Shown here: positions 1-64,000 of the stretch, in pieces | Numbering within the stretch: position 1 is the stretch's first letter | Layout of the letters: every line of letters starts with the position of its first letter | From: Clostridiales bacterium | Lineage (GTDB): Bacteria > Bacillota > Clostridia > Christensenellales > Aristaeellaceae | Length of the DNA stretch: 64,000 nt | Assembly (NCBI GenBank): GCA_016930575.1 | Contig: JAFGGL010000050.1 | Span: forward strand, 1 to 64,000 | Reading direction: 5' to 3' | Notes under the pieces: model-generated | The model's input: only the letters and a program-made list of their open reading frames with translations | Told to the model about the DNA's origin: nothing | Database searches by the model: none | Program-made: the position numbers and the translations under genes

Positions 1-64
1 TCACGGCAACTAAGCGGCTATCGCCGCATTCTGACACGGCCTTGTGTCCAACTTGCACTTGAAA

Positions 65-220
65 TTTACGATCGTAAAATATCGCACGTTTTGCCGGAAT
101 ATTTTCAAGGCATTCCGCGCCGTTTCCGCGCGCGAATCAAAACCGCATAAAATACTCAACCAATTCATGAAAGGCATGTCTTTTTTATCCGCACGGCAGC
201 GCCTACAATGAAGCTACAAT
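65..220 (+). promoter_or_regulatory. Upstream region of the sugar-import operon: palindrome and candidate -10 boxes
   Basis: The first 267 bases hold no convincing gene. A perfect 14-bp palindrome, TTTACGATCGTAAA, lies at 65-78, and two TACAAT boxes lie at 204-209 and 215-220, about 50 bases before the first start codon. No good -35 hexamer is visible at 17 bp from either box. The palindrome could be an operator for a GntR- or LacI-type sugar regulator, but it lies far upstream, so this is inference only. Confidence 0.35.
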
Positions 221-267
221 GTGGGGCAACTATATTCACCCCCAGATGAAAAGGAGGCTCGTTTCAC

Positions 268-1233
268 ATGAAAAGAACCGCTCGTATGTTCACCGCACTG
301 CTGCTCGTGCTGACCCTTTGCGGAAGCTTTGCGTTTGCTTCCGCGGAAGTCATCGTGGGTATCGTAAACAACCCGCCCGCCGAATCCGGCTACCGTGAAG
401 CCAACGTGAAGGACTTCGAAACCGTATTTTCCGCAGAAAACGGCTACACCGTAAAGACCTTCTACAACATCAAGAACGACGAGCAGCTCAACGCCGCTCA
501 GCAGTTTATCACCGACGGCGTGGACTACCTGCTCATCTCCGCCGCGGAAACCACCGGCTGGGACGGCGTGCTGCAGGCCGCGCAGGAATCCGGCATCAAG
601 GTGTTCCTGTTTGACCGCATGATCGACTGCGACGAAAGCCTGTACGAGGCCGCCGTCGTCTCCGACATGGCGCAGGAAGGCATCACGGCCGTCAACTGGC
701 TGGTAGCCCAGGCGCTTGACGGCTACAAGGTCATCCACATCCAGGGCGCGATGGGCTCCGACGCGCAAATCGGCCGCACCGCCGCGCTGGACGCGCAGTT
801 TGCGTCCGGCGCCATGGAAATGGTCGTACAGCAGACCGCGACCTGGGATGAAGCCAAGGCCAAGGAGATCGTCGAATCCGTCATCAACTCCGGCGCGGAG
901 TTCAACGTAGTGTATGCCGAGAACGACGGCATGGCCAGAGGCGCGGTCGCGGCGCTGGACGAAGCCGGCATCACCCATGGCGTTGGCGGCAACGTGGTCG
1001 TCATGGGCTTTGACTGCAACAAGTGGGCCCTCAGAGAGCTGCTGGCCGGCAACTGGAACTACGACGGCCAGTGCAGCCCCTTCCAGGCGCAGGTCATCAG
1101 CGACATGATCCAGAAGATCGAAGCCGGCGAAGACCTCGGCCTGACCAGCAAGATCATCATCAATGAGGAAAAAGGCTTCGACGCCACGACCATCACCCAG
1201 GAAGACATCGACACCTACGGCCTCGGCGAGTAA
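268..1233 (+). CDS. Sugar ABC transporter substrate-binding protein (YtfQ-like)
   Basis: Extracytoplasmic sugar-binding protein of the importer encoded by the next three genes. The 321-residue product has an N-terminal signal segment (charged MKRTAR, hydrophobic core, likely cleavage after ASA near residue 26) followed by a periplasmic-binding-protein type 1 fold of the YtfQ/RbsB group. Family-like features are ESGYR near the mature N terminus, the ATGW-type motif (here TTGWDGV), FLFDRMID and YAENDGMARG. A Cys follows LTL in the signal core, but -1 is Leu, so a lipobox is doubtful; this is unusual because Gram-positive binding proteins are normally lipoproteins. The start has AAAAGGAGG upstream. 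E. coli YtfQ binds galactofuranose; the arabinose-type enzymes downstream make arabinose or arabinofuranose a likelier ligand (inference). Confidence 0.9.
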   Translation: MKRTARMFTALLLVLTLCGSFAFASAEVIVGIVNNPPAESGYREANVKDFETVFSAENGYTVKTFYNIKNDEQLNAAQQFITDGVDYLLISAAETTGWDGVLQAAQESGIKVFLFDRMIDCDESLYEAAVVSDMAQEGITAVNWLVAQALDGYKVIHIQGAMGSDAQIGRTAALDAQFASGAMEMVVQQTATWDEAKAKEIVESVINSGAEFNVVYAENDGMARGAVAALDEAGITHGVGGNVVVMGFDCNKWALRELLAGNWNYDGQCSPFQAQVISDMIQKIEAGEDLGLTSKIIINEEKGFDATTITQEDIDTYGLGE

Positions 1234-1268
1234 CGCGCATGTAGACCGGCTTTTGTAAGCCAAAACAC

Positions 1269-1318
1269 GCGGTGTGGCTATGTGGAGGATATCCGCGTAT
1301 CTACACCGCATTCTTTTT
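1269..1318 (+). terminator. Hairpin plus T-run between binding-protein gene and ATPase gene
   Basis: GCGGTGT (1269-1275) can pair with ACACCGC (1303-1309) around the inner palindrome GGATATCC, and TTCTTTTT follows. This resembles a leaky terminator or mRNA-stabilising hairpin that would give more binding protein than transporter core, a common arrangement in ABC import operons. A TACAAT box just after it (1322-1327) could be a secondary promoter, but no -35 is clear. Confidence 0.45.
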
Positions 1319-1371
1319 ATGTTACAATAGGGAAAGAACCGGCCTGCGGCGATCCAAAGGAGAATGCGGCA

Positions 1372-2880
1372 ATGCAAAACGACGTCATCCTGTCTATGCG
1401 AAAAATAAGCAAGGCGTTTCCGGGCGTACAGGCCCTGCAGGACGTGGATTTCACGCTCCGCAAGGGAGAGATCCACGCGCTGATGGGCGAGAACGGCGCC
1501 GGGAAATCCACCCTGATCAAAGTGCTGACCGGCGTGTATGAAAAGGACGCGGGCCGCATCGACCTAGCGGGCGTGCGCGAGGACATCGTTATCAAGTCCC
1601 CGCAGGAAGCGCAGGAACTCGGCATCTCTACGGTGTACCAGGAGATCACGCTCTGCCCGAACCTGACGGTGGCTGAAAATATGTATATTGGTCGGGAGAA
1701 AGATACCCTCGTGCACTGGAAGCAGATGGTGAGGCAATCCGGCGGGATTTTGGAGAATCTGGGCATCCCCGCAAGGCCCAAGCAGCAGCTTGCCAGCTGT
1801 TCCCTGGCCGTGCAGCAGATGGTCGCCATCGCCCGCGCCATCGATATGGACTGCAAGGTCCTCATCCTGGACGAGCCCACGTCGTCGCTGGACGAAAAAG
1901 AGGTCGCGATGATCTTTGATTTGATGCGCGATCTGAAAGCCCGGGGCGTTGGAATCCTGTTCGTGACTCATTTCCTGGAACAAGTTTATAAGGTAAGCGA
2001 CAGGATCACCGTACTTCGCAACGGCGAGCTTGTCGGAGAATATAAGACCGAAGACCTTCCGCAGGTGGAGCTGGTCGCCAGGATGATCGGCAAGAAGCTG
2101 GACGACTTGTCCGTGATCCACCGCAAAGAGATAAGCTACGATAACGGCGGCACGACCGCCTACGAGGCGGCGGACCTTTCCAGCGACGCCTGCCCCAACC
2201 CGTTCAGCTTCAGAATCAGCAAAGGCGAGGTGAACGGGTTCACCGGCCTGCTCGGCTCCGGACGCAGCGAATGCGTGCGCGCGATCTTCGGCGCCGACAA
2301 AGTATCAAGCGGGAAGGTCGCCGTCCAGGGCAAGCCCGCCAGGATACACAAGCCCAAGGACGCGATGAAAAACGGGATCGGCTATCTGCCGGAAGACCGG
2401 AAGGTGGACGGCATCATCGACGATTTATCGGTGCGGGAGAACATTATCCTCGCGCTGCAGGTGATGCGCGGGTTTTTCAAGCCGTATTCCCGCGCCGAGG
2501 CGGAAGCCTTCGCGGACGAGTACATCAAGGCGCTGGACATCAAAACCGCGTCCGCGGATACGCCGCTGAAGTCCCTTTCCGGCGGCAACCAGCAGAAGGT
2601 CATCCTGGCACGCTGGCTGCTGACGCATCCGCAGTACCTGATTCTGGACGAACCCACGCGCGGAATCGACATCGGCACCAAGGTGGAGATCCAGAAGCTC
2701 GTTTTGAAGCTCGCGCAGGAGGGCGTGAGCATCACCTTCATATCCTCCGAGATCGAGGAGATGCTGCGCACCTGTTCCAGGCTCATCGTCATGCGGGACC
2801 GCAACATCGTGGGCGAGCTCAGGGGCAGCGAGATCACGCAGGACAACGTGATGCAGACCATCGCAAAGGGGGCGGAATGA
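1372..2880 (+). CDS. Sugar ABC transporter ATP-binding protein (YtfR/MglA-like)
   Basis: Energises sugar import together with the two permeases downstream. The 502-residue protein has the tandem ATPase layout of the MglA/RbsA/YtfR class. The N-terminal half has Walker A GENGAGKST and Walker B VLILDEPTSSL. The second half has a degenerate P-loop (GLLGSGRSE), signature LSGGNQQKV and Walker B YLILDEPTRGID, as usual in this class. In-frame codons extend upstream to 1282, but AAAGGAG at 1356-1362 places the start at 1372, where the protein begins MQNDVILSMRK. The next permease begins 1 base after the stop, so the two are translationally linked. Confidence 0.93.
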   Translation: MQNDVILSMRKISKAFPGVQALQDVDFTLRKGEIHALMGENGAGKSTLIKVLTGVYEKDAGRIDLAGVREDIVIKSPQEAQELGISTVYQEITLCPNLTVAENMYIGREKDTLVHWKQMVRQSGGILENLGIPARPKQQLASCSLAVQQMVAIARAIDMDCKVLILDEPTSSLDEKEVAMIFDLMRDLKARGVGILFVTHFLEQVYKVSDRITVLRNGELVGEYKTEDLPQVELVARMIGKKLDDLSVIHRKEISYDNGGTTAYEAADLSSDACPNPFSFRISKGEVNGFTGLLGSGRSECVRAIFGADKVSSGKVAVQGKPARIHKPKDAMKNGIGYLPEDRKVDGIIDDLSVRENIILALQVMRGFFKPYSRAEAEAFADEYIKALDIKTASADTPLKSLSGGNQQKVILARWLLTHPQYLILDEPTRGIDIGTKVEIQKLVLKLAQEGVSITFISSEIEEMLRTCSRLIVMRDRNIVGELRGSEITQDNVMQTIAKGAE

Positions 2881-2881
2881 C

Positions 2882-3949
2882 ATGCCCGGCGATCTGAGAA
2901 AATCCGCGCGTTTCAAAGGCAAATATACGCAGCTTCTGGTGCCAATCATCGCCATCGCGGTGCTGGTGATCTTCAATCTGATACGGGATTCCAGCTTCTT
3001 TTCCATCGCGCTGACCACGAACAACGACGGTAACATCGTGTTCACGGGCAACCTGATCAGCATCCTCAACAGCGCGTCTGAGCTCGCGATCCTGGCCATG
3101 GGGATGACCCTGGTCACCTCGGCTTCGGGCGGGCAGGACATCAGCGTCGGCGCGACCGCGGCCATCGCGGGCAGCGTTTTCGTGAAGGTGCTGCGCGGCG
3201 GCGAGATTACGCCGCTGACGATCATCCTGGGCTTTTTGGCCTGCTGTGTCGTGGCGGTCATTTTCGGCGCGTTCAACGGCGCGCTGGTCGCGGTGTTCGA
3301 TATCCAGCCGATGATCGCAACGCTGATATTGTTCACCTGCGGCCGCTCCATCGCCTACTGGATCAACGGCGGCGCGACGCCGACCGTATCGGACCCCATC
3401 ATCAAGGCGATCGGCGGCTTCATCCCCGGCATACCGATACCGACCCCGGTTTTCATCGTCATCCTCTGCAGCCTGGTTTTCGCGCTGCTGTTCCGGTTCA
3501 CAAATCTGGGGTTTTACACCCAGGCGGTCGGGATCAACCAGAAGGCCGCGCGCCTCAACGGCATCAGCTCCACCGGCATCAAGCTGCTCGCGTTTATAAT
3601 CCTGGGCGTCTGCGTAGCGGTCGCCGGCTGCATCCGCACCAGCAGGCTGGGCCTCATCAACCACGAGACCATCCTGTCGGGCATCGAGATGGACGCCATT
3701 TTAGCGGTGGCCATCGGAGGCAACGCTTTAAGCGGCGGGAAGTTCAGGATGGCCGGTTCGGTGATCGGCGCCTACGCGATCCAGGCGCTGACGACGACGC
3801 TGTACGCCATGAAGGTGTCCTCCACGGAGATCCAGGCCTACAAGGCGGTCGTGATCATCCTGCTCGTGGTCATCGGTTCGCCCGTCGTCAAGGACGCCGC
3901 CGCCCGCTTCTGGGCCAGGCACGCCAGAAAAACGCGCCTGTCGTTGTAG
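2882..3949 (+). CDS. Sugar ABC transporter permease (YtfT-like)
   Basis: Membrane component of the sugar importer, BPD_transp_2 family. The 355 residues are mostly hydrophobic with about eight to ten membrane segments. It carries the family's conserved cytoplasmic features, seen here as ASGGQDISVGATAAIAG near residue 80, GRSIAYWINGG, and GAIGGNALSGG-like AVAIGGNALSGG near residue 280. It starts one base after the ATPase stop and is followed 12 bases later by a second permease, so the importer probably uses a heterodimeric permease, as in E. coli YtfT-YjfF. Confidence 0.9.
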   Translation: MPGDLRKSARFKGKYTQLLVPIIAIAVLVIFNLIRDSSFFSIALTTNNDGNIVFTGNLISILNSASELAILAMGMTLVTSASGGQDISVGATAAIAGSVFVKVLRGGEITPLTIILGFLACCVVAVIFGAFNGALVAVFDIQPMIATLILFTCGRSIAYWINGGATPTVSDPIIKAIGGFIPGIPIPTPVFIVILCSLVFALLFRFTNLGFYTQAVGINQKAARLNGISSTGIKLLAFIILGVCVAVAGCIRTSRLGLINHETILSGIEMDAILAVAIGGNALSGGKFRMAGSVIGAYAIQALTTTLYAMKVSSTEIQAYKAVVIILLVVIGSPVVKDAAARFWARHARKTRLSL

Positions 3950-3961
3950 GAAGGAGCGAGT

Positions 3962-5059
3962 ATGAATACGAATCGGCAAATACCCGGCGCGCTCGGCAGG
4001 CGCAGAGAGCCGCTCACCGACACCCAGCTGCTCCTGACCATCACGATCTGTATTTTCATCGCCATGTATATCCTTGCGATGCTGGTCTGGGGCGGCGGGT
4101 TTCTAAGGCCGCAGCAGCTGTTTGACATGTTCAACAACAACGCGTCCCTGATCATCATCTCCTGCGGGCTGACCATCGTGATGGTCGCGGGCGGCATTGA
4201 TATCTCGGTCGGCGGCATCACCGCGCTTGTGGTCATGTCCTGCGTGGTGCATCTGGACAACTTCGGCGGGAGTATTTTCACCTCAGTGCTGCTGGCGCTG
4301 GGCATCGGGCTCGCATTCGGACTGGTGCAGGGGTACCTGATCGCCTACCTGAAGATCCAGCCCTTCATTGTAACGCTTGCGGGTATGTTTTTCGCCCGGG
4401 GGATGACCACGGTCGTCAGCGTCGAGCCGCATTCGGCCAAGCACGCCGGGTTTCTGGCACTGAAAGCCCTGCGTATCGAAATCCCATGGCTCGGCTACAC
4501 GGCCAAGAACGGAAACATCATTCCCGGCCGGCTGGAGATCGGCGTCGTGATCGCGCTTGCGGTCGTGCTGCTGGTTTTCATCCTGCTGAAATGGACGAAA
4601 CTCGGGCGTAATCTCTACGCAGTGGGCGGAAATCCGCAAAGCGCGCTGATGCTCGGCATCAACGTAAAGCGCAGCCGATTTTACTCCTACCTGATCAGCG
4701 GCCTGCTGGCCGGAATCGGCGGTTTTGTGTTCCTGACCCACACGGGGGCTGGAAACGCCACCAACGCGACCGGCGCGGAAATGAACGCGATCGCGTCGTC
4801 CATCATCGGCGGCACGCTGTTGACAGGCGGCGTCGGCAACGTGATCGGCACGCTGTTCGGCGTGCTGACTTTAACGACCATCAAATCCATCGTGCTGGCC
4901 TCCGGCCTGCGGGATCCGTGGTGGCAGAGCATCACCACGGGTGCGATGCTGTGCCTGTTCATCCTGCTGCAAAGCGTCGTGCTCGCCGGCCGCCGCAAGG
5001 GCAGGACCCGAGTGAGGACGGCCGTACCCAAACGCTTCCGCCTTCAACGAAAAACATAG
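3962..5059 (+). CDS. Sugar ABC transporter permease (YjfF-like)
   Basis: Second permease of the same importer. The 365-residue polytopic protein has the BPD_transp_2 signatures GGIDISVGGITALV (near residue 80), KIQPFIVTLAGMFFARGM (near 130), YAVGGNPQSALMLGI, and a C-terminal SIIGGTLLTGGVGNVIGT motif. GGAAGGAG stands 6-8 bases before the ATG. The order binding protein, ATPase, permease, permease matches ytfQRT-yjfF, and the catabolic genes follow at once, which supports an operon for one pentose-type sugar. Confidence 0.9.
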   Translation: MNTNRQIPGALGRRREPLTDTQLLLTITICIFIAMYILAMLVWGGGFLRPQQLFDMFNNNASLIIISCGLTIVMVAGGIDISVGGITALVVMSCVVHLDNFGGSIFTSVLLALGIGLAFGLVQGYLIAYLKIQPFIVTLAGMFFARGMTTVVSVEPHSAKHAGFLALKALRIEIPWLGYTAKNGNIIPGRLEIGVVIALAVVLLVFILLKWTKLGRNLYAVGGNPQSALMLGINVKRSRFYSYLISGLLAGIGGFVFLTHTGAGNATNATGAEMNAIASSIIGGTLLTGGVGNVIGTLFGVLTLTTIKSIVLASGLRDPWWQSITTGAMLCLFILLQSVVLAGRRKGRTRVRTAVPKRFRLQRKT

Positions 5060-5112
5060 ACGGGGCGCATGTCCCGGTATGATAAATTCCACCGACAGTG
5101 AGGATGAACGGT

Positions 5113-6666
5113 ATGGGTGAACAAAAAACATTCTTGGGCGTCGAACTCGGCTCCACGCGTATCAAGGCCGTGCTGATCGACGAACAGCACAGGCCCGTGG
5201 CGCAGGGCGGCTATACCTGGGAAAACCGCTTTGAAAACGGCGTGTGGACCTATGCGCTGGAAGAGGCGTGGGACGGCCTGCGGGCCGCCGTGAAAGAACT
5301 GCTGGATTCGCTGGAAACGCCCGTGGGCATCGAAGGCCTCGGGATATCCGGCATGATGCACGGCTATCTTCCGTTCGACAGGGACGGTAAACTGCTCACG
5401 CCGTTTCGCACCTGGCGCAACACTTTCACGCAGCGGGCCAGCGCGGAACTGACGGAGCTGTTCGGGTGCAATATCCCCCAGCGTTGGTCCGTGGCGCACC
5501 TGTACCACGCCGTATTGCAGGGCGAAAAGCACGTGAAGGACATCCGCCGCATCCATACGCTGGCGAGCTATATCCATGAGAAACTCACGGGTACGTTCGA
5601 GGCCGGCATCGGCGAAGCCAGCGGCATGTTCCCGCTGGACGGGGACGGATACGACAAGGATAGGATGGCGAAATTCGACGCTTTGATCGAAAAGCACCGC
5701 CTGCCGTGGACCATCGGCACGCTGCTGCCGGCGGTATGCCCGGCGGGCGGGGACGCGGGTGCGCTGACCGAAGAAGGCGCGAAGCTGCTCGACCCGAGCG
5801 GCAGGCTGAAAGCGGGCATCCCGGTCGCGCCGCCGGAGGGCGACGCGGGCACGGGCATGGTCGCCACCGACAGCGTAGCCGCGCGCACGGGCAACGTATC
5901 GGCAGGCACGTCCATCTTCGCGATGATCGTGCTGGAGAAGCCGCTTTCCAGAGCCTATGAGGAGATCGACATCGTGGCGACGCCCTCGGGCAAGCCCGTG
6001 GCCATGGTGCACTGCGCCAACTGTACCTCCGACCTCAACGCCTGGGCGGATACCTACCGGGAATTCCTGGGCGCGTTCGGGCTGGATATCGGCATCAAAA
6101 AAGTGTATGATAAGCTCTACGAGCTCAGCCTGCGGGGGGACGCGGACTGCGGCGGCATGGCGGTGGTCAACTACCTGTCCGGCGAGCACATCACGGGTTT
6201 TGAGGCCGGCCGGCCGCTGGTGATGCGCAGCCCGGGCAGCAAGTTCACGCTCGCCAATTTCCTGCGGGCGCAGCTGTACGCGGCGCTTTCGTCGCTTGCC
6301 ATCGGCATGCGGATACTGCAGAAAGAAAACGTCGCCATAGACAGCGTCACCGGGCACGGCGGGTTCTTCAAAGCGCCGAAGGTCGGGCAGCAGTATCTGG
6401 CAAACGCGCTGAACGTGCCGGTCTCGGTGATGGAAACGGCTGGCGAGGGCGGGGCCTACGGCATGGCGCTGCTGGCCGCGTACCGCGCGCAAAAAGCGAA
6501 GAACGAAACGCTGGATGCGTATCTGGAGAGTAGAGTATTCACGAACGCGAAACGCCTGACCCTGCAGCCGGACGCGGACGGCGCGGCGGGGTTTCAAACC
6601 TATCTGAAACGTTTTGAATGCGCACTCAAGGCGGAACGCGCCGCGGTGGAGGGATACGAATGCTGA
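5113..6666 (+). CDS. araB: FGGY-family carbohydrate kinase, probable L-ribulokinase
   Basis: ATP-dependent sugar kinase expected to phosphorylate L-ribulose in arabinose breakdown. The 517-residue protein shows both FGGY actin-like halves: the phosphate-1 loop [13 protein letters not shown] at the N terminus, [13 protein letters not shown] near residue 80, the second-domain loop [13 protein letters not shown] near 260, and the C-terminal [18 protein letters not shown] and [13 protein letters not shown]. The start is placed at ATG 5113, with GAGG about 10 bases upstream; GTG 5098 and ATG 5104 are in frame but poorly spaced. Its stop overlaps the epimerase start (ATGCTGA). The substrate is inferred from the neighbouring epimerase and isomerase; it is shorter than classical AraB, so L-xylulose or another ketopentose remains possible. 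Confidence 0.8.
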
Positions 6667-7358
6667 AACGATTGAAAAAGCAAGTGCTGGAAGCCAACCT
6701 GGCGCTGGTGAAGCACGGCCTGGTGCTGTTCACCTGGGGCAACGTTTCAGGCATCGACCGGGAGAAGGGCCTGGTGGTCATCAAGCCCTCGGGCCTTGAT
6801 TACGACGGCATAACCGCCGAGGATATGGTGGCGGTCGACCTGGATGGCAAGGTGGTGGAAGGCGAGCTGAAACCCTCGTCGGATACGCCCACGCATATCG
6901 AGTTGTACAAGGCGTTCCCGGAGATCGGCGGCATCGTGCACACACATTCGACCTACGCCACGGCCTTCGCGCAGGCGGGGCGCGCCGTACCCGCCTACGG
7001 CACCACGCACGCGGACTATTTCCACGGCGATGTGCCCTGCGCCAGGTCCCTCACGCAGGAGGAGATCGAGACCGAGTATGAGAAGAACACCGGCCTGGTG
7101 ATCATCGAAGCGCTACAGGGGAAGGATGTACTGGAGATTCCGGCAATCCTTGTCAAAAACCACGGGCCGTTTGCCTGGGGCAAAGACGCGGACGAAGCCG
7201 TGTACCACGCCGCGGTGCTGGAGCAGGTGACGAAACTGTCGCTGCTGACCGAAGCCATCAATCCGGACGCGGGCCGGGCCGACCAATACCTTTTGGACAA
7301 GCATTATTTCCGCAAACACGGCAAGGACGCCTATTACGGCCAGGGAGGAAAACACTGA
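6660..7358 (+). CDS. araD: L-ribulose-5-phosphate 4-epimerase
   Basis: Class II aldolase-like zinc enzyme converting L-ribulose 5-phosphate to D-xylulose 5-phosphate, which enters the pentose phosphate pathway. The 232-residue length is typical. Visible landmarks are TWGNVSGID (phosphate-binding N terminus), [20 protein letters not shown], the zinc ligands in [10 protein letters not shown] and the later [12 protein letters not shown], and a C-terminal [20 protein letters not shown] segment. The start is ATG 6660, overlapping the kinase stop, because the protein then begins [14 protein letters not shown] like its family; in-frame codons upstream are inside the kinase gene. The isomerase ATG follows the stop directly. 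Confidence 0.93.
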
Positions 7359-8750
7359 ATGAAATCGCTGTACTTCATCACGGGAAGCCAGGACCTTTAC
7401 GGCGGGGAGACGCTCAGGCAGGTCGCCAATGATTCCAAAGAAATAGTGCGTTTTTTAAACGAAAAACTCTCCGCGATCGCAGAGATCGTCTGGAAGCCGA
7501 CGGTCATCGATTCCGGGAGCTGCGCCGCGGTGATGCGGGAGGCCTCCGCCGACGCGGATTGCGCGGGCGTCATCACCTGGATGCACACCTTCTCGCCCGC
7601 CAAGATGTGGATCAAGGGGCTGCAGATTCTCAATAAGCCGCTGTGCCATCTGCATACGCAGGCGAACGAACGCCTGCCCTACGACAGCATCGATATGGAC
7701 TTCATGAACCTGAACCAGTCCGCCCACGGCGACAGGGAATACGGGTTCATCTGCACCCGCCTCGGCGTCAGGCGGCAGATCGTGGCGGGGTATTATCGGG
7801 ACGTGAGGGTCTTAGCAGCGTTGATGCAGTTTGCGGAGGTCGCCAAGGCGATCGATTTCTCACGGCATCTGAAAGTTGCGATGTTCGGCTCCAACATGCG
7901 ACAGGTGGCCGTGACCGACGGCGACCGCGTGGAAAGCCAGATCCGTTATGGCTGGGAAGTGAACTATTACGGCATCGGCGACCTGGCCGCGCTTTCCCAG
8001 TCCGTCACAGACGCGCAGATCGAGGAAAAGCTGAAAGAATACCGCGCGGCGTATACGTTCAGGACCGACGACATTGACGCCGTGAAGGAGCAGGCGCGCT
8101 ACGAGATCGCGCTGGATGCCTTTGTGAAACAACACGGCGTCGGCGCGTATACCGATAACTTTGAAGACCTCCACGGCCTCAGGCAGCTGCCCGGGCTCGC
8201 CACGCAGCGCATGCAGGGCAAGGGCGTGGGCTTTGGCGCGGAGGGCGATTACAAGACCAGCGCGCTGAATGCGGTGCTCTGGAAGATGGCCGAAAACCGC
8301 GAGGGCGCGACCGGCTTTATGGAGGATTACACCTACGATATGGCCGACGGCTATGTGCTGGGCGCGCATATGCTGGAGGTATCGCCCGCGTTCGCGGCCA
8401 CGAAGCCGGCGATCGAGGTGCACCCGCTGGGCATCGGCGGCAAGGCCGACCCGGCGCGGCTGACCTTCGGCGGCGTCACAGGCAGCGGCGTCGCCGTGTG
8501 CATGATCGATCTGGGCACGCATTTCCGCCTGGTCTGCGCCAACATCGAGCTGATCGCGCAACCCAAGCCCATGCCCAGGCTGCCCGTTGCGCAGATCATG
8601 TGGACGCTCAAACCCAACTTCGAGGAAGGCGTCAGGCAGTGGATCGAAGCCGGCGGCGGGCACCACACGGTGGTCTCCACCGCGCTGACAGCCGACGACA
8701 TCCGCCTGTTTGCCAAACTCACCGGCACCGAGATCGTCGTGATCGGTTAA
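7359..8750 (+). CDS. araA: L-arabinose isomerase
   Basis: Interconverts L-arabinose and L-ribulose, the first catabolic step; a Mn-dependent cytoplasmic enzyme. The 463-residue protein is somewhat shorter than the roughly 500 of E. coli and Bacillus AraA but has the whole family pattern: LYFITGSQDLYG at the start, WMHTFSPAKMWI near residue 75, GFGAEGDYKTSALNAVL with the catalytic Glu near 300, MLEVSP, the metal ligand in EVHPLGIGGKADPARL, and the C-terminal GGGHHTVVSTALT His. GGGAGG at 7343-7348 precedes the ATG, which directly follows the araD stop. It closes the operon before a strong terminator. Confidence 0.95.
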   Translation: MKSLYFITGSQDLYGGETLRQVANDSKEIVRFLNEKLSAIAEIVWKPTVIDSGSCAAVMREASADADCAGVITWMHTFSPAKMWIKGLQILNKPLCHLHTQANERLPYDSIDMDFMNLNQSAHGDREYGFICTRLGVRRQIVAGYYRDVRVLAALMQFAEVAKAIDFSRHLKVAMFGSNMRQVAVTDGDRVESQIRYGWEVNYYGIGDLAALSQSVTDAQIEEKLKEYRAAYTFRTDDIDAVKEQARYEIALDAFVKQHGVGAYTDNFEDLHGLRQLPGLATQRMQGKGVGFGAEGDYKTSALNAVLWKMAENREGATGFMEDYTYDMADGYVLGAHMLEVSPAFAATKPAIEVHPLGIGGKADPARLTFGGVTGSGVAVCMIDLGTHFRLVCANIELIAQPKPMPRLPVAQIMWTLKPNFEEGVRQWIEAGGGHHTVVSTALTADDIRLFAKLTGTEIVVIG

Positions 8751-8771
8751 AACGCGTCATTTCTCTAAAAC

Positions 8772-8810
8772 AAACCCCTCGATCCGTTAAAGATCGAGGG
8801 GTTTTGATCA
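8772..8810 (+). terminator. Rho-independent terminator after araA
   Basis: A 13-bp perfect stem pairs AAACCCCTCGATC (8772-8784) with GATCGAGGGGTTT (8792-8804), with a 7-base loop. Tracts of A on the left and T on the right let it work in both directions, ending the arabinose operon on the plus strand and the secreted GH10-like gene arriving on the minus strand. Confidence 0.92.
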
Positions 8811-8854
8811 TTCCAATATCGTTCCGGCATTTCGGAAACAACAGCGCTTATCCG

Positions 8855-11800
8855 TTACGGGAGTATCACATCTTTTTCGGACGTGAATCCCTTGATAGAT
8901 ATTTCCCTGCCGTTGACGCTTCCCATGATAAAGGCAAAAACCGAAAGCTTTGTCGGCGGGTTCTTGTACAGCAGCGACAGGGGAACCTTTAGTTCCAAAC
9001 ATTCACCGTATGCTACGTCGTAGACGGTCGCAACGACGGTGGACGACGCGTTGAATATATGCGCCTGCCCGCCGAAGGGTAAATACAGCCGAATATTATA
9101 CTTCTCCCTGTTTTCGTTGTAGATGTCGAAGAGAAACTGCGGGAAGATCTGGTAAAACTCCAGGCCGCATCCTTCGTCGTATGAGATCGGCGGGTCGTGC
9201 ACTTCCACCATGAGATACAGAAATTCGCCGTCGCTTACGCCATAGACTTTTTTCAGATCCGTGCCCGGTACGGCGGCGGCAACGCCTCCGCTTATGAAAG
9301 CGGCCAGGGGTTTCACGCCTTTCCAGTCATCCGGCAGTCCGTCGATTTTGATTTCGATATCGTCAAGCAGCGCCCCGACATCGGCTTTCGCCTTCTGCAG
9401 GTCGCCGTCCGCGAGGGTGGCGCCGATGCCGTTCAGCGCCGTACGAAGCGTGGGGTAATCCAGGTCCCTGCCTGTTTTCCAAAACAGCAGAAGGTCCGCT
9501 TTCGCCGTCTCAATCAGGTCGTTGATGTCCCGGACGGCCTTGCCGCGGTCAAGCCGAAGCTCCGCCTTCGATCCGGCGGAATCGAAGGCCACGCTGAAAT
9601 CCTGCACCAAGCCGTCTTCCGTCGATACGCTGATCGTATACTGCCCGCCAAGCCCTGAGAAGCTTGCTTCGCCATTGCAGTCTGTAACAAGGCTCCCGCC
9701 GGATTTCCAGGATTCAAACAATTCCTTCATCGCGGCGTAAGCTTTTTTGGGGGTATAATTCATCGTAAGAAGCTCGGTTCCGATACTGATGATCTTATAC
9801 GGGTCAGTTGCCCATGAGGGATTATCGGGGATTGAATGCATCATCTGAACACCCTGTACGTACGGCAGGCTCATCGCAATTCTATACATGGACGTATTCC
9901 ATTCCGCCTGCGTTTCCTCCGTCATCCCGTCGTGCCAGAATATACCGGTCATCGGGTCTTCGCTTCCGTAATCCTCAACCCTCGTCGGGTAGGAGAACAT
10001 CTCCGTCAGAATGACCGGAAGGCCGGCGAGATCATGATACGCCTGGATGATATCCCGAACCGTGCACAGGTCGATGGGCACCTCGATCACGCCGTGCTGC
10101 AGCTCGATCCCGATATAATCCGGCCGTACTCCGTTATCAAGCATGGTTTTCAATAGTGTATATGGACTTGGCGGGCAAGTAAACTCAGTGCCGTTAAGCT
10201 GAAAGCAATGAAAGGAAGGGCACACCGAGTAACCCAGCTTGATATCAGGAGCGGCATCCCTCGCCGCATCAAACATGATTTTCGTCAGATCGATCATATC
10301 CTGAGTGTTGAGAGCCGTTTGATGATCAGAAACGGCTGATATTATCGTATGGCGGTTTTCTCCGTTTACCGTCAAAGAAGGTTCGACGATAATATTAATG
10401 TACTCTACATTTCCCCTAACGTTCGCAACGGCAGCCTTAACAAATTCCGCCACTTGTTTCTTATAGTTCTCGAAATCCAGGTCGGCAGCCCAGCGTGGCA
10501 CCCAGTCCTCCCCAACGCATGGCATTTGCGCTATGACTCCCCATCCCTGATCCAGCATTCTTTCCAGCATCAAGTTGTACACAAAAAAGTTATTAGTGCT
10601 TTTGGATACGGATATATTCTCCCAGCTTAACTCCCCCATGTCGTATAAATAGTTAAAGCCGATCTCCAGCCCCGCCTTGTAGCTTGGATCCGTACCGCCT
10701 TTGTTGAGGCCTCCGCCGTACCCCAGGATGAAGTCGAGTTCGTTTTGTTCATATGCTACGGTTGCTCCGGTCACGGGCTGCCCCGCTTCGTCTTCGACCT
10801 TGACCGTCAGCGTGCCGTACCTTCCGGCGATGCCTGTGCCGGAAATCTCCATGACCATCGTTTCCTTTGCGCCGATGGAATAGCTGAGCACATCGTACGC
10901 GTACGCGGCTTTCTTCTTCTCATCGCCTTGTGTTCCGGCCTTCAGCAGGCTTGCCTCCCCCGAGGCGAGCGCGTCAAGGACGGCGGAGGAGAAAACGTAC
11001 CCCTGTCCGGTCAGCGATCCCCATTTCTCCCGCGCGCGCCTGTATTCGGTCCTCGCGAACTCGTAGACAAGGTTGACGGTCTGTACCTTGTATTCATCCA
11101 GCAGGTACCCCTCTCCCCCGTTGTCGGCATACAGCGGGATCGTCCCGATACCGGGCACCGTCCACAGCATGATCAGGAATACTCTCTCGTTGGGCGGTAT
11201 GGCGAAATACGGCTTTCCGCCCGCATATGACGCTCCGGGAATCATCGCGTTTCTGAGTTGCCCGATGCTTGCGCGCTGCGGAACGGGCACATCCATGTCA
11301 CCGATGGGAAAGGCTCCGTAGACGGGGCCGTACCAGGAAGGCGATACCCTTTCTTCCAACGCGCCCATCTGCAGCAATTCGCCCTCCGGACTGTAGGCAT
11401 CGAGTTTGAGGGCCGCAATCGCCGGCAGCCGGAAATTGAACTCGATACTGTTCCCTGCGCAAGACACGGTCTTCGTCATTTTGAAATACTTCTGCGCCAG
11501 ATACCCGCCTTTGAATTGAATGTAATGCGCGGGATCGCTTGCCAGAGAATCCGCCGATACGGAAAGCTTTTCCGACCGCGGAACCACGACGCTGAAGCGT
11601 CCGGAATTGTTTGTCCTCAGGCCTGCGACCTCCGTCCAATTCTCGTTCAGGATCCGGATCGTCGCCGGAACGGGCTTTCCGCTTTCGTCCGTGACCTGGC
11701 CGAATACCTCCACGTCCGGTTTCACGGCTTCGCCGTTTTCCGGAACCGTAGATTCCGCCGCGGCCGTTCCCGGGCAAGTCTGTAAACAAAAAGGGCACAA

Positions 11801-11857
11801 TATCAGCATGACTGCGAATACTGCCGCCGCTATGAGCATATTCGATTTTCTGTCCAT
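8855..11857 (-). CDS. Secreted multidomain protein with GH10-like (xylanase-fold) domain
   Basis: Large exported protein of 1000 residues. An N-terminal signal peptide (MDRKSNM, hydrophobic core, cleavage near AAAES) is followed by a carboxypeptidase-regulatory-like beta domain (VFGQVTDESGKPVPATIRI, residues ~45-110), a second such domain (LTVKVEDEAGQPVTGATV, ~350-375), then a TIM-barrel resembling glycoside hydrolase family 10 (~375-720). Likely catalytic acids are Glu in YINIIVEPS and Glu in PVILTEMF; PDYIGIELQHG matches the GH10 strand-6 motif. The Asn usually before the acid/base Glu is absent. The C terminus (~840-1000) looks like a CBM9-type carbohydrate-binding module. GGGAGGGC sets the start at 11857, and a good promoter lies upstream. 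A xylan-type polymer is a guess. Confidence 0.75.
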   Translation of the reverse strand: MDRKSNMLIAAAVFAVMLILCPFCLQTCPGTAAAESTVPENGEAVKPDVEVFGQVTDESGKPVPATIRILNENWTEVAGLRTNNSGRFSVVVPRSEKLSVSADSLASDPAHYIQFKGGYLAQKYFKMTKTVSCAGNSIEFNFRLPAIAALKLDAYSPEGELLQMGALEERVSPSWYGPVYGAFPIGDMDVPVPQRASIGQLRNAMIPGASYAGGKPYFAIPPNERVFLIMLWTVPGIGTIPLYADNGGEGYLLDEYKVQTVNLVYEFARTEYRRAREKWGSLTGQGYVFSSAVLDALASGEASLLKAGTQGDEKKKAAYAYDVLSYSIGAKETMVMEISGTGIAGRYGTLTVKVEDEAGQPVTGATVAYEQNELDFILGYGGGLNKGGTDPSYKAGLEIGFNYLYDMGELSWENISVSKSTNNFFVYNLMLERMLDQGWGVIAQMPCVGEDWVPRWAADLDFENYKKQVAEFVKAAVANVRGNVEYINIIVEPSLTVNGENRHTIISAVSDHQTALNTQDMIDLTKIMFDAARDAAPDIKLGYSVCPSFHCFQLNGTEFTCPPSPYTLLKTMLDNGVRPDYIGIELQHGVIEVPIDLCTVRDIIQAYHDLAGLPVILTEMFSYPTRVEDYGSEDPMTGIFWHDGMTEETQAEWNTSMYRIAMSLPYVQGVQMMHSIPDNPSWATDPYKIISIGTELLTMNYTPKKAYAAMKELFESWKSGGSLVTDCNGEASFSGLGGQYTISVSTEDGLVQDFSVAFDSAGSKAELRLDRGKAVRDINDLIETAKADLLLFWKTGRDLDYPTLRTALNGIGATLADGDLQKAKADVGALLDDIEIKIDGLPDDWKGVKPLAAFISGGVAAAVPGTDLKKVYGVSDGEFLYLMVEVHDPPISYDEGCGLEFYQIFPQFLFDIYNENREKYNIRLYLPFGGQAHIFNASSTVVATVYDVAYGECLELKVPLSLLYKNPPTKLSVFAFIMGSVNGREISIKGFTSEKDVILP

Positions 11858-11980
11858 CGTTTCGCCCTCCCGGGTCGTCATCAAAGAATGGATGAGAGAA
11901 ACCCGCGCCGTGTCGTTTTTACGTCAATCCGGTAACAACAAATCTTTTAGCCGAAGGCAACCGGCTTCCCGATGAATATC

Positions 11981-12009
11981 ATTCTAGCATAATACCCGCC
12001 AAATGTTAA
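11981..12009 (-). promoter_or_regulatory. Promoter for the secreted GH10-like gene
   Basis: On the minus strand TTAACA (12004-12009) and TAGAAT (11981-11986) are separated by exactly 17 bp, with an extended TG before the -10. The transcript leader would be about 115 nt. The rest of the 267-base gap up to the next gene holds only a short palindrome GTAAAGCTTTAC near 12100. Confidence 0.75.
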
Positions 12010-12124
12010 GACGCCGGATGCGGCATATACTGCCTAAAGCCATCACTCATAAAGGTACAATTTATCATACTTCGTCATCATCACATCGGTGTAACCCGTA
12101 AAGCTTTACGCCCTGTAAACTTAT

Positions 12125-13207
12125 CTATACGTACCGGCCGAATTTCTGCACCGCCTCAAACAGCGCGAAGATGTTTTCCAGCGGTGTGTCCGGCTGGATG
12201 TTGTGCGCGGGCGCAAGCACCAGGCCGCCGCCTTCGCCCGCCTGGGCTATCCTGCGCTTCACCTCGTCCTCCACGTCCTGAACGCTTCCGCGCGGCAGGA
12301 CGTGCTGCACGTCGATGCCGCCGAAGAAGACCAGGTCTTTCCCGTATTCCCTTTTCAAAACGCCCAGGTCCATCCCGCTTGCCAGCGGCTGGATGGGGTT
12401 TAAGACGTCCACCCCGATCCCGATGAAGTCGGGAATCACCGGGGCGACGGCGCCGCAGGAATGGTAGGCGATCTTGATTTTCGGGTTTTTGCTTTTGATC
12501 GCGGCGATGATTCTTTTGTGCAGGGGCTTGATGCGTTCGCGGTATATCTCCGGGCTGATGAGCATGTTCGCCTGCGTTCCGAGGTCGTCCCCCAGCCAGA
12601 TCATATCGCAGGAAAGCTCCGCCAGGCACTCGGCAATCGCGAGATTGAACGCCGTAACCTTCTCCAGCAGGCGGCCGACATAGGCTTCGCCCAGGTACAG
12701 GTCCATCAGGAACTTCTCAAGCCCGACCAGGTTCCAGCACAGTTCGAACACCGTCGCCTCCAGATCGGCGATGACGGCGTACTCCCCGCGGTAGGCTTCG
12801 ATGCGTTGTTTTGCCAGGGTATAGCGGCTGTCAGCCTGCGGGTCGGGCAGGACATAGGCGTCCACGTCCTCCACGGTCTGCGCGCCGGCCAGCGGGCGGA
12901 CAAACGCCTCGTCGTACAGGCCGGCGCGCCGGTAGCGCAGCCCGAACTCGTCTTCCAGTGCGCCGTCCGGTAGCGTACGCGTCGGGCGCTCGCGCCCGGG
13001 CCCGACGCAGACGGCGTCGTTGCCGAGGCGGTTTAATATCTCTACGTGGGAAATGCGCGTGGACAGGAAGGAATCCTCCGCCTCAAACGGCAGCCGCATC
13101 TGTCTGCCGAGGGCTTCGGCGATCTGCGGCGTCAGCGTGGCGAATATAGGGACGCGGTCCGGCTGGCGCTTATCGATCGCGCAGAGGAAACGCTCTCTTC
13201 TGTTCAT
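12125..13207 (-). CDS. URO-D/MtaA-superfamily methyltransferase-like protein
   Basis: Member of the uroporphyrinogen decarboxylase-like family, whose relatives outside haem synthesis (MtaA, CmuA and O-demethylase components) move methyl groups to or from corrinoid proteins. The 360-residue TIM-barrel protein starts MNRRERFLCAID and has the typical DRVPIF N-terminal motif, IWLGDDLGTQANMLISPEIY near residue 200, the probable zinc-binding IAYHSCGAV, and VFFGGIDVQHVLP. The third Cys ligand of MtaA is not seen; the last segment is LAPAHNIQPDTPLENI. The start at 13207 is set by GGAG about 10 bases upstream. It sits behind araC on the minus strand with its own promoter, apart from the main corrinoid operon. 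Confidence 0.82.
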   Translation of the reverse strand: MNRRERFLCAIDKRQPDRVPIFATLTPQIAEALGRQMRLPFEAEDSFLSTRISHVEILNRLGNDAVCVGPGRERPTRTLPDGALEDEFGLRYRRAGLYDEAFVRPLAGAQTVEDVDAYVLPDPQADSRYTLAKQRIEAYRGEYAVIADLEATVFELCWNLVGLEKFLMDLYLGEAYVGRLLEKVTAFNLAIAECLAELSCDMIWLGDDLGTQANMLISPEIYRERIKPLHKRIIAAIKSKNPKIKIAYHSCGAVAPVIPDFIGIGVDVLNPIQPLASGMDLGVLKREYGKDLVFFGGIDVQHVLPRGSVQDVEDEVKRRIAQAGEGGGLVLAPAHNIQPDTPLENIFALFEAVQKFGRYV

Positions 13208-13244
13208 TGGTTTATTCTCCTTGCCCTTGATACTGTCTGCCTGC

Positions 13245-13273
13245 ATTATACATGCGGCCCGCGCGCTTTGCAA
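13245..13273 (-). promoter_or_regulatory. Promoter for the minus-strand URO-D gene
   Basis: TTGCAA (13268-13273) and TATAAT (13245-13250) are 17 bp apart on the minus strand. It lies in the 79-base gap after araC, so this URO-D gene can be transcribed independently of the regulator. Confidence 0.75.
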
Positions 13274-13286
13274 CGAAACGCTGCTC

Positions 13287-14021
13287 TCAGGGCAGGACGG
13301 TATTCCCCTTGCGGAAAGCCGACGGCGTCGTGCCTACGCCCTTTTTAAAGGCGCGGCTGAAGGACTTGATATCCCGGTACCCGGTCGTCTCCGCCGCCTG
13401 CGTGACGGTTCTGCCCTTCGTCAGCTGCAGCCTCGCCTCTTTCATCCGCAGGCTGATGACGTATTGGTAGGGCGTCATTCCGACACTTCTGCGAAAGAGG
13501 CGGACGAAATACTGTTCGTTATAGCCGGCCATCGCGCTCAGCCGGCCCAGCGTGATGTTCTCGCCGATATGCCCGGCGATATACCGGAGCACATCCGAAA
13601 GCGGATGGACCGGCGCGGCGACCAGCCTGTGCTCGACGACGTATAGTTCAAAAACCTCCGCCAGCGCGTACACGAGCCTCCTGTCCTTTTTACCGATCGC
13701 GGCCGCCAGCGCATGCAGCAGGTGCCAAAGGAAGCCGTTTTCCTCTACCCGGCACTCGATGAGCTTAGCGACCATTGAAGGGGATACGTCGATGTGCATG
13801 AAGGTGCAGCGCAGCGGATCGGCGGCGTTTTGCCGCATCCGGTACGGCGAAGCCGACGGAAAGACGTACAGGGTCCCGGGGCGCAGCCGGATCTGCCGCC
13901 GGCTGTCCGCGTAATGGACCTCGCCCCCGTATACGTAATAAACCCGGCAGTACCCTGTCGGAATCTTCTCGTCAATCCGCCAGCAGGCGGAACAGGTGGT
14001 ATTGTCGTATTCCAGCAGCAT
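13287..14021 (-). CDS. AraC-family transcriptional regulator
   Basis: DNA-binding regulator of 244 residues, probably controlling the divergent corrinoid-methyltransferase operon. The N-terminal half is a cupin-type ligand-binding domain (RIDEKIPTGYCRVYYVYGG, LRPGTLYVFPSASPYRM). The C-terminal third has the double helix-turn-helix of AraC proteins: LGRLSAMAGYNEQYFVRLFR for the first helix pair and QAAETTGYRDIKSFSRAFKK for the second. ATG 14021 is chosen over the in-frame TTG at 14036 because GGGGGGC lies just upstream of the ATG. Its ligand is unknown; a methylated substrate of the neighbouring enzymes is the obvious candidate. Confidence 0.9.
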   Translation of the reverse strand: MLLEYDNTTCSACWRIDEKIPTGYCRVYYVYGGEVHYADSRRQIRLRPGTLYVFPSASPYRMRQNAADPLRCTFMHIDVSPSMVAKLIECRVEENGFLWHLLHALAAAIGKKDRRLVYALAEVFELYVVEHRLVAAPVHPLSDVLRYIAGHIGENITLGRLSAMAGYNEQYFVRLFRRSVGMTPYQYVISLRMKEARLQLTKGRTVTQAAETTGYRDIKSFSRAFKKGVGTTPSAFRKGNTVLP

Positions 14022-14044
14022 GGCGCCGCCCCCCAATCTGCCTT

Positions 14045-14073
14045 ATCCTATCAGAGCCGGAACAATAAGTCAA
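14045..14073 (-). promoter_or_regulatory. Promoter of the araC-type regulator
   Basis: TTGACT (14068-14073) and TAGGAT (14045-14050) lie 17 bp apart on the minus strand, about 24 bases before the regulator start codon. Confidence 0.7.
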
Positions 14074-14075
14074 TA

Positions 14076-14125
14076 TATGCGTACTAATTATCAGGTTATG
14101 GGGTTTGATATATCATTTATGCGTA
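14076..14125 (+). promoter_or_regulatory. Direct repeats TATGCGTA, candidate AraC operator
   Basis: TATGCGTA occurs at 14076-14083 and again at 14118-14125, 42 bp (about four helical turns) apart and in the same orientation. The first lies just upstream of the regulator's -35, the second inside the -35/-10 spacer of the divergent operon promoter. AraC-family proteins typically bind direct repeats. Confidence 0.5.
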
Positions 14126-14132
14126 TTATAAT
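14105..14132 (+). promoter_or_regulatory. Promoter of the corrinoid-methyltransferase operon
   Basis: TTGATA (14105-14110) and TATAAT (14127-14132) are separated by 16 bp. AAAAAGGAG then precedes the ATG at 14163. Confidence 0.75.
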
Positions 14133-14162
14133 GGAATACAGACGCAAAAAGGAGAGATCGCT

Positions 14163-15404
14163 ATGAAATTATCCGGCGATGATATAAGCACGCTGCGGGA
14201 GCTGGCCGCTTCCTATATGGAGATCGCGGAGCTTCCGGTGATGCGGGAGAAAATCGAGCTTTGGAAGGCGCTCAACCGCAGCAAGATGCAGCGGCCCATG
14301 GTATGCATCGACCAGCTGCCGTGGGATGAACTGTCCGCCGACGAAACGCTGCAATGCAGGATCGCCGACCCGTACTGGCGGAACGTGGAATGGGAACTGC
14401 GCGCCACGATCTACAAATGGAGGCATTTCCCCGTGGATATGGTGGTGGAGCCGTTCATCACCATCCCCAAGGTGATTGGAAACTCCGGCTACGGGCTGGG
14501 CGCCGAGTGCGACGTGCTCCGGCTCACCGAAGAAACGACCGCGCCGTCACGCCTGTATAAACAGGTGCTGACCGGTTTTGAGGACATCGGAAGAATACAG
14601 GATATGCGCATCAGCGTCGACGCGGCCAAAACGCGGGAGGTATGGGAACAGGCGCAGCATATCTTCGCCGGCGCCGCGCAGCTGATGCAGGGGCACGGGA
14701 TACAGTTCCACCTTGGCGTGTGGGATTACCTCACGGAAGTGATGGGTGTGGAGAACGCCTATATCGACTTTATGGATCGCCCGGACTTCCTGCACGCCTG
14801 CATGGACAGGATCACCGGCGCGGCCATCGCGGGCATCGAGCAGGCCAACGCACTGGGCGTGCACGACGATATTTCAAACCGCTGCCACTGCTCCTACGTC
14901 TATACCGACGAGCTGCTGCCCGGCTGCGGCGAAGGCAAGGGGCCCGTTTCGCAAAACAGCTGGGCTTTCGGCCTTGCGCAGCTGTTCACCTCGGTATCCC
15001 CGCGGATGATGGAGGAATTCGAGATTCCCTACATCTCCCGGATGGCGGAGTACTTCGGCATGATCTATTACGGTTGCTGCGACAGGCTGGACGACAGGCT
15101 GGACATCGTCAAAACGATACCGCATGTGCGCAAGGTCTCCTGCAGCCCGTGGAGCGACAGGAAGCGGTTCGCCGAGGCCATCGGCACGGAGCTGATCATG
15201 TCCAACAAGCCGACGCCGGCCTTCGTCGCTGAAAAGAGCGTCAACTGGGACGCGGTGGAGGCTGATCTGCGGCTGACCGTGGAGCTGGCGAAAGCCAACA
15301 ACGTCAACCTGGAGATGATTTTGAAGGACATCTCCACCGTCGCAAACCAACCCGACAGGCTGACCCGCTGGGCGGACATCGCCATGAAGGTCGTCGGCGC
15401 ATAG
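14163..15404 (+). CDS. URO-D-superfamily protein, first gene of corrinoid operon
   Basis: A 413-residue protein of the uroporphyrinogen decarboxylase-like superfamily, longer than its neighbours. After an N-terminal helical extension the barrel includes VVEPFITIPKVIGNSGYG, GIQFHLGVWDYLTEVMG, SNRCHCSYVYTDELLPGCG and FTSVSPRMMEEFEIPYISRM. At the usual zinc-site position it has MIYYGCCDRLDD, with Tyr-Gly-Cys in place of His-X-Cys, and no late Cys. It probably acts on a methylated substrate with the corrinoid protein encoded next, but it belongs to a divergent branch and its reaction is unknown. The start has AAAAAGGAG at 8 bases. Confidence 0.78.
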   Translation: MKLSGDDISTLRELAASYMEIAELPVMREKIELWKALNRSKMQRPMVCIDQLPWDELSADETLQCRIADPYWRNVEWELRATIYKWRHFPVDMVVEPFITIPKVIGNSGYGLGAECDVLRLTEETTAPSRLYKQVLTGFEDIGRIQDMRISVDAAKTREVWEQAQHIFAGAAQLMQGHGIQFHLGVWDYLTEVMGVENAYIDFMDRPDFLHACMDRITGAAIAGIEQANALGVHDDISNRCHCSYVYTDELLPGCGEGKGPVSQNSWAFGLAQLFTSVSPRMMEEFEIPYISRMAEYFGMIYYGCCDRLDDRLDIVKTIPHVRKVSCSPWSDRKRFAEAIGTELIMSNKPTPAFVAEKSVNWDAVEADLRLTVELAKANNVNLEMILKDISTVANQPDRLTRWADIAMKVVGA

Positions 15405-15578
15405 CACAATAAGTGTTAAGGCGTATAGAAAAGTGGGCGTCACGACCCTGTACAGGGAATAGACGGCGTGATAGAATAGACGAAACGAAAACGGGCAGCG
15501 CCGCAGCCGGTCTCGCCATGATCGATATATTCGCGGCAGGAAGAATATATACTGTTCAGCATACGGAAGGAGCAACTC

Positions 15579-16214
15579 ATGAATCTGTTTGAGGAAATCT
15601 CGGAAAATCTGCAAAAGGGAAACGCGAGGGGCGTTAAGGATCTGGTGCAGCAGGCCATCGACGAGAGGCGTCCGGCCAAGGAGATCCTGGATGAGGGGCT
15701 GCTCAGCGGCATGAGCATCATCGGAGAAAAGTTCAAGAACAACGAGATCTTCGTCCCGGAAGTCCTGGTCGCGGCGCGCGCCATGAACATGGGTGCGGCG
15801 CTGCTGAAACCGCTTCTCAAGGAAGCGGGCGTCAAGGCGTGCGGCAAGGCATGCATCGGCACGGTGAAAGGCGATCTGCACGACATCGGGAAAAACCTGG
15901 TGAAAATGATGATGGAGGGCAAAGGCTTCGAGGTGATCGACCTCGGTACGGATGTCGCCCCCGAAACCTTTGTGGAGACGGCCGCGAAGGAAAACTGCCA
16001 GATCATCTGCCTGAGCGCGCTTCTGACCACGACCATGTCCGGCATGGAGGACGTAGTGAAGGCCGCGGAGGCGGCGGGTATCCGCGACAAGGTAAAGATC
16101 ATGGTCGGCGGCGCGCCGCTGACCGACGCGTTCTGCCGGAAGATCGGCGCGGACGCCTACGCGCCCGACGCGGCCAGCGCGGCGGACAAGGCGGTAGAAT
16201 TCTGTTCCGCCTGA
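15579..16214 (+). CDS. Corrinoid (B12-binding) methyl-carrier protein
   Basis: Methyl carrier of the cluster: holds a cobalamin whose cobalt accepts a methyl group from one methyltransferase and hands it to another. The 211 residues are a complete MtaC/MttC/MtvC-type protein. The N-terminal helical B12-binding 'cap' (residues ~1-85) has EILDEGLLSGMSIIGEKFK. The Rossmann-like cobalamin domain has GTVKGDLHDIGKNLV, with the axial-ligand DxHxxG motif at ~106-111, then ICLSALLTTTMSGM and VKIMVGGAPLTDAFC. GAAGGAGC precedes the ATG. The 174-base gap before it contains the palindrome CCCTGTACAGGG (15446-15457) and may hold an internal control site. It is the only carrier in the window for six URO-D-like proteins. 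Confidence 0.93.
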   Translation: MNLFEEISENLQKGNARGVKDLVQQAIDERRPAKEILDEGLLSGMSIIGEKFKNNEIFVPEVLVAARAMNMGAALLKPLLKEAGVKACGKACIGTVKGDLHDIGKNLVKMMMEGKGFEVIDLGTDVAPETFVETAAKENCQIICLSALLTTTMSGMEDVVKAAEAAGIRDKVKIMVGGAPLTDAFCRKIGADAYAPDAASAADKAVEFCSA

Positions 16215-16245
16215 AAATACCGATTCCCCTGAAAGAGGCATAACG

Positions 16246-17373
16246 ATGAACCACAGGGAACGCGTACACGCGGTGCTCCACTATCGGCCGTACGACCGCA
16301 TGCCGCTGGTATCCTTCGGGTACTGGCCGGAGACGCTTACAAAATGGGCGGCGCAGGGCCATATCGAAGCCGAAGACGCCGAAGGCTACCGCCGGGACGG
16401 GGACAACGCGCCCGCGGACAGGCGTGTGATGAGAAAACTCGGCTTTGATTTCAACTGGTGCTCCACGGTGGGCGGGAACAGCTACCTGATGCCGCCCTTC
16501 AAAGAGGAAACGCTGGAGACGAAACCGGACGGCAGCCGCATCATCCGCAACGCCGAAGGGCTGATCGAAAAGGTCAACGACGCTATCGTGTCTATCCCGG
16601 CCATGGTCGGCACCTCGCTTACGGGGCGCGAAGCCTGGGAGGAACTCTACCTGCCGAGGCTCACGTTCAGCCCGGATCGGGTGGACGCGGAGACATTCCG
16701 CGCCCTGGCAGCGGAAAGCGGTCAACGGCTGCTGCCCCTCGGGCTGCAGGTGGGCAGCCTCTACGGCAACATCCGAAATATCCTGGGCGTGGAGGAGCTG
16801 AGCTACCTCGCCGTGGACGACGAGGTGCTCTACCGGGAGATCATCGACACCATCGGAAATTTATGCTATCAGGTTGCCGAAGCCGTATTGGCCTTCGGCG
16901 TCGCCTTTGATTACGCGCATTACTGGGAGGACATCTGTTTCAAGAACGGCCCGCTGATCAACCCGGCGGTGTTTAGAGAACTGGTCGCGCCGCATTACGC
17001 CCGCATCGGCAAACTGCTTTTATGCCACGGGATCGACATCACGTCGGTGGACTGCGACGGTTGCGTGGACCTGCTGGTGCCCGTATGGCTTGAAAGCGGC
17101 GTGAACACCATGTTCCCCATTGAAGTCGGCACGTGGAATGCCAGCGTCGCGCCGTGGCGCAAGTGCTACGGCAAAGAGCTACGGGGCGTGGGCGGCATGG
17201 ACAAGCGGGTCTTCGCGCAGGACAGATCCGCGGTGGACGCGGAGATTGAAAGGCTGAAGCCGCTGGTGGATCTGGGCGGGTACATCCCCTGCCCCGACCA
17301 CAGGATTCCCCCGGACGCGGAATTCGGCGTCACGGCGTATTACTGCGAGGCGTTCCGCAAAGCCTTCGGCTGA
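16246..17373 (+). CDS. URO-D-superfamily methyltransferase-like protein
   Basis: 375-residue member of the uroporphyrinogen decarboxylase-like family, following the corrinoid protein by 31 bases. It starts MNHRERVHAVLHYRPYDRMP, with the usual R-x-P loop, and has FDYAHYWEDICFKNGPLINPAVF near residue 220. Its C terminus carries the signature LGGYIPCPDHRIPPDAEF seen in a branch of URO-D proteins that act with corrinoid carriers. The His-X-Cys of MtaA is replaced by a VDCDG segment. A role as substrate-specific methyltransferase I, for example on a methoxylated or N-methylated compound, is inferred from position. Confidence 0.8.
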   Translation: MNHRERVHAVLHYRPYDRMPLVSFGYWPETLTKWAAQGHIEAEDAEGYRRDGDNAPADRRVMRKLGFDFNWCSTVGGNSYLMPPFKEETLETKPDGSRIIRNAEGLIEKVNDAIVSIPAMVGTSLTGREAWEELYLPRLTFSPDRVDAETFRALAAESGQRLLPLGLQVGSLYGNIRNILGVEELSYLAVDDEVLYREIIDTIGNLCYQVAEAVLAFGVAFDYAHYWEDICFKNGPLINPAVFRELVAPHYARIGKLLLCHGIDITSVDCDGCVDLLVPVWLESGVNTMFPIEVGTWNASVAPWRKCYGKELRGVGGMDKRVFAQDRSAVDAEIERLKPLVDLGGYIPCPDHRIPPDAEFGVTAYYCEAFRKAFG

Positions 17374-17398
17374 CGAACGGAAGAAGTGAACCCATCCA

Positions 17399-18403
17399 AT
17401 GAATACAGTAAAACTGCTTTGGGACGCGGCGCGCGTCGGCAAGAAACGCGCCCTGCCCATCCTGTCCTTCCCCGCGACGCAGAAGCTTGGCGTCACCGTC
17501 AGGGACATGACGCAGGACGCCCAGACGCAGGCGCGGGTGATGGCGCTCATCGCGGCGCAAACGCCGACCATCGCGGCGGTCGGGCTGATGGACCTGTCCG
17601 TGGAGGCCGAGGCCTTCGGCGCGAATATCCGCTTTATCGAGAAAGAGGTACCGGCCGTGATCGGGCGGCTGGTGGACGGCGCTCAAGCCGCCGAAGCGCT
17701 GTACGTGCCCCCGCTTGACAAGGGGCGCGCCGCGCTGTTTGCCGATGCCATGAAGCTGGCCAAGCAGTACGTGCCGGACAAGCCGGTGCTGGCCGGCGCG
17801 ATCGGCCCGTACTCGCTGGCGGGGCGCCTGATGGACGTGACGGAGATTTTCTTCGCCTGCTTTGACGAACCCGAAACGGTGCACAGGGTGCTTGAGAAGG
17901 CGACGGAGTATATCATCGCCTACTGCAAATCCTTCAAGGCTGTTGGGACCGACGGCGTGGTGCTGGCCGAACCGCTGGCGGGGCTTTTGAACCCGGATAT
18001 GGCGGAAGAATTCTCCAATCCCTATGTCGTAAGGATTTTGGACGCCGTCCAGACGGAAGAATTCCCGGTGATCTACCACAACTGCGGCGGCGCGGCGGCG
18101 AAAATGCTACCGGAGCTTTTTTCCATGAAGGCGGCGGCGTATCATTTCGGGAACGCGGTCGATATGCAAGAAATCATGAAGAACGCGCCTCCGGACGCGC
18201 TGTGCATGGGCAACATCGACCCGGCGGGGCCGTTTGTCTCCGGCACGCCGGAGGAGATGCGCGCCGCGGTTTTCAACCTGATGGACAAGTGCGCGAAGTA
18301 CCCGAATTTCCTGGTCTCGTCGGGCTGCGACATCCCCGCGCACGCGAGCTGGGAGAACATCCGCGCCTTCTTTGACGCCGTGGCGGACTATAATGAAAAG
18401 TGA
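17399..18403 (+). CDS. MtaA/CmuA-type corrinoid methyltransferase
   Basis: 334-residue URO-D-superfamily protein closest in motif content to MtaA/CmuA methyltransferases, which transfer a methyl group between a corrinoid protein and an acceptor. It alone in this cluster keeps all three expected zinc ligands: His and Cys in VIYHNCGGA (near residue 222) and the late Cys in VSSGCDIPAH (near 307). Other family motifs are GPYSLAGRLMDVTE and CMGNIDPAGPFVSGTPEEM. It could be the common methyltransferase II of the system, whose acceptor in a bacterium would be tetrahydrofolate or a thiol (inference). Its last 11 bases overlap the next gene. Confidence 0.85.
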   Translation: MNTVKLLWDAARVGKKRALPILSFPATQKLGVTVRDMTQDAQTQARVMALIAAQTPTIAAVGLMDLSVEAEAFGANIRFIEKEVPAVIGRLVDGAQAAEALYVPPLDKGRAALFADAMKLAKQYVPDKPVLAGAIGPYSLAGRLMDVTEIFFACFDEPETVHRVLEKATEYIIAYCKSFKAVGTDGVVLAEPLAGLLNPDMAEEFSNPYVVRILDAVQTEEFPVIYHNCGGAAAKMLPELFSMKAAAYHFGNAVDMQEIMKNAPPDALCMGNIDPAGPFVSGTPEEMRAAVFNLMDKCAKYPNFLVSSGCDIPAHASWENIRAFFDAVADYNEK

Positions 18404-18953
18404 AACCAGCCTCGTGACGACCGAGAAGCTTAAAGCGCTGATCCTCTCGTGCGGCGCGGAAAAAGCGGCCGTCATTCCAAACGACAGCATCGTGTTATCG
18501 GCGGATTTTCGGGAAATCTGCAAGAGCAACGCCTGCGGGAATTACGGGCAGTGCCACATGTGCCCGCCGGACGTCGGCGGTATAGGAGAGCTGATACGGC
18601 GCGTGCGGGCTTTCGATACCGCGGTGCTGTACCAGTCGGTGTACACGCTGGAAGATTCGTTCGATTTCGAAGGCATGCAGGCGGCGGGCAGGGCGTTCAA
18701 CCGCATGTCCCGCCTGATTCACGGAAAAGCGCAGAAAACCCTCACGCGGCCGTTCCTGCATCTGGCGGCGGGCGGATGCGGTTACTGCGAAACCTGCGCC
18801 AAGAAAGAAAACCTGCCCTGCAGGGAGCCGGAGCAGGCGCTGCCTTCCCTGGAAGCCTACGGCGTGGACGTGTACCGGACGTCGTTAAACGCGGGGCTCA
18901 AGTATATCAACGGAACGGATACCGTGACCTATTTCGGGATGCTGTTAATCTAG
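18393..18953 (+). CDS. DUF2284 predicted metal-binding protein
   Basis: 186-residue cysteine-rich protein of the DUF2284 family. Two Cys clusters are visible: CKSNACGNYGQCHMCPPDVG (residues ~45-64) and GGCGYCETCAKKENLPCREP (~125-145), consistent with one or two iron-sulphur clusters. The ATG at 18393 overlaps the end of the methyltransferase gene; the reductive activator starts 12 bases after its stop. The family has no firmly assigned reaction, but this position between methyltransferase and activator suggests an electron-transfer or assembly role in keeping the corrinoid in the Co(I) state. Confidence 0.85.
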   Translation: MKSETSLVTTEKLKALILSCGAEKAAVIPNDSIVLSADFREICKSNACGNYGQCHMCPPDVGGIGELIRRVRAFDTAVLYQSVYTLEDSFDFEGMQAAGRAFNRMSRLIHGKAQKTLTRPFLHLAAGGCGYCETCAKKENLPCREPEQALPSLEAYGVDVYRTSLNAGLKYINGTDTVTYFGMLLI

Positions 18954-18965
18954 AAAGGCAGAACC

Positions 18966-20486
18966 ATGAGCACGCTCAGAATCAAGCGGGGAGGCAAGGA
19001 GATCAGCGTCGCGTTTGACGGCGCTGGTTTGCTTACGCAGGTACTGCGCGAACACGGGATGATGATCGCGACGCCCTGCGGCGGCAAAGGCGTCTGCGGC
19101 AAGTGCAGGGTGCGGGCCGAAGGCGCCCTGTCCGCGCCCACGGCCAGAGAACGGGCGTGCCTTTCCCCCGAAGAGATCGCCGGCGGTACGCGCCTTGCCT
19201 GCCAGACGGTGCTTCAAGGCGACGCGGTGGTCTCCGTCCCGGACGCCTCGGATTTCATGAATATCCAACTGGAAGGCACGCTGCCGGAATTCCCCCACCA
19301 CCCGATGAAGGGCCGATACGGCCTGGCGGCGGATATCGGCACCACCACGCTGGCGCTGCGGCTTGTGGACCTCAAGCGGCGCGCGCTGCTCAAGGCCGCG
19401 GCCGCGGTCAACCCGCAGAATGGCGTCGCCGCGGACGTGATCGGAAGGATCGAGGCGGCGCTGAACGGCGAGGGCAAAATGCTGCAGGCGCTCGTGACCA
19501 GAGAAATCGAGAATACGCTACAATCCCTTTGCGCGGACTGCGGGATCTCCTCCGGCGAAATCGGACCTGCCGTTATGGCCGGGAACACCACGATGCTCTA
19601 CCTGCTCACGGGCCGGGACCCGACCACGCTGTCCCGCGCGCCGTTTGCGGCGGATTGCCTGTTTCATCTGCGGACGGACGGCGGAGCCCTTGGGATGCGC
19701 TCCGTCGCCGGGGTGAATATCTGCCTGCCCGCCTGCGTCGGCGCGTTTGTTGGCGCGGATATCGTCTGCGGCGTGCTGGCTTCCGGGATGTGCAAGCGGA
19801 AGGATACGGCAATGCTTGTGGATTTGGGAACCAACGGCGAGATCGCGCTGTGGCACGGGGGAACGCTGTATTGCTGCGCCACGGCCGCAGGCCCGGCTTT
19901 TGAGGGCGCGAATATACGCCACGGGGCCGGCAGTGTTCCCGGCGCCATCGACAGCGTTTGGGTGCAGGGCGGGCGGCTTGCCTATACCACGATGGGCGGC
20001 CGGAAACCCGTGGGCATCTGCGGCTCGGGGCTGATCGACGCGACGGCGGCGATGCTGAAGCTGGGCCTGGTCGATGAAACGGGGCTGATGGAAGCAGACG
20101 AGGTCTTCATAAGCGACGACATCGGCCTGACGCAGAAGGATATCCGCAGCATCCAGCTTGCCAAGGGAGCCATCGCCGCCGGAATCAAAACCATCTGCGG
20201 GCATGTGGGGATTTCGGCCGGTCAGATCGAAACGCTCTACATCGCCGGCGGGTTCGGCAGCCATATCTCCGTTTTGAACGCCGTCGCCATCGGCCTAATT
20301 CCCCGGGAGCTGACCGGCAGGGCCGCCGTGCTTGGCAACGCGTCCCTGACGGGCGCGGAGATGATGCTACTCAATGAATCGTACGTGGAAAGCGCCGCGA
20401 AACTGGCGCACAGCGCTGTTTCCGTGCCCCTGGGTGGCAGCGCCGCCTTTGCGGAGCATTACATGAATAGCATGATGTTTGACTAA
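18966..20486 (+). CDS. RACo-type corrinoid reductive activator (2Fe-2S + ASKHA)
   Basis: ATP-dependent activator that re-reduces accidentally oxidised Co(II) corrinoid protein to Co(I). The 506-residue protein has an N-terminal ferredoxin-like domain with a plant-type 2Fe-2S pattern (CGGKGVCGKCRV near residues 39-50 and a fourth Cys in RLACQT). A linker and a C-terminal ASKHA ATPase (DUF4445) follow: GLAADIGTTTLALRLVDL (~122), VMAGNTTMLYLLTGRDP, MLVDLGTNGEIAL (~284), GSVPGAIDSV and YIAGGFGSHI (~425). It is the only activator in the window and lies in the run of methyltransferase genes, so it probably serves the single carrier at 15579. Confidence 0.93.
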   Translation: MSTLRIKRGGKEISVAFDGAGLLTQVLREHGMMIATPCGGKGVCGKCRVRAEGALSAPTARERACLSPEEIAGGTRLACQTVLQGDAVVSVPDASDFMNIQLEGTLPEFPHHPMKGRYGLAADIGTTTLALRLVDLKRRALLKAAAAVNPQNGVAADVIGRIEAALNGEGKMLQALVTREIENTLQSLCADCGISSGEIGPAVMAGNTTMLYLLTGRDPTTLSRAPFAADCLFHLRTDGGALGMRSVAGVNICLPACVGAFVGADIVCGVLASGMCKRKDTAMLVDLGTNGEIALWHGGTLYCCATAAGPAFEGANIRHGAGSVPGAIDSVWVQGGRLAYTTMGGRKPVGICGSGLIDATAAMLKLGLVDETGLMEADEVFISDDIGLTQKDIRSIQLAKGAIAAGIKTICGHVGISAGQIETLYIAGGFGSHISVLNAVAIGLIPRELTGRAAVLGNASLTGAEMMLLNESYVESAAKLAHSAVSVPLGGSAAFAEHYMNSMMFD

Positions 20487-20530
20487 ACGACGCGGACGAA
20501 ACGGCGGCGCAGGCCGGCGGGAGGGCGGGT

Positions 20531-21556
20531 ATGAAAAAGCGGACGCCGGAATTTGACAATCTGCTGTGCGCGTTCAAACGGGAGGTTCCGTCCAGGCCGA
20601 CGCTGTTTGAGCTTTTTATGAACATGCCCCTGTATGAGGCGGCAAACGGCCGCAGGTTTCCGGGCGGCGGTATGCTTGGCGAGCTCGCCTTCACCGCCGA
20701 AGCCTTTGCCGGGCTGGGATACGATTACGTAACGGCCAAGGCCAGCGCCATGGCGTTCCCAACCCGCGGGCAGGAACACCTGGATATGATCTCCCTCAAC
20801 GACGGCGGGATGGTGCACGATTGGGAAAGCTTCGAACGCTATCCCTGGCCGGATCCCGACGGCTATGACTGCAGCCATCTGCGGGATATCAAAGCCCGCC
20901 TGCCGGGCAACATGAAGCTGATGGTGATGGGCCCGGGCGGGGTGCTGGAAAACGTGACGGCGATCGTCGGCTACGAAACCCTGTGCTACCTGCTGTACGA
21001 GGAGCCGGAGCTGGTCGAGGCGCTGTTTGCCCAGGTGGGGCGGCGCCTGCTGCGCTATTACGAGCGCGCGCTGGACTTTGATACCGTCGGCTTCCTGTGT
21101 TCCAACGACGACTGGGGATTCAACACGCAGACCTTCCTGTCGCCCGAATCGATGCGGCAATACGTTTTCCCGTGGCACAAGCGCTACGCGGACCTGGCCC
21201 ACGAGGCAGGCAGGCCCATCCTCCTGCATTCCTGCGGCAACCTGCGGCAGGTGATGGCCGACGTCGTTTCCATGGGGTTTGACGCGAAACATTCCTTTGA
21301 GGACGGCATCCAGCCGGTGGAGGAAGCCTACGAACAATGGCACGGCAGCCTGTGCATCGCCGGCGGTATCGACGTGGATTTCATCTGCCGTGAAAGCGAG
21401 GACGTGATAATGGAGCGCATCCGCACCATGATGGAAAGGACCGGCGCGCGGGGCGGGTATCTGGTCGGCACCGGAAACAGCGTGCCCGCATATATGCCGC
21501 AAAACAAATATCTGGCGATGGTCAGGGAAGCCATCGGCTATGATCCCTTAGCATAA
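20531..21556 (+). CDS. URO-D-superfamily methyltransferase-like protein
   Basis: 341-residue uroporphyrinogen decarboxylase-like protein, 44 bases after the activator and preceded by GGGAGGGCGGG. Motifs include RPTLFELFMNMPLYE, a CSNDDWGFNTQTFLSPESM segment near residue 195, the probable metal site ILLHSCGNL near 233, IAGGIDVDFICRESED and the C-terminal LVGTGNSVPAYMPQNKYLAM. It keeps His-X-Cys but has Gly-Asn-Ser where MtaA has the third Cys. It probably gives the shared corrinoid protein access to another methyl donor; the substrate is unknown. Confidence 0.8.
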   Translation: MKKRTPEFDNLLCAFKREVPSRPTLFELFMNMPLYEAANGRRFPGGGMLGELAFTAEAFAGLGYDYVTAKASAMAFPTRGQEHLDMISLNDGGMVHDWESFERYPWPDPDGYDCSHLRDIKARLPGNMKLMVMGPGGVLENVTAIVGYETLCYLLYEEPELVEALFAQVGRRLLRYYERALDFDTVGFLCSNDDWGFNTQTFLSPESMRQYVFPWHKRYADLAHEAGRPILLHSCGNLRQVMADVVSMGFDAKHSFEDGIQPVEEAYEQWHGSLCIAGGIDVDFICRESEDVIMERIRTMMERTGARGGYLVGTGNSVPAYMPQNKYLAMVREAIGYDPLA

Positions 21557-21576
21557 ATCAAAGGAGGCGCTTGCGG

Positions 21577-22596
21577 ATGACGGGAAGGGAACGCTACCGC
21601 GCATTGCTTGAAAAAAGAAAGGCGGACAAGGTCGGGTTTTGGATGGGAAACCCCCACGACGACACGCTGCCCGCCTACTTCCGGTATTTTAACGTCGGCA
21701 GCAAGGAAGCGCTCGGCCAGGCGCTGGACGACGATTTTGCGTGGCTTCCCGCGGATCTGAACTACTGGCGCCATCCCGGAAACGAGCCGGTATTCGACCT
21801 GCTCAACGGACAGGAGCGCCATTCCCTGGGCCAGCCCGGCGCGTTCGCCGAGTGCGGGGACGTGCGGGAGGTGGACGCGTATCACTGGCCGGACGTACGG
21901 CATATCGATCTGGACCTTCTGGAGAAGGATATCGACAAAACGATCGCAAAGGGCATGGGCGTGGCAAGCGGTACTTGGTCGTGCTTTTTCCACATCGTTG
22001 CGGATTTCTTCGGGATGGAGAATTACTTCATCAAAATGTATACGGATCCGGACGTCGTGCTTGCGGTGACGGAGCACGTGATGGCGTTTTACCTGGAGGC
22101 GAACCAAAGGATCTATGACCGTATGGGCGGGAAGATCGACGCGTTGTTCCTAGGCAACGATTTCGGCAGCCAGCAGGATCTGCTGATCAGCCCGGATTGC
22201 TTTTCCAGGTTCGTGCTTCCGTACTTCAGGCAATTGATCGACCAGGCCAAGCGCGCCGGGCTGTACGTGATGCTGCATTCCTGCGGCTCCATCGACCGTG
22301 TGATCCCCCTGCTGATCGACGCGGGCATCGACGCGCTGCACCCGCTGCAGGCCAGGGCGCGGGGAATGAATGCGGAGAATCTTCAAAAATACAAGGACGA
22401 CATCCTGTTCGTGGGCGGCGTGGACACGCAGGAACTGCTGCCGTTCGGCACGCCGCAGCAGGTGAAGGCCGAGGTGCGCAGGCTAAAGGACATCTTCGGC
22501 ACAGGCTGGGTGGTATCGCCCAGCCACGAGGCGCTGCTACCCAATGTGCCGCCCGAAAACCTGCTCGCCATGCACGACGCCGCCATGGAAGGGTAG
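21577..22596 (+). CDS. URO-D-superfamily methyltransferase-like protein, last gene of operon
   Basis: 339-residue URO-D-like protein closing the corrinoid operon. Visible motifs are MTGRERYRALLEKRKADKVG, FLGNDFGSQQDLLISPDCF near residue 190, the likely zinc site VMLHSCGSI near 230, ILFVGGVDTQELLPFGTPQQ and the C-terminal VVSPSHEALLPNVPPENL. The late Cys ligand is replaced by a Ser-His pair. AAAGGAGG (21560-21567) is 9 bases before ATG 21577, which is preferred to the in-frame TTG at 21571. No obvious terminator follows; a new promoter starts at 22666. Confidence 0.8.
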   Translation: MTGRERYRALLEKRKADKVGFWMGNPHDDTLPAYFRYFNVGSKEALGQALDDDFAWLPADLNYWRHPGNEPVFDLLNGQERHSLGQPGAFAECGDVREVDAYHWPDVRHIDLDLLEKDIDKTIAKGMGVASGTWSCFFHIVADFFGMENYFIKMYTDPDVVLAVTEHVMAFYLEANQRIYDRMGGKIDALFLGNDFGSQQDLLISPDCFSRFVLPYFRQLIDQAKRAGLYVMLHSCGSIDRVIPLLIDAGIDALHPLQARARGMNAENLQKYKDDILFVGGVDTQELLPFGTPQQVKAEVRRLKDIFGTGWVVSPSHEALLPNVPPENLLAMHDAAMEG

Positions 22597-22665
22597 AGTA
22601 CTGCCGCGGCTGTTTGCCCATACCATCCCGACGCACAGCATATAAAGACACATTGCGCAACATTC

Positions 22666-22694
22666 TTTACATAATTTGTCTGTTTTGTTACAAT
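22666..22694 (+). promoter_or_regulatory. Promoter of the orphan gene at 22723
   Basis: TTTACA (22666-22671) and TACAAT (22689-22694) with a 17-bp spacer, followed by CCGGAGGA as ribosome binding site. Confidence 0.75.
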
Positions 22695-22722
22695 GAAAAA
22701 AAATAATCCGGAGGACAAGTGA

Positions 22723-23391
22723 ATGTTTAAAAAATGGTTCGGCAAAAAGACGGAAGCTGCGCCGCAGAGCAAACCTTCCCCGGACAAGGTTTACTTTGAG
22801 CGCGACAACAAAGGCACGCGTTACGAAAATCACAGCGCAGTATTGGCCTATTGGATGGCACGCACAAACAAGATCCAGAAGGATCCGTTTGTCATGTATG
22901 ACTTCCCCAACGAGCAAATGGCGCACGACGCGCTGGCTTCCATGCCGTTTATCCACAAGGCGCAGGACAGCCGCAAGCTGATCTGTACGGAATGCTTCGA
23001 ATACGGATGTTATGCGGTCGTCGAGGACAATGTGCCCACCGGCCAATATGAAGCCATGGTCGTCGGAAAGTCCATGACTTATGAGGAGTTCAAACAGGTC
23101 AAAGAAGCCTTTGAGAAGTTCGGCGGCAAACGCAGAAACGACCTCGAACCTGAAAAGACAGCCGCCAAACCCAAAACAAAAGGCAATGTCAAACCAGCGA
23201 AGTTCAAGCATAAGGAAGTTAAAAACTCAGCGCACGGAACGTTCGTCTACATGGTATACACCGCGCCCAACAAGGCCTCGGCGATGGCGTTTTTGGAGAA
23301 TGAGACCGTTTCGCAGCATCACTACTACATCGTCGTAGAGACGCCGGAAGGCGCATTCGGCCGGGATATCGACGGGATATACGAGGAGTAA
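22723..23391 (+). CDS. Conserved-looking protein of unknown function
   Basis: 222-residue soluble protein that I do not recognise. A lysine-rich start (MFKKWFGKKTE) leads into a domain of ~100 residues (KVYFERDNKGTRYENHSAVL to TYEEFKQVKEAFEKFGG) containing a CTECFEYGC cluster. A low-complexity Lys/Pro linker (~residues 140-165) joins it to a small second domain with FVYMVYTAPNKASAMAFLEN and YYIVVETPEGAFGRDIDGIY. There is no signal peptide or membrane segment. It has its own sigma-A type promoter and a good CCGGAGG site, so it is probably expressed as a single gene between the corrinoid operon and the mannosidase. Confidence 0.75.
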   Translation: MFKKWFGKKTEAAPQSKPSPDKVYFERDNKGTRYENHSAVLAYWMARTNKIQKDPFVMYDFPNEQMAHDALASMPFIHKAQDSRKLICTECFEYGCYAVVEDNVPTGQYEAMVVGKSMTYEEFKQVKEAFEKFGGKRRNDLEPEKTAAKPKTKGNVKPAKFKHKEVKNSAHGTFVYMVYTAPNKASAMAFLENETVSQHHYYIVVETPEGAFGRDIDGIYEE

Positions 23392-23446
23392 GCCTCTCTT
23401 CCGATTCCAACGGTTATACACACAAACGCACACTGATCAGGGAAAC

Positions 23447-23468
23447 CGGCGGAGACTGCAATCCGCCG
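23447..23468. terminator. Convergent hairpin between orphan gene and beta-mannosidase gene
   Basis: CGGCGGA (23447-23453) pairs with TCCGCCG (23462-23468) across an 8-base loop. T-rich sequence follows on the plus side only weakly, so termination strength is uncertain. Confidence 0.45.
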
Positions 23469-23491
23469 CTGTTTGATGAACTTTTGCGCTT

Positions 23492-25981
23492 TTATTGATA
23501 GGTGTCGGCGATTGAATAAACGCTGAGTTTCCGTTTCAGTTCGTCCGCCGTAACGCTTGCTTCCGGTTTCACGATGATCGTTTTTTCGCTCTGCCCGTCC
23601 AGGTCGAAGAAGCGGTCGGAATACTCGGCTTTGATATCCGAAAATTCAGGCCACACCCAAAGGGCGGGCTTGTCGGCGCGCAGGGTGAGTGTAAACTCGG
23701 CATCGCTGATCTTCCGGAGTTCCGTTCGGTAATTGGCCTTTTGCAGCTTCATATGCTTGGGCCGTACGAAGTACGACGTATTGGCGCTGACTTCCTTCCC
23801 GTCAGCAACATATGCGTAGTACAGTACAAGCTCCCGCACGCCTCCGGCGTCTTGCACGGCCCGGGACACATCCAGCGTTCCCGCTTTCGCCGAGGCGTTG
23901 GCGGCGATCCGCGCCTCGAATTCCCCGCTTGCCTCCGTCTTCCCGCCGAGGTTTACGAGCTTCCAGTCGACAGTTCCCGCGCTCTCGCGCAGGGTATCGT
24001 TGGACAGGTAAATGTCCACGGTGAACTTGCCTGTATCCTCCACGCCCGAGATCAACAGCGGCGCGTAGAATTTCTTCGCCGCGTACTGCAGCGCTTTGCG
24101 GTTTCCGAAGTAGTCGACGGACGACCAGCTCGCCACCTGCCAGCAGTCGTTCAATTGCCAGTACAGCGTGCCCATACCCCGGGGCATCTTGCGCCGCCAA
24201 TGCTCCACGGCGTATTTGACGGCGAGGCTTTGCAGGATCTGCGAGGTCCAAAGCAGCATATCGAAATCCTTGGGCATCCTAAACCACGACAGCATGTACA
24301 TCAGGATCGCTTCGTTGCCGATATAGCTTTTCTGATGCCGCTCCATGACATAGCTTGCGATGTTGCGGTCTTCGGGCAGCGTATAGCTTTCCACGACAGC
24401 CGGTTCCGGGAAGGACTGGAACCCGAACTCCGAATTGAAGCGGTGTTCGCAGGTCCGGTACCACTCGAACGGTTTCCTGCCGTGCCACACCTCCCAAAGA
24501 TGCGCGTCTCCGCGGGTCGGATCGTTGGCGTTCTTCCTGTTTTCGCCGGGCGTGAACGGCGACGAGGGGATATAGGCATGCTCCCCGTCGTGTTCTCCTA
24601 TGAGCCCGGGCAGCATCTCGTCAAAAAGCCGTTTGTATTCCCCCCAGCTCATGGAGCCCCGCTGTTCGTCGATTTCTTCGGTCACCATACGGTCCATGTA
24701 TTCGATCTCGTTGTTGCCGCACCAAAGCGCCAAGGACGGATGAGAGCGCAGGCGCCTGATATTGTCGGCCGCTTCCCGCGCGACGTTGTTCAGCCAGGCC
24801 TTGTCGTACACCGGGTAGGCCGAACAGGCGAACATGAAATCCTGCCACACGCAAAGCCCCAGCTCGTCGCACAGGTCGTAGAACACGTCCTGCTCGTAGA
24901 TGCCTCCGCCCCAGACGCGGATGAAGTTCATGTTGGCGTCCCTGGCGTGGGTCAGCAGCTTCCTGTACTCCGCCTCGCCGCCGCGGGTGACGAACGCGTC
25001 CAGCGGAATCCAGTCCGCGCCCTTGGCGAAAAACGGCACGCCGTTGACCACGAACTGGAAGCTTTCGCCCCATTGATCCTCATGCCTGTCCAGGATAAGC
25101 GTGCGCAGACCGATTTTGGTATTACGCTCGTCGACGGTTTTTCCGTCCGTTCCGCACAGCCGCGCCGCCACGTCGTACAGCGGCTGTTCCCCCAGGTTGT
25201 TGGGCCACCAGAGCTTCGGATCGTCCACGGTCAATTTGACCGAAGACGCTTCCCCGGCGACCGGGTATTCCGCTTCGCACACGGTTTGCCCGTCCAGGCG
25301 CAGCGCAACTTTTGCCGTCAGCTCCTCACCGCCGTAATCCTTCAGCGCCGTGTTCACCGTCAGCTCCGCGACGCCATCGAAATGGCGCTGCGTGACGTGC
25401 ACATCGCCGATCTTGGATTCATCGTACGCTTCAATTAGGATATCGCGCCATATGCCGCAGGTGACGCAGATCGGGCCCCAGTCCCAGCCGTAGTTGCACT
25501 GCATCTTTCGCACGTAGTTGCCGCCGGCCTCGCGGCAGCCCCCCGCGTCGGTGACCGCCAGCCAGCGCTCGGCGATTTTTCCCTGTATATATGGGAAGGT
25601 GGACGCAAAGGCGACGCTGATATGGTTTTCGCCCTCGGTCAAATACGCCCCGACGTCAAACGCCCAGGTGCGGAACATGTTGTCGGTTTTGGCGAGGGCT
25701 TTGCCGTTGATTTTGATTTCCGCGAAGGTATCCAGCCCATGGCACACAAGCCGGATGTTCCTGTGCGCAAGCAAAGCCTTGTCAGCAATGAAGCGCCTCT
25801 CGTACGTCCAGTCCGTCTTCCCGATCCACTTAAGTTTTTCTTCGTTGTCCCTGTAAAACGGATCGTCGATCAGCCCGTGGCGCAGCAGGTCGGTATGGAT
25901 GCAGCCCGGTACGATGGCGTGAATATCTTCAAATTGACCGCCATGCGCTTCCCAGGCTCCGTTGAGCGATAATTTTTGCAT
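23492..25981 (-). CDS. Beta-mannosidase, glycoside hydrolase family 2
   Basis: Cytoplasmic exo-enzyme releasing mannose from beta-mannosides or small mannan oligomers. The 829-residue protein has the GH2 order: N-terminal jelly-roll sugar-binding domain (LNGAWEA to ~180), immunoglobulin-like domain (~185-290), TIM barrel (~290-620) and C-terminal beta domains. The acid/base Glu is in LALWCGNNEIEYMD (~426) and the nucleophile Glu in HRFNSEFGFQSFP (~517). GKTDWTYERRF and RVWGGGIYEQDVFYDLCDE are typical of the mannosidase branch. No signal peptide is present, so substrates must be imported. GGGAGA precedes the ATG. It stands alone, divergent from the MerR gene. Confidence 0.93.
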   Translation of the reverse strand: MQKLSLNGAWEAHGGQFEDIHAIVPGCIHTDLLRHGLIDDPFYRDNEEKLKWIGKTDWTYERRFIADKALLAHRNIRLVCHGLDTFAEIKINGKALAKTDNMFRTWAFDVGAYLTEGENHISVAFASTFPYIQGKIAERWLAVTDAGGCREAGGNYVRKMQCNYGWDWGPICVTCGIWRDILIEAYDESKIGDVHVTQRHFDGVAELTVNTALKDYGGEELTAKVALRLDGQTVCEAEYPVAGEASSVKLTVDDPKLWWPNNLGEQPLYDVAARLCGTDGKTVDERNTKIGLRTLILDRHEDQWGESFQFVVNGVPFFAKGADWIPLDAFVTRGGEAEYRKLLTHARDANMNFIRVWGGGIYEQDVFYDLCDELGLCVWQDFMFACSAYPVYDKAWLNNVAREAADNIRRLRSHPSLALWCGNNEIEYMDRMVTEEIDEQRGSMSWGEYKRLFDEMLPGLIGEHDGEHAYIPSSPFTPGENRKNANDPTRGDAHLWEVWHGRKPFEWYRTCEHRFNSEFGFQSFPEPAVVESYTLPEDRNIASYVMERHQKSYIGNEAILMYMLSWFRMPKDFDMLLWTSQILQSLAVKYAVEHWRRKMPRGMGTLYWQLNDCWQVASWSSVDYFGNRKALQYAAKKFYAPLLISGVEDTGKFTVDIYLSNDTLRESAGTVDWKLVNLGGKTEASGEFEARIAANASAKAGTLDVSRAVQDAGGVRELVLYYAYVADGKEVSANTSYFVRPKHMKLQKANYRTELRKISDAEFTLTLRADKPALWVWPEFSDIKAEYSDRFFDLDGQSEKTIIVKPEASVTADELKRKLSVYSIADTYQ

Positions 25982-26160
25982 CTGTTTCTGTCTCCCGTCA
26001 ACGAATTATGCCGTCTACGGAAGATACGCGCCTGCGCGCCGCAGTTTCCGCCCGAGTACAATACCATCTATTCTCCCCGCATATCCCAGTTCCTGCACGC
26101 CGTGGACGTACGGCATCCGCTGAAGACCAAAGCGCGGCGGATAAAAAATTCATTACACGC

Positions 26161-26191
26161 TTGACTTGGAGTACACTCCAACGTTTATACT
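26161..26191 (+). promoter_or_regulatory. MerR-type promoter with 19-bp spacer and operator dyad
   Basis: TTGACT (26161-26166) and TATACT (26186-26191) are separated by 19 bp. The perfect dyad TTGGAGTACACTCCAA (26166-26181) fills the spacer. Long spacers and a dyad at this position are the hallmark of promoters activated by MerR proteins by DNA untwisting; the TGGAGT half-sites match those of the AdhR/NmlR group. Confidence 0.85.
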
Positions 26192-26223
26192 AATACTATC
26201 GTTATGGATAAGGAGGGTTCGGC

Positions 26224-26607
26224 ATGACCATCGCCGCCGTTTCCAGGAAGTATGCTCTGACGCCGGATACGCTGCGCTATTATGAACGCATCGGGCTGCT
26301 CCCACCCGTTGCGCGCACGTCGAGCGGCATACGCGATTATCGGGAAGACGACTGCAGCTGGATCGAATTCATCAAGTGTATGCGCTCGGCCGGGCTGCCG
26401 ATCGACTTTTTGGTGGAGTATGTAAAGCTGTTCCGGCAGGGCGACGAAACGCTGGCACAGCGCATACGGATGCTCAAAGAACAGCGCGATATCCTCGCCG
26501 GGCGCATCGCGGATATGCATACGTCGCTTGACCGGCTGGATATGAAAATCGAACACTATGAAAACATGATGGCGCCCATAGAACACGAACCTAAACCTAT
26601 GGAATAA
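26224..26607 (+). CDS. MerR-family regulator, AdhR/NmlR-like
   Basis: 127-residue regulator with the MerR winged helix (MTIAAVSRKYALTPDTLRYY then ERIGLLPPV, RTSSGIRDYRE) and a C-terminal dimerisation coiled coil. Cys44 and Cys52 are present; Cys52 falls at the place of the redox/electrophile-sensing Cys of Bacillus AdhR (established for that family, inferred here). It probably autoregulates through the dyad in its own promoter and co-controls the aldo/keto reductase, which begins 17 bases after its stop. AAGGAGG precedes the ATG. The ligand is likely an aldehyde or other electrophile, not a metal, as no metal-binding C-terminal Cys pair is seen. Confidence 0.9.
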   Translation: MTIAAVSRKYALTPDTLRYYERIGLLPPVARTSSGIRDYREDDCSWIEFIKCMRSAGLPIDFLVEYVKLFRQGDETLAQRIRMLKEQRDILAGRIADMHTSLDRLDMKIEHYENMMAPIEHEPKPME

Positions 26608-26624
26608 AAAGGAGATACGCGTTG

Positions 26625-27722
26625 ATGAGAAAACTCGGCTTCGGCTGCATGCGGCTGCCGCATATCGGCGACAAACCCGACCTGGAGCAGTTCACCAGGA
26701 TGTCGGACCGGTTTCTTACGGAAGGGTTCAATTACTTCGACACCGCCACGGTTTACGGCGACAGCGAAACCATGCTGCGCCGCTGCCTGATGGCCCGGCA
26801 TCCCCGCGAAAGCTATATCCTGACCAACAAACTAACGGACAACCTGTTTCAAAAAGAAGCCGACCTGCCCGGCGTGTTTATGAAGCAGCTCGAAACCTGC
26901 GGCGTGGCGTATTTCGACTACTACCTGCTCCATGCCCTCAATGCCGACAACTATCAGAAGTTCACCGAATGCAACGCCTTCAAGTTCATCCGGGAGCTTA
27001 AAGCGGACGGCACGGCGAAGCATATCGGGATCTCGTTTCACGACAAGGCGGCGATACTGGAGCAGATCCTGCTCGAACATCCGGAGATCGAAGTGGTGCA
27101 GATACAGTTCAACTATGCCGATTACCTGAGCCCGAGCATAGAGAGCAAAGCTTGTTATGATGTCTGCCGCAAGCACTTAAAGCCCGTGATCGTGATGGAG
27201 CCTGTACGCGGCGGCGCGCTGGTCAACCTGCCCGGGGAAGCCAAAGCGGTTTTCGACCAGCTCAACGGCGGCAGTTACGCAAGCTACGCCATCCGCTACG
27301 CGGCGTCGTTTGAAGGCGTGATGACGGTGCTCTCAGGGATGAGCACAATAGAACAGATGGAAGACAACCTGAGCTATATGAAGGACTTCCATCCGTTTTC
27401 GCAGATCGAGTACGCGGCGGTCGAAAAGGTCGTGGACGTGCTGAATAAGCAGAACACGATCGCATGCACGGCCTGCAAATACTGCGTGCCGGGCTGCCCT
27501 ATGAATATCGATATCCCCGCGCTTCTAAACTGCCTGAACAACAAAAAGCTCCACAAGGACTGGATCAGCAACTTCTACTACGGCGTTCACACGAAAGAAG
27601 GCGGAAAGGCGTCCGACTGCATATCCTGCGGCAAATGCGAAAAAACCTGCCCGCAGCACCTGCCGGTGCAGGCCTATCTGAAGGAAGCCGCCGAAGTGTT
27701 TGAAACGAAAGCAGAGCGATAA
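26625..27722 (+). CDS. Aldo/keto reductase with C-terminal ferredoxin-type 4Fe-4S domain
   Basis: NAD(P)H-dependent oxidoreductase of 365 residues. The AKR barrel starts RKLGFGCMRLPHIGD and contains FDTATVYGDSE, with the catalytic Asp and Tyr, and LTNKL at the Lys position. His in YYLLHAL completes the tetrad. The last ~90 residues add two Cys clusters, CTACKYCVPGCPMNIDIP (~284-301) and CISCGKCEKTCPQHLP (~327-342), typical of the anaerobe AKR/ferredoxin fusion family. It is cotranscribed with the MerR gene, suggesting detoxification of reactive aldehydes. ATG 26625 is used; TTG 26622 is equally near the GGAG. Confidence 0.9.
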   Translation: MRKLGFGCMRLPHIGDKPDLEQFTRMSDRFLTEGFNYFDTATVYGDSETMLRRCLMARHPRESYILTNKLTDNLFQKEADLPGVFMKQLETCGVAYFDYYLLHALNADNYQKFTECNAFKFIRELKADGTAKHIGISFHDKAAILEQILLEHPEIEVVQIQFNYADYLSPSIESKACYDVCRKHLKPVIVMEPVRGGALVNLPGEAKAVFDQLNGGSYASYAIRYAASFEGVMTVLSGMSTIEQMEDNLSYMKDFHPFSQIEYAAVEKVVDVLNKQNTIACTACKYCVPGCPMNIDIPALLNCLNNKKLHKDWISNFYYGVHTKEGGKASDCISCGKCEKTCPQHLPVQAYLKEAAEVFETKAER

Positions 27723-27736
27723 TCATCCGGCTCAGC

Positions 27737-27784
27737 AAGCGCTTCCCGCGTCCGCCAAGTATACGGCGGACGCGGGAAGCGCTT
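27737..27784 (+). terminator. Long hairpin terminator after aldo/keto reductase
   Basis: A perfect 20-bp stem pairs 27737-27756 (begins AAGCGCTTCCC) with 27765-27784, with an 8-base loop, followed by TTGTTGTTT. It separates the MerR/AKR unit from the nrd operon. Confidence 0.85.
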
Positions 27785-27812
27785 TGTTGTTTATCGCTTG
27801 CTGTTGACACAT

Positions 27813-27859
27813 ATACCAAATATTGTGTTTCACCCAGAAACAACCGGTGTATATAGTGG
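27813..27859 (+). promoter_or_regulatory. Pair of NrdR boxes upstream of nrdG-nrdD
   Basis: Two matches to the NrdR consensus ACACTATATATAGTGT: ATACCAAATATTGTGT at 27813-27828 and CCGGTGTATATAGTGG at 27844-27859. They are 31 bp apart start to start, the helical phasing known for NrdR operators. A TTGACA lies at 27804-27809, and box 2 contains a TATAGT -10-like sequence, so binding would block transcription. NrdR represses ribonucleotide reductase genes when dATP/ATP is high. Confidence 0.8.
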
Positions 27860-28001
27860 AGGAAGTCATTCGGTACACTTTCGTTTTACTTTGCCGCGAA
27901 CCGGCGGAAAGCTGCATTGGCGGGGCTTGACAGCCTGCCCGGGATTGCGTACGATGCTGTATGAGATAAAAAGAACAAATCACGCGCGAGGCGATACGGA
28001 A

Positions 28002-28691
28002 ATGATAGCGGGACTGCAAAAGATGACGCTTCTGGACTATCCCGGCAAGGTGGCCGCTACGGTGTTTGTGAGCGGCTGTAATTTTCGCTGCCCGTATTGC
28101 CACAACGCATCGCTGGTGTTCCCCGCCGGAAAAGCGCGGGAGATCGCCGAGGTGGATTTACTCGCCTTTCTCAGTTCGCGCAAAGGGCTGCTGGACGGCG
28201 TGTGCGTCTCCGGCGGCGAGCCGCTGTTGTGGGACGAGCTTAACGCGCTGCTTCGAAAGATTAAGGAAATGGGGTTCCTTGTGAAGCTCGACACCAACGG
28301 CAGCTTCCCCGAAAAAATGAAACATCTGGTGGAAAGCGGGCTTGTGGACGCCGTCGCGATGGACGTGAAGCACGCCCCGGCCAAGTACGGCCTGGCGGCG
28401 GGGACCTCCGTCGGCGTGCTGCCCGCCATACGGAAGAGCGTGAAGTACCTGCTCACGAATCCCGTGGACTGCGAGTTCCGCACGACGGTCGTCAAGGGCA
28501 TGCATACGCCCGACGACATCGCGGAGATCGGCAGATGGCTGCGGGGCGCAGGGAAATATTTCCTGCAGAATTTCGTGGATTCGCCGGACGTGCTCGCCCC
28601 CGGACTGCAGGGCGCGGAACCCGACGAGTTACAGGCGCTTCTATCCGCCGCGCGCAAGTATGTGCCGAACGCGCAGATACGCGGCGTTTAA
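28002..28691 (+). CDS. nrdG: Anaerobic ribonucleoside-triphosphate reductase activating protein
   Basis: Radical SAM enzyme that makes the glycyl radical on NrdD. The 229-residue protein has the signature Cys triplet CNFRCPYCHN near residue 27, preceded by GLQKMTLLDYPGKVAATVF, which is typical of the longer bacterial NrdG2-type activases. GVCVSGGEPLLWDEL (the GGEP motif) and VDAVAMDVKHAPAKY follow. In-frame codons reach back to 27798, but the family start and a GCGAGG at 10 bases put it at 28002. The gene lies 207 bases upstream of nrdD, behind the NrdR boxes. Confidence 0.93.
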   Translation: MIAGLQKMTLLDYPGKVAATVFVSGCNFRCPYCHNASLVFPAGKAREIAEVDLLAFLSSRKGLLDGVCVSGGEPLLWDELNALLRKIKEMGFLVKLDTNGSFPEKMKHLVESGLVDAVAMDVKHAPAKYGLAAGTSVGVLPAIRKSVKYLLTNPVDCEFRTTVVKGMHTPDDIAEIGRWLRGAGKYFLQNFVDSPDVLAPGLQGAEPDELQALLSAARKYVPNAQIRGV

Positions 28692-28776
28692 TACCCTGTC
28701 CCCCGGAAAATCCGCGCGAAAATAGCATGCATTTTGTGCATAAAAAAATAAAGTCCACAAGATGTTGCGATTTCCC

Positions 28777-28805
28777 TTGACAGCCCGGGTTTTACGGTTT
28801 AGAAT
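28777..28805 (+). promoter_or_regulatory. Promoter of nrdD
   Basis: TTGACA (28777-28782), 17-bp spacer, TAGAAT (28800-28805). The predicted transcript start near 28812 would begin an ~87-nt leader. This second promoter has no NrdR box of its own that I can see. Confidence 0.75.
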
Positions 28806-28811
28806 AACCAT

Positions 28812-28865
28812 ACTAAAACGACCAACACCTCTCAAGGATGAGCTTTGCGGAGAAGCTGTTTTAGT
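28812..28865 (+). ncRNA. Structured 5' leader of nrdD (candidate regulatory RNA)
   Basis: The 5' end ACTAAAAC (28812-28819) is complementary to GTTTTAGT (28858-28865). Inside, AGCTT (28841-28845) pairs with AAGCT (28853-28857), whose right arm is contiguous with the outer arm and could stack coaxially. The start codon lies 33 bases beyond. It is not a riboswitch class I recognise. Confidence 0.4.
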
Positions 28866-28898
28866 CGACGCCCCAAAAATATGGCTGGAGGGACGCAA

Positions 28899-31250
28899 AT
28901 GTACAAGGTCATCAAGCGGGACGGCGCCCTGGCGGATTTCAACATCTCAAAAATCGTCACGGCGATCGCCAAGGCCTTCAATGCCCAGGATAAACAATAT
29001 ACGCAGGATGTGATCGATTTCCTTGCTTTGAAAGTGACCGCCGATTATCAGGAGAAGATCGAGTACGACCTGATCGGTGTGGAAAGTATACAGGACAGCG
29101 TAGAGCGCGTTTTGGTGCAGGCGGGGTATGCCGACGTGGCCAAGGCATACATTTTATACCGCAAGCAGCGCGAAAAGGTGCGCAACACGAACTCGACGCT
29201 TTTGGACTATAAAGAACTCGTCAACGGCTATGTGAAGATCGACGATTGGCGCGTGAAGGAAAACTCCACCGTGACCTATTCCGTCGGCGGGTTGATTTTA
29301 AGTAACTCCGGCGCGATCACGGCCAACTACTGGCTGTCGGAGGTCTACGACGAGGAGGTCGCCAACGCGCACCGCAGCGCCGACATGCACATCCACGACC
29401 TGTCCATGCTCACCGGCTACTGCGCCGGCTGGTCCCTGAAGCAGCTGATCCAGGACGGCCTGGGCGGCATCACGGGGAAGATCACCTCCTCGCCCGCCAG
29501 CCACCTGTCCACGCTTTGCAACCAGATGGTCAATTTTCTGGGCATCATGCAGAACGAATGGGCCGGTGCGCAGGCCGTGTCCTCCTTTGATACCTATCTG
29601 GCGCCGTTCGTGAAGGTGGACAACCTGAACTACAAGGAAGTCAAGCAGAGCCTGCAGTCCTTCATCTTCGGCGTGAACACGCCCAGCCGCTGGGGCACGC
29701 AGGCGCCCTTCACCAACGTGACGCTGGACTGGCACGTACCGGCCGACCTGGCCGACCTGCCCGCCATCGTCGGCGGCCAGGAGATGGATTTCTGCTACAA
29801 GGACTGCCAGAAGGAAATGGACGTCATCAACAAAGCGTTCATCAATATCATGATTGAGGGCGACGCCAACGGCCGCGGCTTCCAGTACCCCATCCCCACG
29901 TATTCCATCACCAAGGATTTTGACTGGAGCGACACCGAGAACAACCGCCTGCTCTTTGAGATGACCGCCAAGTACGGCACGCCGTATTTTTCCAACTATA
30001 TCAACTCCGACATGGAGCCATCCGACGTGCGCTCCATGTGCTGCCGCTTAAGGCTCGACCTTCGCGAACTGCGCAAAAAGGGCGGCGGGTTCTTCGGCAG
30101 CGGCGAGAGCACAGGCTCCATCGGCGTGGTGACCATCAACCTGCCGCGCCTTTCTTACCTGGCCGAAAACGAGGCCGATTTCTATGCGCGGCTTGACAAG
30201 ATGATGGACGTCGCCGCGCGCTCGCTTGATACCAAGCGCACCGTGATCACCAATCTGATGAACGCGGGGCTCTACCCCTACACCAAGCGCTACCTGGGCA
30301 CGTTTGACAACCATTTCTCCACCATCGGGCTGGTGGGCATGAACGAGGCCGCGCTCAACGCCAAGTGGATCGGCGCGGACATGACGAATCCGAAAACCCA
30401 GAAGTTCGCCAGGAACGTACTAAACCACATGCGCGACAGGCTGGTGCAGTACCAGGAGAAGTACGGCGCGCTGTTCAACCTGGAAGCGACGCCCGCCGAA
30501 TCGACCACCTACCGCCTGGCCAAGCACGACAAAAAGCGCTACCCCAATATCATCACCGCGGCCAGGCAGCAGGGCGACAAGCCTTATTACACCAACTCCT
30601 CCCACCTGCCCGTGGGCGCGACGGACGATATCTTCGAAGCGCTGACCGTTCAGGACGACCTGCAGGTGCTCTACACCTCCGGTACGGTGTTCCACGCGTA
30701 CCTGGGCGAAAAGCTGCCCGGCTGGCAGGCGGCGGCCAAGCTGGTTAAAAAGATCGCCGAGAACTTCAAGCTCCCCTACTACACCATCTCCCCGACCTAT
30801 TCGGTATGCCGGGAGCACGGCTACATCGCGGGCGAGCACAAGACCTGCCCCACCTGCGGGGAGGAGGCCGAGGTATACTCCCGCATCACCGGCTACTACC
30901 GCCCCGTGCGCAATTGGAACGACGGCAAATCCCAGGAGTTCCTGGACCGCAAGGAATACGTGATCCGCGATCTGGACGAAGCCCCCGCAGTCAAAGAAGA
31001 AGCCGTCAGGAAAGAAAAGGAATTGCTGCTGTTCACTTCGCCTACCTGCGCCAGCTGCAAAATGGTGAAGAACTCGTTGAAGGAAGCGGGAATCGCCCAC
31101 CGGGAGATCGACGCGAGCAAAAACCAGGACTTGGTGGAGAAGTATGGCGTGCGGCAGGCGCCCTCGCTGGTGTCCGTCACGGACGATGCCGCCGTGAAAT
31201 ACGCGGGCCCCGCCAAGGTGCTGGAGTACATTCAATCGCATAACGCGTAA
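28899..31250 (+). CDS. nrdD: Anaerobic ribonucleoside-triphosphate reductase with C-terminal thioredoxin-like domain
   Basis: Class III ribonucleotide reductase that makes dNTPs without oxygen. The 783-residue chain has an N-terminal ATP-cone (KVIKRDGALADFNISKIVTA, ~1-90) for allosteric control and the glycyl-radical barrel with SMCCRLRLDLRELRKKGGGF. A zinc-site region (CREHGYIAGEHKTCPTCGEE) precedes the radical Gly in RITGYYRPV (~665). The unusual part is the last ~78 residues: LLLFTSPTCASCKMVKNSLK (~708-727) with a CxxC, then RQAPSLVSV with a cis-Pro-like motif, a complete small thioredoxin/glutaredoxin fold. This would tether the reductant to the enzyme, as expected for thioredoxin-type rather than formate-type class III enzymes (inference). 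GGAGGG sets the start. Confidence 0.95.
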   Translation: MYKVIKRDGALADFNISKIVTAIAKAFNAQDKQYTQDVIDFLALKVTADYQEKIEYDLIGVESIQDSVERVLVQAGYADVAKAYILYRKQREKVRNTNSTLLDYKELVNGYVKIDDWRVKENSTVTYSVGGLILSNSGAITANYWLSEVYDEEVANAHRSADMHIHDLSMLTGYCAGWSLKQLIQDGLGGITGKITSSPASHLSTLCNQMVNFLGIMQNEWAGAQAVSSFDTYLAPFVKVDNLNYKEVKQSLQSFIFGVNTPSRWGTQAPFTNVTLDWHVPADLADLPAIVGGQEMDFCYKDCQKEMDVINKAFINIMIEGDANGRGFQYPIPTYSITKDFDWSDTENNRLLFEMTAKYGTPYFSNYINSDMEPSDVRSMCCRLRLDLRELRKKGGGFFGSGESTGSIGVVTINLPRLSYLAENEADFYARLDKMMDVAARSLDTKRTVITNLMNAGLYPYTKRYLGTFDNHFSTIGLVGMNEAALNAKWIGADMTNPKTQKFARNVLNHMRDRLVQYQEKYGALFNLEATPAESTTYRLAKHDKKRYPNIITAARQQGDKPYYTNSSHLPVGATDDIFEALTVQDDLQVLYTSGTVFHAYLGEKLPGWQAAAKLVKKIAENFKLPYYTISPTYSVCREHGYIAGEHKTCPTCGEEAEVYSRITGYYRPVRNWNDGKSQEFLDRKEYVIRDLDEAPAVKEEAVRKEKELLLFTSPTCASCKMVKNSLKEAGIAHREIDASKNQDLVEKYGVRQAPSLVSVTDDAAVKYAGPAKVLEYIQSHNA

Positions 31251-31269
31251 GCAGGCAGAAACAAAAAAG

Positions 31270-31300
31270 AAACCGCAATCCGTACGGACTGCGGTTTTTT
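31270..31300 (+). terminator. Rho-independent terminator after nrdD
   Basis: AAACCGCA (31270-31277) pairs with TGCGGTTT (31290-31297), extended inward by TCC/GGA, followed by TTTTTT. Confidence 0.9.
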
Positions 31301-31366
31301 ATTGCAGGGAATGCTGAAAAGGGCATGGAATACAGACACGATCAAACGATCGGAAGAGGAAGATCA

Positions 31367-32227
31367 ATGGAAGTATTTCTGGAATGTTTGCCCTGCGTGC
31401 TGCGGGGAGCGCTGGAAGCCGCGAAGATGGCCACGGACAACGAGGCCCTGCGGCGGCGGATCATGGCTTCGGCCATCGAACTCCTGGGACGGTATGAAAC
31501 GTACCGCAGCGCGCCCGAGATCGCCCGGGCGTTTCACCGCATCGTGAAAACGCGCACCGGAACCGGGGACCCGTATGCCCGTGTGAAACGGCGGGATATG
31601 GACACGGCGCTGCTCCTGCTGCCGAAACTGGAGCGGCGGCTAAAGCAGAAGGACGACCGCCTCTATTGGGCGCTGAAAGCCGCCGCGACCGGCAACGTGT
31701 TGGATTCCGCCATCGGCCTGACCGTCGACACGAGCCGTCTCGGCGAGGAGTTTGAAAAACCGTTCGCCGTATGCGATATCGACGCTTTAGAGGAACAGCT
31801 CAAGACCGCGAAAACCCTGCTGGTGATCGGCGACAACACCGGGGAAACGGTGTTTGACGGACTGCTGCTTTCGCAGTTCCCGGATCTGAAGATCACCTAC
31901 GCGGTGCGGGATGAGCCCGTGCTCAACGACGCCACCGTGGATGACGCCGTCGCCTCCGGCCTGGATAGGTACGCCGACATCCTCTCCACGGGCTGCGACG
32001 TGCCGGGCGTGCTGCTGGAGGAATGCAGCGACGAGTTCCTTACCATTTTTCACGGCGCGGATATCGTGATCTGCAAGGGTCAGGGCAACTACGAGACCCT
32101 GTCGGAATGCCCGCGCGGTATCTATTACCTGCTCAAGGCCAAGTGCCCCGTCATGGCAAGGGTGCTGGGGGTAGAGCTGAACGATTTTGTGTTCAAATAC
32201 AGCGCGGGCGCAGCGGCGCGGGGATAG
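31367..32227 (+). CDS. DUF89 damage-control phosphatase family protein
   Basis: 286-residue protein of the DUF89/ARMT1-like family, metal-dependent phosphatases thought to clear damaged phosphometabolites such as modified sugar phosphates or cofactor intermediates. Visible features are the N-terminal ECLPCVLRGALEAA, the metal-binding GDNTGETVFDGLLL near residue 150, TYAVRDEPVLNDAT, STGCDVPGV and CKGQGNYETLSE. The ATG at 31367 has AGAGGA upstream; 14 in-frame residues before it are ignored. It ends directly against the convergent glycosidase stop codon (32228) with no gap, so the two transcripts must overlap. Confidence 0.85.
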   Translation: MEVFLECLPCVLRGALEAAKMATDNEALRRRIMASAIELLGRYETYRSAPEIARAFHRIVKTRTGTGDPYARVKRRDMDTALLLLPKLERRLKQKDDRLYWALKAAATGNVLDSAIGLTVDTSRLGEEFEKPFAVCDIDALEEQLKTAKTLLVIGDNTGETVFDGLLLSQFPDLKITYAVRDEPVLNDATVDDAVASGLDRYADILSTGCDVPGVLLEECSDEFLTIFHGADIVICKGQGNYETLSECPRGIYYLLKAKCPVMARVLGVELNDFVFKYSAGAAARG

Positions 32228-33769
32228 CTATATATCCACGCGTTTCAGCTGTACGGCAATATAGGGCCGCGCGGGAAGGGACACGGTGAACGTCCCCCTG
32301 TGCGTGCCCTTTTCATCCTTGGTCATGTTCCAGGTATCCAATACCGTGACCGCAAAGGCCGCGTCCTCCGCCATGGTAAACACGCGGCTGGACGGGCGCA
32401 TGAAGCTGTAATAGAACAAATAATATTGGCCGTTGTATTGGCCTTCCTGCGGAATGGCACTGACCTCGTCCCACGCCTGCGCGGGATTTTTTTGCAGACC
32501 GAGCCCCGGCGTTTGGCTAAGCAGTTCTAAAAGAAACTTGAACCGCTTGTGGCTTTCGCCGTGCAGCTTGCCTCCGTGCGACCACCACAGCACGTTTTCG
32601 TGACCGAGCAGCGTTTCGCCGTGCCCCGGATACCCGCCGCGCAGCGCACCTTCCCAGAAGCGGCGCAGCATTTCTTCCCCGGTCAGGTTGCCCCAGCCGT
32701 AGGGCAGGTCGCCCTCGTAGGCGATCTCGTCGAGTACGACGGGCTTTTGATACCGATCGCGCCAGCGGTCCGTATATTCCGCGCCCAGGTGCAGTTCCGT
32801 ACGCTGCATGCTGCAGTGCGTAATCCACGGGCGCGAAAAATCATACATATGAACGCAGTGATGGATGGAGCGCAGATGGCGGTACGGATCGCCGCCGCAG
32901 ATGATACTGGCGATCGCCTCCCAGTCCTTCAGGGTTTTGTGGCGCAGCAGGTCGTATTCGTTGGCCAACGACCACCACACGTTGCGATAGGCGGCAAACC
33001 GCGCCAGCACATAGCGCAGGTAGCGCGCATCCTCCGCCGCCGTCATGCGGGAAAAGCCCCAGCGATCGTACGGATGGAATAAAATGATATCCGCCTGGAT
33101 TCCAAGCGTCTGCAGCTTCAAAATACAGTTTTCCAGGCGCCGGAAGTGCGCGGGATTGAAGCGGGTGAACTCCCAGTCGTTACCCGTTGAATTCTCGTCG
33201 TATTGGTTGAAATTGTCCATAGTCAGCACAGACGAATCCATGGGCGTGCCGGCAAAGGGATACGAAACCGGCTCGTGCAGGTTATACGCGTAGTGCTTGG
33301 GAAACACACAAAACCGGATCTTGTTAAACGCGCTGTGTTTGAGCGTTTCCAGCGTCTGTTCAATCAACGCGTCCGACTGCAGCGCCCAGACATAGCAGGT
33401 GGTGCCGATGGCATAGTAGGGCACGCCGTCTTCATAGGCGAAATGGAAGGTGTTGTGCACCCGCACCGGGCCGTGATTTCCTTCCCCGGCGGGCCGCACG
33501 GTGAAGCTGCCGGTATAGGGCTCGTCCAGCATTGAACCCCGCACCGTGAAGCTGTAATCGCCTGTAAACGACGGCATGAACCGCACACGGTACACGCCGT
33601 TGCCGTCGTAAAACCCGTCCGCAGTCACGCTCTCGTTCTTCCCGTGAAATACGGCGCTAAGGGTTTGCTCCGTAAACGGATTGCCCTCCGGCGTACCATT
33701 GCAGGAGATCTCAAACACGTCCCACCGCCGTACTGTTTGCGGGTACGTCACGCTGTGCGCATCATTCAT
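32228..33769 (-). CDS. Glycosidase-like protein with DUF5060, DUF4038-type barrel and DUF5605
   Basis: 513-residue predicted glycoside hydrolase without a signal peptide, so cytoplasmic. The N-terminal DUF5060-type beta domain (RRWDVFEISCNGTPEGNPF to ~100) leads to a TIM barrel of the DUF4038/apiosidase-like group (~105-400) and a C-terminal DUF5605 beta domain (~420-513). Probable catalytic acids are Glu in WWSLANEYDLL (~256) and Glu in PVVLDEIAYEG (~336). Its substrate is not known; the family is common in bacteria that degrade rhamnogalacturonan and other plant glycans. The start is set by GGAG 10 bases upstream. A promoter (TTGCCT/TAGGCT, 33811-33839) lies upstream. Confidence 0.82.
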   Translation of the reverse strand: MNDAHSVTYPQTVRRWDVFEISCNGTPEGNPFTEQTLSAVFHGKNESVTADGFYDGNGVYRVRFMPSFTGDYSFTVRGSMLDEPYTGSFTVRPAGEGNHGPVRVHNTFHFAYEDGVPYYAIGTTCYVWALQSDALIEQTLETLKHSAFNKIRFCVFPKHYAYNLHEPVSYPFAGTPMDSSVLTMDNFNQYDENSTGNDWEFTRFNPAHFRRLENCILKLQTLGIQADIILFHPYDRWGFSRMTAAEDARYLRYVLARFAAYRNVWWSLANEYDLLRHKTLKDWEAIASIICGGDPYRHLRSIHHCVHMYDFSRPWITHCSMQRTELHLGAEYTDRWRDRYQKPVVLDEIAYEGDLPYGWGNLTGEEMLRRFWEGALRGGYPGHGETLLGHENVLWWSHGGKLHGESHKRFKFLLELLSQTPGLGLQKNPAQAWDEVSAIPQEGQYNGQYYLFYYSFMRPSSRVFTMAEDAAFAVTVLDTWNMTKDEKGTHRGTFTVSLPARPYIAVQLKRVDI

Positions 33770-33810
33770 CGTCGCTGTTCTCCTTTTTTTGTGTACATAG
33801 CTTCGCCGAT

Positions 33811-33839
33811 AGCCTATCACCTTTGCACGGCGAAGGCAA
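33811..33839 (-). promoter_or_regulatory. Promoter of the DUF5605-type glycosidase
   Basis: TTGCCT (33834-33839) and TAGGCT (33811-33816) are 17 bp apart on the minus strand. TTCGCC/GGCGAA and TGTACA inverted sequences surround it and could be an operator, but none is perfect. Confidence 0.5.
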
Positions 33840-33929
33840 GTTCGTGTACAGGCGCGCCTAATATTACTGTTTAGTATCGCAGCGTTGTGTGTATCCTGTA
33901 AGTGTAAGATTTGAAAAGGAGTGATCATT

Positions 33930-34391
33930 GTGGGACTTTACGATATTACCGTTTTGGACAGAAACGAACAGCCGGTCTCGCTGAGCGAATACAAGGGCAA
34001 GGTGCTGCTGATCATCAACACCGCCACCAAATGCGGGCACACGCCGCAGTATACGGGCCTGCAGAAACTCTATGAGAAATACCGCGATCAGGGCCTGGAG
34101 ATCCTGGATTTCCCCTGCAACCAGTTCGCGGGGCAGGCGCCAGGCACCAACGAGGAGATCCACGAATTCTGCACGCTGAACTTCGGCATCAAATTCCCGC
34201 AGTTCTCAAAAATCAAGGTCAACGGCAAGGACGCCTCCCCGCTGTACCAGTTTCTAAAGGAGCTTAAGCCGGGCAGGATCACTTGGAACTTCACCAAATT
34301 CCTCGTCGACCACGACGGCAACGTAATCAAACGCTTTGAACCCAAGGACGAACCCGAAACGCTGGAAGACGATATCAAGGCGCTGCTTTGA
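33930..34391 (+). CDS. Glutathione peroxidase family thiol peroxidase (BsaA-like)
   Basis: 153-residue Cys-type GPx homologue. In bacteria lacking glutathione such proteins usually reduce peroxides with thioredoxin. The peroxidatic Cys is in [10 protein letters not shown], and the catalytic Gln/Trp positions are in [12 protein letters not shown] and [11 protein letters not shown]. The Cys is a normal TGC codon, so it is not a selenoprotein. AAGGAG at 33916-33921 fits a GTG start at 33930 (protein [10 protein letters not shown]); the in-frame GTG at 33921 overlaps the site itself. A second Cys (in FPCNQ) may serve as resolving residue. Confidence 0.92.
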
Positions 34392-34404
34392 GGCAGTATA
34401 AAAC

Positions 34405-34667
34405 ATAGGGATTTCATCCCTATAACCCTGACCAGGGGCAGTGATCCGTCAGTTTTGTTGTCGCAGGCCGCACTCCCGTTTGCCTGCTCCGCATAACTTC
34501 TCATCTTCGGGTCACTCACGGCTTTGCCGTGGTATCCGTCGGATACACGCTTCCCTTCGATGCCCTGAACCCCACATTAAAAGCCGCGCAATGCGCGGCT
34601 TTCATGATGGTTTTCTTTTGCCCTGCTTTTCTTTTTTCCAAAAGAAAAGCAGGGATGAAATCCCTAT
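34405..34667. repeat. Hairpin-dense island bounded by inverted repeats
   Basis: The 285 bases between the peroxidase and dut genes contain no gene but at least six hairpins. They are ATAGGGAT/ATCCCTAT at 34405-34423, CCCT/AGGG at 34426-34437, CACGGC/GCCGTG at 34517-34531, GTATCC/GGATAC at 34532-34546, a 10-bp stem at 34580-34602 and a 15-bp stem at 34621-34654. The right end, GGGATGAAATCCCTAT (34652-34667), is the inverted copy of the left end. The layout resembles a small non-autonomous element or a cluster of palindromic repeats. Confidence 0.55.
34580..34602. terminator. Bidirectional terminator downstream of dut and the peroxidase gene
   Basis: AAAGCCGCGC (34580-34589) pairs perfectly with GCGCGGCTTT (34593-34602) across a 3-base loop. 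On the minus strand it is followed by TTTTAAT, so it should end dut transcription; it may also act on the plus strand. Confidence 0.7.
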
Positions 34668-34676
34668 CGTCCCTTG

Positions 34677-35102
34677 CTACCGCATCCCGGTCGAGCCGAA
34701 GCCGCCGCGGCTGTCGGCATCCATCGCTTCCACCTCTTCAATGATCACGCGGGGCATCTTTTCCACGACGCGGAACTGGCAGATGCGGTCGTTCATTTTG
34801 ATCTGCGTATCCCGCACGGCGTACACCGACATGCGCCAGATATCGTCCTCGCCGGCGTAGCTCTCGTCCACAACGCCCATGGAGTTGGTTTGCAGGATGC
34901 CCCAGTGCCTGAACGTGGACGAGCGCGGCACGATGTGCGCCTCGCAGCCCGCCGGCAGCCTGACGGAGATCCCCAGCGAGATCAGCCGGTGCTCCCCGGC
35001 CTTCAGCGTCACGTCCTCGGCGGCGCGCAGGTCGATCCAGTCGCCCTGCTCCATCCGCTGTATCTTCTCGATGGGCGCGTGGTACTTGATTTTGATGATC
35101 AT
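34677..35102 (-). CDS. dut: dUTP diphosphatase
   Basis: Trimeric dUTPase of 141 residues that hydrolyses dUTP to dUMP and pyrophosphate, keeping uracil out of DNA and feeding dTMP synthesis. Family motifs are visible in order: GDWIDLRAAEDV (motif 1), VPRSSTFRHWGI (motif 2), NSMGVVDESYAGE (motif 3), NDRICQFRVVEK (motif 4) and the C-terminal SRGGFGSTG (motif 5). It is the last gene of a minus-strand run with tag and a HIT protein, all spaced by fewer than 20 bases, a small nucleic-acid housekeeping operon. Confidence 0.95.
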   Translation of the reverse strand: MIIKIKYHAPIEKIQRMEQGDWIDLRAAEDVTLKAGEHRLISLGISVRLPAGCEAHIVPRSSTFRHWGILQTNSMGVVDESYAGEDDIWRMSVYAVRDTQIKMNDRICQFRVVEKMPRVIIEEVEAMDADSRGGFGSTGMR

Positions 35103-35118
35103 TCGTCGTTTGTTCCTC

Positions 35119-35664
35119 TCATCGAAATTTAAAATCGCATGTTATATCGTGGTCGTTGACGACGCCGACCGCCTGTAAAAAGCTGTAGGCCGTCACCGTG
35201 CCCATGAAGCGCATGCCGCGCTTTTTCAGGTCCTTGGCGATGGCGTCTGAAAGCGGCGAGGAGCACACAAACTCCTGCCCGCCGATGACGGGCGCGTCCG
35301 GCGCGAAGGAGTACAGATAGCGGTCAAACGAGCCAAACTCTTTCTGAATATCCAGAAACACGCGCATGTTGCCGATGGCCGCCTCGATTTTCAAGCGGTT
35401 GCGCACGATGCCTGGGTCTGCCATCATGCGGGCTACATCCACTTCGCCAAACGCCGCGATCTTTTCGGGATCAAAGCCCGCAAAGGCCTTTCGGATATTC
35501 TCCCGTTTGCTTAATACCACCGCCCAGGAAAGCCCCGCCTGAAAACCCTCCAGCAACAGCATCTCCGCCAGCTTCGCGTCGTCGTGCTCGGGTTTGCCCC
35601 ACTCTTCGTCGTGGTAGCGGATCATCGCCTCGCTGCCTCGCGCCCAGTCACATCGCACCGGCAT
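35119..35664 (-). CDS. tag: DNA-3-methyladenine glycosylase I
   Basis: 181-residue base-excision repair enzyme removing 3-methyladenine from DNA. The Tag pattern is complete: RCDWARGSEAMIRYHDEEWG at the start, LLLEGFQAGLSWAVVLSKRE (~40-59), and FMGTVTAYSFLQAVGVVNDH. The zinc-binding Cys5, His18, His and Cys of NDHDITC are present, matching the four-ligand site of E. coli Tag. The gene begins two bases after the HIT gene's stop, so the two are translationally coupled. Confidence 0.95.
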   Translation of the reverse strand: MPVRCDWARGSEAMIRYHDEEWGKPEHDDAKLAEMLLLEGFQAGLSWAVVLSKRENIRKAFAGFDPEKIAAFGEVDVARMMADPGIVRNRLKIEAAIGNMRVFLDIQKEFGSFDRYLYSFAPDAPVIGGQEFVCSSPLSDAIAKDLKKRGMRFMGTVTAYSFLQAVGVVNDHDITCDFKFR

Positions 35665-35666
35665 GT

Positions 35667-36161
35667 TTATGCATCCTCCCAGTATCCGATCGCCTCAAGG
35701 CGTTTCTCAAGCGCCGCTTTGATGTTCTCCCGCAGCGCCCTGGAGCTTTCTTCGGTGCAGAAGCACTTCGGGTCGCATCGCCGCTCCCGCGGGTAATTCC
35801 ACGCGGGCCCCGTGCGGTATTCGTCCGGTTCCCAGGCATACCGCGCCTGGATGTGCGCGTGCAGATGAGTATCCAGGTTCATCATTACGGCATAGTTGAG
35901 CTTCGCCGGGCGGCACGCGTCGTTGATCGCGTCGCCGATCAGCGTCATATCCCGCATGAACTGCGCGCGCCTGTCCAGCGAAAGCCCGTTGAGTGACTTC
36001 GCCTCCGGCTGCGCCAGCAGCACGCAATACCCGGGCAGAAACTGATAATCCCCCAGCACCGCATACCCGCTTTTCAGCTTCAGGATCAGCGTTGGGTTTT
36101 CCCCGCGTGAAAGCGACCCCAGCCTGTCGTCCATCCACAGCTCATGCCTGTACTCCGCCAT
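35667..36161 (-). CDS. HIT-family nucleotide hydrolase
   Basis: 164-residue histidine-triad protein, probably hydrolysing Ap4A-type or other nucleotidyl substrates. The triad is in NLDTHLHAHIQARY (~100); KSGYAVLGDYQFLPGYCVL forms the beta-sheet half. A C-terminal tail, rich in Cys and charged residues (RRCDPKCFCTEE), resembles a subset of bacterial HIT proteins. ATG 36161 has GGAGG 5 bases upstream and is preferred over the in-frame TTG at 36173. It heads the HIT-tag-dut operon. Confidence 0.88.
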   Translation of the reverse strand: MAEYRHELWMDDRLGSLSRGENPTLILKLKSGYAVLGDYQFLPGYCVLLAQPEAKSLNGLSLDRRAQFMRDMTLIGDAINDACRPAKLNYAVMMNLDTHLHAHIQARYAWEPDEYRTGPAWNYPRERRCDPKCFCTEESSRALRENIKAALEKRLEAIGYWEDA

Positions 36162-36200
36162 CCGTGCCTCCAAAAACTCATAACCTGCTTTAATTCACCT

Positions 36201-36299
36201 TTGTTGCCCATAGGAAATCAACGCGCCCTTATTGCCCAAAGGTAAACGTATCGTCCCGTAACTAGCCAAACAATTCGCTATAGTTACCCCTAGGTAAAC
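36201..36299. repeat. Three copies of a ~19-bp degenerate palindromic motif upstream of the HIT-tag-dut operon
   Basis: TTGTTGCCCATAGGAAATC (36201-36219), TTATTGCCCAAAGGTAAAC (36229-36247) and TAGTTACCCCTAGGTAAAC (36281-36299) align with each other. The third is nearly palindromic. The remaining gap up to 36455 has no gene; it holds the hairpins CGCTGCT/AGCAGCG (near 36358-36373) and GCTGGCG/CGCCAGC (near 36401-36424). Confidence 0.4.
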
Positions 36300-36455
36300 G
36301 ACGCGCGAAACCACGTTGGCCGGCGAATTGGATTTTCGTCAGGTTGGCGTCTGAGGATCCGCTGCTGTAGCAGCGCTATCGCAAGGATTCGAAGACCCAA
36401 GCTGGCGGAAATACTGTCGCCAGCCTAAGTGGGCTTTGAGCGGAGTTTGCCTAAC

Positions 36456-37397
36456 TCAAAATCCGCGGCCGCCGCCGCCGCCCCCGCCGGAATGCACCCC
36501 GCTGCCGCCGCCCCCGCCGGAGAACCCGCCGCCGCGGCCGCCGCCCGAGGACTGCACGCGCCGCGTGCGGGTGACGGTGGTGCGCAGGTACTGGTCGGTC
36601 GATTCGGTCATGGTGAGGTCGGCATTGGCGTTGTAATCGTAATGATAGGTAGAGCCTTTGAGTTTATAGCGTGAGGAGACGGCCCAAACGAACGCAAGCC
36701 CGATCAGCAGGCAGGCCCCAGCGCCGATCAAGATCTCCGTCATGGTCAGAACATTAAATCGCACATAGTAAACGGTATCGGTTTCCGGGTCGTAGCGGTA
36801 CTCGCCCTCCGGGTTGTCCGACAGCAAACTCCGCTGCACCGTGCGCATCCACGACGGCGCGTCGGCGCTCTCGTTGACGGCCAGGATCTCGCCCGTATCC
36901 GTATCGTAGCGGAACTGGTTGGAGGGGATGCCCTGCTGCACGAAGCTGCGCACCGCCGCAAGCATCGCCAGCACGCCTTCCTTGTACAACCCCTGCCGCA
37001 GCAGCGGATTGGATTGATCCAGCGCAAGCTCGATACGCGCGTCCGTCATATAGTCGATCATCCTGCCGTCGGTGTAGATGTACTCGTAGCGGTTCTCCTC
37101 AAACATATTGAGCATGTACATCGCGCCGGACGCGTCGTCCCCCGCTCCCAGGCCGAGGGAGCGGTAGTAGTCGCGGGCCATTTCGTGGTCGGTCTGGCCG
37201 CCCAGGCTGCGGCGGACGGTGACCACGGCGTAATCCATGCCCGTCTCCGTGATAAACGCGCTAACGGCCTCCGAGATCTCCTGTTCCTCCGCCTCCGTGA
37301 AGATCTGCGCGTTGTCAAACACGCGCTGCGCCGCAACGGCCGTCACCGGCAGCATGAGCGCCAGCAGCAAAAGCAATAACCGCAAAAGTCTCTTCAT
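36456..37397 (-). CDS. TPM-domain membrane protein with glycine-rich tail
   Basis: 313-residue exported or membrane-anchored protein. After a signal peptide (KRLLRLLLLLLALMLPVTAVAA) comes a TPM domain (RVFDNAQIFTEAEEQEISEA to ~residue 150), then a membrane segment around residue 235-255 (ILIGAGACLLIGLAFVWAV). A long Gly/Ser tail ends the chain (SSGGGRGGGFSGGGGGSGV region). This is the YgcG-type architecture; TPM domains are linked to acid-phosphatase-like or chaperone roles at membranes, but no bacterial reaction is firm. Third gene of a minus-strand operon with another TPM protein and a zinc-ribbon protein. Confidence 0.85.
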   Translation of the reverse strand: MKRLLRLLLLLLALMLPVTAVAAQRVFDNAQIFTEAEEQEISEAVSAFITETGMDYAVVTVRRSLGGQTDHEMARDYYRSLGLGAGDDASGAMYMLNMFEENRYEYIYTDGRMIDYMTDARIELALDQSNPLLRQGLYKEGVLAMLAAVRSFVQQGIPSNQFRYDTDTGEILAVNESADAPSWMRTVQRSLLSDNPEGEYRYDPETDTVYYVRFNVLTMTEILIGAGACLLIGLAFVWAVSSRYKLKGSTYHYDYNANADLTMTESTDQYLRTTVTRTRRVQSSGGGRGGGFSGGGGGSGVHSGGGGGGGRGF

Positions 37398-37421
37398 CGT
37401 CTTGTCCCTGCCACGCACGGC

Positions 37422-38315
37422 TTACCTGAAGCAGGCCGCGTAGTCGTCGATGATCTGCAGCGCCGCGGACAGGATCTCGCCTTCGTCCATTAGCGGCGCA
37501 CAAGAATCCAGTATCGTATCGAGAGCTTCTTGCGAAACGTACTCGTCCATATCCCCGAAGCACCGGATATAATAATTGAAATAGAGGGTATCCAAATCCA
37601 GATCCAGATATATCAGCGCTCCGCTTCGGTTCACTCCGTCTCCGAAACCGTGACGGAAATAGAATTCCGTCGCATATTCCCCGTTCTCATTGTCTTTCAT
37701 CTCATCATAGGTGGACAGAAAGAGGAAATCCATGCCCGACAGCGCGCGGAACCCCGCAATCGCGGCTTCCAGCGTTTCGATATCGGTATCAAACAGGATC
37801 TCGGCGAAGTCAAATACGCGCCATGATGGATTATCTACCCCAATCCTGATAAGCGCCCGAGATAGAAAATCCATCGTCCACATGAAACCGCCGGAAAAAT
37901 CATCGTCGTAGAAGTATTCTATGGCGTTATCGGCCAGGTACTGTAAATTATCATTCACCATCAGGTTCTTGAGATCTCCATAAACAGAAATGTAATAATA
38001 CCCGTCGCCGTACAGGTCCAGGTAGCACAGGATGGCCGTGTCGTTCATGCCCAGTCCCAGGGATTTGGATAAATAGAAGTCGTCGCAAAGCGACTGGTAA
38101 TCGTCATACCCGTAATTCAAGCCGGATACGAGGATGGCGAAATCGTAACCGGTGCTCTCCTGAAAACCGACGATCGCGGCTTCCAGCGCTTCCGCATCCG
38201 CGGCGGAAAACAGGCCCGCATAGTCAAACACGCGGGAGGATGCTTCTTCACCAAGCGCGGCGGAACTGAGCAGCAGCACCGCCGCCATCAGGAAAATGAA
38301 CAGCCTTTTTTTCAT
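37422..38315 (-). CDS. Exported protein with two TPM domains
   Basis: 297-residue protein with a signal peptide (MKKRLFIFLMAAVLLLSSAA, cleavage after LG or nearby) and two tandem, diverged TPM-like domains. The first is SRVFDYAGLFSAADAEALEA (~28-150), the second WRVFDFAEILFDTDIETLEA (~163-290). Both keep the acidic loop with GLGMNDTAILCYLDLYGD / GFGDGVNRSGALIYLDLDLD, a likely calcium-binding surface. There is no membrane anchor after the signal, so it is probably secreted or held at the cell surface. It lies between the zinc-ribbon protein and the Gly-rich TPM protein, 15-24 bases from each. Confidence 0.82.
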   Translation of the reverse strand: MKKRLFIFLMAAVLLLSSAALGEEASSRVFDYAGLFSAADAEALEAAIVGFQESTGYDFAILVSGLNYGYDDYQSLCDDFYLSKSLGLGMNDTAILCYLDLYGDGYYYISVYGDLKNLMVNDNLQYLADNAIEYFYDDDFSGGFMWTMDFLSRALIRIGVDNPSWRVFDFAEILFDTDIETLEAAIAGFRALSGMDFLFLSTYDEMKDNENGEYATEFYFRHGFGDGVNRSGALIYLDLDLDTLYFNYYIRCFGDMDEYVSQEALDTILDSCAPLMDEGEILSAALQIIDDYAACFR

Positions 38316-38330
38316 GATCGTTCCCTCCGT

Positions 38331-39383
38331 CTAAAACAGAAAGTACGCCGCCAGGCCGTACACGACGAAACACGCGGCGGACAACAGCCCGCCGGTCAGC
38401 AGCAGTTTGCCTTTGGAGACCGGCAGCTTGCCGCACACCGTGCCCGTGCAGCCGTTCATGGCGAAGTAGTAAGGCGCCTTGTCGCCCTCGCGGTGATAGC
38501 TGATCACCCAGGTGGGCAGGAGCACGTACTGGCTGTGCTTCTGTTTGATTTTCGCCTCCGTGGTGCCGGAATGCGACATATAGTTGAGCGTCGGCGAAAG
38601 CAGCGGGCGGACATAGCCTTCCAGTTCCTCCCGGATATCGGCGGTCGCCTCGTCCTTGCCGATATCGCGGCGCTCGGCCAGGAAGCCCGCCAGATACGCG
38701 CCCGAGAACGGCTTCATGGTCTCCAGCGGGAAGGGATGGATGCCGTCGGAGAGCTTGCGGTCGGCGGATTTGAGCGCGGGGCGCATCAGGCGTTTAAAAT
38801 TGATGTCCGCGCGCCGCCTGAACCTGAAATGCTGCGTGGTGGTGATGGTGTATTGCGGCGTCTGCGCTATAGAGGTATTACGGCCTTCGCCCTCGTAGCT
38901 GCCGTCCACCTCGCAATCGGTGACGAAATGCGGGTAGTAGACGCCCTGGATGTTTTTCACCTGTTCCCTGGCGAAAAAGCCCTTGGGCACGAACCGCTTC
39001 TTGCCCACCCACTGCATGAAACGCTCCACCGCCATCTCCTTTGAGATGGCAAAGGGCAGCGCCTTTTCCGGCCGCATATCCCGGGTCAGCTTGCCTTCCA
39101 GTACCACGGGGTTGTGGCAGTAGTAGCAGTGGGTGGCCACGGTGGTCTCGTCGGTGATAACTGCGCTGCCGCAGCTCGGGCAGTGGTAGACGACCTGCGC
39201 CGCGGCCTCCTCCTGGGCGTGCTCATGCGCATGATCGTGATCATGCTCGTACTCGGCTGCTTTTTCAAGCAGCGTTTCCTCGTTGAATTCGCTGTCGCAG
39301 GAATCGCACTTCCACCGCTGAAGTTCAGGTCGGAACCGTAAATACGACCCGCAGTTCGGGCACTGATAGGTTACGCCTGCCAA
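38331..39383 (-). CDS. Zinc-ribbon membrane-anchored protein (TFIIB-type ribbon)
   Basis: 350-residue protein with several Cys-X2-Cys knuckles near the N terminus: CPNCGSYLRF, CDSCDSEF, CPSCGSAV and CYYCHNPV. Between the first two and last two is a His/Glu-rich stretch (EHDHDHAHEHAQEE), possibly metal-binding. A long soluble middle region (KKRFVPKGFFAREQVKNIQG, PTWVISYHREGDKAPYYFAM) leads to a C-terminal membrane anchor (LLLTGGLLSAACFVVYGLAA). TTG 39383 is preferred because GAGGTGA lies just upstream; GTG 39392 is in frame but overlaps that site. First gene of the TPM operon, behind a perfect sigma-A promoter. Confidence 0.8.
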   Translation of the reverse strand: MAGVTYQCPNCGSYLRFRPELQRWKCDSCDSEFNEETLLEKAAEYEHDHDHAHEHAQEEAAAQVVYHCPSCGSAVITDETTVATHCYYCHNPVVLEGKLTRDMRPEKALPFAISKEMAVERFMQWVGKKRFVPKGFFAREQVKNIQGVYYPHFVTDCEVDGSYEGEGRNTSIAQTPQYTITTTQHFRFRRRADINFKRLMRPALKSADRKLSDGIHPFPLETMKPFSGAYLAGFLAERRDIGKDEATADIREELEGYVRPLLSPTLNYMSHSGTTEAKIKQKHSQYVLLPTWVISYHREGDKAPYYFAMNGCTGTVCGKLPVSKGKLLLTGGLLSAACFVVYGLAAYFLF

Positions 39384-39422
39384 AAATATCACCTCTTCGG
39401 AGTTGGTTCAATGACTAGCTAA

Positions 39423-39451
39423 AGAATAGCATACACCCTATACCATGTCAA
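39423..39451 (-). promoter_or_regulatory. Promoter of the zinc-ribbon/TPM operon
   Basis: TTGACA (39446-39451), 17-bp spacer with extended TG, TATTCT (39423-39428), on the minus strand. Confidence 0.82.
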
Positions 39452-39493
39452 TGAAACGAGTCGCCCGGAACGCCGCGTTTCCGGCGGTTTTAC

Positions 39494-39522
39494 TTGCGGT
39501 ATAAGCGCTTGTTGGGTATACT
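39494..39522 (+). promoter_or_regulatory. Promoter of the HAD-hydrolase gene
   Basis: TTGCGG (39494-39499), 17-bp spacer, TATACT (39517-39522), 30 bases before the start codon. Confidence 0.78.
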
Positions 39523-39552
39523 ATGTCTATTGACGAAGAAAGGCCATACAAG

Positions 39553-40230
39553 ATGCTGAAAACCTTCGCGCTTTTTGATTTTGACGGAACGATGATCCGC
39601 GGGGATTCCATCCTCCTGTTCATGCGCTACGCATGGCAGAAAAAGCTGTGCGGCACGTTCGACCTGCTCCGTTTCGCGGCCGCGGGCGGGCTGTTTACCC
39701 TCCGGCTGCTCTCGCCCAAGCGCGCCAAGGAGCTGGGGCTTCGCTTCCTCAAAGGCCGGAATCGCGCGGCATATACCCGGGCGGCGGAAAGCTTTTGCGA
39801 AACTGTCCTCAAGCCCAGGTTGTACCCGCGGGCGATGGAAGCGCTTCGGAAGCACCGGGAGGCGGGAGACGAGGTGCTGTTGATCTCGGCGTCGCCGACG
39901 TTTTACCTGGAGCCGCTCAAACAAATGCTGAATCTTACCGAAGTGCTCGGCACCGATATGGAAACGGACACAAGCGGGCGCTTTACCGGCAGAATCGTCG
40001 GGCTGAATTGCCGCGGCGATGAGAAGCCCCAGCGGCTTCAGACGTACCTGAACGAGGCCGGAGCCCAGCTCGATTTTGAGACCTCGTCCGCCTACGGCGA
40101 CAGCAGGCACGATTTGCCGATGCTCAAGCTGTGCAGGCATGCCTATGCCGTCAGCCCCGGAAAAAAGATGCAAAAAAAACTGAAAGCGCTGGACGGCGTC
40201 ACCGTCGTCAACTGGAAGGAGCGGCCGTAG
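39553..40230 (+). CDS. HAD-IB family phosphatase
   Basis: 225-residue haloacid dehalogenase-type phosphatase of the SerB-like IB subfamily. Motif I FALFDFDGTMIRGDS has both catalytic Asps, motif II is LLISASPTFYL, and motif III/IV is SAYGDSRHDLPML. The cap contains SILLFMRYAWQKK, as in phosphoserine-phosphatase-like enzymes. Substrate unknown. ATG 39553 is chosen because the protein then begins directly at the HAD fold; 10 upstream in-frame codons look non-coding. The next phosphatase gene starts 2 bases after its stop. Confidence 0.88.
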   Translation: MLKTFALFDFDGTMIRGDSILLFMRYAWQKKLCGTFDLLRFAAAGGLFTLRLLSPKRAKELGLRFLKGRNRAAYTRAAESFCETVLKPRLYPRAMEALRKHREAGDEVLLISASPTFYLEPLKQMLNLTEVLGTDMETDTSGRFTGRIVGLNCRGDEKPQRLQTYLNEAGAQLDFETSSAYGDSRHDLPMLKLCRHAYAVSPGKKMQKKLKALDGVTVVNWKERP

Positions 40231-40232
40231 CT

Positions 40233-40934
40233 ATGCGGATCGCCGTTATCGCCGACCTGCACGGCAATCGCCCGGCCACCGAGGCGCTGGAGCGCGACCT
40301 TGACCGCATCCGCCCGGACAAGCTTTATTGTCTGGGCGATATCGTAGGCAAGGGCCCGTCCAGCGACTTTACCTTCGACTGGGCGATGGAACGCTGCGAT
40401 TTGGTGCTTGGCGGCAATTGGGACATCTTCGTGGGCTATAAATCCTTCGAGCCGGATAACTACTACTGGCAGCAGCTGGGCGAAAAGCGGCTGGGCACCC
40501 TGCGCGAGCTGCCGCTGGAGACGACCGTGACGCTCTCGGGCCGCCGCATCCGGCTGTTCCACGGGCGGCCTACGATGCAGCATTTGATCCACGCGCATGG
40601 AACCAGGGAGGAGATCCTCCCCCTGTTTACAGACGCGGCCGGCGAACGCTGCGACGTGGCCGGTTATGCCGACGCGCACCGCCAGGCGCTGCGCTCGATA
40701 CAAAACCAACTCCTGTTCAACTGCGGCAGCGTCGGCAACGCGCTGGGCCGCCCCGAGTGCTGCTACGCCGTCCTCGACGGCGGGGAAAACGATCCAAAGG
40801 CGCCGTTTACCATCCAATTGATCCAGATTCCCTACGACCGCGCCCGGGCCGTGCGCGACGCCGAGGCCGCCCCCGACCTTCCCCGCGTCGATTCGTATAT
40901 CAATGAAGTGAAGACAGGGAAATACAGCCGCTAA
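40233..40934 (+). CDS. Calcineurin-like metallophosphoesterase
   Basis: 233-residue phosphoesterase of the YfcE/MJ0936-like group. Metal-binding motifs: IAVIADLHGN (D-x-H), YCLGDIVGKGP (GD), LVLGGNWDIF (GN-x-D in place of GNHD) and late His in VAGYADAHRQ. A C-terminal NCGSVGNALG motif is typical of the YfcE family. AAGGAG at 40216-40221 supports the ATG at 40233. It is cotranscribed with the HAD phosphatase; the pair may act in the same salvage or turnover path, but no substrate can be told. Confidence 0.88.
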   Translation: MRIAVIADLHGNRPATEALERDLDRIRPDKLYCLGDIVGKGPSSDFTFDWAMERCDLVLGGNWDIFVGYKSFEPDNYYWQQLGEKRLGTLRELPLETTVTLSGRRIRLFHGRPTMQHLIHAHGTREEILPLFTDAAGERCDVAGYADAHRQALRSIQNQLLFNCGSVGNALGRPECCYAVLDGGENDPKAPFTIQLIQIPYDRARAVRDAEAAPDLPRVDSYINEVKTGKYSR

Positions 40935-40993
40935 CCGTGAAACTTTACGACGACGTCACTTTATATTCGAATTCATAGGCTTGAGGTGCTAAA

Positions 40994-41542
40994 ATGATAG
41001 AAATTCGCCCTTTATCCGAAAGTAATATGGAAGATGCAGTGGATATCAAACTGGCTTGCTGGACAGAAGAACTTGCCGGGAAGGCCGAGAATACGCTGTC
41101 CAAAGACAAGCAGTTGGCTTTTTGGACCGAATGGATGCATACTGCGCAAGAGCATCAGGACGTCCGTTTATTGCTTGGCGCATTTGAGAATGAGCGTTTG
41201 CTTGGCGTCGCGTTTGCCAGCCTGGCAGAGGCGGAAGATATCTCGCAAAACGGGATTGAGCTCAACGGGCTATGGGTGGATGCGGCAAATCGCAATCGCG
41301 GAATATCATTACGCCTGCTTAATTACGTTTTTGATTTTTACCGCCCGCACAGAATCGAAAAAATGGTCATCTACACCCCGCATTATGCGCCTTCAAACAG
41401 CTATTATCAAAAATTCGGAGCAACAGTCGTCAAACAGGAACTGCAAATGAACGGGAAACTGCCTGTTGATGTTATGATTGCATACGTTGACGATATGCAG
41501 ATGCAGGTAAAAAAGGCGCTGACGAAGTACTGGCGCAAATAA
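40994..41542 (+). CDS. GNAT-family N-acetyltransferase
   Basis: 182-residue acetyltransferase-fold protein. The acetyl-CoA loop is seen in NGLWVDAANRNRGISLRLLN (strand 4 and the R-x-x-G-x-x loop), with LLGVAFASLAEAED before it and NSYYQKFGATVVKQELQM at the C-terminal strand. Its codons are visibly richer in A and T than those of neighbours, a hint of recent acquisition. Upstream sequence GAGGTGCTAAA serves as binding site. Acceptor unknown. Confidence 0.85.
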   Translation: MIEIRPLSESNMEDAVDIKLACWTEELAGKAENTLSKDKQLAFWTEWMHTAQEHQDVRLLLGAFENERLLGVAFASLAEAEDISQNGIELNGLWVDAANRNRGISLRLLNYVFDFYRPHRIEKMVIYTPHYAPSNSYYQKFGATVVKQELQMNGKLPVDVMIAYVDDMQMQVKKALTKYWRK

Positions 41543-41601
41543 CGTACCATGCGGAATGATGCTTGTGGAAATAATCGCCTATTGGCAAACAGGAGCGAAA
41601 T

Positions 41602-41889
41602 ATGAAGATCATCGCTATCGAAAAAGAGCTGAAACACATCTCGGGCGACGGCGCGGCCGAAGTATACAAAAACGAAGCCAGGCACGTATATTCGCTCTAT
41701 CTTGCCGACGCCCTGCGGGAGATCTACCTCACCGAAAAACACTGCGCAGTCATCATCCTGGAGTGCGAAGACCTTGACCACGCCCAGCGGCTTCTCTCCG
41801 CTCTGCCCCTGGTCCAGGCCGGCGTGATCGCCTTTGAAGTCCACGCCCTCCTGCCCTATAGGGGATATGGACGGTTGATGCAAGAATAA
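41602..41889 (+). CDS. Small protein of probable dimeric alpha/beta-barrel fold
   Basis: 95-residue protein of unknown function. The pattern MKIIAIEKELK, a helix with VYKNEARHVYSLYLADALRE, YLTEKHCAVIILECEDLDHA, then QRLLSALPLVQAGVIAFEV resembles the ferredoxin-like dimeric barrel of YciI or muconolactone-isomerase proteins. The final LLPYRGYGRLM matches their C-terminal strand. AGGAGCGAAAT precedes the ATG. It follows the acetyltransferase by 59 bases and ends before a terminator. The assignment rests on pattern resemblance only. Confidence 0.7.
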   Translation: MKIIAIEKELKHISGDGAAEVYKNEARHVYSLYLADALREIYLTEKHCAVIILECEDLDHAQRLLSALPLVQAGVIAFEVHALLPYRGYGRLMQE

Positions 41890-41921
41890 AACCGACTATT
41901 TATAGCGTTTAAAAGCAAAAC

Positions 41922-41948
41922 AGCTGCGCTTACAGCGCGGCTATTTTT
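41922..41948 (+). terminator. Rho-independent terminator after the small barrel protein
   Basis: AGCTGCGCT (41922-41930) pairs with AGCGCGGCT (41934-41942), one G-U pair, loop TAC, then ATTTTTACGTTTT. Confidence 0.82.
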
Positions 41949-41978
41949 ACGTTTTCTTCTCTTCGTTCCTAGTCTGCT

Positions 41979-42101
41979 AGCCTGTTCAAAAGGCGTGAGA
42001 TGCTAGGCGGCAAGGAGGGGATGGCCTGAGCTTACTCGCAGCGTAAGTGATGGCCAAACCCGACGCAGCCAACAACGCAGATTGCGTCTTTTGGACAGGC
42101 T
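41979..42101 (+). repeat. Dispersed inverted-repeat element, copy A
   Basis: A 123-bp element whose ends pair: AGCCTGTTCAAAAG (41979-41992) with CTTTTGGACAGGCT (42088-42101), one G-U pair. Inside is CTGAGCTTAC, a 7-base loop, then GTAAGTGATG, flanked by GGCC/GGCC. The right end lies on the last base of the stop codon of the minus-strand MBL-fold gene. It shares core and ends with the copies at 46415 and 57004. Confidence 0.85.
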
Positions 42102-42970
42102 TATGTCAAGTCCACTGGGAGATCGCTATCAGCAAAGGGATCGCTTGGATCTTTGGGCGTATGCTTGGGCTGATAGGCGCTGGTCACGGACATATCAGTC
42201 AAATCCTTGGGCGGCTCGACGATATGCACGTCGATATAATTGTCGCTGTAGGTAATGGTCGCGGTCTCGCCCGGGTGGGTGATGGCGATCACCTCGGTGT
42301 TGGGGGTGCTGGCGCGGCGCGCGAAATCCACGGCAACCTCGGGGCGCTCCTGCCAGTGCATGGGGATGAACAGGCGCGGCTTTTTGGACATGATGAAATG
42401 GTTGGCGCCCGCGTCGTACATCATGCCCTGGCGCGGGTCCACGGGGAACATCGCCAGGTCGATTTCGTCCGCCGGAATGGGGTCGCACGCCTTGTAGAAC
42501 GCCTCCTCGGCGGCTTCGATCTCGTGCAGGCTACTCTCCTGGCGCCAGTGCCACAGGTTCAGGTCTCCCGCGTGGAAGATCTTCATCCCGTACGCGGTCA
42601 CCAGGAAACTCACGCCCAGGTCCGTGGATTCAAACGCCGATACGCTGATATCCTTGGTAAGCTCTATCGTCTCCAGCGGCTCAATGCGCCGCCCGCGCTT
42701 GCCGATGGGAAGGTCGGAGGACACGATGTAGTTGATATCGGGCAGTTCATCCCGCCACTCGTAGATCACGGGATCCAGGTGGTCGGCGTGCACGTGGCTG
42801 ACGAATACGTACACTTCCTCAAAAACCGACAGTATTTTGGTGTTCAATTGGCCGACGGACGAAAGCTGCCTGCGCTCGCCCTCCCAGTAATCAAACACCA
42901 GCAAGGTGCTGCCTACCTGCACGGAAAACCCGCTGTTATGATGATAGGTTACCTTGAGCTGCTTCTCCAT
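42101..42970 (-). CDS. MBL-fold metallo-hydrolase (UlaG-like)
   Basis: 289-residue metallo-beta-lactamase-fold hydrolase. The metal site is in YVFVSHVHADHLDPV (H-x-H-x-D-H), with further ligands in KIFHAGDLNLWHW and FIPMHWQERPE. The N terminus (LKVTYHHNSGFSVQVGSTLL) is typical of the short UlaG-like branch acting on small cyclic or phosphorylated molecules. The last ~35 residues are a Pro/Asp-rich tail unlike the family and end inside repeat copy A. GGAGGG precedes the ATG. A strong promoter with an inverted repeat lies about 160 bases upstream. Confidence 0.88.
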   Translation of the reverse strand: MEKQLKVTYHHNSGFSVQVGSTLLVFDYWEGERRQLSSVGQLNTKILSVFEEVYVFVSHVHADHLDPVIYEWRDELPDINYIVSSDLPIGKRGRRIEPLETIELTKDISVSAFESTDLGVSFLVTAYGMKIFHAGDLNLWHWRQESSLHEIEAAEEAFYKACDPIPADEIDLAMFPVDPRQGMMYDAGANHFIMSKKPRLFIPMHWQERPEVAVDFARRASTPNTEVIAITHPGETATITYSDNYIDVHIVEPPKDLTDMSVTSAYQPKHTPKDPSDPFADSDLPVDLT

Positions 42971-43128
42971 CCAAACCCTCCGTCATTTTGAAATGGGCCT
43001 GTAATACTCTGTGTTTCCGCGGTACAAACATTGCAGAATTATTACCAGCCGTCTGACGAACCATTGGGTTCCACGATCCATAATGCCTATGGGATATGCG
43101 CGATATGTCGGCGTCGTATTTCGGCACG

Positions 43129-43157
43129 ACTATACCACATATGATACACAATGTCAA
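43129..43157 (-). promoter_or_regulatory. Promoter of the MBL-fold hydrolase gene
   Basis: TTGACA (43152-43157) and TATAGT (43129-43134) with a 17-bp spacer on the minus strand. Confidence 0.85.
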
Positions 43158-43189
43158 TATTTATGCCATATGTTGTAATATGTGGTATA
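43131..43189. repeat. 12-bp inverted repeat over divergent promoters, candidate operator
   Basis: TATACCACATAT (43131-43142) and ATATGTGGTATA (43178-43189) are perfect inverted copies 47 bp apart start to start. The left arm covers the -10 edge of the MBL-gene promoter, and the right arm runs into a TATAAT at 43188-43193 facing the other way. CATATG occurs in both halves of the spacer. Confidence 0.5.
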
Positions 43190-43258
43190 TAATTCTGTTA
43201 TAGTTGCAGGGTTTCCATCTGCCGACGTTCCTATCGGCTGTCGAAACCTTGCCCGGTA

Positions 43259-43267
43259 TGCTATAAT
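43259..43267 (+). promoter_or_regulatory. Extended -10 promoter for the structured leader and nucleotidyltransferase
   Basis: TGCTATAAT, a consensus extended -10, at 43259-43267. No strong -35 is present, as is allowed for extended -10 promoters. The transcript would start near 43274 and carry a leader of about 240 nt. Confidence 0.6.
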
Positions 43268-43288
43268 GAAATCGGCTCCGTCCCAAAC

Positions 43289-43433
43289 GCCCCGAAGCCT
43301 GCTTCGGGGCGAGAGACAACGAAAGAGAGCGTGTGCCCAGTGGGCACTTGCGCGAAGCGCAAAGCAAGCTGGAGTTGGCCGCGATTACAGAGCACAGCGT
43401 CCGAAAAGGATGCTGTGCGACAATAAAAGCGGC
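43289..43433 (+). ncRNA. Multi-hairpin leader RNA upstream of the nucleotidyltransferase gene
   Basis: Consecutive stable hairpins: GCCCCGAA/TTCGGGGC (43289-43310), GTGCCC/GGGCAC (43333-43347), TTGCGC-GAA-GCGCAA (43348-43362), and an 11-bp stem GCACAGCGTCC/GGATGCTGTGC (43392-43418, loop GAAAA). The last is enclosed by GCCGC/GCGGC (43378-43382 with 43429-43433). A/G-rich unpaired stretches join them. The start codon follows at 43517. I recognise no known riboswitch, T-box or RNA gene in it; it may be a cis-regulatory leader or a separate small RNA. Confidence 0.5.
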
Positions 43434-43516
43434 AAAAGCAACGGAATGAATGAGCGGTGGATTGAAAACCACAGCGAACGATATGAAGTCCGCGACGACG
43501 AAAGGGAGTCAAAACT

Positions 43517-44434
43517 ATGAGTAAGCGACCGATTTTACTCATCATGGCGGCCGGCATGGGCAGCCGGTACGGCGGCCTGAAGCAGATGGACCCCGTCAGC
43601 GCGCACGGCGAATTCATCCTGGATTATTCCCTGTACGACGCCAAACGCGCGGGGTTTGGGCGCGCGGTGCTGGTAATCAAGCGCGAGACCGAGCCGGATT
43701 TCCGGGAGTTCTTGTTGTCGCGCGTCAAGTTTCCCGTGTCGTTTGCCTATCAGGAGCTGACCGACCTGCCGCCGGGCTACGCCCTGCCCCGCAAACGCGT
43801 GAAACCCTGGGGCACCGCCCATGCGGTGTATGCCGCGCGCGAGCAGCTTACCGCGCCGTTCTGCGTGGTCAACGCCGATGATTTTTACGGCGCCGGGGCG
43901 TTCAGGCTGGCGGCGGAGCATTTGCAGGCCATGACCGCCGACGATGATTTCGCCATGGTCGGCTATCTTTTGAAAAACACGCTCAGCGAAACGGGGCATG
44001 TCGCCCGCGGGATATGCAACGTTACGGACGACGGCTATCTGCAGTCCATCACCGAGCGCACGCATATCGTATCCACCGCGGACGGCCCGCTGATGACCGA
44101 GGACGGGCAGACCTACACGCGGCTGAGCGCGCATGCCGTGATCAGCATGAATATGTGGTGTTTCCCGCAGGCGATGACGCGCTGGCTCGGGGAGCTCTTC
44201 CCCGCGTTTTTGGACCAGGCGCTTAAAGAGAACGAGGAAAAAGCTGAGTTTTTCCTGCCGCAGGCGGTGGACACGCTGCTTGCGCAGGGCCGCGCCCGCG
44301 TGAAAGTGTACCAGACGGCGGAGCGCTGGTACGGCGTGACCTACAAGCAGGACCGCCCGCTGGTGGAGCAGGCGCTCAAACAGCTTACAGAAGACGGCGT
44401 ATACCCGCGGACGCTATGGAGTGAACACGACTGA
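43517..44434 (+). CDS. Sugar-nucleotidyltransferase-like protein
   Basis: 305-residue protein of the nucleotidyltransferase (NTP_transferase) fold. The nucleotide-binding loop is RPILLIMAAGMGSRYGGLKQ, with Lys of GLKQ as usual catalytic residue. KPWGTAHAVYAAREQL and FCVVNADDFYGAGAFR hold the substrate and metal Asp motifs. It lacks the left-handed beta-helix of GlmU or GlgC types. It probably activates a sugar phosphate or related group for the cell envelope; the product is unknown. GGGAG at 8 bases supports the start. Its stop overlaps the next start (TGATG), linking it to the VanY-like carboxypeptidase. Confidence 0.85.
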   Translation: MSKRPILLIMAAGMGSRYGGLKQMDPVSAHGEFILDYSLYDAKRAGFGRAVLVIKRETEPDFREFLLSRVKFPVSFAYQELTDLPPGYALPRKRVKPWGTAHAVYAAREQLTAPFCVVNADDFYGAGAFRLAAEHLQAMTADDDFAMVGYLLKNTLSETGHVARGICNVTDDGYLQSITERTHIVSTADGPLMTEDGQTYTRLSAHAVISMNMWCFPQAMTRWLGELFPAFLDQALKENEEKAEFFLPQAVDTLLAQGRARVKVYQTAERWYGVTYKQDRPLVEQALKQLTEDGVYPRTLWSEHD

Positions 44435-45708
44435 TGAAATGGCTTCGCCCCCTGCTTTGGGCGGTTTTGGCGCTTTTTTGCATTGGCATCGCCGTCATGG
44501 TCCCGCGCGCGCTGGACGCGTACAAGACGCTTGATACCGAGCGCAACGCCACGCCGACGCCGACCGCCGACACGCAGAGCATGTTCTATGTAACCGTCGA
44601 CCCCAACAACACCCCCGAACCGACCCCGCTGGTCTTGAAGCGCGGTATGGAAAACGACGCCGTGAAAAAAATGCAGCAGGCCTTGAAAGACCTGGGCTAT
44701 TATGAAGGCGCTGTGGACGGGCAGTTCGGCAGCGGCACGGCGGAAGCCGTTACGCTGTTTCAGTCCCAGCACGGGCTGACCGCCGACGGGCTTGCCGGCA
44801 GCGACACCCTGTCGCTTTTATACTCAAGCAACGCGGAAAAATACGTGCCCACGCCCACGCCCACGGTCACGCCTTCGGTCATCCGCAAGGGCGAGCATTC
44901 CGACCGCGTCACGGCGGTGCAGGAACGCCTGCAGGAACTGAGATATTACACCGGCGCGATCGACGGGCAGTTCGGCGGCGGAACGGAGGAGGCCGTGCGG
45001 CTCTTCCAGCGCCAGAACGGCCTGGACGTCGACGGCATTATCGGAAGCCTCACCCTGACCGCCATGATGGACGAAAACGCGGCCGGCATCGTGATCACCC
45101 CGACGCCGGACCCCGCTACCCTGCCCGTGCTCGTCAACCGCGACAACCCGCTGGACGCAAGCTTCGTGCCGGACAACCTGGTGCTCCTTAGAAACGTGCT
45201 GCCAAGCTCCCTGGTGTACGTCAAGGGCAGCGAAATCGAGGGCGACCCCACGGCCGCCGACGCGCTGGGGCGCATGTTCCGGGCCGCCGCCAACGACGGC
45301 GTCACAAACTGGCAGATCAGTTCAGGCTACCGCAGCTACGCCTATCAGAAGAAGCTGTTCGACGATTCGGTGGACGAATTCATGGCGGGCGGCTCGACCT
45401 ACGCCAGCGCCGTCAGCTCCACGCGCCTCACCGTGGCCGACCCCGGCACGAGCGAGCATCAGCTCGGCCTGGCATTCGATATCACCGTGCCCGATACCGC
45501 CATCTTCAAAGGCACGGAGCAGCAGATCTGGCTGTATGAGAACTGCTGGGAGTTCGGCTTTATCATCCGCTACCAGGAGGACAAGGAGGATATCACCGGC
45601 TACCTCGCCGAGGACTGGCATATCCGCTACACCGGCCTCCCCCACTCCCTCACCATGCGCAACCGCGACTGGTCCCTGGAGGAGTACATCGAGGCGATGG
45701 AACCATAA
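44434..45708 (+). CDS. D-alanyl-D-alanine carboxypeptidase (M15B, VanY-like) with two peptidoglycan-binding domains
   Basis: 424-residue envelope enzyme trimming the terminal D-Ala of peptidoglycan stem peptides. A single N-terminal membrane anchor (RPLLWAVLALFCIGIAVMV) and a Thr/Pro linker lead to two PG_binding_1 domains (~65-130, with LGYYEGAVDGQFGSGTAEAV, and ~150-210, with YYTGAIDGQFGGGTEEAVRL). The VanY catalytic domain (~270-420) has zinc ligands in TSEHQLGLAFDI and EDWHIRYTG and substrate Ser/Tyr in ISSGYRSYAYQ. Thr-Pro repeats separate the modules. It is coupled to the nucleotidyltransferase gene. Confidence 0.93.
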   Translation: MKWLRPLLWAVLALFCIGIAVMVPRALDAYKTLDTERNATPTPTADTQSMFYVTVDPNNTPEPTPLVLKRGMENDAVKKMQQALKDLGYYEGAVDGQFGSGTAEAVTLFQSQHGLTADGLAGSDTLSLLYSSNAEKYVPTPTPTVTPSVIRKGEHSDRVTAVQERLQELRYYTGAIDGQFGGGTEEAVRLFQRQNGLDVDGIIGSLTLTAMMDENAAGIVITPTPDPATLPVLVNRDNPLDASFVPDNLVLLRNVLPSSLVYVKGSEIEGDPTAADALGRMFRAAANDGVTNWQISSGYRSYAYQKKLFDDSVDEFMAGGSTYASAVSSTRLTVADPGTSEHQLGLAFDITVPDTAIFKGTEQQIWLYENCWEFGFIIRYQEDKEDITGYLAEDWHIRYTGLPHSLTMRNRDWSLEEYIEAMEP

Positions 45709-45745
45709 ATAACCAGCGGGAAATTGACAGTCGAAGGCCACCTAA

Positions 45746-45787
45746 GCGTCAAACCGGGATTCGCTGGCGCGAATCCCGGTTTGACGC
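45746..45787. terminator. 19-bp perfect hairpin after the carboxypeptidase gene
   Basis: Bases 45746-45764 (GCGTCAAACCGGGATTCGC) pair without mismatch with 45769-45787 across the loop TGGC. There is no T-run on either side, so it may be an mRNA 3' end stabiliser or a bidirectional barrier, not a standard terminator. No gene is seen from 45709 to 45858. Confidence 0.55.
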
Positions 45788-45858
45788 TGTCCCAGGACAT
45801 TACGACCGGAGATATATCCGATACATTGAGCGCTTGGCTCCGTACGCGTGCAGCGGAA

Positions 45859-46206
45859 TCAATTTTGTCTATAAAACTTGGCGCGTATCAGGGCGTTTCT
45901 TTTATCCAGTTCGGTTTCTCCGCCACGCCGATACGGCTTCATACGGTCGCAGGTTTCGAATTCCTCGCAGGTTGCACAGAAATCCTTGTGCCTCTCCATG
46001 GCGCACATCCGTATCGTGCAGCGTGCGCAATCCGTCGCGATGAGTTTGCTGTCCTTGTATTTACAGCCTAGGCAGACAAAATCAACCGCGTCTGTTTCCT
46101 CGCTTCCAAACTCTTGATTCATTTTCTCGAGCTGCTGTTCATCACCGGTTGTTGTGCCCGTATATGCCGGGCATTCCGCACAATTCAAACCGCAAAATGC
46201 AATCAT
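45859..46206 (-). CDS. DUF3795 cysteine-rich protein
   Basis: 115-residue small protein of the DUF3795 family, common in anaerobes and of unknown function. The hallmark CGLNCAECPAYTGT is at the N terminus. Further Cys clusters are CLGCKYKD, DCARCTIRMCAMER and DFCATCEEFETCDRM, consistent with zinc or iron-sulphur binding. ATG 46206 has GGGAGG upstream; 11 in-frame codons before it look non-coding. It lies downstream of rny on the same strand but is separated by repeat copy B, so it may be transcribed separately. Confidence 0.88.
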   Translation of the reverse strand: MIAFCGLNCAECPAYTGTTTGDEQQLEKMNQEFGSEETDAVDFVCLGCKYKDSKLIATDCARCTIRMCAMERHKDFCATCEEFETCDRMKPYRRGGETELDKRNALIRAKFYRQN

Positions 46207-46386
46207 CGGGAAAACCTCCCTGGAATATTCCTCATCCAAAAGATATCATAACATATCCGCTGCACAAAAAACAAAGCGCAAGAAACAACGTTAAACCTGT
46301 ATCTTGTGTAACAATCCCCAATCGATACATGCAAAGGAAATGAAGCACGTAGCTCTGCCAAGTAACATACTTGGTTGGGTCGCAAT

Positions 46387-46414
46387 AGCAGATTGCGTTT
46401 TTTCAGCGCGCTAT
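46387..46414 (+). repeat. Truncated right end of the dispersed element
   Basis: AGCAGATTGCGTTTTTTCAG and the following CGCGCTAT match the right end of copy C (AGCAGATTAGGTCTTTTCAG then CGGCCTAT) and of copy A. The left part is missing or too diverged to see; CCAAGTA/TACTTGG just before (46358-46374) forms a separate hairpin. It abuts copy B head to tail. Confidence 0.5.
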
Positions 46415-46542
46415 CCAGCCTGCTCAAAATGCCTGAGATACGCGAAAGCAAAAGCGGCAAGGGGCTGAGCTTACACGTTGGTAAGTGATGCCCTTTGCCG
46501 CTTGCAGCTGACAAAGTAGGTCAGGTATTTTCAGCAGGCTGG
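46415..46542 (+). repeat. Dispersed inverted-repeat element, copy B
   Basis: A 128-bp element bounded by CCAGCCTGCTCAAAATGCCT (46415-46434) and its near-complement ending at 46542. Its inner hairpin is the clearest of the set: GCGGCAAGGGGC pairs with GCCCTTTGCCGC, enclosing TGAG-CTTAC-loop-GTAAG-TGAT. The right end lies 3 bases before the rny stop codon (minus strand). Confidence 0.85.
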
Positions 46543-46545
46543 GGG

Positions 46546-48087
46546 TTATTTGGCGTAGTCGGTGGCGCGTGTCTCGCGTATCACATTGACGCGGATCTGC
46601 CCCGGATACTCCATTTCCTTCTCGATGCGGCGGGCGATGTCCTTGGCCATCAGCCTTGTGCCGTCGTCGGAGACGTCGTCGGGCTTGACCATGATGCGCA
46701 CCTCGCGGCCGGACTGCACGGCGTAGCATTTCTCCACGCCCGGGAAATCGTTGGCGATCTCCTCCAGTTTTTCAAGCCGCTTGATGTAGTTTTCCAAACT
46801 CTCGCGGCGCGCGCCGGGGCGGGCGGCGGAGATGGCGTCGGCGGCCTGCACGAGCACGGCCTCGATGGTCTGCGGTTCCACGTCGTTGTGGTGGGCGAGG
46901 ATGGCGTGGATCACGTCCGGGCTCTCGCCGTACTTGCGGGCAAGCTCCCCGCCAAGCGATACGTGCGTGCCTTCGGCTTCGTGGTCCACCGCCTTGCCGA
47001 TGTCGTGCAACAGGCCCGCGCGCTTGGCCAGCGCGATATCCGCGCCGAGCTCCGCGGCCATGATGCCCGCCAGGTGGCTGACCTCGATGGAATGCTTGAG
47101 CACGTTCTGCCCGTAGCTGGTGCGGTACTTCAGCCGCCCCAACAGCTTCACGAGCTCGTGGTGGATGGAATGCTGGTTGGTTTCAAACACGGCCTGGTCG
47201 CCGGCCTCGCGGATCTGGTTGTCCACCTCGCGCTTGGCCTTCTCCACAAGCTCCTCGATGCGCGCGGGATGGATGCGCCCGTCCTGGATGAGCTTTTCCA
47301 GCGCGATGCGCGCGATCTCGCGGCGTACGGGGTCAAACGCGCTCACGATCACGGCCTCGGGGGTGTCGTCAATGATCAGGTCCACGCCCGTGGCGGTCTC
47401 AAGCGCGCGGATATTGCGGCCCTCGCGGCCGATGATGCGGCCCTTCATGTCGTCGTTGGGCAGCACGATGACGGATACGGTGCTCTCCGCCACGTGGTCG
47501 GACGCGCAGCGCTGGATGGCGAGGGTGACGATGTTGCGCGCCTTTTTCTCGCCTTCCTCGCGCGCCTTGGCCTCGATCTCGCGCACGGTGGAGGCGGCCT
47601 CGTGGTAGGCGTCTTTCTGGATGCGGCTGACGAGCATCTGGCGCGCTTCGTCCTGCGTCATGCCCGCGATGCGCTCCAGCTCCGCGTTTTGCTTTTCAAT
47701 GCCCTCCTCCAGCGCCTTTTCATCCGTTTGCAGTTTTTCCATGCGCTGGTTCAATTGCCCTTCGCGGCTTTCCAGTACGTTGGTCTTCTTGTCCAGCGAT
47801 TCCTCGCGCTGCAGGATGCGGCGCTCCGCGTGCTGCACCTCGCTTCGGCGGTCGCGGCATTCCTGGTCGAGTTCCGTCTTGAGGCGAAGCACCTCTTCCT
47901 TGGCTTCCAGTATGGTTTCCTTTTTCTTTTCGTCCGCTTTGCGGGTCGCTTCTTCCAGCAGGTTCTTGGCATAGGCTTCGGTGCGCCCGATTCGCTTTTC
48001 GGCCGCCTGTTTGCGGTAAAGGTATCCGCCCGCGGTCCCCGCGAGCAAAGTGATAACAGCGATAATAATGCTGACAGTCACATCCAA
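46546..48087 (-). CDS. rny: Ribonuclease Y
   Basis: Membrane-anchored endoribonuclease that starts mRNA decay in many Gram-positive bacteria. The 513-residue chain has an N-terminal membrane helix ([20 protein letters not shown]), a long coiled coil (~residues 25-200), a KH RNA-binding domain with [15 protein letters not shown] (~215-280) and an HD domain with [12 protein letters not shown] and [14 protein letters not shown] (~325-430). AGAAAGGAG points to a TTG start at 48087; a GTG at 48123 would add 12 residues but overlaps the site. A consensus promoter lies ~340 bases upstream, so the mRNA has an unusually long leader. Confidence 0.95.
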
Positions 48088-48211
48088 TGTTGTCGATCTC
48101 CTTTCTGTATTTTGTTTTCTCACAATGGAATGATTACTATTTCATGGTTTTCGGATAACCCGAAAACGCCGACGGGAAAACTCCCGCGCGGCGGCTGTTT
48201 AGATTCTTATG

Positions 48212-48382
48212 ATGATTGGCAAAATGCCTGTACCTTTGCCTGGCTGCGGCGCGTGCGGATATACCTCTGCCTTTGCGGCGCCGATGCCGGAACATATGCA
48301 CCAGGGGCTTTGCGCCTCCTGTCATAAACCCGCCGGGGAATGCCTGTGCGGCGGGGAAAGCCAATCCAGAAAAATCTATTGA
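48212..48382 (+). CDS. Candidate 56-residue cysteine-rich (zinc-ribbon-like) small protein
   Basis: A short open frame on the plus strand, antisense to the rny leader. It encodes MIGKMPVPLPGCGACGYTSA and later GLCASCHKPAGECLCGG: two C-X2-C pairs and a C-X-C, a spacing that would make a compact zinc or iron-sulphur knuckle. That much Cys patterning is unlikely in random sequence. Against it, no Shine-Dalgarno site is visible before ATG 48212 or ATG 48224, and no good promoter is seen. I do not recognise a family. Confidence 0.35.
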   Translation: MIGKMPVPLPGCGACGYTSAFAAPMPEHMHQGLCASCHKPAGECLCGGESQSRKIY

Positions 48383-48427
48383 TAAACAGCCGGGGCCTGT
48401 GTTAAAGACCCTCTGCCGACACACAAT

Positions 48428-48456
48428 ATTGTATACAAGATGCGCGCTTCTGTCAA
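48428..48456 (-). promoter_or_regulatory. Promoter of rny
   Basis: TTGACA (48451-48456), 17-bp spacer, TACAAT (48428-48433) on the minus strand. The leader from here to the start codon is about 335 nt and contains a GC-rich, foldable stretch at 48160-48360. Bases 48457-48630 show no further gene. Confidence 0.82.
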
Positions 48457-48627
48457 GTTTTTGGGGGTATGCGCCGCGGGACGCCCGAAGGGCTTGCGGC
48501 GCTTCGGTTTCCGGCGGTCGGATACCAGAATCGTGGCAATTCGGCGTAAAAACATATTGTTTTTTTCGTGCATATCATTTTCGGCGGCGCATCCTCATCC
48601 GCGGCCGTACCCATTTCCAGGCGCTTG

Positions 48628-48636
48628 TGCTATACT
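48628..48636 (+). promoter_or_regulatory. Extended -10 promoter of the yvlD-surE-flavoprotein operon
   Basis: TGCTATACT, an extended -10, at 48628-48636, with no strong -35; AAGGGGG follows as ribosome binding site before ATG 48669. Confidence 0.55.
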
Positions 48637-48668
48637 GTGTAGAGTATGCCGGAAAGGGGGATGGCGTC

Positions 48669-49022
48669 ATGTTTTCCGTTGTGCTCAGGTTCGCGGTCAC
48701 CGTCGCCGCCATCCCGCTGTGCGCAACCTATTACCCCGGCGTACACATGCAAAACCTCCAGGCCGCGCTGATCGCCGGCGCCGCGCTTGGGGCTTTCTAT
48801 GCGCTGCTGCGCCCGCTGGCCCGGCTTCTGCTAAAAATCATCAACTTTCTGACGCTGGGGCTGATCTACATCCTCATCGACAGCTGGCTGGTGTGGACGG
48901 TCGCGGGCATGTACCCCGAAGCCATCTCGGTGGACAGCTTTTGGTGGGCGGCGGCGGTCGCGATATCGGTAAACGTCGTGCGCATGGTGATCGACGTCAT
49001 CACGCGCAGTACGAAGAAATAA
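48669..49022 (+). CDS. YvlD-type small membrane protein (phage holin 4_2-like family)
   Basis: 117-residue integral membrane protein with four hydrophobic segments: VVLRFAVTVAAIPLCATYY, ALIAGAALGAFYALL, INFLTLGLIYILIDSWLVW and FWWAAAVAISVNVVRMVID. The LARLLLKIINFLTLGLIYIL motif is typical of the PF04020/YvlD family, whose function is unknown though it resembles phage holins; here it is a chromosomal gene. ATG 48669 is 8 bases after AAGGGGG. surE starts 12 bases after its stop. Confidence 0.88.
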   Translation: MFSVVLRFAVTVAAIPLCATYYPGVHMQNLQAALIAGAALGAFYALLRPLARLLLKIINFLTLGLIYILIDSWLVWTVAGMYPEAISVDSFWWAAAVAISVNVVRMVIDVITRSTKK

Positions 49023-49034
49023 AGGAGAGTTTCG

Positions 49035-49808
49035 ATGCACATACTATTGGTGAACGACGACGGTATAAACGCCCGGGGAATCCGCGTGCTGTGCGAAGCG
49101 TGCGTAAAACGTGGGCACGAGGTGACCGTATGCGCGCCGCATACCGAGCGCAGCGCGTCCAGCCACAGAATCACGCTGGCGGACCCGATCTATATCAAAG
49201 AAGTGGATTTTGAACTTCCGAACGTCCGCGCGTGGTCGGTCTCCGGCACGCCGGCGGACTGCGTGCGGCTCGGGCTGTACGAACTGGTGGACAGTCCCGT
49301 GGACGCGGTGATCTCCGGCATCAACAACGGGCACAACGCGGGGATGGCCGTGCATTACTCCGGCACCATCGCCGCCGCGCGCGAGGGCGCGCTCAACCAC
49401 CTGCCGTCCATCGCGTCCAGCATGGCGTTTAACGGGCCGGAAACCATGCTAAAACACCTGGCGCAGCTCACCGTGACCGCGGCCGAGAATTTTACCGATT
49501 CCGACGTTCCGCCGCATACGGTGCTCAGCATCAACGCGCCCGCCGTGGACCCCGCCGACGCGCTGCCGGCGGTGGCCGCGCCGCTGTCCACCGCCGGGTA
49601 CCGGGACCGCTACGTGCGCCGCGAAAGCCCGCGCTCCGGCACCTATTTCTGGCTGGCAAGCGGCGCCGAGGTGGAACCCTCCGCCGACGATACGGACGTC
49701 GGGCTGCTCCAGGCCGGGCATATCACCTATACCTTCGTGGGCAATCCCTGCGGGGAGATCGGCGCGGAGCTTGTCGCGCGGCTTTCCCAAACCAAACCGG
49801 ATGCGTAA
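49035..49808 (+). CDS. surE: 5'/3'-nucleotidase SurE
   Basis: 257-residue survival protein phosphatase acting on nucleoside 5'- and 3'-monophosphates. The metal-binding MHILLVNDDGINARGI holds the Asp pair. CAPHTERSASSHRITL has the conserved Ser, VSGTPADCVRLGL follows, and SGINNGHNAGMAVHYSGTIA contains the Asn ligand and active-site loop. AAAGGAG precedes the ATG. It shares 8 bases with the start of the next flavoprotein gene. Confidence 0.95.
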   Translation: MHILLVNDDGINARGIRVLCEACVKRGHEVTVCAPHTERSASSHRITLADPIYIKEVDFELPNVRAWSVSGTPADCVRLGLYELVDSPVDAVISGINNGHNAGMAVHYSGTIAAAREGALNHLPSIASSMAFNGPETMLKHLAQLTVTAAENFTDSDVPPHTVLSINAPAVDPADALPAVAAPLSTAGYRDRYVRRESPRSGTYFWLASGAEVEPSADDTDVGLLQAGHITYTFVGNPCGEIGAELVARLSQTKPDA

Positions 49809-51036
49809 GCAAATCATCGTGATCGGCGGCGGCGCCGCGGGCCTGATGGCGGCCGTGACCGCCGCGCAGCGGGGGCACGGCGTGCTCCTGCTTGAACGCA
49901 ACGAAAAGCTGGGCAAGAAGCTCTACCTCACGGGCAAAGGCCGCTGCAACGTGACCAACCTGTGCTCCCCGGAGGTCTTTCTGCGAAACGTGGCGCGCAA
50001 TCCGAAGTTTTTGTACTCCGCGCTGCACGCCTTGCCTCCGCAGAAGCTGGTCGAACTGCTGCACGCGTTCGGCTGCCCCACGGAAGAAGAGCGCGGCAGG
50101 CGCGTGTATCCCAAAAGCCAAAAGGCCAGCGACGTGACCCGCGCCTTCACGAAAAAAGCGGACGAACTCGGCGTGCGGGTGCGCCTGCATGCCCGCGTGC
50201 AGTCCTTATCCATGGAAAACGGCGCGGTGACCGGCGTGACGCTGGAAAACGGCGAGGCTATACCCGCGCAAGCGGTGATCGTATGCACGGGCGGCGTCAG
50301 CTATCCGTCCACCGGTTCCACGGGCGACGGGTACGCGCTGCTTGTAAGCGCGGGGCATACCGTCATCCCGCCAAAGCCCGCGCTGTGCGGGCTTTTGAGC
50401 GGCGAAGCCTGGATCAAAGATTTGCAGGGGCTTTCGCTTAAAAACGTGAAGCTGACCGTGACGAACGGAAAGAAAACCTTATACAGCGAGATCGGGGAAA
50501 TGCTGTTCACGCACCAGGGCATCTCCGGCCCGCTGGTGCTCACGGCCTCCAGCCTGATAGCCGGGCGCGAAGACTGCAGGCTGACGCTTGACCTCAAGCC
50601 CGGCCTGAGCGAAGAACAACTTTCTGTGCGCGTCCTGCGCGATATCGCGGCGGCGGGCAAAAAGCAGATGATCTCCGTCCTGCGGGGGCTGTATCCCGGG
50701 GATCTGGCGCCTGCGATGGCGCGGCTCGCGGGCATCGAGGCGCACCTGCCCGCCTGCGAGTTGACAAAAGCGGCGCGGCAGAAGCTGGTCGCGCTCACCA
50801 AGGCGCTGCCGCTTCCCGTGACCGGCCCGGAACCCATCGAAACCGCTGTGATCACCGCGGGCGGCGCGAATGTGACGGAATTCAACCCGTCCACGATGGA
50901 ATCCAGGCTCGTCAAAGGCTTATACGCCGCGGGCGAGGTGCTGGACGTGGACGCGCTCACGGGCGGGTTCAACCTGCACATTGCGTTTGCGACCGCATAC
51001 ACGGCGGCAAAAGCCGCCGCAGCAAATGAGGAATGA
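49801..51036 (+). CDS. HI0933/BaiN-type FAD-dependent oxidoreductase
   Basis: 411-residue flavoprotein of the YhiN/HI0933 family. The Rossmann FAD-binding motif is IIVIGGGAAGLMAAVTAA at the N terminus; KLGKKLYLTGKGRCNVTN and VVCTGGVSYPSTGSTGDGY-like VIVCTGGVSYPSTGSTGDG follow, and TGGFNLHIAFATAYTAA closes the FAD site. A gut member, BaiN, has been linked to bile-acid dehydroxylation, but most relatives have no assigned substrate. ATG 49801 overlaps the surE stop. The end of the gene carries two hairpins, including a perfect 20-bp palindrome over the stop codon. Confidence 0.9.
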   Translation: MRKQIIVIGGGAAGLMAAVTAAQRGHGVLLLERNEKLGKKLYLTGKGRCNVTNLCSPEVFLRNVARNPKFLYSALHALPPQKLVELLHAFGCPTEEERGRRVYPKSQKASDVTRAFTKKADELGVRVRLHARVQSLSMENGAVTGVTLENGEAIPAQAVIVCTGGVSYPSTGSTGDGYALLVSAGHTVIPPKPALCGLLSGEAWIKDLQGLSLKNVKLTVTNGKKTLYSEIGEMLFTHQGISGPLVLTASSLIAGREDCRLTLDLKPGLSEEQLSVRVLRDIAAAGKKQMISVLRGLYPGDLAPAMARLAGIEAHLPACELTKAARQKLVALTKALPLPVTGPEPIETAVITAGGANVTEFNPSTMESRLVKGLYAAGEVLDVDALTGGFNLHIAFATAYTAAKAAAANEE

Positions 51037-51050
51037 GGAATTCCTCATTC
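51031..51050. terminator. Perfect palindrome over the flavoprotein stop codon
   Basis: GAATGAGGAATTCCTCATTC is a 20-base perfect palindrome containing the TGA at 51034-51036. A GGCGGC-AAAA-GCCGCC hairpin lies just before it. No T-run follows, so termination is weak or absent. Confidence 0.4.
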
Positions 51051-51111
51051 TACCGCAGCCTTGCGCATCTTAATCATCTGGTCTATCATAGGAATCGATT
51101 GGGGATGAACT

Positions 51112-52101
51112 ATGCACTATATCGTCATGGATCTGGAGTGGAACCAACCTGTCAGCTTCCAGTCCTCGGCCTATAAGCAGGTCGGAGACAAGCTGTTGTT
51201 TGAGATCATCCAGATCGGCGCGGTGAAGCTGGACAAGCGGTTCCGGATCGTCGGCGAAACGGATATCCTCATCTCCCCGGCCTACTACAAGCGCCTCCAC
51301 CCCTACGTGCGCCGGATGACCAAATTGACGCCTGAGGATCTTGCAGGTCAACCCGGTTTCCCGGACGCCATCCAGCAGTTCATGAAGTTTTGCGGCAAGG
51401 ATGCGGTCATCTGCACCTGGGGCGCGGACGACGTGAGCGTGCTCAAGCAGAACGCGGACTGCTTCGCATTCGAGGGCAAGCTGCCCGACGCCTACAACAT
51501 CCAGCGCTATTTCGCCGAAGTGTTCAATCTTGGCAACAGCCAAAGGGCCCTCAAAAGCGCAATGGAACAACTGGGCATCGCCGAAGAGGAGGACCGCGAC
51601 TTCCACCATGCCCTGCACGACGCCTATTACACCGCGCTGGTGCTCAAGAAACTGCCCGATCCCAAAAGAATACTGGACTACGGGCAGGAGCCGCGCAAGC
51701 TGGGCCATACGGCAAGCCGCAGACGGTTCCGCATCACGCACACGGTACCCACGGTCGCCGCGGGGCTCAGGCACAAGGACGTCGTCCAGCCCGCATGCCC
51801 CGCCTGCAAAAAGCCGGCCGTGCTGACGACGGAAATGATCCCGCAGTCACCCGGCCGCTATATCGCGCTTTGCAAGTGCAAAACGCACGGACAGTTTTTG
51901 GTCAAGCTGCGGTTCGCGCAGCTCAAAGGCAAGGACAAGGGCATGAACCTGTCCGTTTCCCCCGCCAGCCGCCAGACCCGCGCCTACGTGCACACCAAGG
52001 AACTGCAGCACCAATACCGCCGCAAAAGCGGCTACGTATTTCCCGATCCCGAGGATTTGAGCCAGGTCTGTACGTCCAACATGCCTTTTGACGACAAATG
52101 A
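51112..52101 (+). CDS. KapD-like DEDDh 3'-5' exonuclease with C-terminal zinc ribbon
   Basis: 329-residue protein. The N-terminal ~190 residues are a DEDDh exonuclease: YIVMDLEWNQ (first D-x-E), VICTWGADDVSVL (second D) and DFHHALHDAYYTALV (H-x4-D). Close relatives are annotated as sporulation-inhibitor KapD-like nucleases. The C-terminal part (~215-329) is basic and has CPACKKPAVL and CKCKTHGQF, a likely zinc ribbon that could bind nucleic acid. Preceding gene ends 75 bases upstream; the nucleoside kinase follows 13 bases later. Confidence 0.85.
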   Translation: MHYIVMDLEWNQPVSFQSSAYKQVGDKLLFEIIQIGAVKLDKRFRIVGETDILISPAYYKRLHPYVRRMTKLTPEDLAGQPGFPDAIQQFMKFCGKDAVICTWGADDVSVLKQNADCFAFEGKLPDAYNIQRYFAEVFNLGNSQRALKSAMEQLGIAEEEDRDFHHALHDAYYTALVLKKLPDPKRILDYGQEPRKLGHTASRRRFRITHTVPTVAAGLRHKDVVQPACPACKKPAVLTTEMIPQSPGRYIALCKCKTHGQFLVKLRFAQLKGKDKGMNLSVSPASRQTRAYVHTKELQHQYRRKSGYVFPDPEDLSQVCTSNMPFDDK

Positions 52102-52114
52102 TCGGAGCCATACG

Positions 52115-53776
52115 ATGAGCGCCGCAAACAATACCATCGAAATCACCCTGTCCGGAAAAACCGAGGCGTTTCCCGCGAGTACGACGCCGCTTACGGCCAT
52201 CGGCCGCCTGTCGCCCGCGCATTCGGACAGCGCCCTGTGCGTGATGTGCGGCGGGGACAGCCTGTCGCTTAACGAGCCGCTCCAAAAAAGCTGCGTCCTC
52301 AGGCCCCTCAGCTACCGCAACGAGGAAGGCCGCCGCGTGTACGAGCGTTCGCTCAGGTTCCTGCTGCTGCTGGCCATGCGCCGCCTTTTCCCCGAAAAAC
52401 GCATCCGCATCCTCAACTCCGTGGGATACGGCGTATACCTGCGCGTCATCGACGAGGAGATGGACTTCCAAATGGTGCAGGCGCTGGAAGCGGAAATGCA
52501 TGCGCTTGTGGACGAGGACATCCCCTTTGAAAAGGAGATCTGGACGACCAAGCAGGCGATCGAACATTTCCAGGAGTTTCCCGACAAGGCGGAGATTTTG
52601 AAGTACCGCCCCTCCGAAACCATCCCGATGTACAGGTTGAAAGACCTGTACGAGTATTTTTACGGCATTACGGTGCCGTCCACCCGATACGTCAAGGTGT
52701 TTGCGCTGCGTCCGCATTACCCGGGGCTTGTGGTTTGCATGCCCGAACCCAAAGACCCTTCCGTCCCCGCGCCTTACCTGCCGCGCCGCAAGCACCTGCG
52801 GACTTTTACCGAATCGCAGGAGTGGAGCCGGATCCTGGGCGTGAGCAACATCGCCGACGTCAACCGGATGATCGAGGAGAAGCGGATGCGGGAGTTTATC
52901 CGCGTCAACGAGGCGCTGCAGGACAAATCCATCGCGGCCATCGCAGACCAGATCGTGGAAGGCGGAACGCAGATCGTGCTGGTGTTCGGCCCGTCCTCCA
53001 GCGGCAAGACCACGTTTGCCCACAGGCTGGCGGTGCACCTGCGGGTGTTTGGGAGGCATCCGCACATCCTGTCGCTGGACAATTTCTACCGGCCGCGCGG
53101 CCAGGCGCCCAAGGACGCCGACGGGAGGCCGGATCTGGAACACATCGACGCGCTGGATATCCCGCTGCTGCTGGACACGATCGAAAAACTCCTGTCCGGC
53201 GAGGCGGTTCGGCTTCCGGCGTTTGATTTCCATACGGGCAAGCGCGGCGAAAGCGGCGGACTGATGCAGCTTTTGGATCACGGGCCGCTGATCATGGAAG
53301 GCATCCATGCGCTCAACGACCAGGTGACCGCGCAGCTGCCCGAGCAACTGGTGTTCGGCATTTACGTATCCGCGCTGCATTGCGTGAACCTGGACAATCA
53401 CAACCGCATCCGCACCACGGACGTAAGGCTGCTGCGCAGGATCGTTCGCGACGCGGCCCGCCGCGGCATCGGCGCCGAGGGCACCATCGCCATGTGGCCG
53501 AGCGTGCGGGCGGGTGAAGAACGATGGATATTCCCCAACCAGGAAAAGGCGGACGTGATGTTCAACACCTCGCTGCAGTACGAGCTGCCGGTATTAAAGA
53601 CAACGGGTTGGGAACTGCTGTCCGCCATCCCCGAGACCTCCCCCGCGCACCTGACGGCGCACCGGATCCTGAAATTCTTGCAATATTTCCTGCCCGCGTC
53701 CGAAGACGTGCTCAAAGAAATACCCCCGCAGAGCATACTGCGGGAGTTCATCGGCGGCAGTTCGTTCGACGGGTGA
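52115..53776 (+). CDS. TGS-domain nucleoside kinase (uridine kinase family)
   Basis: 553-residue fusion. The N-terminal ~65 residues form a TGS-like beta-grasp (IEITLSGKTEAFPASTTPL), followed by a segment like the threonyl-tRNA synthetase editing-domain region (~75-200). A phosphoribulokinase/uridine-kinase domain (~280-490) has P-loop VFGPSSSGKTTFAHRL at ~287-302 and LSLDNFYRPRGQAPKDADG. This architecture is widespread in Clostridia and annotated as nucleoside kinase; the substrate is not settled. ATG 52115 has CGGAG upstream, preferred over in-frame codons from 52088. Confidence 0.9.
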   Translation: MSAANNTIEITLSGKTEAFPASTTPLTAIGRLSPAHSDSALCVMCGGDSLSLNEPLQKSCVLRPLSYRNEEGRRVYERSLRFLLLLAMRRLFPEKRIRILNSVGYGVYLRVIDEEMDFQMVQALEAEMHALVDEDIPFEKEIWTTKQAIEHFQEFPDKAEILKYRPSETIPMYRLKDLYEYFYGITVPSTRYVKVFALRPHYPGLVVCMPEPKDPSVPAPYLPRRKHLRTFTESQEWSRILGVSNIADVNRMIEEKRMREFIRVNEALQDKSIAAIADQIVEGGTQIVLVFGPSSSGKTTFAHRLAVHLRVFGRHPHILSLDNFYRPRGQAPKDADGRPDLEHIDALDIPLLLDTIEKLLSGEAVRLPAFDFHTGKRGESGGLMQLLDHGPLIMEGIHALNDQVTAQLPEQLVFGIYVSALHCVNLDNHNRIRTTDVRLLRRIVRDAARRGIGAEGTIAMWPSVRAGEERWIFPNQEKADVMFNTSLQYELPVLKTTGWELLSAIPETSPAHLTAHRILKFLQYFLPASEDVLKEIPPQSILREFIGGSSFDG

Positions 53777-53789
53777 GGAAAATGAATAG

Positions 53790-54728
53790 CTAGCTTGCCG
53801 CCTCTTCCGCGGGGCGGCATTTCCGCTTCCTCCCAGGCAGTTGAGACAACGCGATGCCGCAGAACATCAGCCCGCAGCCGAGCAGTTCGCGGCCGGACAA
53901 AAGATTACCCAGGATGATCCACTGCGCAAGCACCGCGAACACGCTTTCCAGCGACATCAACAGCGACGCGACGGCGGGTGCGGTGTCGCGCTGGGCGATG
54001 ATCTGCAGGGTATAGCCCGCGGCGCAGCTGACCGCCCCGGCGTAGACGATCGACACCCAGCCTTTCAGGATATCGCCGGGCACGGGCCGCTCAAACAGCA
54101 GCGTCAGCAATCCGAAAATCCCCGCCGCAATAAAAAACTGTATACAGCTCAGCCGTACGCCGTCCGCCTGCGGGGAGAAGTGCGCGATCACCAGAATGTG
54201 CCCGGTGAAGAACAACGCGCCCACGAGCAGCAGGATATCCCCAAGCCCGACGGTCAGCGCTTCGGTGACACTCAGGAAGTAAAGCCCGGCAAGGCAGAGC
54301 AAAACGGCGATCCACACGAACAGCCGCACCCTGTGCCTGAAAAATATCCCGACGACGGGCACCAGCACGATGTACAGCGCCGTGATGAACCCCGCCTTGC
54401 CCGGCGAGGAATACAAAAGCCCGTACTGCTGGAACGCCATACCGCCCGCCATCACCGCGCCGCAGAGGACGCCGCCCAATAACAGGCTTCGTTTCTGCGC
54501 TTTGGACATGGTTTTGAGGGTGAGCGCTTTCCGGCCGGTGCGTTTTGCCGCGCTCCCGTCCAGAAGCCGGATACAGGGCAGCAGCACAAGCGCCGCCAGC
54601 AGCAGCCGGACGGCGTTGAAGGTGAAAGGCCCCATATAGTCCATGCCGACGTCCTGCGCCACAAACCCCATCCCCCAGATTATGGCGGTCAGCAGCAGCA
54701 GAAGGTTGGCCCTGAGTGTTTTAGTCAT
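53790..54728 (-). CDS. DMT-family transporter (EamA)
   Basis: 312-residue inner-membrane transporter with ten predicted helices in two EamA repeats. The first starts LRANLLLLLTAIIWGMGFVA and carries GPFTFNAVRLLLAAL. The second half has WVSIVYAGAVSCAAGYTLQI, then ASLLMSLESVFAVLAQWIIL, the conserved EamA helix. A basic cytoplasmic tail (PGRKRKCRP) closes it. Substrate unknown; relatives export amino acids or other metabolites. It lies 63 bases downstream of rpiB on the same strand. Confidence 0.9.
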   Translation of the reverse strand: MTKTLRANLLLLLTAIIWGMGFVAQDVGMDYMGPFTFNAVRLLLAALVLLPCIRLLDGSAAKRTGRKALTLKTMSKAQKRSLLLGGVLCGAVMAGGMAFQQYGLLYSSPGKAGFITALYIVLVPVVGIFFRHRVRLFVWIAVLLCLAGLYFLSVTEALTVGLGDILLLVGALFFTGHILVIAHFSPQADGVRLSCIQFFIAAGIFGLLTLLFERPVPGDILKGWVSIVYAGAVSCAAGYTLQIIAQRDTAPAVASLLMSLESVFAVLAQWIILGNLLSGRELLGCGLMFCGIALSQLPGRKRKCRPAEEAAS

Positions 54729-54791
54729 ATCGTTTCAAAAAGCGCCGAACGCTTACTTTCGGTAGAATGGGATTTTGGGAATCTACCAGCG

Positions 54792-55232
54792 TTACCGCTG
54801 TTCGTCCAGTTTGTTTATTTGATTGACGCGGCGCATATGGCGGTCTCCCTGAAACTCGCTGGTCAGGAAGGTCCGCACGATCATCTTGGCGAGTTCGCTG
54901 CCCACCACGCGCGCGCCCATCGCCAGCATGTTGGCGTCGTTGTGCTCGCGCCCCATCTTGGCGGAATAGGGCTCGGAGCAGATCGCGCAGCGCACGCCGT
55001 GCACCTTGTTGGAGGTAATGCCCACGCCCTGCCCCGTGCCGCACAGGACGATGCCGAACTCGCATTCGCCGCTTGCCACGGCCTGCGCGGCCTTCCTGGC
55101 ATACAGCGGATAATCCACGCTGCCGTGGCCGTTCGTGCCGAAATCCTTGTAAGGAAGCCCCATTTCCTCAAGCACGGCGAGCACGTGGCCCTTCAAATCA
55201 AACCCCGTATGGTCGCAAGCGACGGCGATCAT
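54792..55232 (-). CDS. rpiB: Ribose-5-phosphate isomerase B
   Basis: 146-residue isomerase interconverting ribose 5-phosphate and ribulose 5-phosphate in the pentose phosphate pathway, into which the arabinose genes at the window start feed. MIAVACDHTGFDLKGHVLAV has the phosphate-binding N terminus and catalytic Asp/His region. FGIVLCGTGQGVGITSNKVH contains the active-site Cys and anion loop. HGVRCAICSEPYSAKMGREH, NDANMLAMGARVVG and the C-terminal GDRHMRRV complete the RpiB pattern. It follows trmD by 6 bases. Confidence 0.95.
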   Translation of the reverse strand: MIAVACDHTGFDLKGHVLAVLEEMGLPYKDFGTNGHGSVDYPLYARKAAQAVASGECEFGIVLCGTGQGVGITSNKVHGVRCAICSEPYSAKMGREHNDANMLAMGARVVGSELAKMIVRTFLTSEFQGDRHMRRVNQINKLDEQR

Positions 55233-55238
55233 AATAAA

Positions 55239-55925
55239 TCATTCCTTTCCGTTCAAAAGGTCGGGACGGCGTTCTTCCGTAATTTTTAGCGCCTGTTCTT
55301 TCCGCCAGGCCTCGATCTCGGCATGGTTGCCGTTCAAAAGCACTTCGGGCACCGCCAGCCCGCGGAACTCACGCGGGCGGGTGTACTGCGGGTATTCCAA
55401 CAATCCGCTTGAAAAACTTTCGTCCTGCGCGCTCTCGCCCGAGCCCAGCACGCCGGGCAGATGCCGCGCCACCGCGTCGATCAGCGTAAGCGCCGGCAGC
55501 TCGCCGCCCGTCAGCACGTAATCGCCGACGGAAATCTCCGTATCGACCACCAGGTCGATCGCGCGCTGGTCCACGCCCTCGTAGTGCCCGCAGAGGATGA
55601 TGAGGTCGTCCTCCTGTTCCGCGATGCGTTTGACGGTCTGCTGCGTAAGCGTCTTCCCGCGCGGGCTCATGTACAGGCACTTGCCGGCATAGCCGCGCTT
55701 GCGCATGTCCTCGACGGCGGATACGATCGGCTGGGCCAGCATCACCATGCCCGCGCCGCCGCCGAAGGGGTAATCGTCGGTGTTCTTGTGCTTGCGGCCG
55801 CTGTATTTTCGGATATCCACGGCTTCCACCTGCAAAAGCCCCTCCGCCTGCGCGCGCCCGAGGATGCTTGCCGACAGCACGGAGGAAAGCATCTCAGGGA
55901 AGATCGTCAGCACGGCGATTTTCAT
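55239..55925 (-). CDS. trmD: tRNA (guanine-N1-)-methyltransferase TrmD
   Basis: 228-residue SPOUT methyltransferase making m1G37 in tRNAs, which prevents frameshifting. Visible features are [40 protein letters not shown], the knot region [20 protein letters not shown] and [20 protein letters not shown], and the linker with [17 protein letters not shown]. Its start lies within the end of rimM (32-base overlap), giving tight coupling in the rpsP-khpA-rimM-trmD run. Confidence 0.97.
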
Positions 55926-56430
55926 ACACGCCCACCTCCGGCAGCACGGCCTCGTCCAGCACGATGCGCTCGTTCGTTATGTCCTTCACCAATTTCCTCA
56001 GGTGCGGCGCCATCAGCGGCCCGTCGGGCGTTTGAAACACCAGCACGTCCGTGCCGCCGGGCTGCAAAACGTCGATCAGTTTGCCGATCTCGTTGCCCTG
56101 CGTGTCCACGGCGGTAAGCCCGATCAGGTCGGCGATGAACAGCTCGCCGTCCGCTAACGGACGGGCGTGCGCGCGGTCCACGTACAGCTCCGTGCCGCGA
56201 AGCTTTTCCGCCGCGCCGCGGCTTGAGACGCCTTCCAGCGTCAGGTACACGTCCGCGCCGGACACGCGCACCGAAAGCACGCGGACCGGGACGTAGCGTT
56301 CCCCCTGCTTCATCCATGCAGTTCCCAGGGCAAGGAAGCGGGAAGCGTCGCCGGTCTCGTGGCGCAGCTTCACCTCGCCTTTAAGCCCCTGCGGTTTTAC
56401 GACGGTACCCAGCAGCAGGTAGTTTTTCAT
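55894..56430 (-). CDS. rimM: Ribosome maturation factor RimM
   Basis: 178-residue factor needed for late 30S assembly; binds ribosomal protein S19. The N-terminal domain begins [20 protein letters not shown], the classical RimM signature. The C-terminal PRC-barrel has [20 protein letters not shown] and [20 protein letters not shown]. The start overlaps the KH-protein stop (ATGA). Confidence 0.96.
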
Positions 56431-56654
56431 TGGATCTCGACGAAAACCGGCTTGCCGCCCTTGGCCGTCGCGGCGCGTACCACCGCGCGGATCGCCTTGG
56501 CGATGCGGCCCTGCTTGCCGATGACCTTGCCCATATCCTCGGGCGCGACGTGCAGTTCCAGGATGATGGCTTCCGGGCCTTCCGTTTCCTCGACGGTGAC
56601 GGCGTCCTTGTTATCCACCAAAGACTTGGCGATGTAAGTGACCAACTCTTTCAT
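56427..56654 (-). CDS. khpA: KH-domain RNA-binding protein KhpA
   Basis: 75-residue single-KH protein (YlqC family) that with KhpB binds RNA and affects cell-size control and translation in Gram-positive bacteria. The KH core is ILELHVAPEDMGKVIGKQGR with the GxxG loop (GKQG). MKELVTYIAKSLVDNKDAV precedes it. ATG 56654 is the family start; in-frame codons further up overlap rpsP. It sits 5 bases after rpsP. Confidence 0.95.
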   Translation of the reverse strand: MKELVTYIAKSLVDNKDAVTVEETEGPEAIILELHVAPEDMGKVIGKQGRIAKAIRAVVRAATAKGGKPVFVEIQ

Positions 56655-56659
56655 ACGGC

Positions 56660-56905
56660 TCAGCCCTCGAGTACGCCGCTTTTTTTGAGCAGCGTGCGGA
56701 CGGTGTCGGTCGGCTGTGCACCCACGGCCAGCCACTTCTTGGCGGCTTCGCCGTCGATCTTGACGGTGGCGGGCTCGGTCATCGGATCGTAATACCCGAT
56801 CTCCTCGATGTTGCGGCCGTCGCGGGGACTGTTGATGTCGGCGACGACCACGCGGTAAAACGGCTTTTTCTTCATGCCCATTCTCTTCAGTCTGATTTTA
56901 ACCAT
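56660..56905 (-). CDS. rpsP: 30S ribosomal protein S16
   Basis: 81-residue ribosomal protein starting [20 protein letters not shown], with [20 protein letters not shown] and [20 protein letters not shown], standard for bS16. GGAGGA lies before the ATG. It opens the khpA-rimM-trmD run and is separated from ffh by 221 bases that contain repeat copy C, which is unusual for this conserved operon. Confidence 0.97.
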
Positions 56906-57003
56906 TGCTGTATTCCTCCAAATAATCGTTTTATATCAAGCGGATGTCCGCATGACGGCTGTAATTGATTCGTTCCTGTTTTGTTTCCGTCGTTCCAGTT
57001 ACT

Positions 57004-57130
57004 ATAGGCCACTTAAAAAGCCTGAGATGCGCGGAAGCAAATCGGCAGGGAGCTGAGCTTACTCACTCCGTAAGTGATGCGACTTGCCGATGCCGCTGAC
57101 AAAGCAGATTAGGTCTTTTCAGCGGCCTAT
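57004..57130 (+). repeat. Dispersed inverted-repeat element, copy C
   Basis: A 127-bp element bounded by ATAGGCCACTTAAAAAGCCT (57004-57023) and its imperfect complement ending GGCCTAT (57124-57130). The core is GCTGAGCTTAC, a loop, GTAAGTGATGC, flanked by ATCGGCA/TGCCGAT-type arms. The right arm includes the ffh stop codon (57127-57129). It interrupts the ffh-rpsP junction. Confidence 0.85.
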
Positions 57131-58446
57131 CTCATGTTCCTCATCAAGTCCCGCATACCGCCCCTATTCTTCATCATCCGCTTCATCATCGACCTCGCCT
57201 GCTCAAAGCGGTTCATCAGGGCGTTGACGTCCTGCACGGTGGTGCCGCTGCCCGCGGCGATGCGCTTGCGGCGGGAGGCGTTCAGGAGGCTCGGGTTGCG
57301 GCGTTCCTTCCTGGTCATCGAGCAGATGATGGCTTCGGGCTTCTTCATCGCGTCCTCGTCGATCTCCGAGTTTTTCAGCTTCGAAGCGCCGGGGATCATC
57401 GATAGCAGGCCCTCCATGCCGCCCATCTTTTTCATCTGGCGCATCTGGTCGAGAAAATCGTCCAGCGTCATGTCGCTTGGGCGCCGCCTGGCGGCTTTGG
57501 ACAGGGTTGAGGTATCGGCGATCTCCTGCGCCTTTTCGATCAGCGTCATCACGTCGCCCATACCCAAGATGCGCTGCGCCATGCGGTCGGGATGGAAGGG
57601 TTCGATATCGGCCAATTTTTCGCCGATACCGGAGAACTTGATGGGCTTGCCGACCACGGAACGGATGCTTAAAGCCGCGCCGCCGCGGGTGTCGCCGTCA
57701 AGCTTGGTCAAAATCACGCCGTCGATGCCGAGTTTCCCGTCGAAGGCCTTGGCGACGTTCACGGCGTCCTGCCCGGTCATGGCGTCGACCACGAACAGGC
57801 ATTCCTGGGGCTTCACTTTCTGCTTGATGCGGCTGAGCTCGTCCATCAGCTCCTCGTCGATGTGCAGGCGGCCCGCGGTGTCGATGATCAGCACGTCACG
57901 CCCGTAATCGCGGCAGTATTCCACGGCCTGCTGCGCGGTTTTCACGGGGTCCTGCACGCCCTTTTCAAACACGGGCACGCCCGCCTGCCCGCCGACCACC
58001 TGCAACTGCTTGATGGCGGCCGGGCGGTAGATGTCGCAGGCCGCGAGGCAGGGCTTTTTGCCGGTCTTGATCAGGTATTTGGCGAGCTTGGCGGCCATGG
58101 TGGTCTTGCCCGAGCCCTGCAGGCCGCAGAGCATGAAGATGGTGGGAACGGACGACGACCAGGTGAGCCGCGCGAACTCCGCGCCCATCAGCGCGGTCAT
58201 CTCCTCGGAAACGATCTTGACGATCTGCTGGCCGGGGGTGAGGCTTTCCATCACCTGGCTGCCCACGGCGCGCTCGGCGATTTTTTTGCAGAAGTCCTTG
58301 ACGACCAGGTAGTTGACGTCGGCTTCCAGCAGCGCCACGCGGACTTCGCGCACGCCGTCCTTTACCATCTGCTCGTTGAGCTTTCCGCGCGCGGTCAGCT
58401 TGGAAAGCGCGGTATTCAGCTTTTGGGTCAGGCCCTCAAACGCCAT
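57127..58446 (-). CDS. ffh: Signal recognition particle protein Ffh
   Basis: 439-residue SRP GTPase that targets membrane proteins cotranslationally. The N and G domains (residues 1-295) show G1 LCGLQGSGKTTMAAKLA, DIYRPAAIKQLQV, the G3 IDTAGRLHIDEEL and VILTKLDGDTRGGAAL. The M domain (~300-439) has RMAQRILGMGDVMTLIEKA and the Arg/Ser SRP-RNA-binding helix with GSGTTVQDVNALMNRF. The final residues are Met/Arg-rich (MKNRGGMRDLMRNMR). It follows ylxM by 23 bases. Confidence 0.97.
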   Translation of the reverse strand: MAFEGLTQKLNTALSKLTARGKLNEQMVKDGVREVRVALLEADVNYLVVKDFCKKIAERAVGSQVMESLTPGQQIVKIVSEEMTALMGAEFARLTWSSSVPTIFMLCGLQGSGKTTMAAKLAKYLIKTGKKPCLAACDIYRPAAIKQLQVVGGQAGVPVFEKGVQDPVKTAQQAVEYCRDYGRDVLIIDTAGRLHIDEELMDELSRIKQKVKPQECLFVVDAMTGQDAVNVAKAFDGKLGIDGVILTKLDGDTRGGAALSIRSVVGKPIKFSGIGEKLADIEPFHPDRMAQRILGMGDVMTLIEKAQEIADTSTLSKAARRRPSDMTLDDFLDQMRQMKKMGGMEGLLSMIPGASKLKNSEIDEDAMKKPEAIICSMTRKERRNPSLLNASRRKRIAAGSGTTVQDVNALMNRFEQARSMMKRMMKNRGGMRDLMRNMR

Positions 58447-58469
58447 GCTGTGTTTATCCTTTCAGGTCG

Positions 58470-58820
58470 TTACTGGTCTGCATGATCGAGCTCGCGCATG
58501 ATCCGGTGGAGGATGTCGCGGCAGGCGGCAACCGCGCCGCCGTCCAGCGCCATGGCGGCCTTTTCAAGCCCCGCCTGGACGGAAAGGGTCTGCTCCGCCA
58601 GATGCAGCGCGCTTTCGCAGCGGCGGAGCTTGTGCTCCGCGCGGCTGATGAGCTCGTGCACGTTCTGGCGGCTGACGCCCATCTCGCCCGCGATCTCCGA
58701 AAGCGAGTGGTCCTCGCCCGAGTACAGGCGCACGGCCTTGCGCTGCTTCTCGGTCAGCAGCCCGCCGTAGCAGGCGTACAGCGTGCCCAGCTCCACACGC
58801 GCTTCAAATGTGTTGGCCAT
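58470..58820 (-). CDS. ylxM: YlxM-family DNA-binding protein
   Basis: 116-residue helix-turn-helix protein encoded next to ffh in most Gram-positives; proposed to modulate SRP pathway genes or SRP GTPase cycling. MANTFEARVELGTLYACYGG, LLTEKQRKAVRLYSGEDHSL and the sigma-factor-like HTH SEIAGEMGVSRQNVHELISR are visible. ATG 58820 has GGAGGGCA upstream. A consensus promoter and a 9-bp inverted repeat lie before it. Confidence 0.93.
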   Translation of the reverse strand: MANTFEARVELGTLYACYGGLLTEKQRKAVRLYSGEDHSLSEIAGEMGVSRQNVHELISRAEHKLRRCESALHLAEQTLSVQAGLEKAAMALDGGAVAACRDILHRIMRELDHADQ

Positions 58821-58880
58821 TGCCCTCCTCCGGTTTCCCGTCAAGCCCGCAGTGCGGGTTCTCATCTCCGTCTGCGCGTC

Positions 58881-58908
58881 AGCTGTCAAGGGTATATGGT
58901 TGACAGCT
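58881..58908. repeat. 9-bp inverted repeat in the ylxM leader
   Basis: AGCTGTCAA (58881-58889) and TTGACAGCT (58900-58908) are perfect inverted copies with a 10-base spacer, just downstream of the ylxM -10 box. It could be an operator or a 5' hairpin. Confidence 0.5.
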
Positions 58909-58913
58909 GAGTC

Positions 58914-58942
58914 AGTATAGCATGCTTCCAAAGGCTTGTCAA
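58914..58942 (-). promoter_or_regulatory. Promoter of ylxM-ffh
   Basis: TTGACA (58937-58942), 17-bp spacer with extended TG, TATACT (58914-58919), on the minus strand. Confidence 0.88.
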
Positions 58943-58953
58943 TCATCAAGCAG

Positions 58954-58982
58954 TTTACGAAACCCTCCTGTGCTGTTATACT
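58954..58982 (+). promoter_or_regulatory. Promoter of the DUF554 gene
   Basis: TTTACG (58954-58959), 17-bp spacer, TATACT (58977-58982), about 30 bases before the start codon. Confidence 0.75.
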
Positions 58983-59016
58983 TTCTTTATATTTTTCTAA
59001 TGCCGGAGGGACTTGT

Positions 59017-59703
59017 ATGATCGGAACGCTGGTGAACGTCGCGGCGATCGTCGCGGGCACGGCCCTGGGCGTACTGTTCAAGCACGGGATCTCGGAAAAA
59101 ACGCAGAAGGTGGTGCTGCAGGCTCTGGGGCTTTGCGTGCTGATATTGGGCGTCATGAGCGCGATCGAGACCGAACTGCCGCTGCTGTTGGTGATCAGCG
59201 TATCCGCCGGGGCCGCGGTCGGCACGGCGATCGGCATCGAACGCAGGCTTGACGCCTGGGGCGAGCGCACGCAGAAGCGCTTCCGCAGCGAAGGCGGCGT
59301 GCCCTTCGCCGAGGGGCTTGTGACGGCGACGATCACGTTCTGCGTGGGCGCGATGGCCATCCTCGGCTCCATCGAATCGGGGCTTTACCAAAACCATACG
59401 CTGCTGTTCGTGAAGGCGGCGCTGGACGGCTTCTTCGCCATGCTGCTTGCGACCACATTCGGTTTCGGCATCGCGCTTTCCGCCATCCCTGTATTGATAT
59501 ACCAGGGCGCGATCGCGCTGGGTGCGGGATTTCTGGCGCCGCTGTTAACCGACGCGATGATGACGGAGATCTCCGCGGTCGGCGGCGTGCTGATCTTCGG
59601 CATCGGGGTAAAGCTGTTGGACATCAAGAAGATCCACGTGGGTGATATGCTGCCCGCGGTGCTGATTCCGCCGGTTTATTTTCTGATCGCAAGCCTGTTT
59701 TAG
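59017..59703 (+). CDS. DUF554 membrane protein (YqgA-like)
   Basis: 228-residue inner-membrane protein of the DUF554/YqgA family, possibly a small-molecule transporter; function unassigned. Six to seven hydrophobic segments are visible, starting MIGTLVNVAAIVAGTALGVL. TATITFCVGAMAILGSIESG and the Gly-rich ISAVGGVLIFGIGVKLLDIK are family hallmarks. CGGAGGG precedes ATG 59017; in-frame codons before it lie upstream of the transcript start. The next gene's binding site AGGAGG overlaps its stop. Confidence 0.9.
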   Translation: MIGTLVNVAAIVAGTALGVLFKHGISEKTQKVVLQALGLCVLILGVMSAIETELPLLLVISVSAGAAVGTAIGIERRLDAWGERTQKRFRSEGGVPFAEGLVTATITFCVGAMAILGSIESGLYQNHTLLFVKAALDGFFAMLLATTFGFGIALSAIPVLIYQGAIALGAGFLAPLLTDAMMTEISAVGGVLIFGIGVKLLDIKKIHVGDMLPAVLIPPVYFLIASLF

Positions 59704-59712
59704 GAGGAAACC

Positions 59713-60222
59713 ATGCAGACCCTATTCCGCCAAGCCGTACCCGCCGACGCGCCCGTAATGGCACGCCTGGTGGCGTCCGCGTGGCGGAAGGCTTACCGCG
59801 GCATCCTGTCGGATACGCTTTTGGACGGGATCGACCCAGACCAACGAAGCATCAGGATACGCGAAAGCATCGAGAACAATCCCGATTTCTGGTATTATGT
59901 GCTGGAGGCGGACGGGGAGATCGCGGGAGTCTCGGGCCTCTGCGCCCTCAAGGACGACGGCCTGCCGGACACGGGCGAGATCATGGTGTTCTACATCCGC
60001 CCGGATTTGCAGGGGCGGGGACTTGGCAAGATCATGATGCGTCACGCCCTGGAAGCTTTGCGCTCGCACGGTTTTTCGCGCTTCGCGCTGTGGGTACTCG
60101 CCGATAACAGCTCCGCCTGCGCCTTTTACGAGGCCATGGGCTTTAGGCTCGACGGCGCGGAAAAAATCCTGCCGCAGCTGGAAAACGCGCACACCGTGCG
60201 CTATTTGTACAAGGAGCCGTAA
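59713..60222 (+). CDS. GNAT-family N-acetyltransferase
   Basis: 169-residue acetyltransferase. The acetyl-CoA site is MVFYIRPDLQGRGLGKIMMR (R-x-x-G-x-G). DAPVMARLVASAWRKAYRGI at the N terminus and FALWVLADNSSACAFYEAMG at the C terminus are typical of the family. AGGAGG is 6 bases before the ATG. Acceptor unknown. The decayed DJ-1-like sequence starts right after its stop codon. Confidence 0.92.
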   Translation: MQTLFRQAVPADAPVMARLVASAWRKAYRGILSDTLLDGIDPDQRSIRIRESIENNPDFWYYVLEADGEIAGVSGLCALKDDGLPDTGEIMVFYIRPDLQGRGLGKIMMRHALEALRSHGFSRFALWVLADNSSACAFYEAMGFRLDGAEKILPQLENAHTVRYLYKEP

Positions 60223-60785
60223 CGTAAGATTTTTGCATTACTTTAATTTGACGGCTTTGAAACGCCGGATGCCATGGGGCCCGCCGGGATCATCGGCGCG
60301 ATGCCCGAAATGTTCAATCTGTACTATACCTCGCTGCGGGGCGGAACCTTGACCAGCGCGCAGGGGCTGCGGGCCGGTACCGTGCCTGCCGCCGAAATCT
60401 CCGCGGGCGGCGTGCTGCTCATTCCCGGCGGCATCGGCACGAGAACACTGATCAAAGACGAACAGGCCATGCGCGATATCGCCGCGCTTGCACAGGCAAG
60501 CGGGTATGTACTCACGGTTTGCACAGGCTCGCTAGTGCTGGGGAAAACCGGCCTGCCCGACGGGTAGGACGCGACGGCCAACAAACAGCTGTTTCAACTG
60601 GTCGCGGATATGAACCCGAACGTCCGCCGACGCGGGCGGGCCCGCCGGGTAACGAACGGGAAATGCTATACCTCGTCGGGCGTTACCGCGGGCATGGATA
60701 GGGCGCTCGGTTTTATAGGCGGCACCGTTAATCATCAAACCGCCAAAGCCTTTGTTGTTCAATATTTCGCCTGCGTAAACCATCG
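60223..60785 (+). pseudogene. Decayed DJ-1/PfpI-family gene
   Basis: One reading frame encodes most of a DJ-1/PfpI (glyoxalase/amidase-like) protein but contains two in-frame stops and no start. Codons 60229-60285 read as IFALL-stop-FDGFETPDAMGPAG, with TAA at 60244-60246. PGGIGTRTLIKDEQAMRDIA and the active-site Cys region YVLTVCTGSLVLGKTG are intact. TAG at 60565-60567 then splits GLPDG from DATANKQLFQLV, and CYTSSGVTAGMDRALGFIGG continues the family C terminus. The frame is otherwise kept, so decay is recent and by point mutation. Confidence 0.85.
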
Positions 60786-60904
60786 GATAATTGCGCGGTA
60801 TTTGGTTGAATCTGCGGTTTCAAGCTGGTATAATTGCTTTCAGATGCGCGGCAGGCTGATTATATTACAGTCCACATACACAGTGCCAAAGGAGGCGGGT
60901 ATAC

Positions 60905-61969
60905 TTGAGAAACAAAAAAATCTATGCGGTTGTCCTTGCGGCCGTGATCGCATTCGCGGGCGCCGCTTATCCGCACGGTTTCGCTTCGGGCAATACCCCC
61001 GCGCAGGCCGCGGGGCAAATCTACCTTTACGGGGAGCAGCACGGCAAAGAAGCGATATTGGAAAAAGAGTTTGAACTATGGTATGACTATTATCACAATG
61101 ACGGCATACGCCATTTGTTTATCGAATACGCCTATTACACCGCTGAATTTCTGAATATCTGGATGCAATCGGACAGCGATGATATCCTGAATACCATATA
61201 CGATGAATGGGCAGGCACGGCGGGGCAGGTTCCCGCCGTAAAAGAATTTTACGGGAAGATAAAGAGCGCCTGCCCGGAAACAATTTTCCACGGCACGGAT
61301 GTCGGGCATCAGTACGACACCACCGGCCAACGGTTTATAGCGTACCTTGAGCAGAACGGATTGGACGCTTCCGCGCACTATTCGCTGGCACGGGAAAACA
61401 TGGAACAAGGCCTGTATTATTATGAAAACGATGACGACACGTACCGCGAAAACAAGATGGCGGAGAACTTTATCCACGCATTTGATTCGCTGGACGGGGA
61501 AAGCGTCATGGGTATTTACGGCAGGGCGCATACGGGGCTTGACGCTATGGACTTGACCGGCACGGTTCCCTGTATGGCCAATCAGCTAAAGGAATATTAC
61601 GGTGATCGTGTCCGTTCGGAAGATTTATCCTGGATCAGGGCGGATATGGAACCGTCCAGAGTGGATACGATGGAGGTGGCCGGAAAGCGTTATGCGGCCT
61701 CCTATTTCGGGCAGCAGGATTTAACGGGGTTCAAGGATTACGCGTATCGGGAATACTGGCGTTTGGAAGACGCCTACGACGATTTCAAAGATAACCCGAA
61801 AACAGGAGATGTACTGCCGTACGGCAATTATCCGCTGCCGATAGAAACGGGGCAGGTTTTCGTGATTGACTATACGAAAACCGACGGTTGCGTTACAAGG
61901 ATGTACTACCGCTCCGACGGGAACGAGTGGAAAGGCTCGCCGGCAACGGAGGAATTTCTGGTACGGTAA
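60905..61969 (+). CDS. Secreted protein with Tiki/TraB/ChaN-like pattern
   Basis: 354-residue exported protein of unclear function. A signal peptide (MRNKKIYAVVLAAVIAFAGA, cleavage around residues 27-40) precedes IYLYGEQHGKEAILEKEFEL, RHLFIEYAYYTAEFLNIWM, ETIFHGTDVGHQYD and VMGIYGRAHTGLDAMD. This G-E-x-H ... E-Y ... G-R-x-H arrangement recalls the TraB/ChaN/Tiki and erythromycin-esterase-like folds, where such Glu/His residues bind metal or substrate. The C-terminal ~80 residues (PLPIETGQVFVIDYTKTDG) look like a separate small beta domain. The start is TTG, 8 bases after AAAGGAGG. It is AT-richer than its neighbours. Confidence 0.72.
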   Translation: MRNKKIYAVVLAAVIAFAGAAYPHGFASGNTPAQAAGQIYLYGEQHGKEAILEKEFELWYDYYHNDGIRHLFIEYAYYTAEFLNIWMQSDSDDILNTIYDEWAGTAGQVPAVKEFYGKIKSACPETIFHGTDVGHQYDTTGQRFIAYLEQNGLDASAHYSLARENMEQGLYYYENDDDTYRENKMAENFIHAFDSLDGESVMGIYGRAHTGLDAMDLTGTVPCMANQLKEYYGDRVRSEDLSWIRADMEPSRVDTMEVAGKRYAASYFGQQDLTGFKDYAYREYWRLEDAYDDFKDNPKTGDVLPYGNYPLPIETGQVFVIDYTKTDGCVTRMYYRSDGNEWKGSPATEEFLVR

Positions 61970-62013
61970 GTTCGACCGATAAGCGGCAAAAATGAGTTCG
62001 CATAATACCCAAA

Positions 62014-62045
62014 GCGCCGGGCATAACAAATTTGTTGTCCGGCGC
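62014..62045 (+). terminator. Hairpin after the secreted Tiki-like gene
   Basis: GCGCCGG (62014-62020) pairs with CCGGCGC (62039-62045), and the arms continue imperfectly through AACAAA/TTTGTT. No T-run follows. The remaining gap to 62184 shows no gene. Confidence 0.45.
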
Positions 62046-62184
62046 GATCCGTTTCTCTGTCAATCAAGGCCGGACGGACGGCGGGTATTACGGGATAAAT
62101 GGTTTTACGAAGCGCCACCCGCGCACAAAGGGGATTTTCATGCCGGCACAGAATACCTTTTCAAATAATTTTCGGAGGTACCGT

Positions 62185-64000
62185 ATGACCGGCGATACAA
62201 AACGCGTCCAGGAGTTGATCGGGCGCATGAGTCTTTCCGAAAAAGCCGCTCAGATGACGCAGATTCCCGCCAACCTGCTAACGGACGAGGAAGCGGAGAC
62301 GTGGGCAGTCAGGGGCATAGGCAGCTTCCTGCACGCGCTGGGCAAACGCGCGGAAAAATTACAGAAAGCGGCAAGGGACAGCCGTTTGGGCATCCCGGTG
62401 CTGTTCGGCATCGACGCGGTGCGCGGCCACGCCTTGAAAAACGGCGCGACGGTGTTCCCCTCCCCGCTGGCGATGGCCTGCGCGTGGGACCGGGAGGCGA
62501 TGGAAGCCGTAGGGCGCGCGACCGCGGCCGAGGTCGCAGCGGACGGCCTGCACTGGACCTTCGCGCCGCTTTTGTGCATGGCGCGGGATTTGCGCTGGGG
62601 ACGCGTGGACGAAACCTTCGGCGAATCCCCGACGCTGACCGGGGAACTAGCCGCCGCGATGATACGCGGGCTGCAGGGCGAAGACCTCAAGGATGAAACC
62701 GCCATCCTCGCCTGCGCCAAGCACTTTATCGCCTATGCCGAGAGCACCGGCGGGCGCGACAGCGCGGATACGCCTGTTTCCATGCGCATGATACGCGAAA
62801 CCTTCCTGCCGCCGTACAAAAAAGCCGTGGACGCGGGCTGCGCCACGATCATGACGGCGTACCTACCCATAGACGGCGTGCCGATGACGGCGCACAAGGA
62901 ATTATTGACCGGTGTGCTGAAAGGCGAACTGGGTTTTAACGGCTTCGTGGTGACCGACTGGGACAATGTCGGCTCCCTGGTCGCCCGCCAGCAATACTCC
63001 GAAACCCTGCGCGACGCGGCGCTGGCCGCCGCCATAGCGGGCAACGATATGTTCATGTCCACGCCCGGCGCCTACGAGGAGCTCATCGCTTTGGTGAAGG
63101 AAGGCCGCCTTTCCGAAACCGTGCTTGATGAAGCCGTGAAACGCATACTCACCGTCAAGTTCCGGCTCGGGCTGTTTGACGACAAGCAAAAGCCGAAAAT
63201 CGTGGACATGCAGGCGCATCAAGCACTGAACGCACGCATCCAGCAAGAGGCCGTCGTAATGCTGAAAAACAACGGCGTGCTGCCGCTTGAAAATAAAAAA
63301 CTCGCCGTGATCGGCCCCTCCGTCGACCACATCCACGCGATGCTTGGCGACTGGACCTATATGTCCCATCCATCCATCCGTTCCAGCTGCGAGATCGAAC
63401 ATCAAATCACGCCCGTCACGCCGCGTAAGGGGCTTGAGCGGCTGGCGGCCGGCCACGGCCTGACGATACGCTATGAAAAGGGCTGCGGCTTCCTGCGCGA
63501 AGAAGATCCTATCGCCGCGCCGGACGTCGCCGGATATCCGTACCTGGAAAAGATCATCAAACCGGAATTTCAAAATCTGGATACCGGCGCGGTGCTCTCC
63601 GCATGCGAAGGCGCCGACGTGCTCGTCGCCTGCGTGGGCGATTTCCTGGGGCAGACCGGGGAATACCGCGACCGTGCCGATCTGGACCTGTCCGGCGATC
63701 AGCAGGCGCTGCTGGAGTTGATGAAATCCACCGGCAAGCCGCTGGTCGTCGTGCTGGTCTCCGGCAAGCCGCTGACCGTGCCGTGGGTCAGGGAAAACGC
63801 CGACGCCGCGGTGCAATTGTTCAACGGCGGGCAGACCGCCGGGCTGGCGCTGGCAAGAGCCGTAACAGGCGAGACGAACGCGTTCGGCAAGCTGCCCATC
63901 AGCTTCGCGCACCATGCGGGGCAGCTGCCCGTATACCACAACCAGCTTCCGGGCTGGCACGGCAGGCGGTACATCGACATGCCCGAGGAGCCGTTGTACG
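62185..64000 (+). CDS. Glycoside hydrolase family 3 enzyme (beta-glucosidase/xylosidase type), cut by window end
   Basis: The open frame runs from ATG 62185 (CGGAGGT 5 bases upstream) to the window edge: 605 codons without a stop, C terminus missing. The N-terminal barrel has LGIPVLFGIDAVRGHALKNG, RWGRVDETFGESPTLTGEL and ILACAKHFIAYAESTGGRDS. The nucleophile Asp is in GFVVTDWDNVGSL (~258). The alpha/beta sandwich domain begins LGLFDDKQKPK (~330), with QEAVVMLKNNGVLPLENKKL, and the acid/base loop region with GDFLGQTGEYRDRADLDLSG follows. No signal peptide, so it acts on imported oligosaccharides. Confidence 0.93.
   Translation, partial: MTGDTKRVQELIGRMSLSEKAAQMTQIPANLLTDEEAETWAVRGIGSFLHALGKRAEKLQKAARDSRLGIPVLFGIDAVRGHALKNGATVFPSPLAMACAWDREAMEAVGRATAAEVAADGLHWTFAPLLCMARDLRWGRVDETFGESPTLTGELAAAMIRGLQGEDLKDETAILACAKHFIAYAESTGGRDSADTPVSMRMIRETFLPPYKKAVDAGCATIMTAYLPIDGVPMTAHKELLTGVLKGELGFNGFVVTDWDNVGSLVARQQYSETLRDAALAAAIAGNDMFMSTPGAYEELIALVKEGRLSETVLDEAVKRILTVKFRLGLFDDKQKPKIVDMQAHQALNARIQQEAVVMLKNNGVLPLENKKLAVIGPSVDHIHAMLGDWTYMSHPSIRSSCEIEHQITPVTPRKGLERLAAGHGLTIRYEKGCGFLREEDPIAAPDVAGYPYLEKIIKPEFQNLDTGAVLSACEGADVLVACVGDFLGQTGEYRDRADLDLSGDQQALLELMKSTGKPLVVVLVSGKPLTVPWVRENADAAVQLFNGGQTAGLALARAVTGETNAFGKLPISFAHHAGQLPVYHNQLPGWHGRRYIDMPEEPLY

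Follow-up and report, generated by a model that had tools for sequence, protein, structure and literature searches.

The described systems closest to the locus analysed here are the type 1 mlp clusters, which combine several UroD-superfamily proteins with one corrinoid protein and one Ram/RACo activator, have no H4folate methyltransferase gene alongside (in some cases none anywhere in the genome), and occur in anaerobes, mostly Firmicutes. Mlp2 and Mlp3, the Mlps of the type 1 MGCs, almost all have His-Cys-Cys sites, and the clusters are linked to sulfur/selenium (S/Se) genes; one Mlp acts on selenide (PMC10418091). The aromatic O-demethylases (MtvABC, OdmABCD and MtoABCD) and CdmBCA use a UroD-fold methyltransferase I, a carrier and a RACo-type activator together with a pterin-binding methyltransferase II that serves H4folate or H4MPT, mostly with one methyltransferase I per carrier. 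In the split methionine synthase/glycine betaine demethylase MtgBCDE of Ruegeria pomeroyi (PMC12478193), a free-standing carrier and a reactivation protein are found with MtgB, a PF06253 protein, and the pterin-binding MtgD. Described anaerobic systems mostly deliver the methyl group to folate, and their substrates are mostly aromatic ethers, amines and haloalkanes.

The island reported here lies in a window of 64,000 nucleotides (the whole stretch of DNA that was analysed) and resembles the type 1 mlp clusters in its parts list, in the missing H4folate enzyme and in its anaerobic host. It differs from them in having one His-Cys-Cys enzyme rather than at least two (Mlp2 and Mlp3), in a core that includes a DUF2284 protein, in the satellite donor genes that are found within glycan operons, and in flanks made up of carbohydrate, AraC and uncharacterised genes, with no S/Se-metabolism gene in or beside the island. 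Unlike the O-demethylases and CdmBCA, it has no pterin-binding methyltransferase II and carries several putative methyltransferases I for one carrier. The likeness to MtgBCDE lies in the free-standing carrier and reactivation protein, and in a carrier that would serve demethylation and, in one related genome (G003), probably homocysteine methylation; the island's donors are UroD-fold, however, and its own genome has no match to a pterin module or a PF02574 module. What sets the island apart is its division into core and spokes, donors whose sites are non-thiolate, the DUF2284 protein and the setting among glycan genes.

Gene content and regulation of the island

The inventory of the initial annotation (six UroD-fold proteins plus a single carrier, RACo activator, DUF2284 protein and AraC regulator) was borne out by reading frames, by Pfam and, for X2 and X3, by predicted models.

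8855..11884, minus strand: large protein containing a CarboxypepD_reg domain and a weak match to glycosyl hydrolase family 10 (GH10, E 3.5e-7)
12125..13207, minus strand: U1, UroD-fold methyltransferase, putative donor methyltransferase I (Pfam URO-D, E 2e-31)
13287..14036, minus strand: AraC-family regulator, transcribed away from the main operon (HTH_18, E 2.6e-22)
14037..14162, no strand: divergent promoter region with candidate AraC operators (consensus matches only)
14163..15404, plus strand: X2, divergent UroD-fold protein, putative donor methyltransferase I (predicted fold, motifs)
15579..16214, plus strand: Car, corrinoid (B12-binding) methyl carrier (Pfam B12-binding and B12-binding_2)
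16246..17373, plus strand: X3, divergent UroD-fold protein, putative donor methyltransferase I (predicted fold, site, tree)
17399..18403, plus strand: U4, UroD-fold protein with a His-Cys-Cys zinc site, putative acceptor (thiol) methyltransferase (motifs, tree)
18393..18953, plus strand: DUF2284, hub protein rich in cysteines and predicted to bind metal (Pfam E 3.9e-42, conserved neighbour)
18966..20486, plus strand: RACo-type ATP-dependent corrinoid reductive activator (Fer2 (2Fe-2S), RACo middle and C-terminal domains)
20531..21556, plus strand: U5, UroD-fold methyltransferase with an H-C-N site, putative donor enzyme (Pfam URO-D, ligand columns)
21577..22596, plus strand: U6, UroD-fold methyltransferase with an H-C-H site, putative donor enzyme (Pfam URO-D, ligand columns)

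The reading frames of these genes are open at the positions given. By reading, the start of U1 is probably ATG 13207 in preference to TTG 13273, DUF2284 starts at ATG 18393, with its 5′ end overlapping the stop of U4, and U6 starts at ATG 21577. The GH10-like gene shares the minus strand with U1 and the AraC gene; it follows U1 at a distance of 241 bp and is possibly co-transcribed with it. Car is the sole B12-binding_2 protein found in its own genome. Tetranucleotide composition of the contig correlated with that of its own genome at 0.957–0.976, within the range of the other contigs of that genome (0.948–0.982) and above that of other genomes (0.60–0.92), which ruled out a contaminating or mis-binned contig.

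The divergent promoter region contains two 14-bp direct repeats 42 bp apart (14073–14086 and 14115–14128), possibly AraC operators, and a promoter-like site at 14105–14132 recognised by consensus match only. A wider AraC-repeat regulon was rejected: inside the window, weak matches beyond the promoter's own stayed at chance level, and the neighbouring 20 kb had none. Control by a known riboswitch was likewise discarded, as no Rfam match was present in the window and 14 related loci yielded just a tRNA and a glycine riboswitch.

Zinc sites and phylogeny of the six UroD-fold enzymes

The six UroD-fold proteins share 20–31% identity, U1 and U6 being related at 31%. Pfam URO-D matches exceeded the cut-off for U1, U4, U5 and U6 and fell below it for X3 (E 0.01) and X2 (E 0.046), and a search of PDB sequences returned no match for X3 and enolase noise only for X2. 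The predicted models of both proteins were nevertheless closest to UroD and MtaA structures (Z 18.9 and 16.0 for X2, 21.9 and 19.5 for X3, the next unrelated fold scoring about 12), which excluded unrelated folds for X2 and X3; on these models, the count of six therefore holds at the level of fold.

The initial annotation had treated the six enzymes as equals, a view that had to be given up, since they fall into two classes, U4 and the other five. With ligand columns aligned to MtaA, the His-Cys-Cys zinc site was present in U4 only (one of six), and the remaining sites read H-C-H in U1 and U6, H-C-N in U5, D-D-H in X3 (D-x-D ... PDH) and G-C in X2, which has conserved YGCC[DE] and [KR]D motifs and no His-x-Cys site. 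We know of no characterised precedent for the H-C-H and H-C-N sites. The U4 motifs, YHNCG ... SGCDIP, align with the MtaA zinc ligands; YHNCG and [ST]GCD[IV]P were kept in 99 of 100 U4 relatives, the exception (LHNCG) being one residue off.

A tree with MtaA, HemE and three presumed Mlps of Acetoanaerobium noterae as references grouped the U4 clade with MtaA, the A. noterae Mlps and HemE (98/92). Within this group U4 relatives formed a clade of their own (support 100/100), apart from the three presumed Mlps, whereas X2, X3, U1, U5 and U6 of the window fell outside the group. Concern that all six might be HemE-like was settled by scores, none of the six reaching the curated HemE cut-off (best 61.8 of 302.95 bits). 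The best NCBIfam match of U4 was PRK06252 (E 9e-42; PDB 4ay7), and it shares its fold and His-Cys-Cys ligands with the soluble coenzyme M methyltransferases MtaA and MtbA; however, U4 scored far below both equivalog cut-offs (98.0 of 400 and 105 of 600 bits). Judged from its sequence, U4 is probably the acceptor (thiol) methyltransferase that unloads Car.

Conservation of the hub and distribution of the putative donor genes

The Car-U4-DUF2284-RACo core was conserved across many gut Clostridia of many genera, well beyond one strain; because this core recurs in many genomes, the island is not a chance assembly. Among 40 U4 loci flanked on either side by 6 kb or more of sequence, Car lay within 7 kb of U4 in 29, RACo in 22 and DUF2284 in 22, and AraC-type genes were near U4 in 18. 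Donor-type genes within 8 kb numbered five here and 0–4 in 73 other hubs, and a recognised donor was absent nearby in 31 of these 73, some of them on short contigs. Hub operons carried no consistent sugar genes, and histidine-degradation genes sometimes adjoined them; one hub (L054) was followed by a sugar ABC transporter and Gfo/Idh genes. A 303-aa protein in two hubs (G047 and G019), considered as a pterin methyltransferase, proved to be a CobW-type GTPase. In the cultured gut isolate Subdoligranulum variabile TSDC17.2, an element of 110 kb encodes both U4-DUF2284-RACo and AraC-X2. In the literature, DUF2284 and corrinoid were found together only in a selenoproteome review, with one mention each.

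Of 250 genomes of the family, 50 encoded X2, whose presence tracked that of a stand-alone carrier, found in 43 of the 50 genomes with X2 and 31 of the 200 without (odds ratio 33, p 5e-21, uncorrected for phylogeny). X2 also occurred as a solitary gene with glycosidase or sugar-transport genes, often far from any carrier gene. Lone-X2 operons included rhamnosidase, GH28, GH38, GH39 and GH42 genes, none of which was seen among 52 control genes; sugar-ABC permeases near lone X2 were not enriched (9/52 versus 6/52 local controls). Close homologs of X3 lay beside Car in four loci (L208, L177, L161 and L100) and inside the same hub in a fifth (L181), and a close U5 homolog (L134) adjoined a GH29 alpha-L-fucosidase gene and a hub.

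Proposed methyl route and alternative explanations

We propose, as a reading with about an even chance of being right, a hub-and-spoke corrinoid system: Car would receive methyl groups from several different UroD-fold enzymes and lose them, through U4, to a thiol. ATP-dependent RACo and the Fe-S-like DUF2284 protein would keep Car in the Co(I) state, and the enzymes with non-thiolate sites (X2, X3, U1, U5 and U6) would each demethylate a different small molecule onto Car. U4 would move the methyl group from methyl-Car to homocysteine or sulfide and not to tetrahydrofolate, and the AraC regulator would probably induce the system. Since satellite donor genes are found in operons for glycan degradation and sugar transport, the likeliest donors would be O-methylated plant-glycan products (methyl sugars, methyl uronates or methyl cyclitols); the substrates are perhaps O-methyl sugars.

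Tetrahydrofolate is an unlikely acceptor, because the own genome (95% complete) had no match to Pterin_bind (PF00809), Meth_synt_2 (MetE) or S-methyl_trans (PF02574). MetH was also without a match there. The earlier observation that no pterin-dependent methyltransferase is visible thus held genome-wide. Pterin proteins other than those of MetH length were absent from the 27 genomes searched, and the 26 other genomes, of which most encode a hub, had none of AcsE/MtvA size; lone-X2 genomes were represented in the PF00809 search by G126 and G076 only. The confinement of the thiolate site to U4 and the missing pterin enzyme support the original suggestion that UroD-fold enzymes may perform both donor and acceptor reactions on one carrier.

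U4 could instead be a methyl-S/Se donor enzyme, since its tree position near the Mlps and MtaA and its zinc site, typical of S/Se enzymes, also fit Mlps. The island would then be a variant mlp-type cluster for methyl-S/Se salvage, with U4 acting on methylselenol or methylthiol compounds and the other UroD proteins on further methyl-S/Se metabolites, all onto Car. The parts list agrees with the type 1 MGCs (PMC10418091), but five of the six enzymes lack the His-Cys-Cys site that type 1 Mlps nearly always have, and the neighbours are carbohydrate genes, which makes this explanation unlikely. Folate-independent methionine formation, a split methionine synthase with UroD donors replacing the methyl-folate module, is distinctly unlikely, even though a shared carrier has a precedent in MtgBCDE and the own genome lacks MetH, MetE and PF02574 matches. 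In its favour, and in that of the hub-and-spoke reading, G003, where U4 had no match at the search threshold, encodes a PF02574 homocysteine S-methyltransferase 31 bp upstream of the X3 ortholog, an operon-like pair divergent from Car-DUF2284-RACo-U1. Against it, MetH is retained in other hub genomes, and a search of the own genome for MetA gave no match; the organism may therefore take up methionine, a part for the hub in methionine supply is not evident there, and MetA failed as proof of a methionine need.

Gut Clostridia do O-demethylate aromatics, and Odm, Mtv and Cdm systems share with the island a UroD-fold methyltransferase I, a carrier and an activator (PMC13222342), so a normal Odm/Mtv-type island whose pterin methyltransferase II is encoded elsewhere or missing from the assembly was considered. 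We regard it as very unlikely given the pterin searches above, the conserved His-Cys-Cys enzyme filling the methyltransferase II slot, and the lack of any CdmB match for U1 and X3 among PDB sequences. Least probable is that X2, X3 and perhaps other spokes are corrinoid-independent enzymes of glycan metabolism near the hub by coincidence: the lone X2 genes in glycan operons and the missing His-x-Cys site of X2 would agree with this, but the link between X2 and the stand-alone carrier and the X3 homologs beside Car argue against it.

Plant fibre commonly contains methylated sugars and ethers. Within the hub-and-spoke proposal, a narrower and more doubtful version is that gut Clostridia strip O-methyl groups anaerobically from plant sugars and cyclitols, through a UroD set, one carrier and a thiol, with no tetrahydrofolate step; 4-O-methylglucuronate, 2-O-methylfucose, 3-O-methylrhamnose and pinitol would be example substrates. 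Our literature search found no description of corrinoid demethylation of methyl sugars, and the demethylation described for 6-O-methylgalactose, a red-algal methyl sugar, is by an oxygen-dependent P450 (PMC10033563), of which the methyl-sugar version, if true, would be the anaerobic counterpart. Taken together, the island suggests a modular, folate-independent removal of methyl groups from dietary plant compounds by anaerobes. If correct, the hub would account for many orphan genes that gut genomes carry under the label “uroporphyrinogen decarboxylase family” and would provide a testable route for methyl flow to methionine or volatile methyl sulfides.

Layout of the island and its six UroD-fold proteins

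All ten genes that the initial annotation placed at positions 12125-22596 were found there, and its DUF2284 (Cys-rich protein), RACo (reductive activator) and AraC identities were upheld by Pfam, which also recognized both B12-binding domains in the corrinoid carrier, Car. Its six URO-D-type proteins, 20–31% identical in pairs, were confirmed by Pfam above cut-off for U1, U4, U5 and U6, but X3 (E 0.01) and X2 (E 0.046) gave only weak matches and owe their assignment to predicted models. These models, based on small alignments of relatives (pLDDT 80 for X2 and 77 for X3), matched UroD (Z 18.9 and 21.9, respectively) and MtaA (Z 16.0 and 19.5) best, the next fold scoring ~12 in both cases.

The genes from X2 through U6 occupy a single strand with intergenic gaps of −11 to 174 bp, and AraC and U1 point the opposite way from a predicted promoter region common to both directions, in which a 14-bp direct repeat occurs twice with a spacing of 42 bp. 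Tetranucleotide correlations between the island contig and its own genome (0.957–0.976) fell inside the range of the genome's other contigs, indicating that the contig belongs there. A 222-aa protein with no Pfam match is encoded immediately downstream of the island (window:22723-23391).

UroD-fold proteins (lower coordinate, strand) and their residues in the zinc-ligand columns, read from the alignment with MtaA (PDB 4ay7)
12125, opposite to the other five: U1; His, Cys, His
14163: X2; Gly, Cys, third column without ligand
16246: X3; Asp, Asp, His
17399: U4; His, Cys, Cys
20531: U5; His, Cys, Asn
21571/21577: U6; His, Cys, His

Both U4 motifs were retained in 99/100 relatives. The tree grouped U4 with MtaA, the presumed Acetoanaerobium noterae Mlps (UroD-type methyltransferases of mlp clusters) and HemE (support 98/92), leaving U1, U5, U6 and X3 outside this group; X2 clustered with other divergent UroD-like genes from such clusters. 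A His-Cys-Cys site marks S/Se methyltransferases, and replaced Cys ligands mark O-methyl enzymes (Kountz & Balskus, PMC10418091). On this zinc-ligand rule, we infer that U4 is a thiol enzyme and that the other five are donor enzymes.

The genome's fifth Pfam-level URO-D protein (G000:C74:65367-66311; L052:5368-6312), with an H-D site, lies ~43 kb downstream of the island beside a miaA-like gene and a GH3 glycosidase, and is possibly a satellite donor. Genome-wide, no HemE-type URO-D was found apart from the island-like ones.

Conserved hub and variable putative donor genes

Searches with Car against 396 genomes of the same order and with a U4 profile against GTDB genome contigs recovered many clusters, in which Car, U4, DUF2284 and RACo (the hub) co-occurred repeatedly, often with an AraC gene. 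Where the sequence extended 6 kb or more to either side of U4 (40 loci), Car was present within 7 kb of it in 29, RACo and DUF2284 in 22 each, and AraC in 18. Across 250 family genomes, a stand-alone carrier was among the matches listed in 29/33 genomes with U4 versus 45/217 without. The number of donor-type genes varied: 73 other hubs carried none (31), one (27), two (10), three (3) or at most four (2), compared to five at the window hub. The nearest whole-cluster relative (L208) reads X3-Car-UroD-U1-X2-U4-DUF2284-RACo.

X2 occurred in 50 of the 250 family genomes, in many of them without hub neighbours. A stand-alone carrier anywhere in the genome accompanied it in 43/50 cases, versus 31/200 genomes lacking X2 (odds ratio 33, p 5e-21, kinship ignored; carriers hand-counted among the matches listed, open frames up to 400 aa). 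We read lone X2 genes as satellite donors supplying a distant hub.

Several hubs showed features of their own. Those of G047 and G019 carry, between a U4-like gene and DUF2284, a CobW-type GTPase gene in place of the usual neighbour (L093:4371-5282, L097:11946-12854), possibly a metal chaperone. Carrier hubs of one genus (L097, L099, L248) adjoin formiminotransferase, urocanase and imidazolonepropionase genes of histidine degradation. An element of Subdoligranulum variabile TSDC17.2, a cultured gut isolate suitable for experiments, combines U4-DUF2284-RACo with AraC-X2 (L294, OY725838.1 100680-109843).

Methyl donors, related systems and the methyl acceptor

The 52 partners in lone-X2 operons included, among the top 25 families listed, alpha-L-rhamnosidase, GH28, GH38 (two), GH39, GH42 and MGH1-like hydrolases; for 52 control genes drawn from those contigs, the top 25 families listed included no glycosidase. 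A U5 homolog adjoins a GH29 fucosidase (L134), genes for a sugar ABC transporter and a Gfo/Idh oxidoreductase come after one hub (L054), and a plasmid of cultured Peptoclostridium acidaminophilum (L292, NZ_CP007453.1 387398-402390) lines up sugar ABC genes with genes for a GH123-type protein, a corrinoid protein, a His-Cys-Cys UroD and a 213-aa protein of no assigned family. The island itself is flanked by an arabinose operon that includes a sugar ABC transporter, and by genes for a GH10-like protein and a GH2 mannosidase. Against sugar donors, the genes adjoining hub operons are of varied kinds, some of them for histidine degradation, and sugar-ABC permeases were as frequent near controls as near lone X2. 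We therefore treat methyl sugars or cyclitols as a lead, not a result.

Judged from sequence, the island would work like a corrinoid demethylase whose carrier-loading and carrier-unloading methyltransferases share one fold. It resembles type 1 mlp clusters, but these have two His-Cys-Cys Mlps and an S/Se context; the island lacks that context, and U4 is its sole enzyme with a thiol-type site. It is also like aromatic O-demethylases, but without methyltransferase II. U4 is similar to MtaA, yet scores far below MtaA cut-offs. An unannotated Acetoanaerobium noterae cluster (L293:6000-12600) that combines a carrier and RACo with several UroD genes, three of them His-Cys-Cys, is probably of type 1 mlp.

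A pterin-dependent methyltransferase, which the initial annotation did not see in the island, was not detected genome-wide either: Pterin_bind (MetH, FolP, AcsE, MtvA) had no match, nor did Meth_synt_2 (MetE) or S-methyl_trans, and Car was the only B12-binding_2 protein. Across 27 genomes searched, the majority hub-bearing, pterin-binding proteins were likewise either absent or MetH-length. Folate is therefore an unlikely acceptor. In the relative G003, which gave no U4 match at the search threshold, the X3 ortholog has a gene for a homocysteine S-methyltransferase (PF02574, E 5.5e-52) 31 bp upstream of it, the pair being divergent from Car-DUF2284-RACo-U1; this arrangement points to U4 and the homocysteine enzyme as probable interchangeable unloading modules. 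Because the window's genome yielded no MetA match, homocysteine is not proven as its acceptor, and sulfide is an equally good candidate. The organism probably depends on the gut for methionine and folate.
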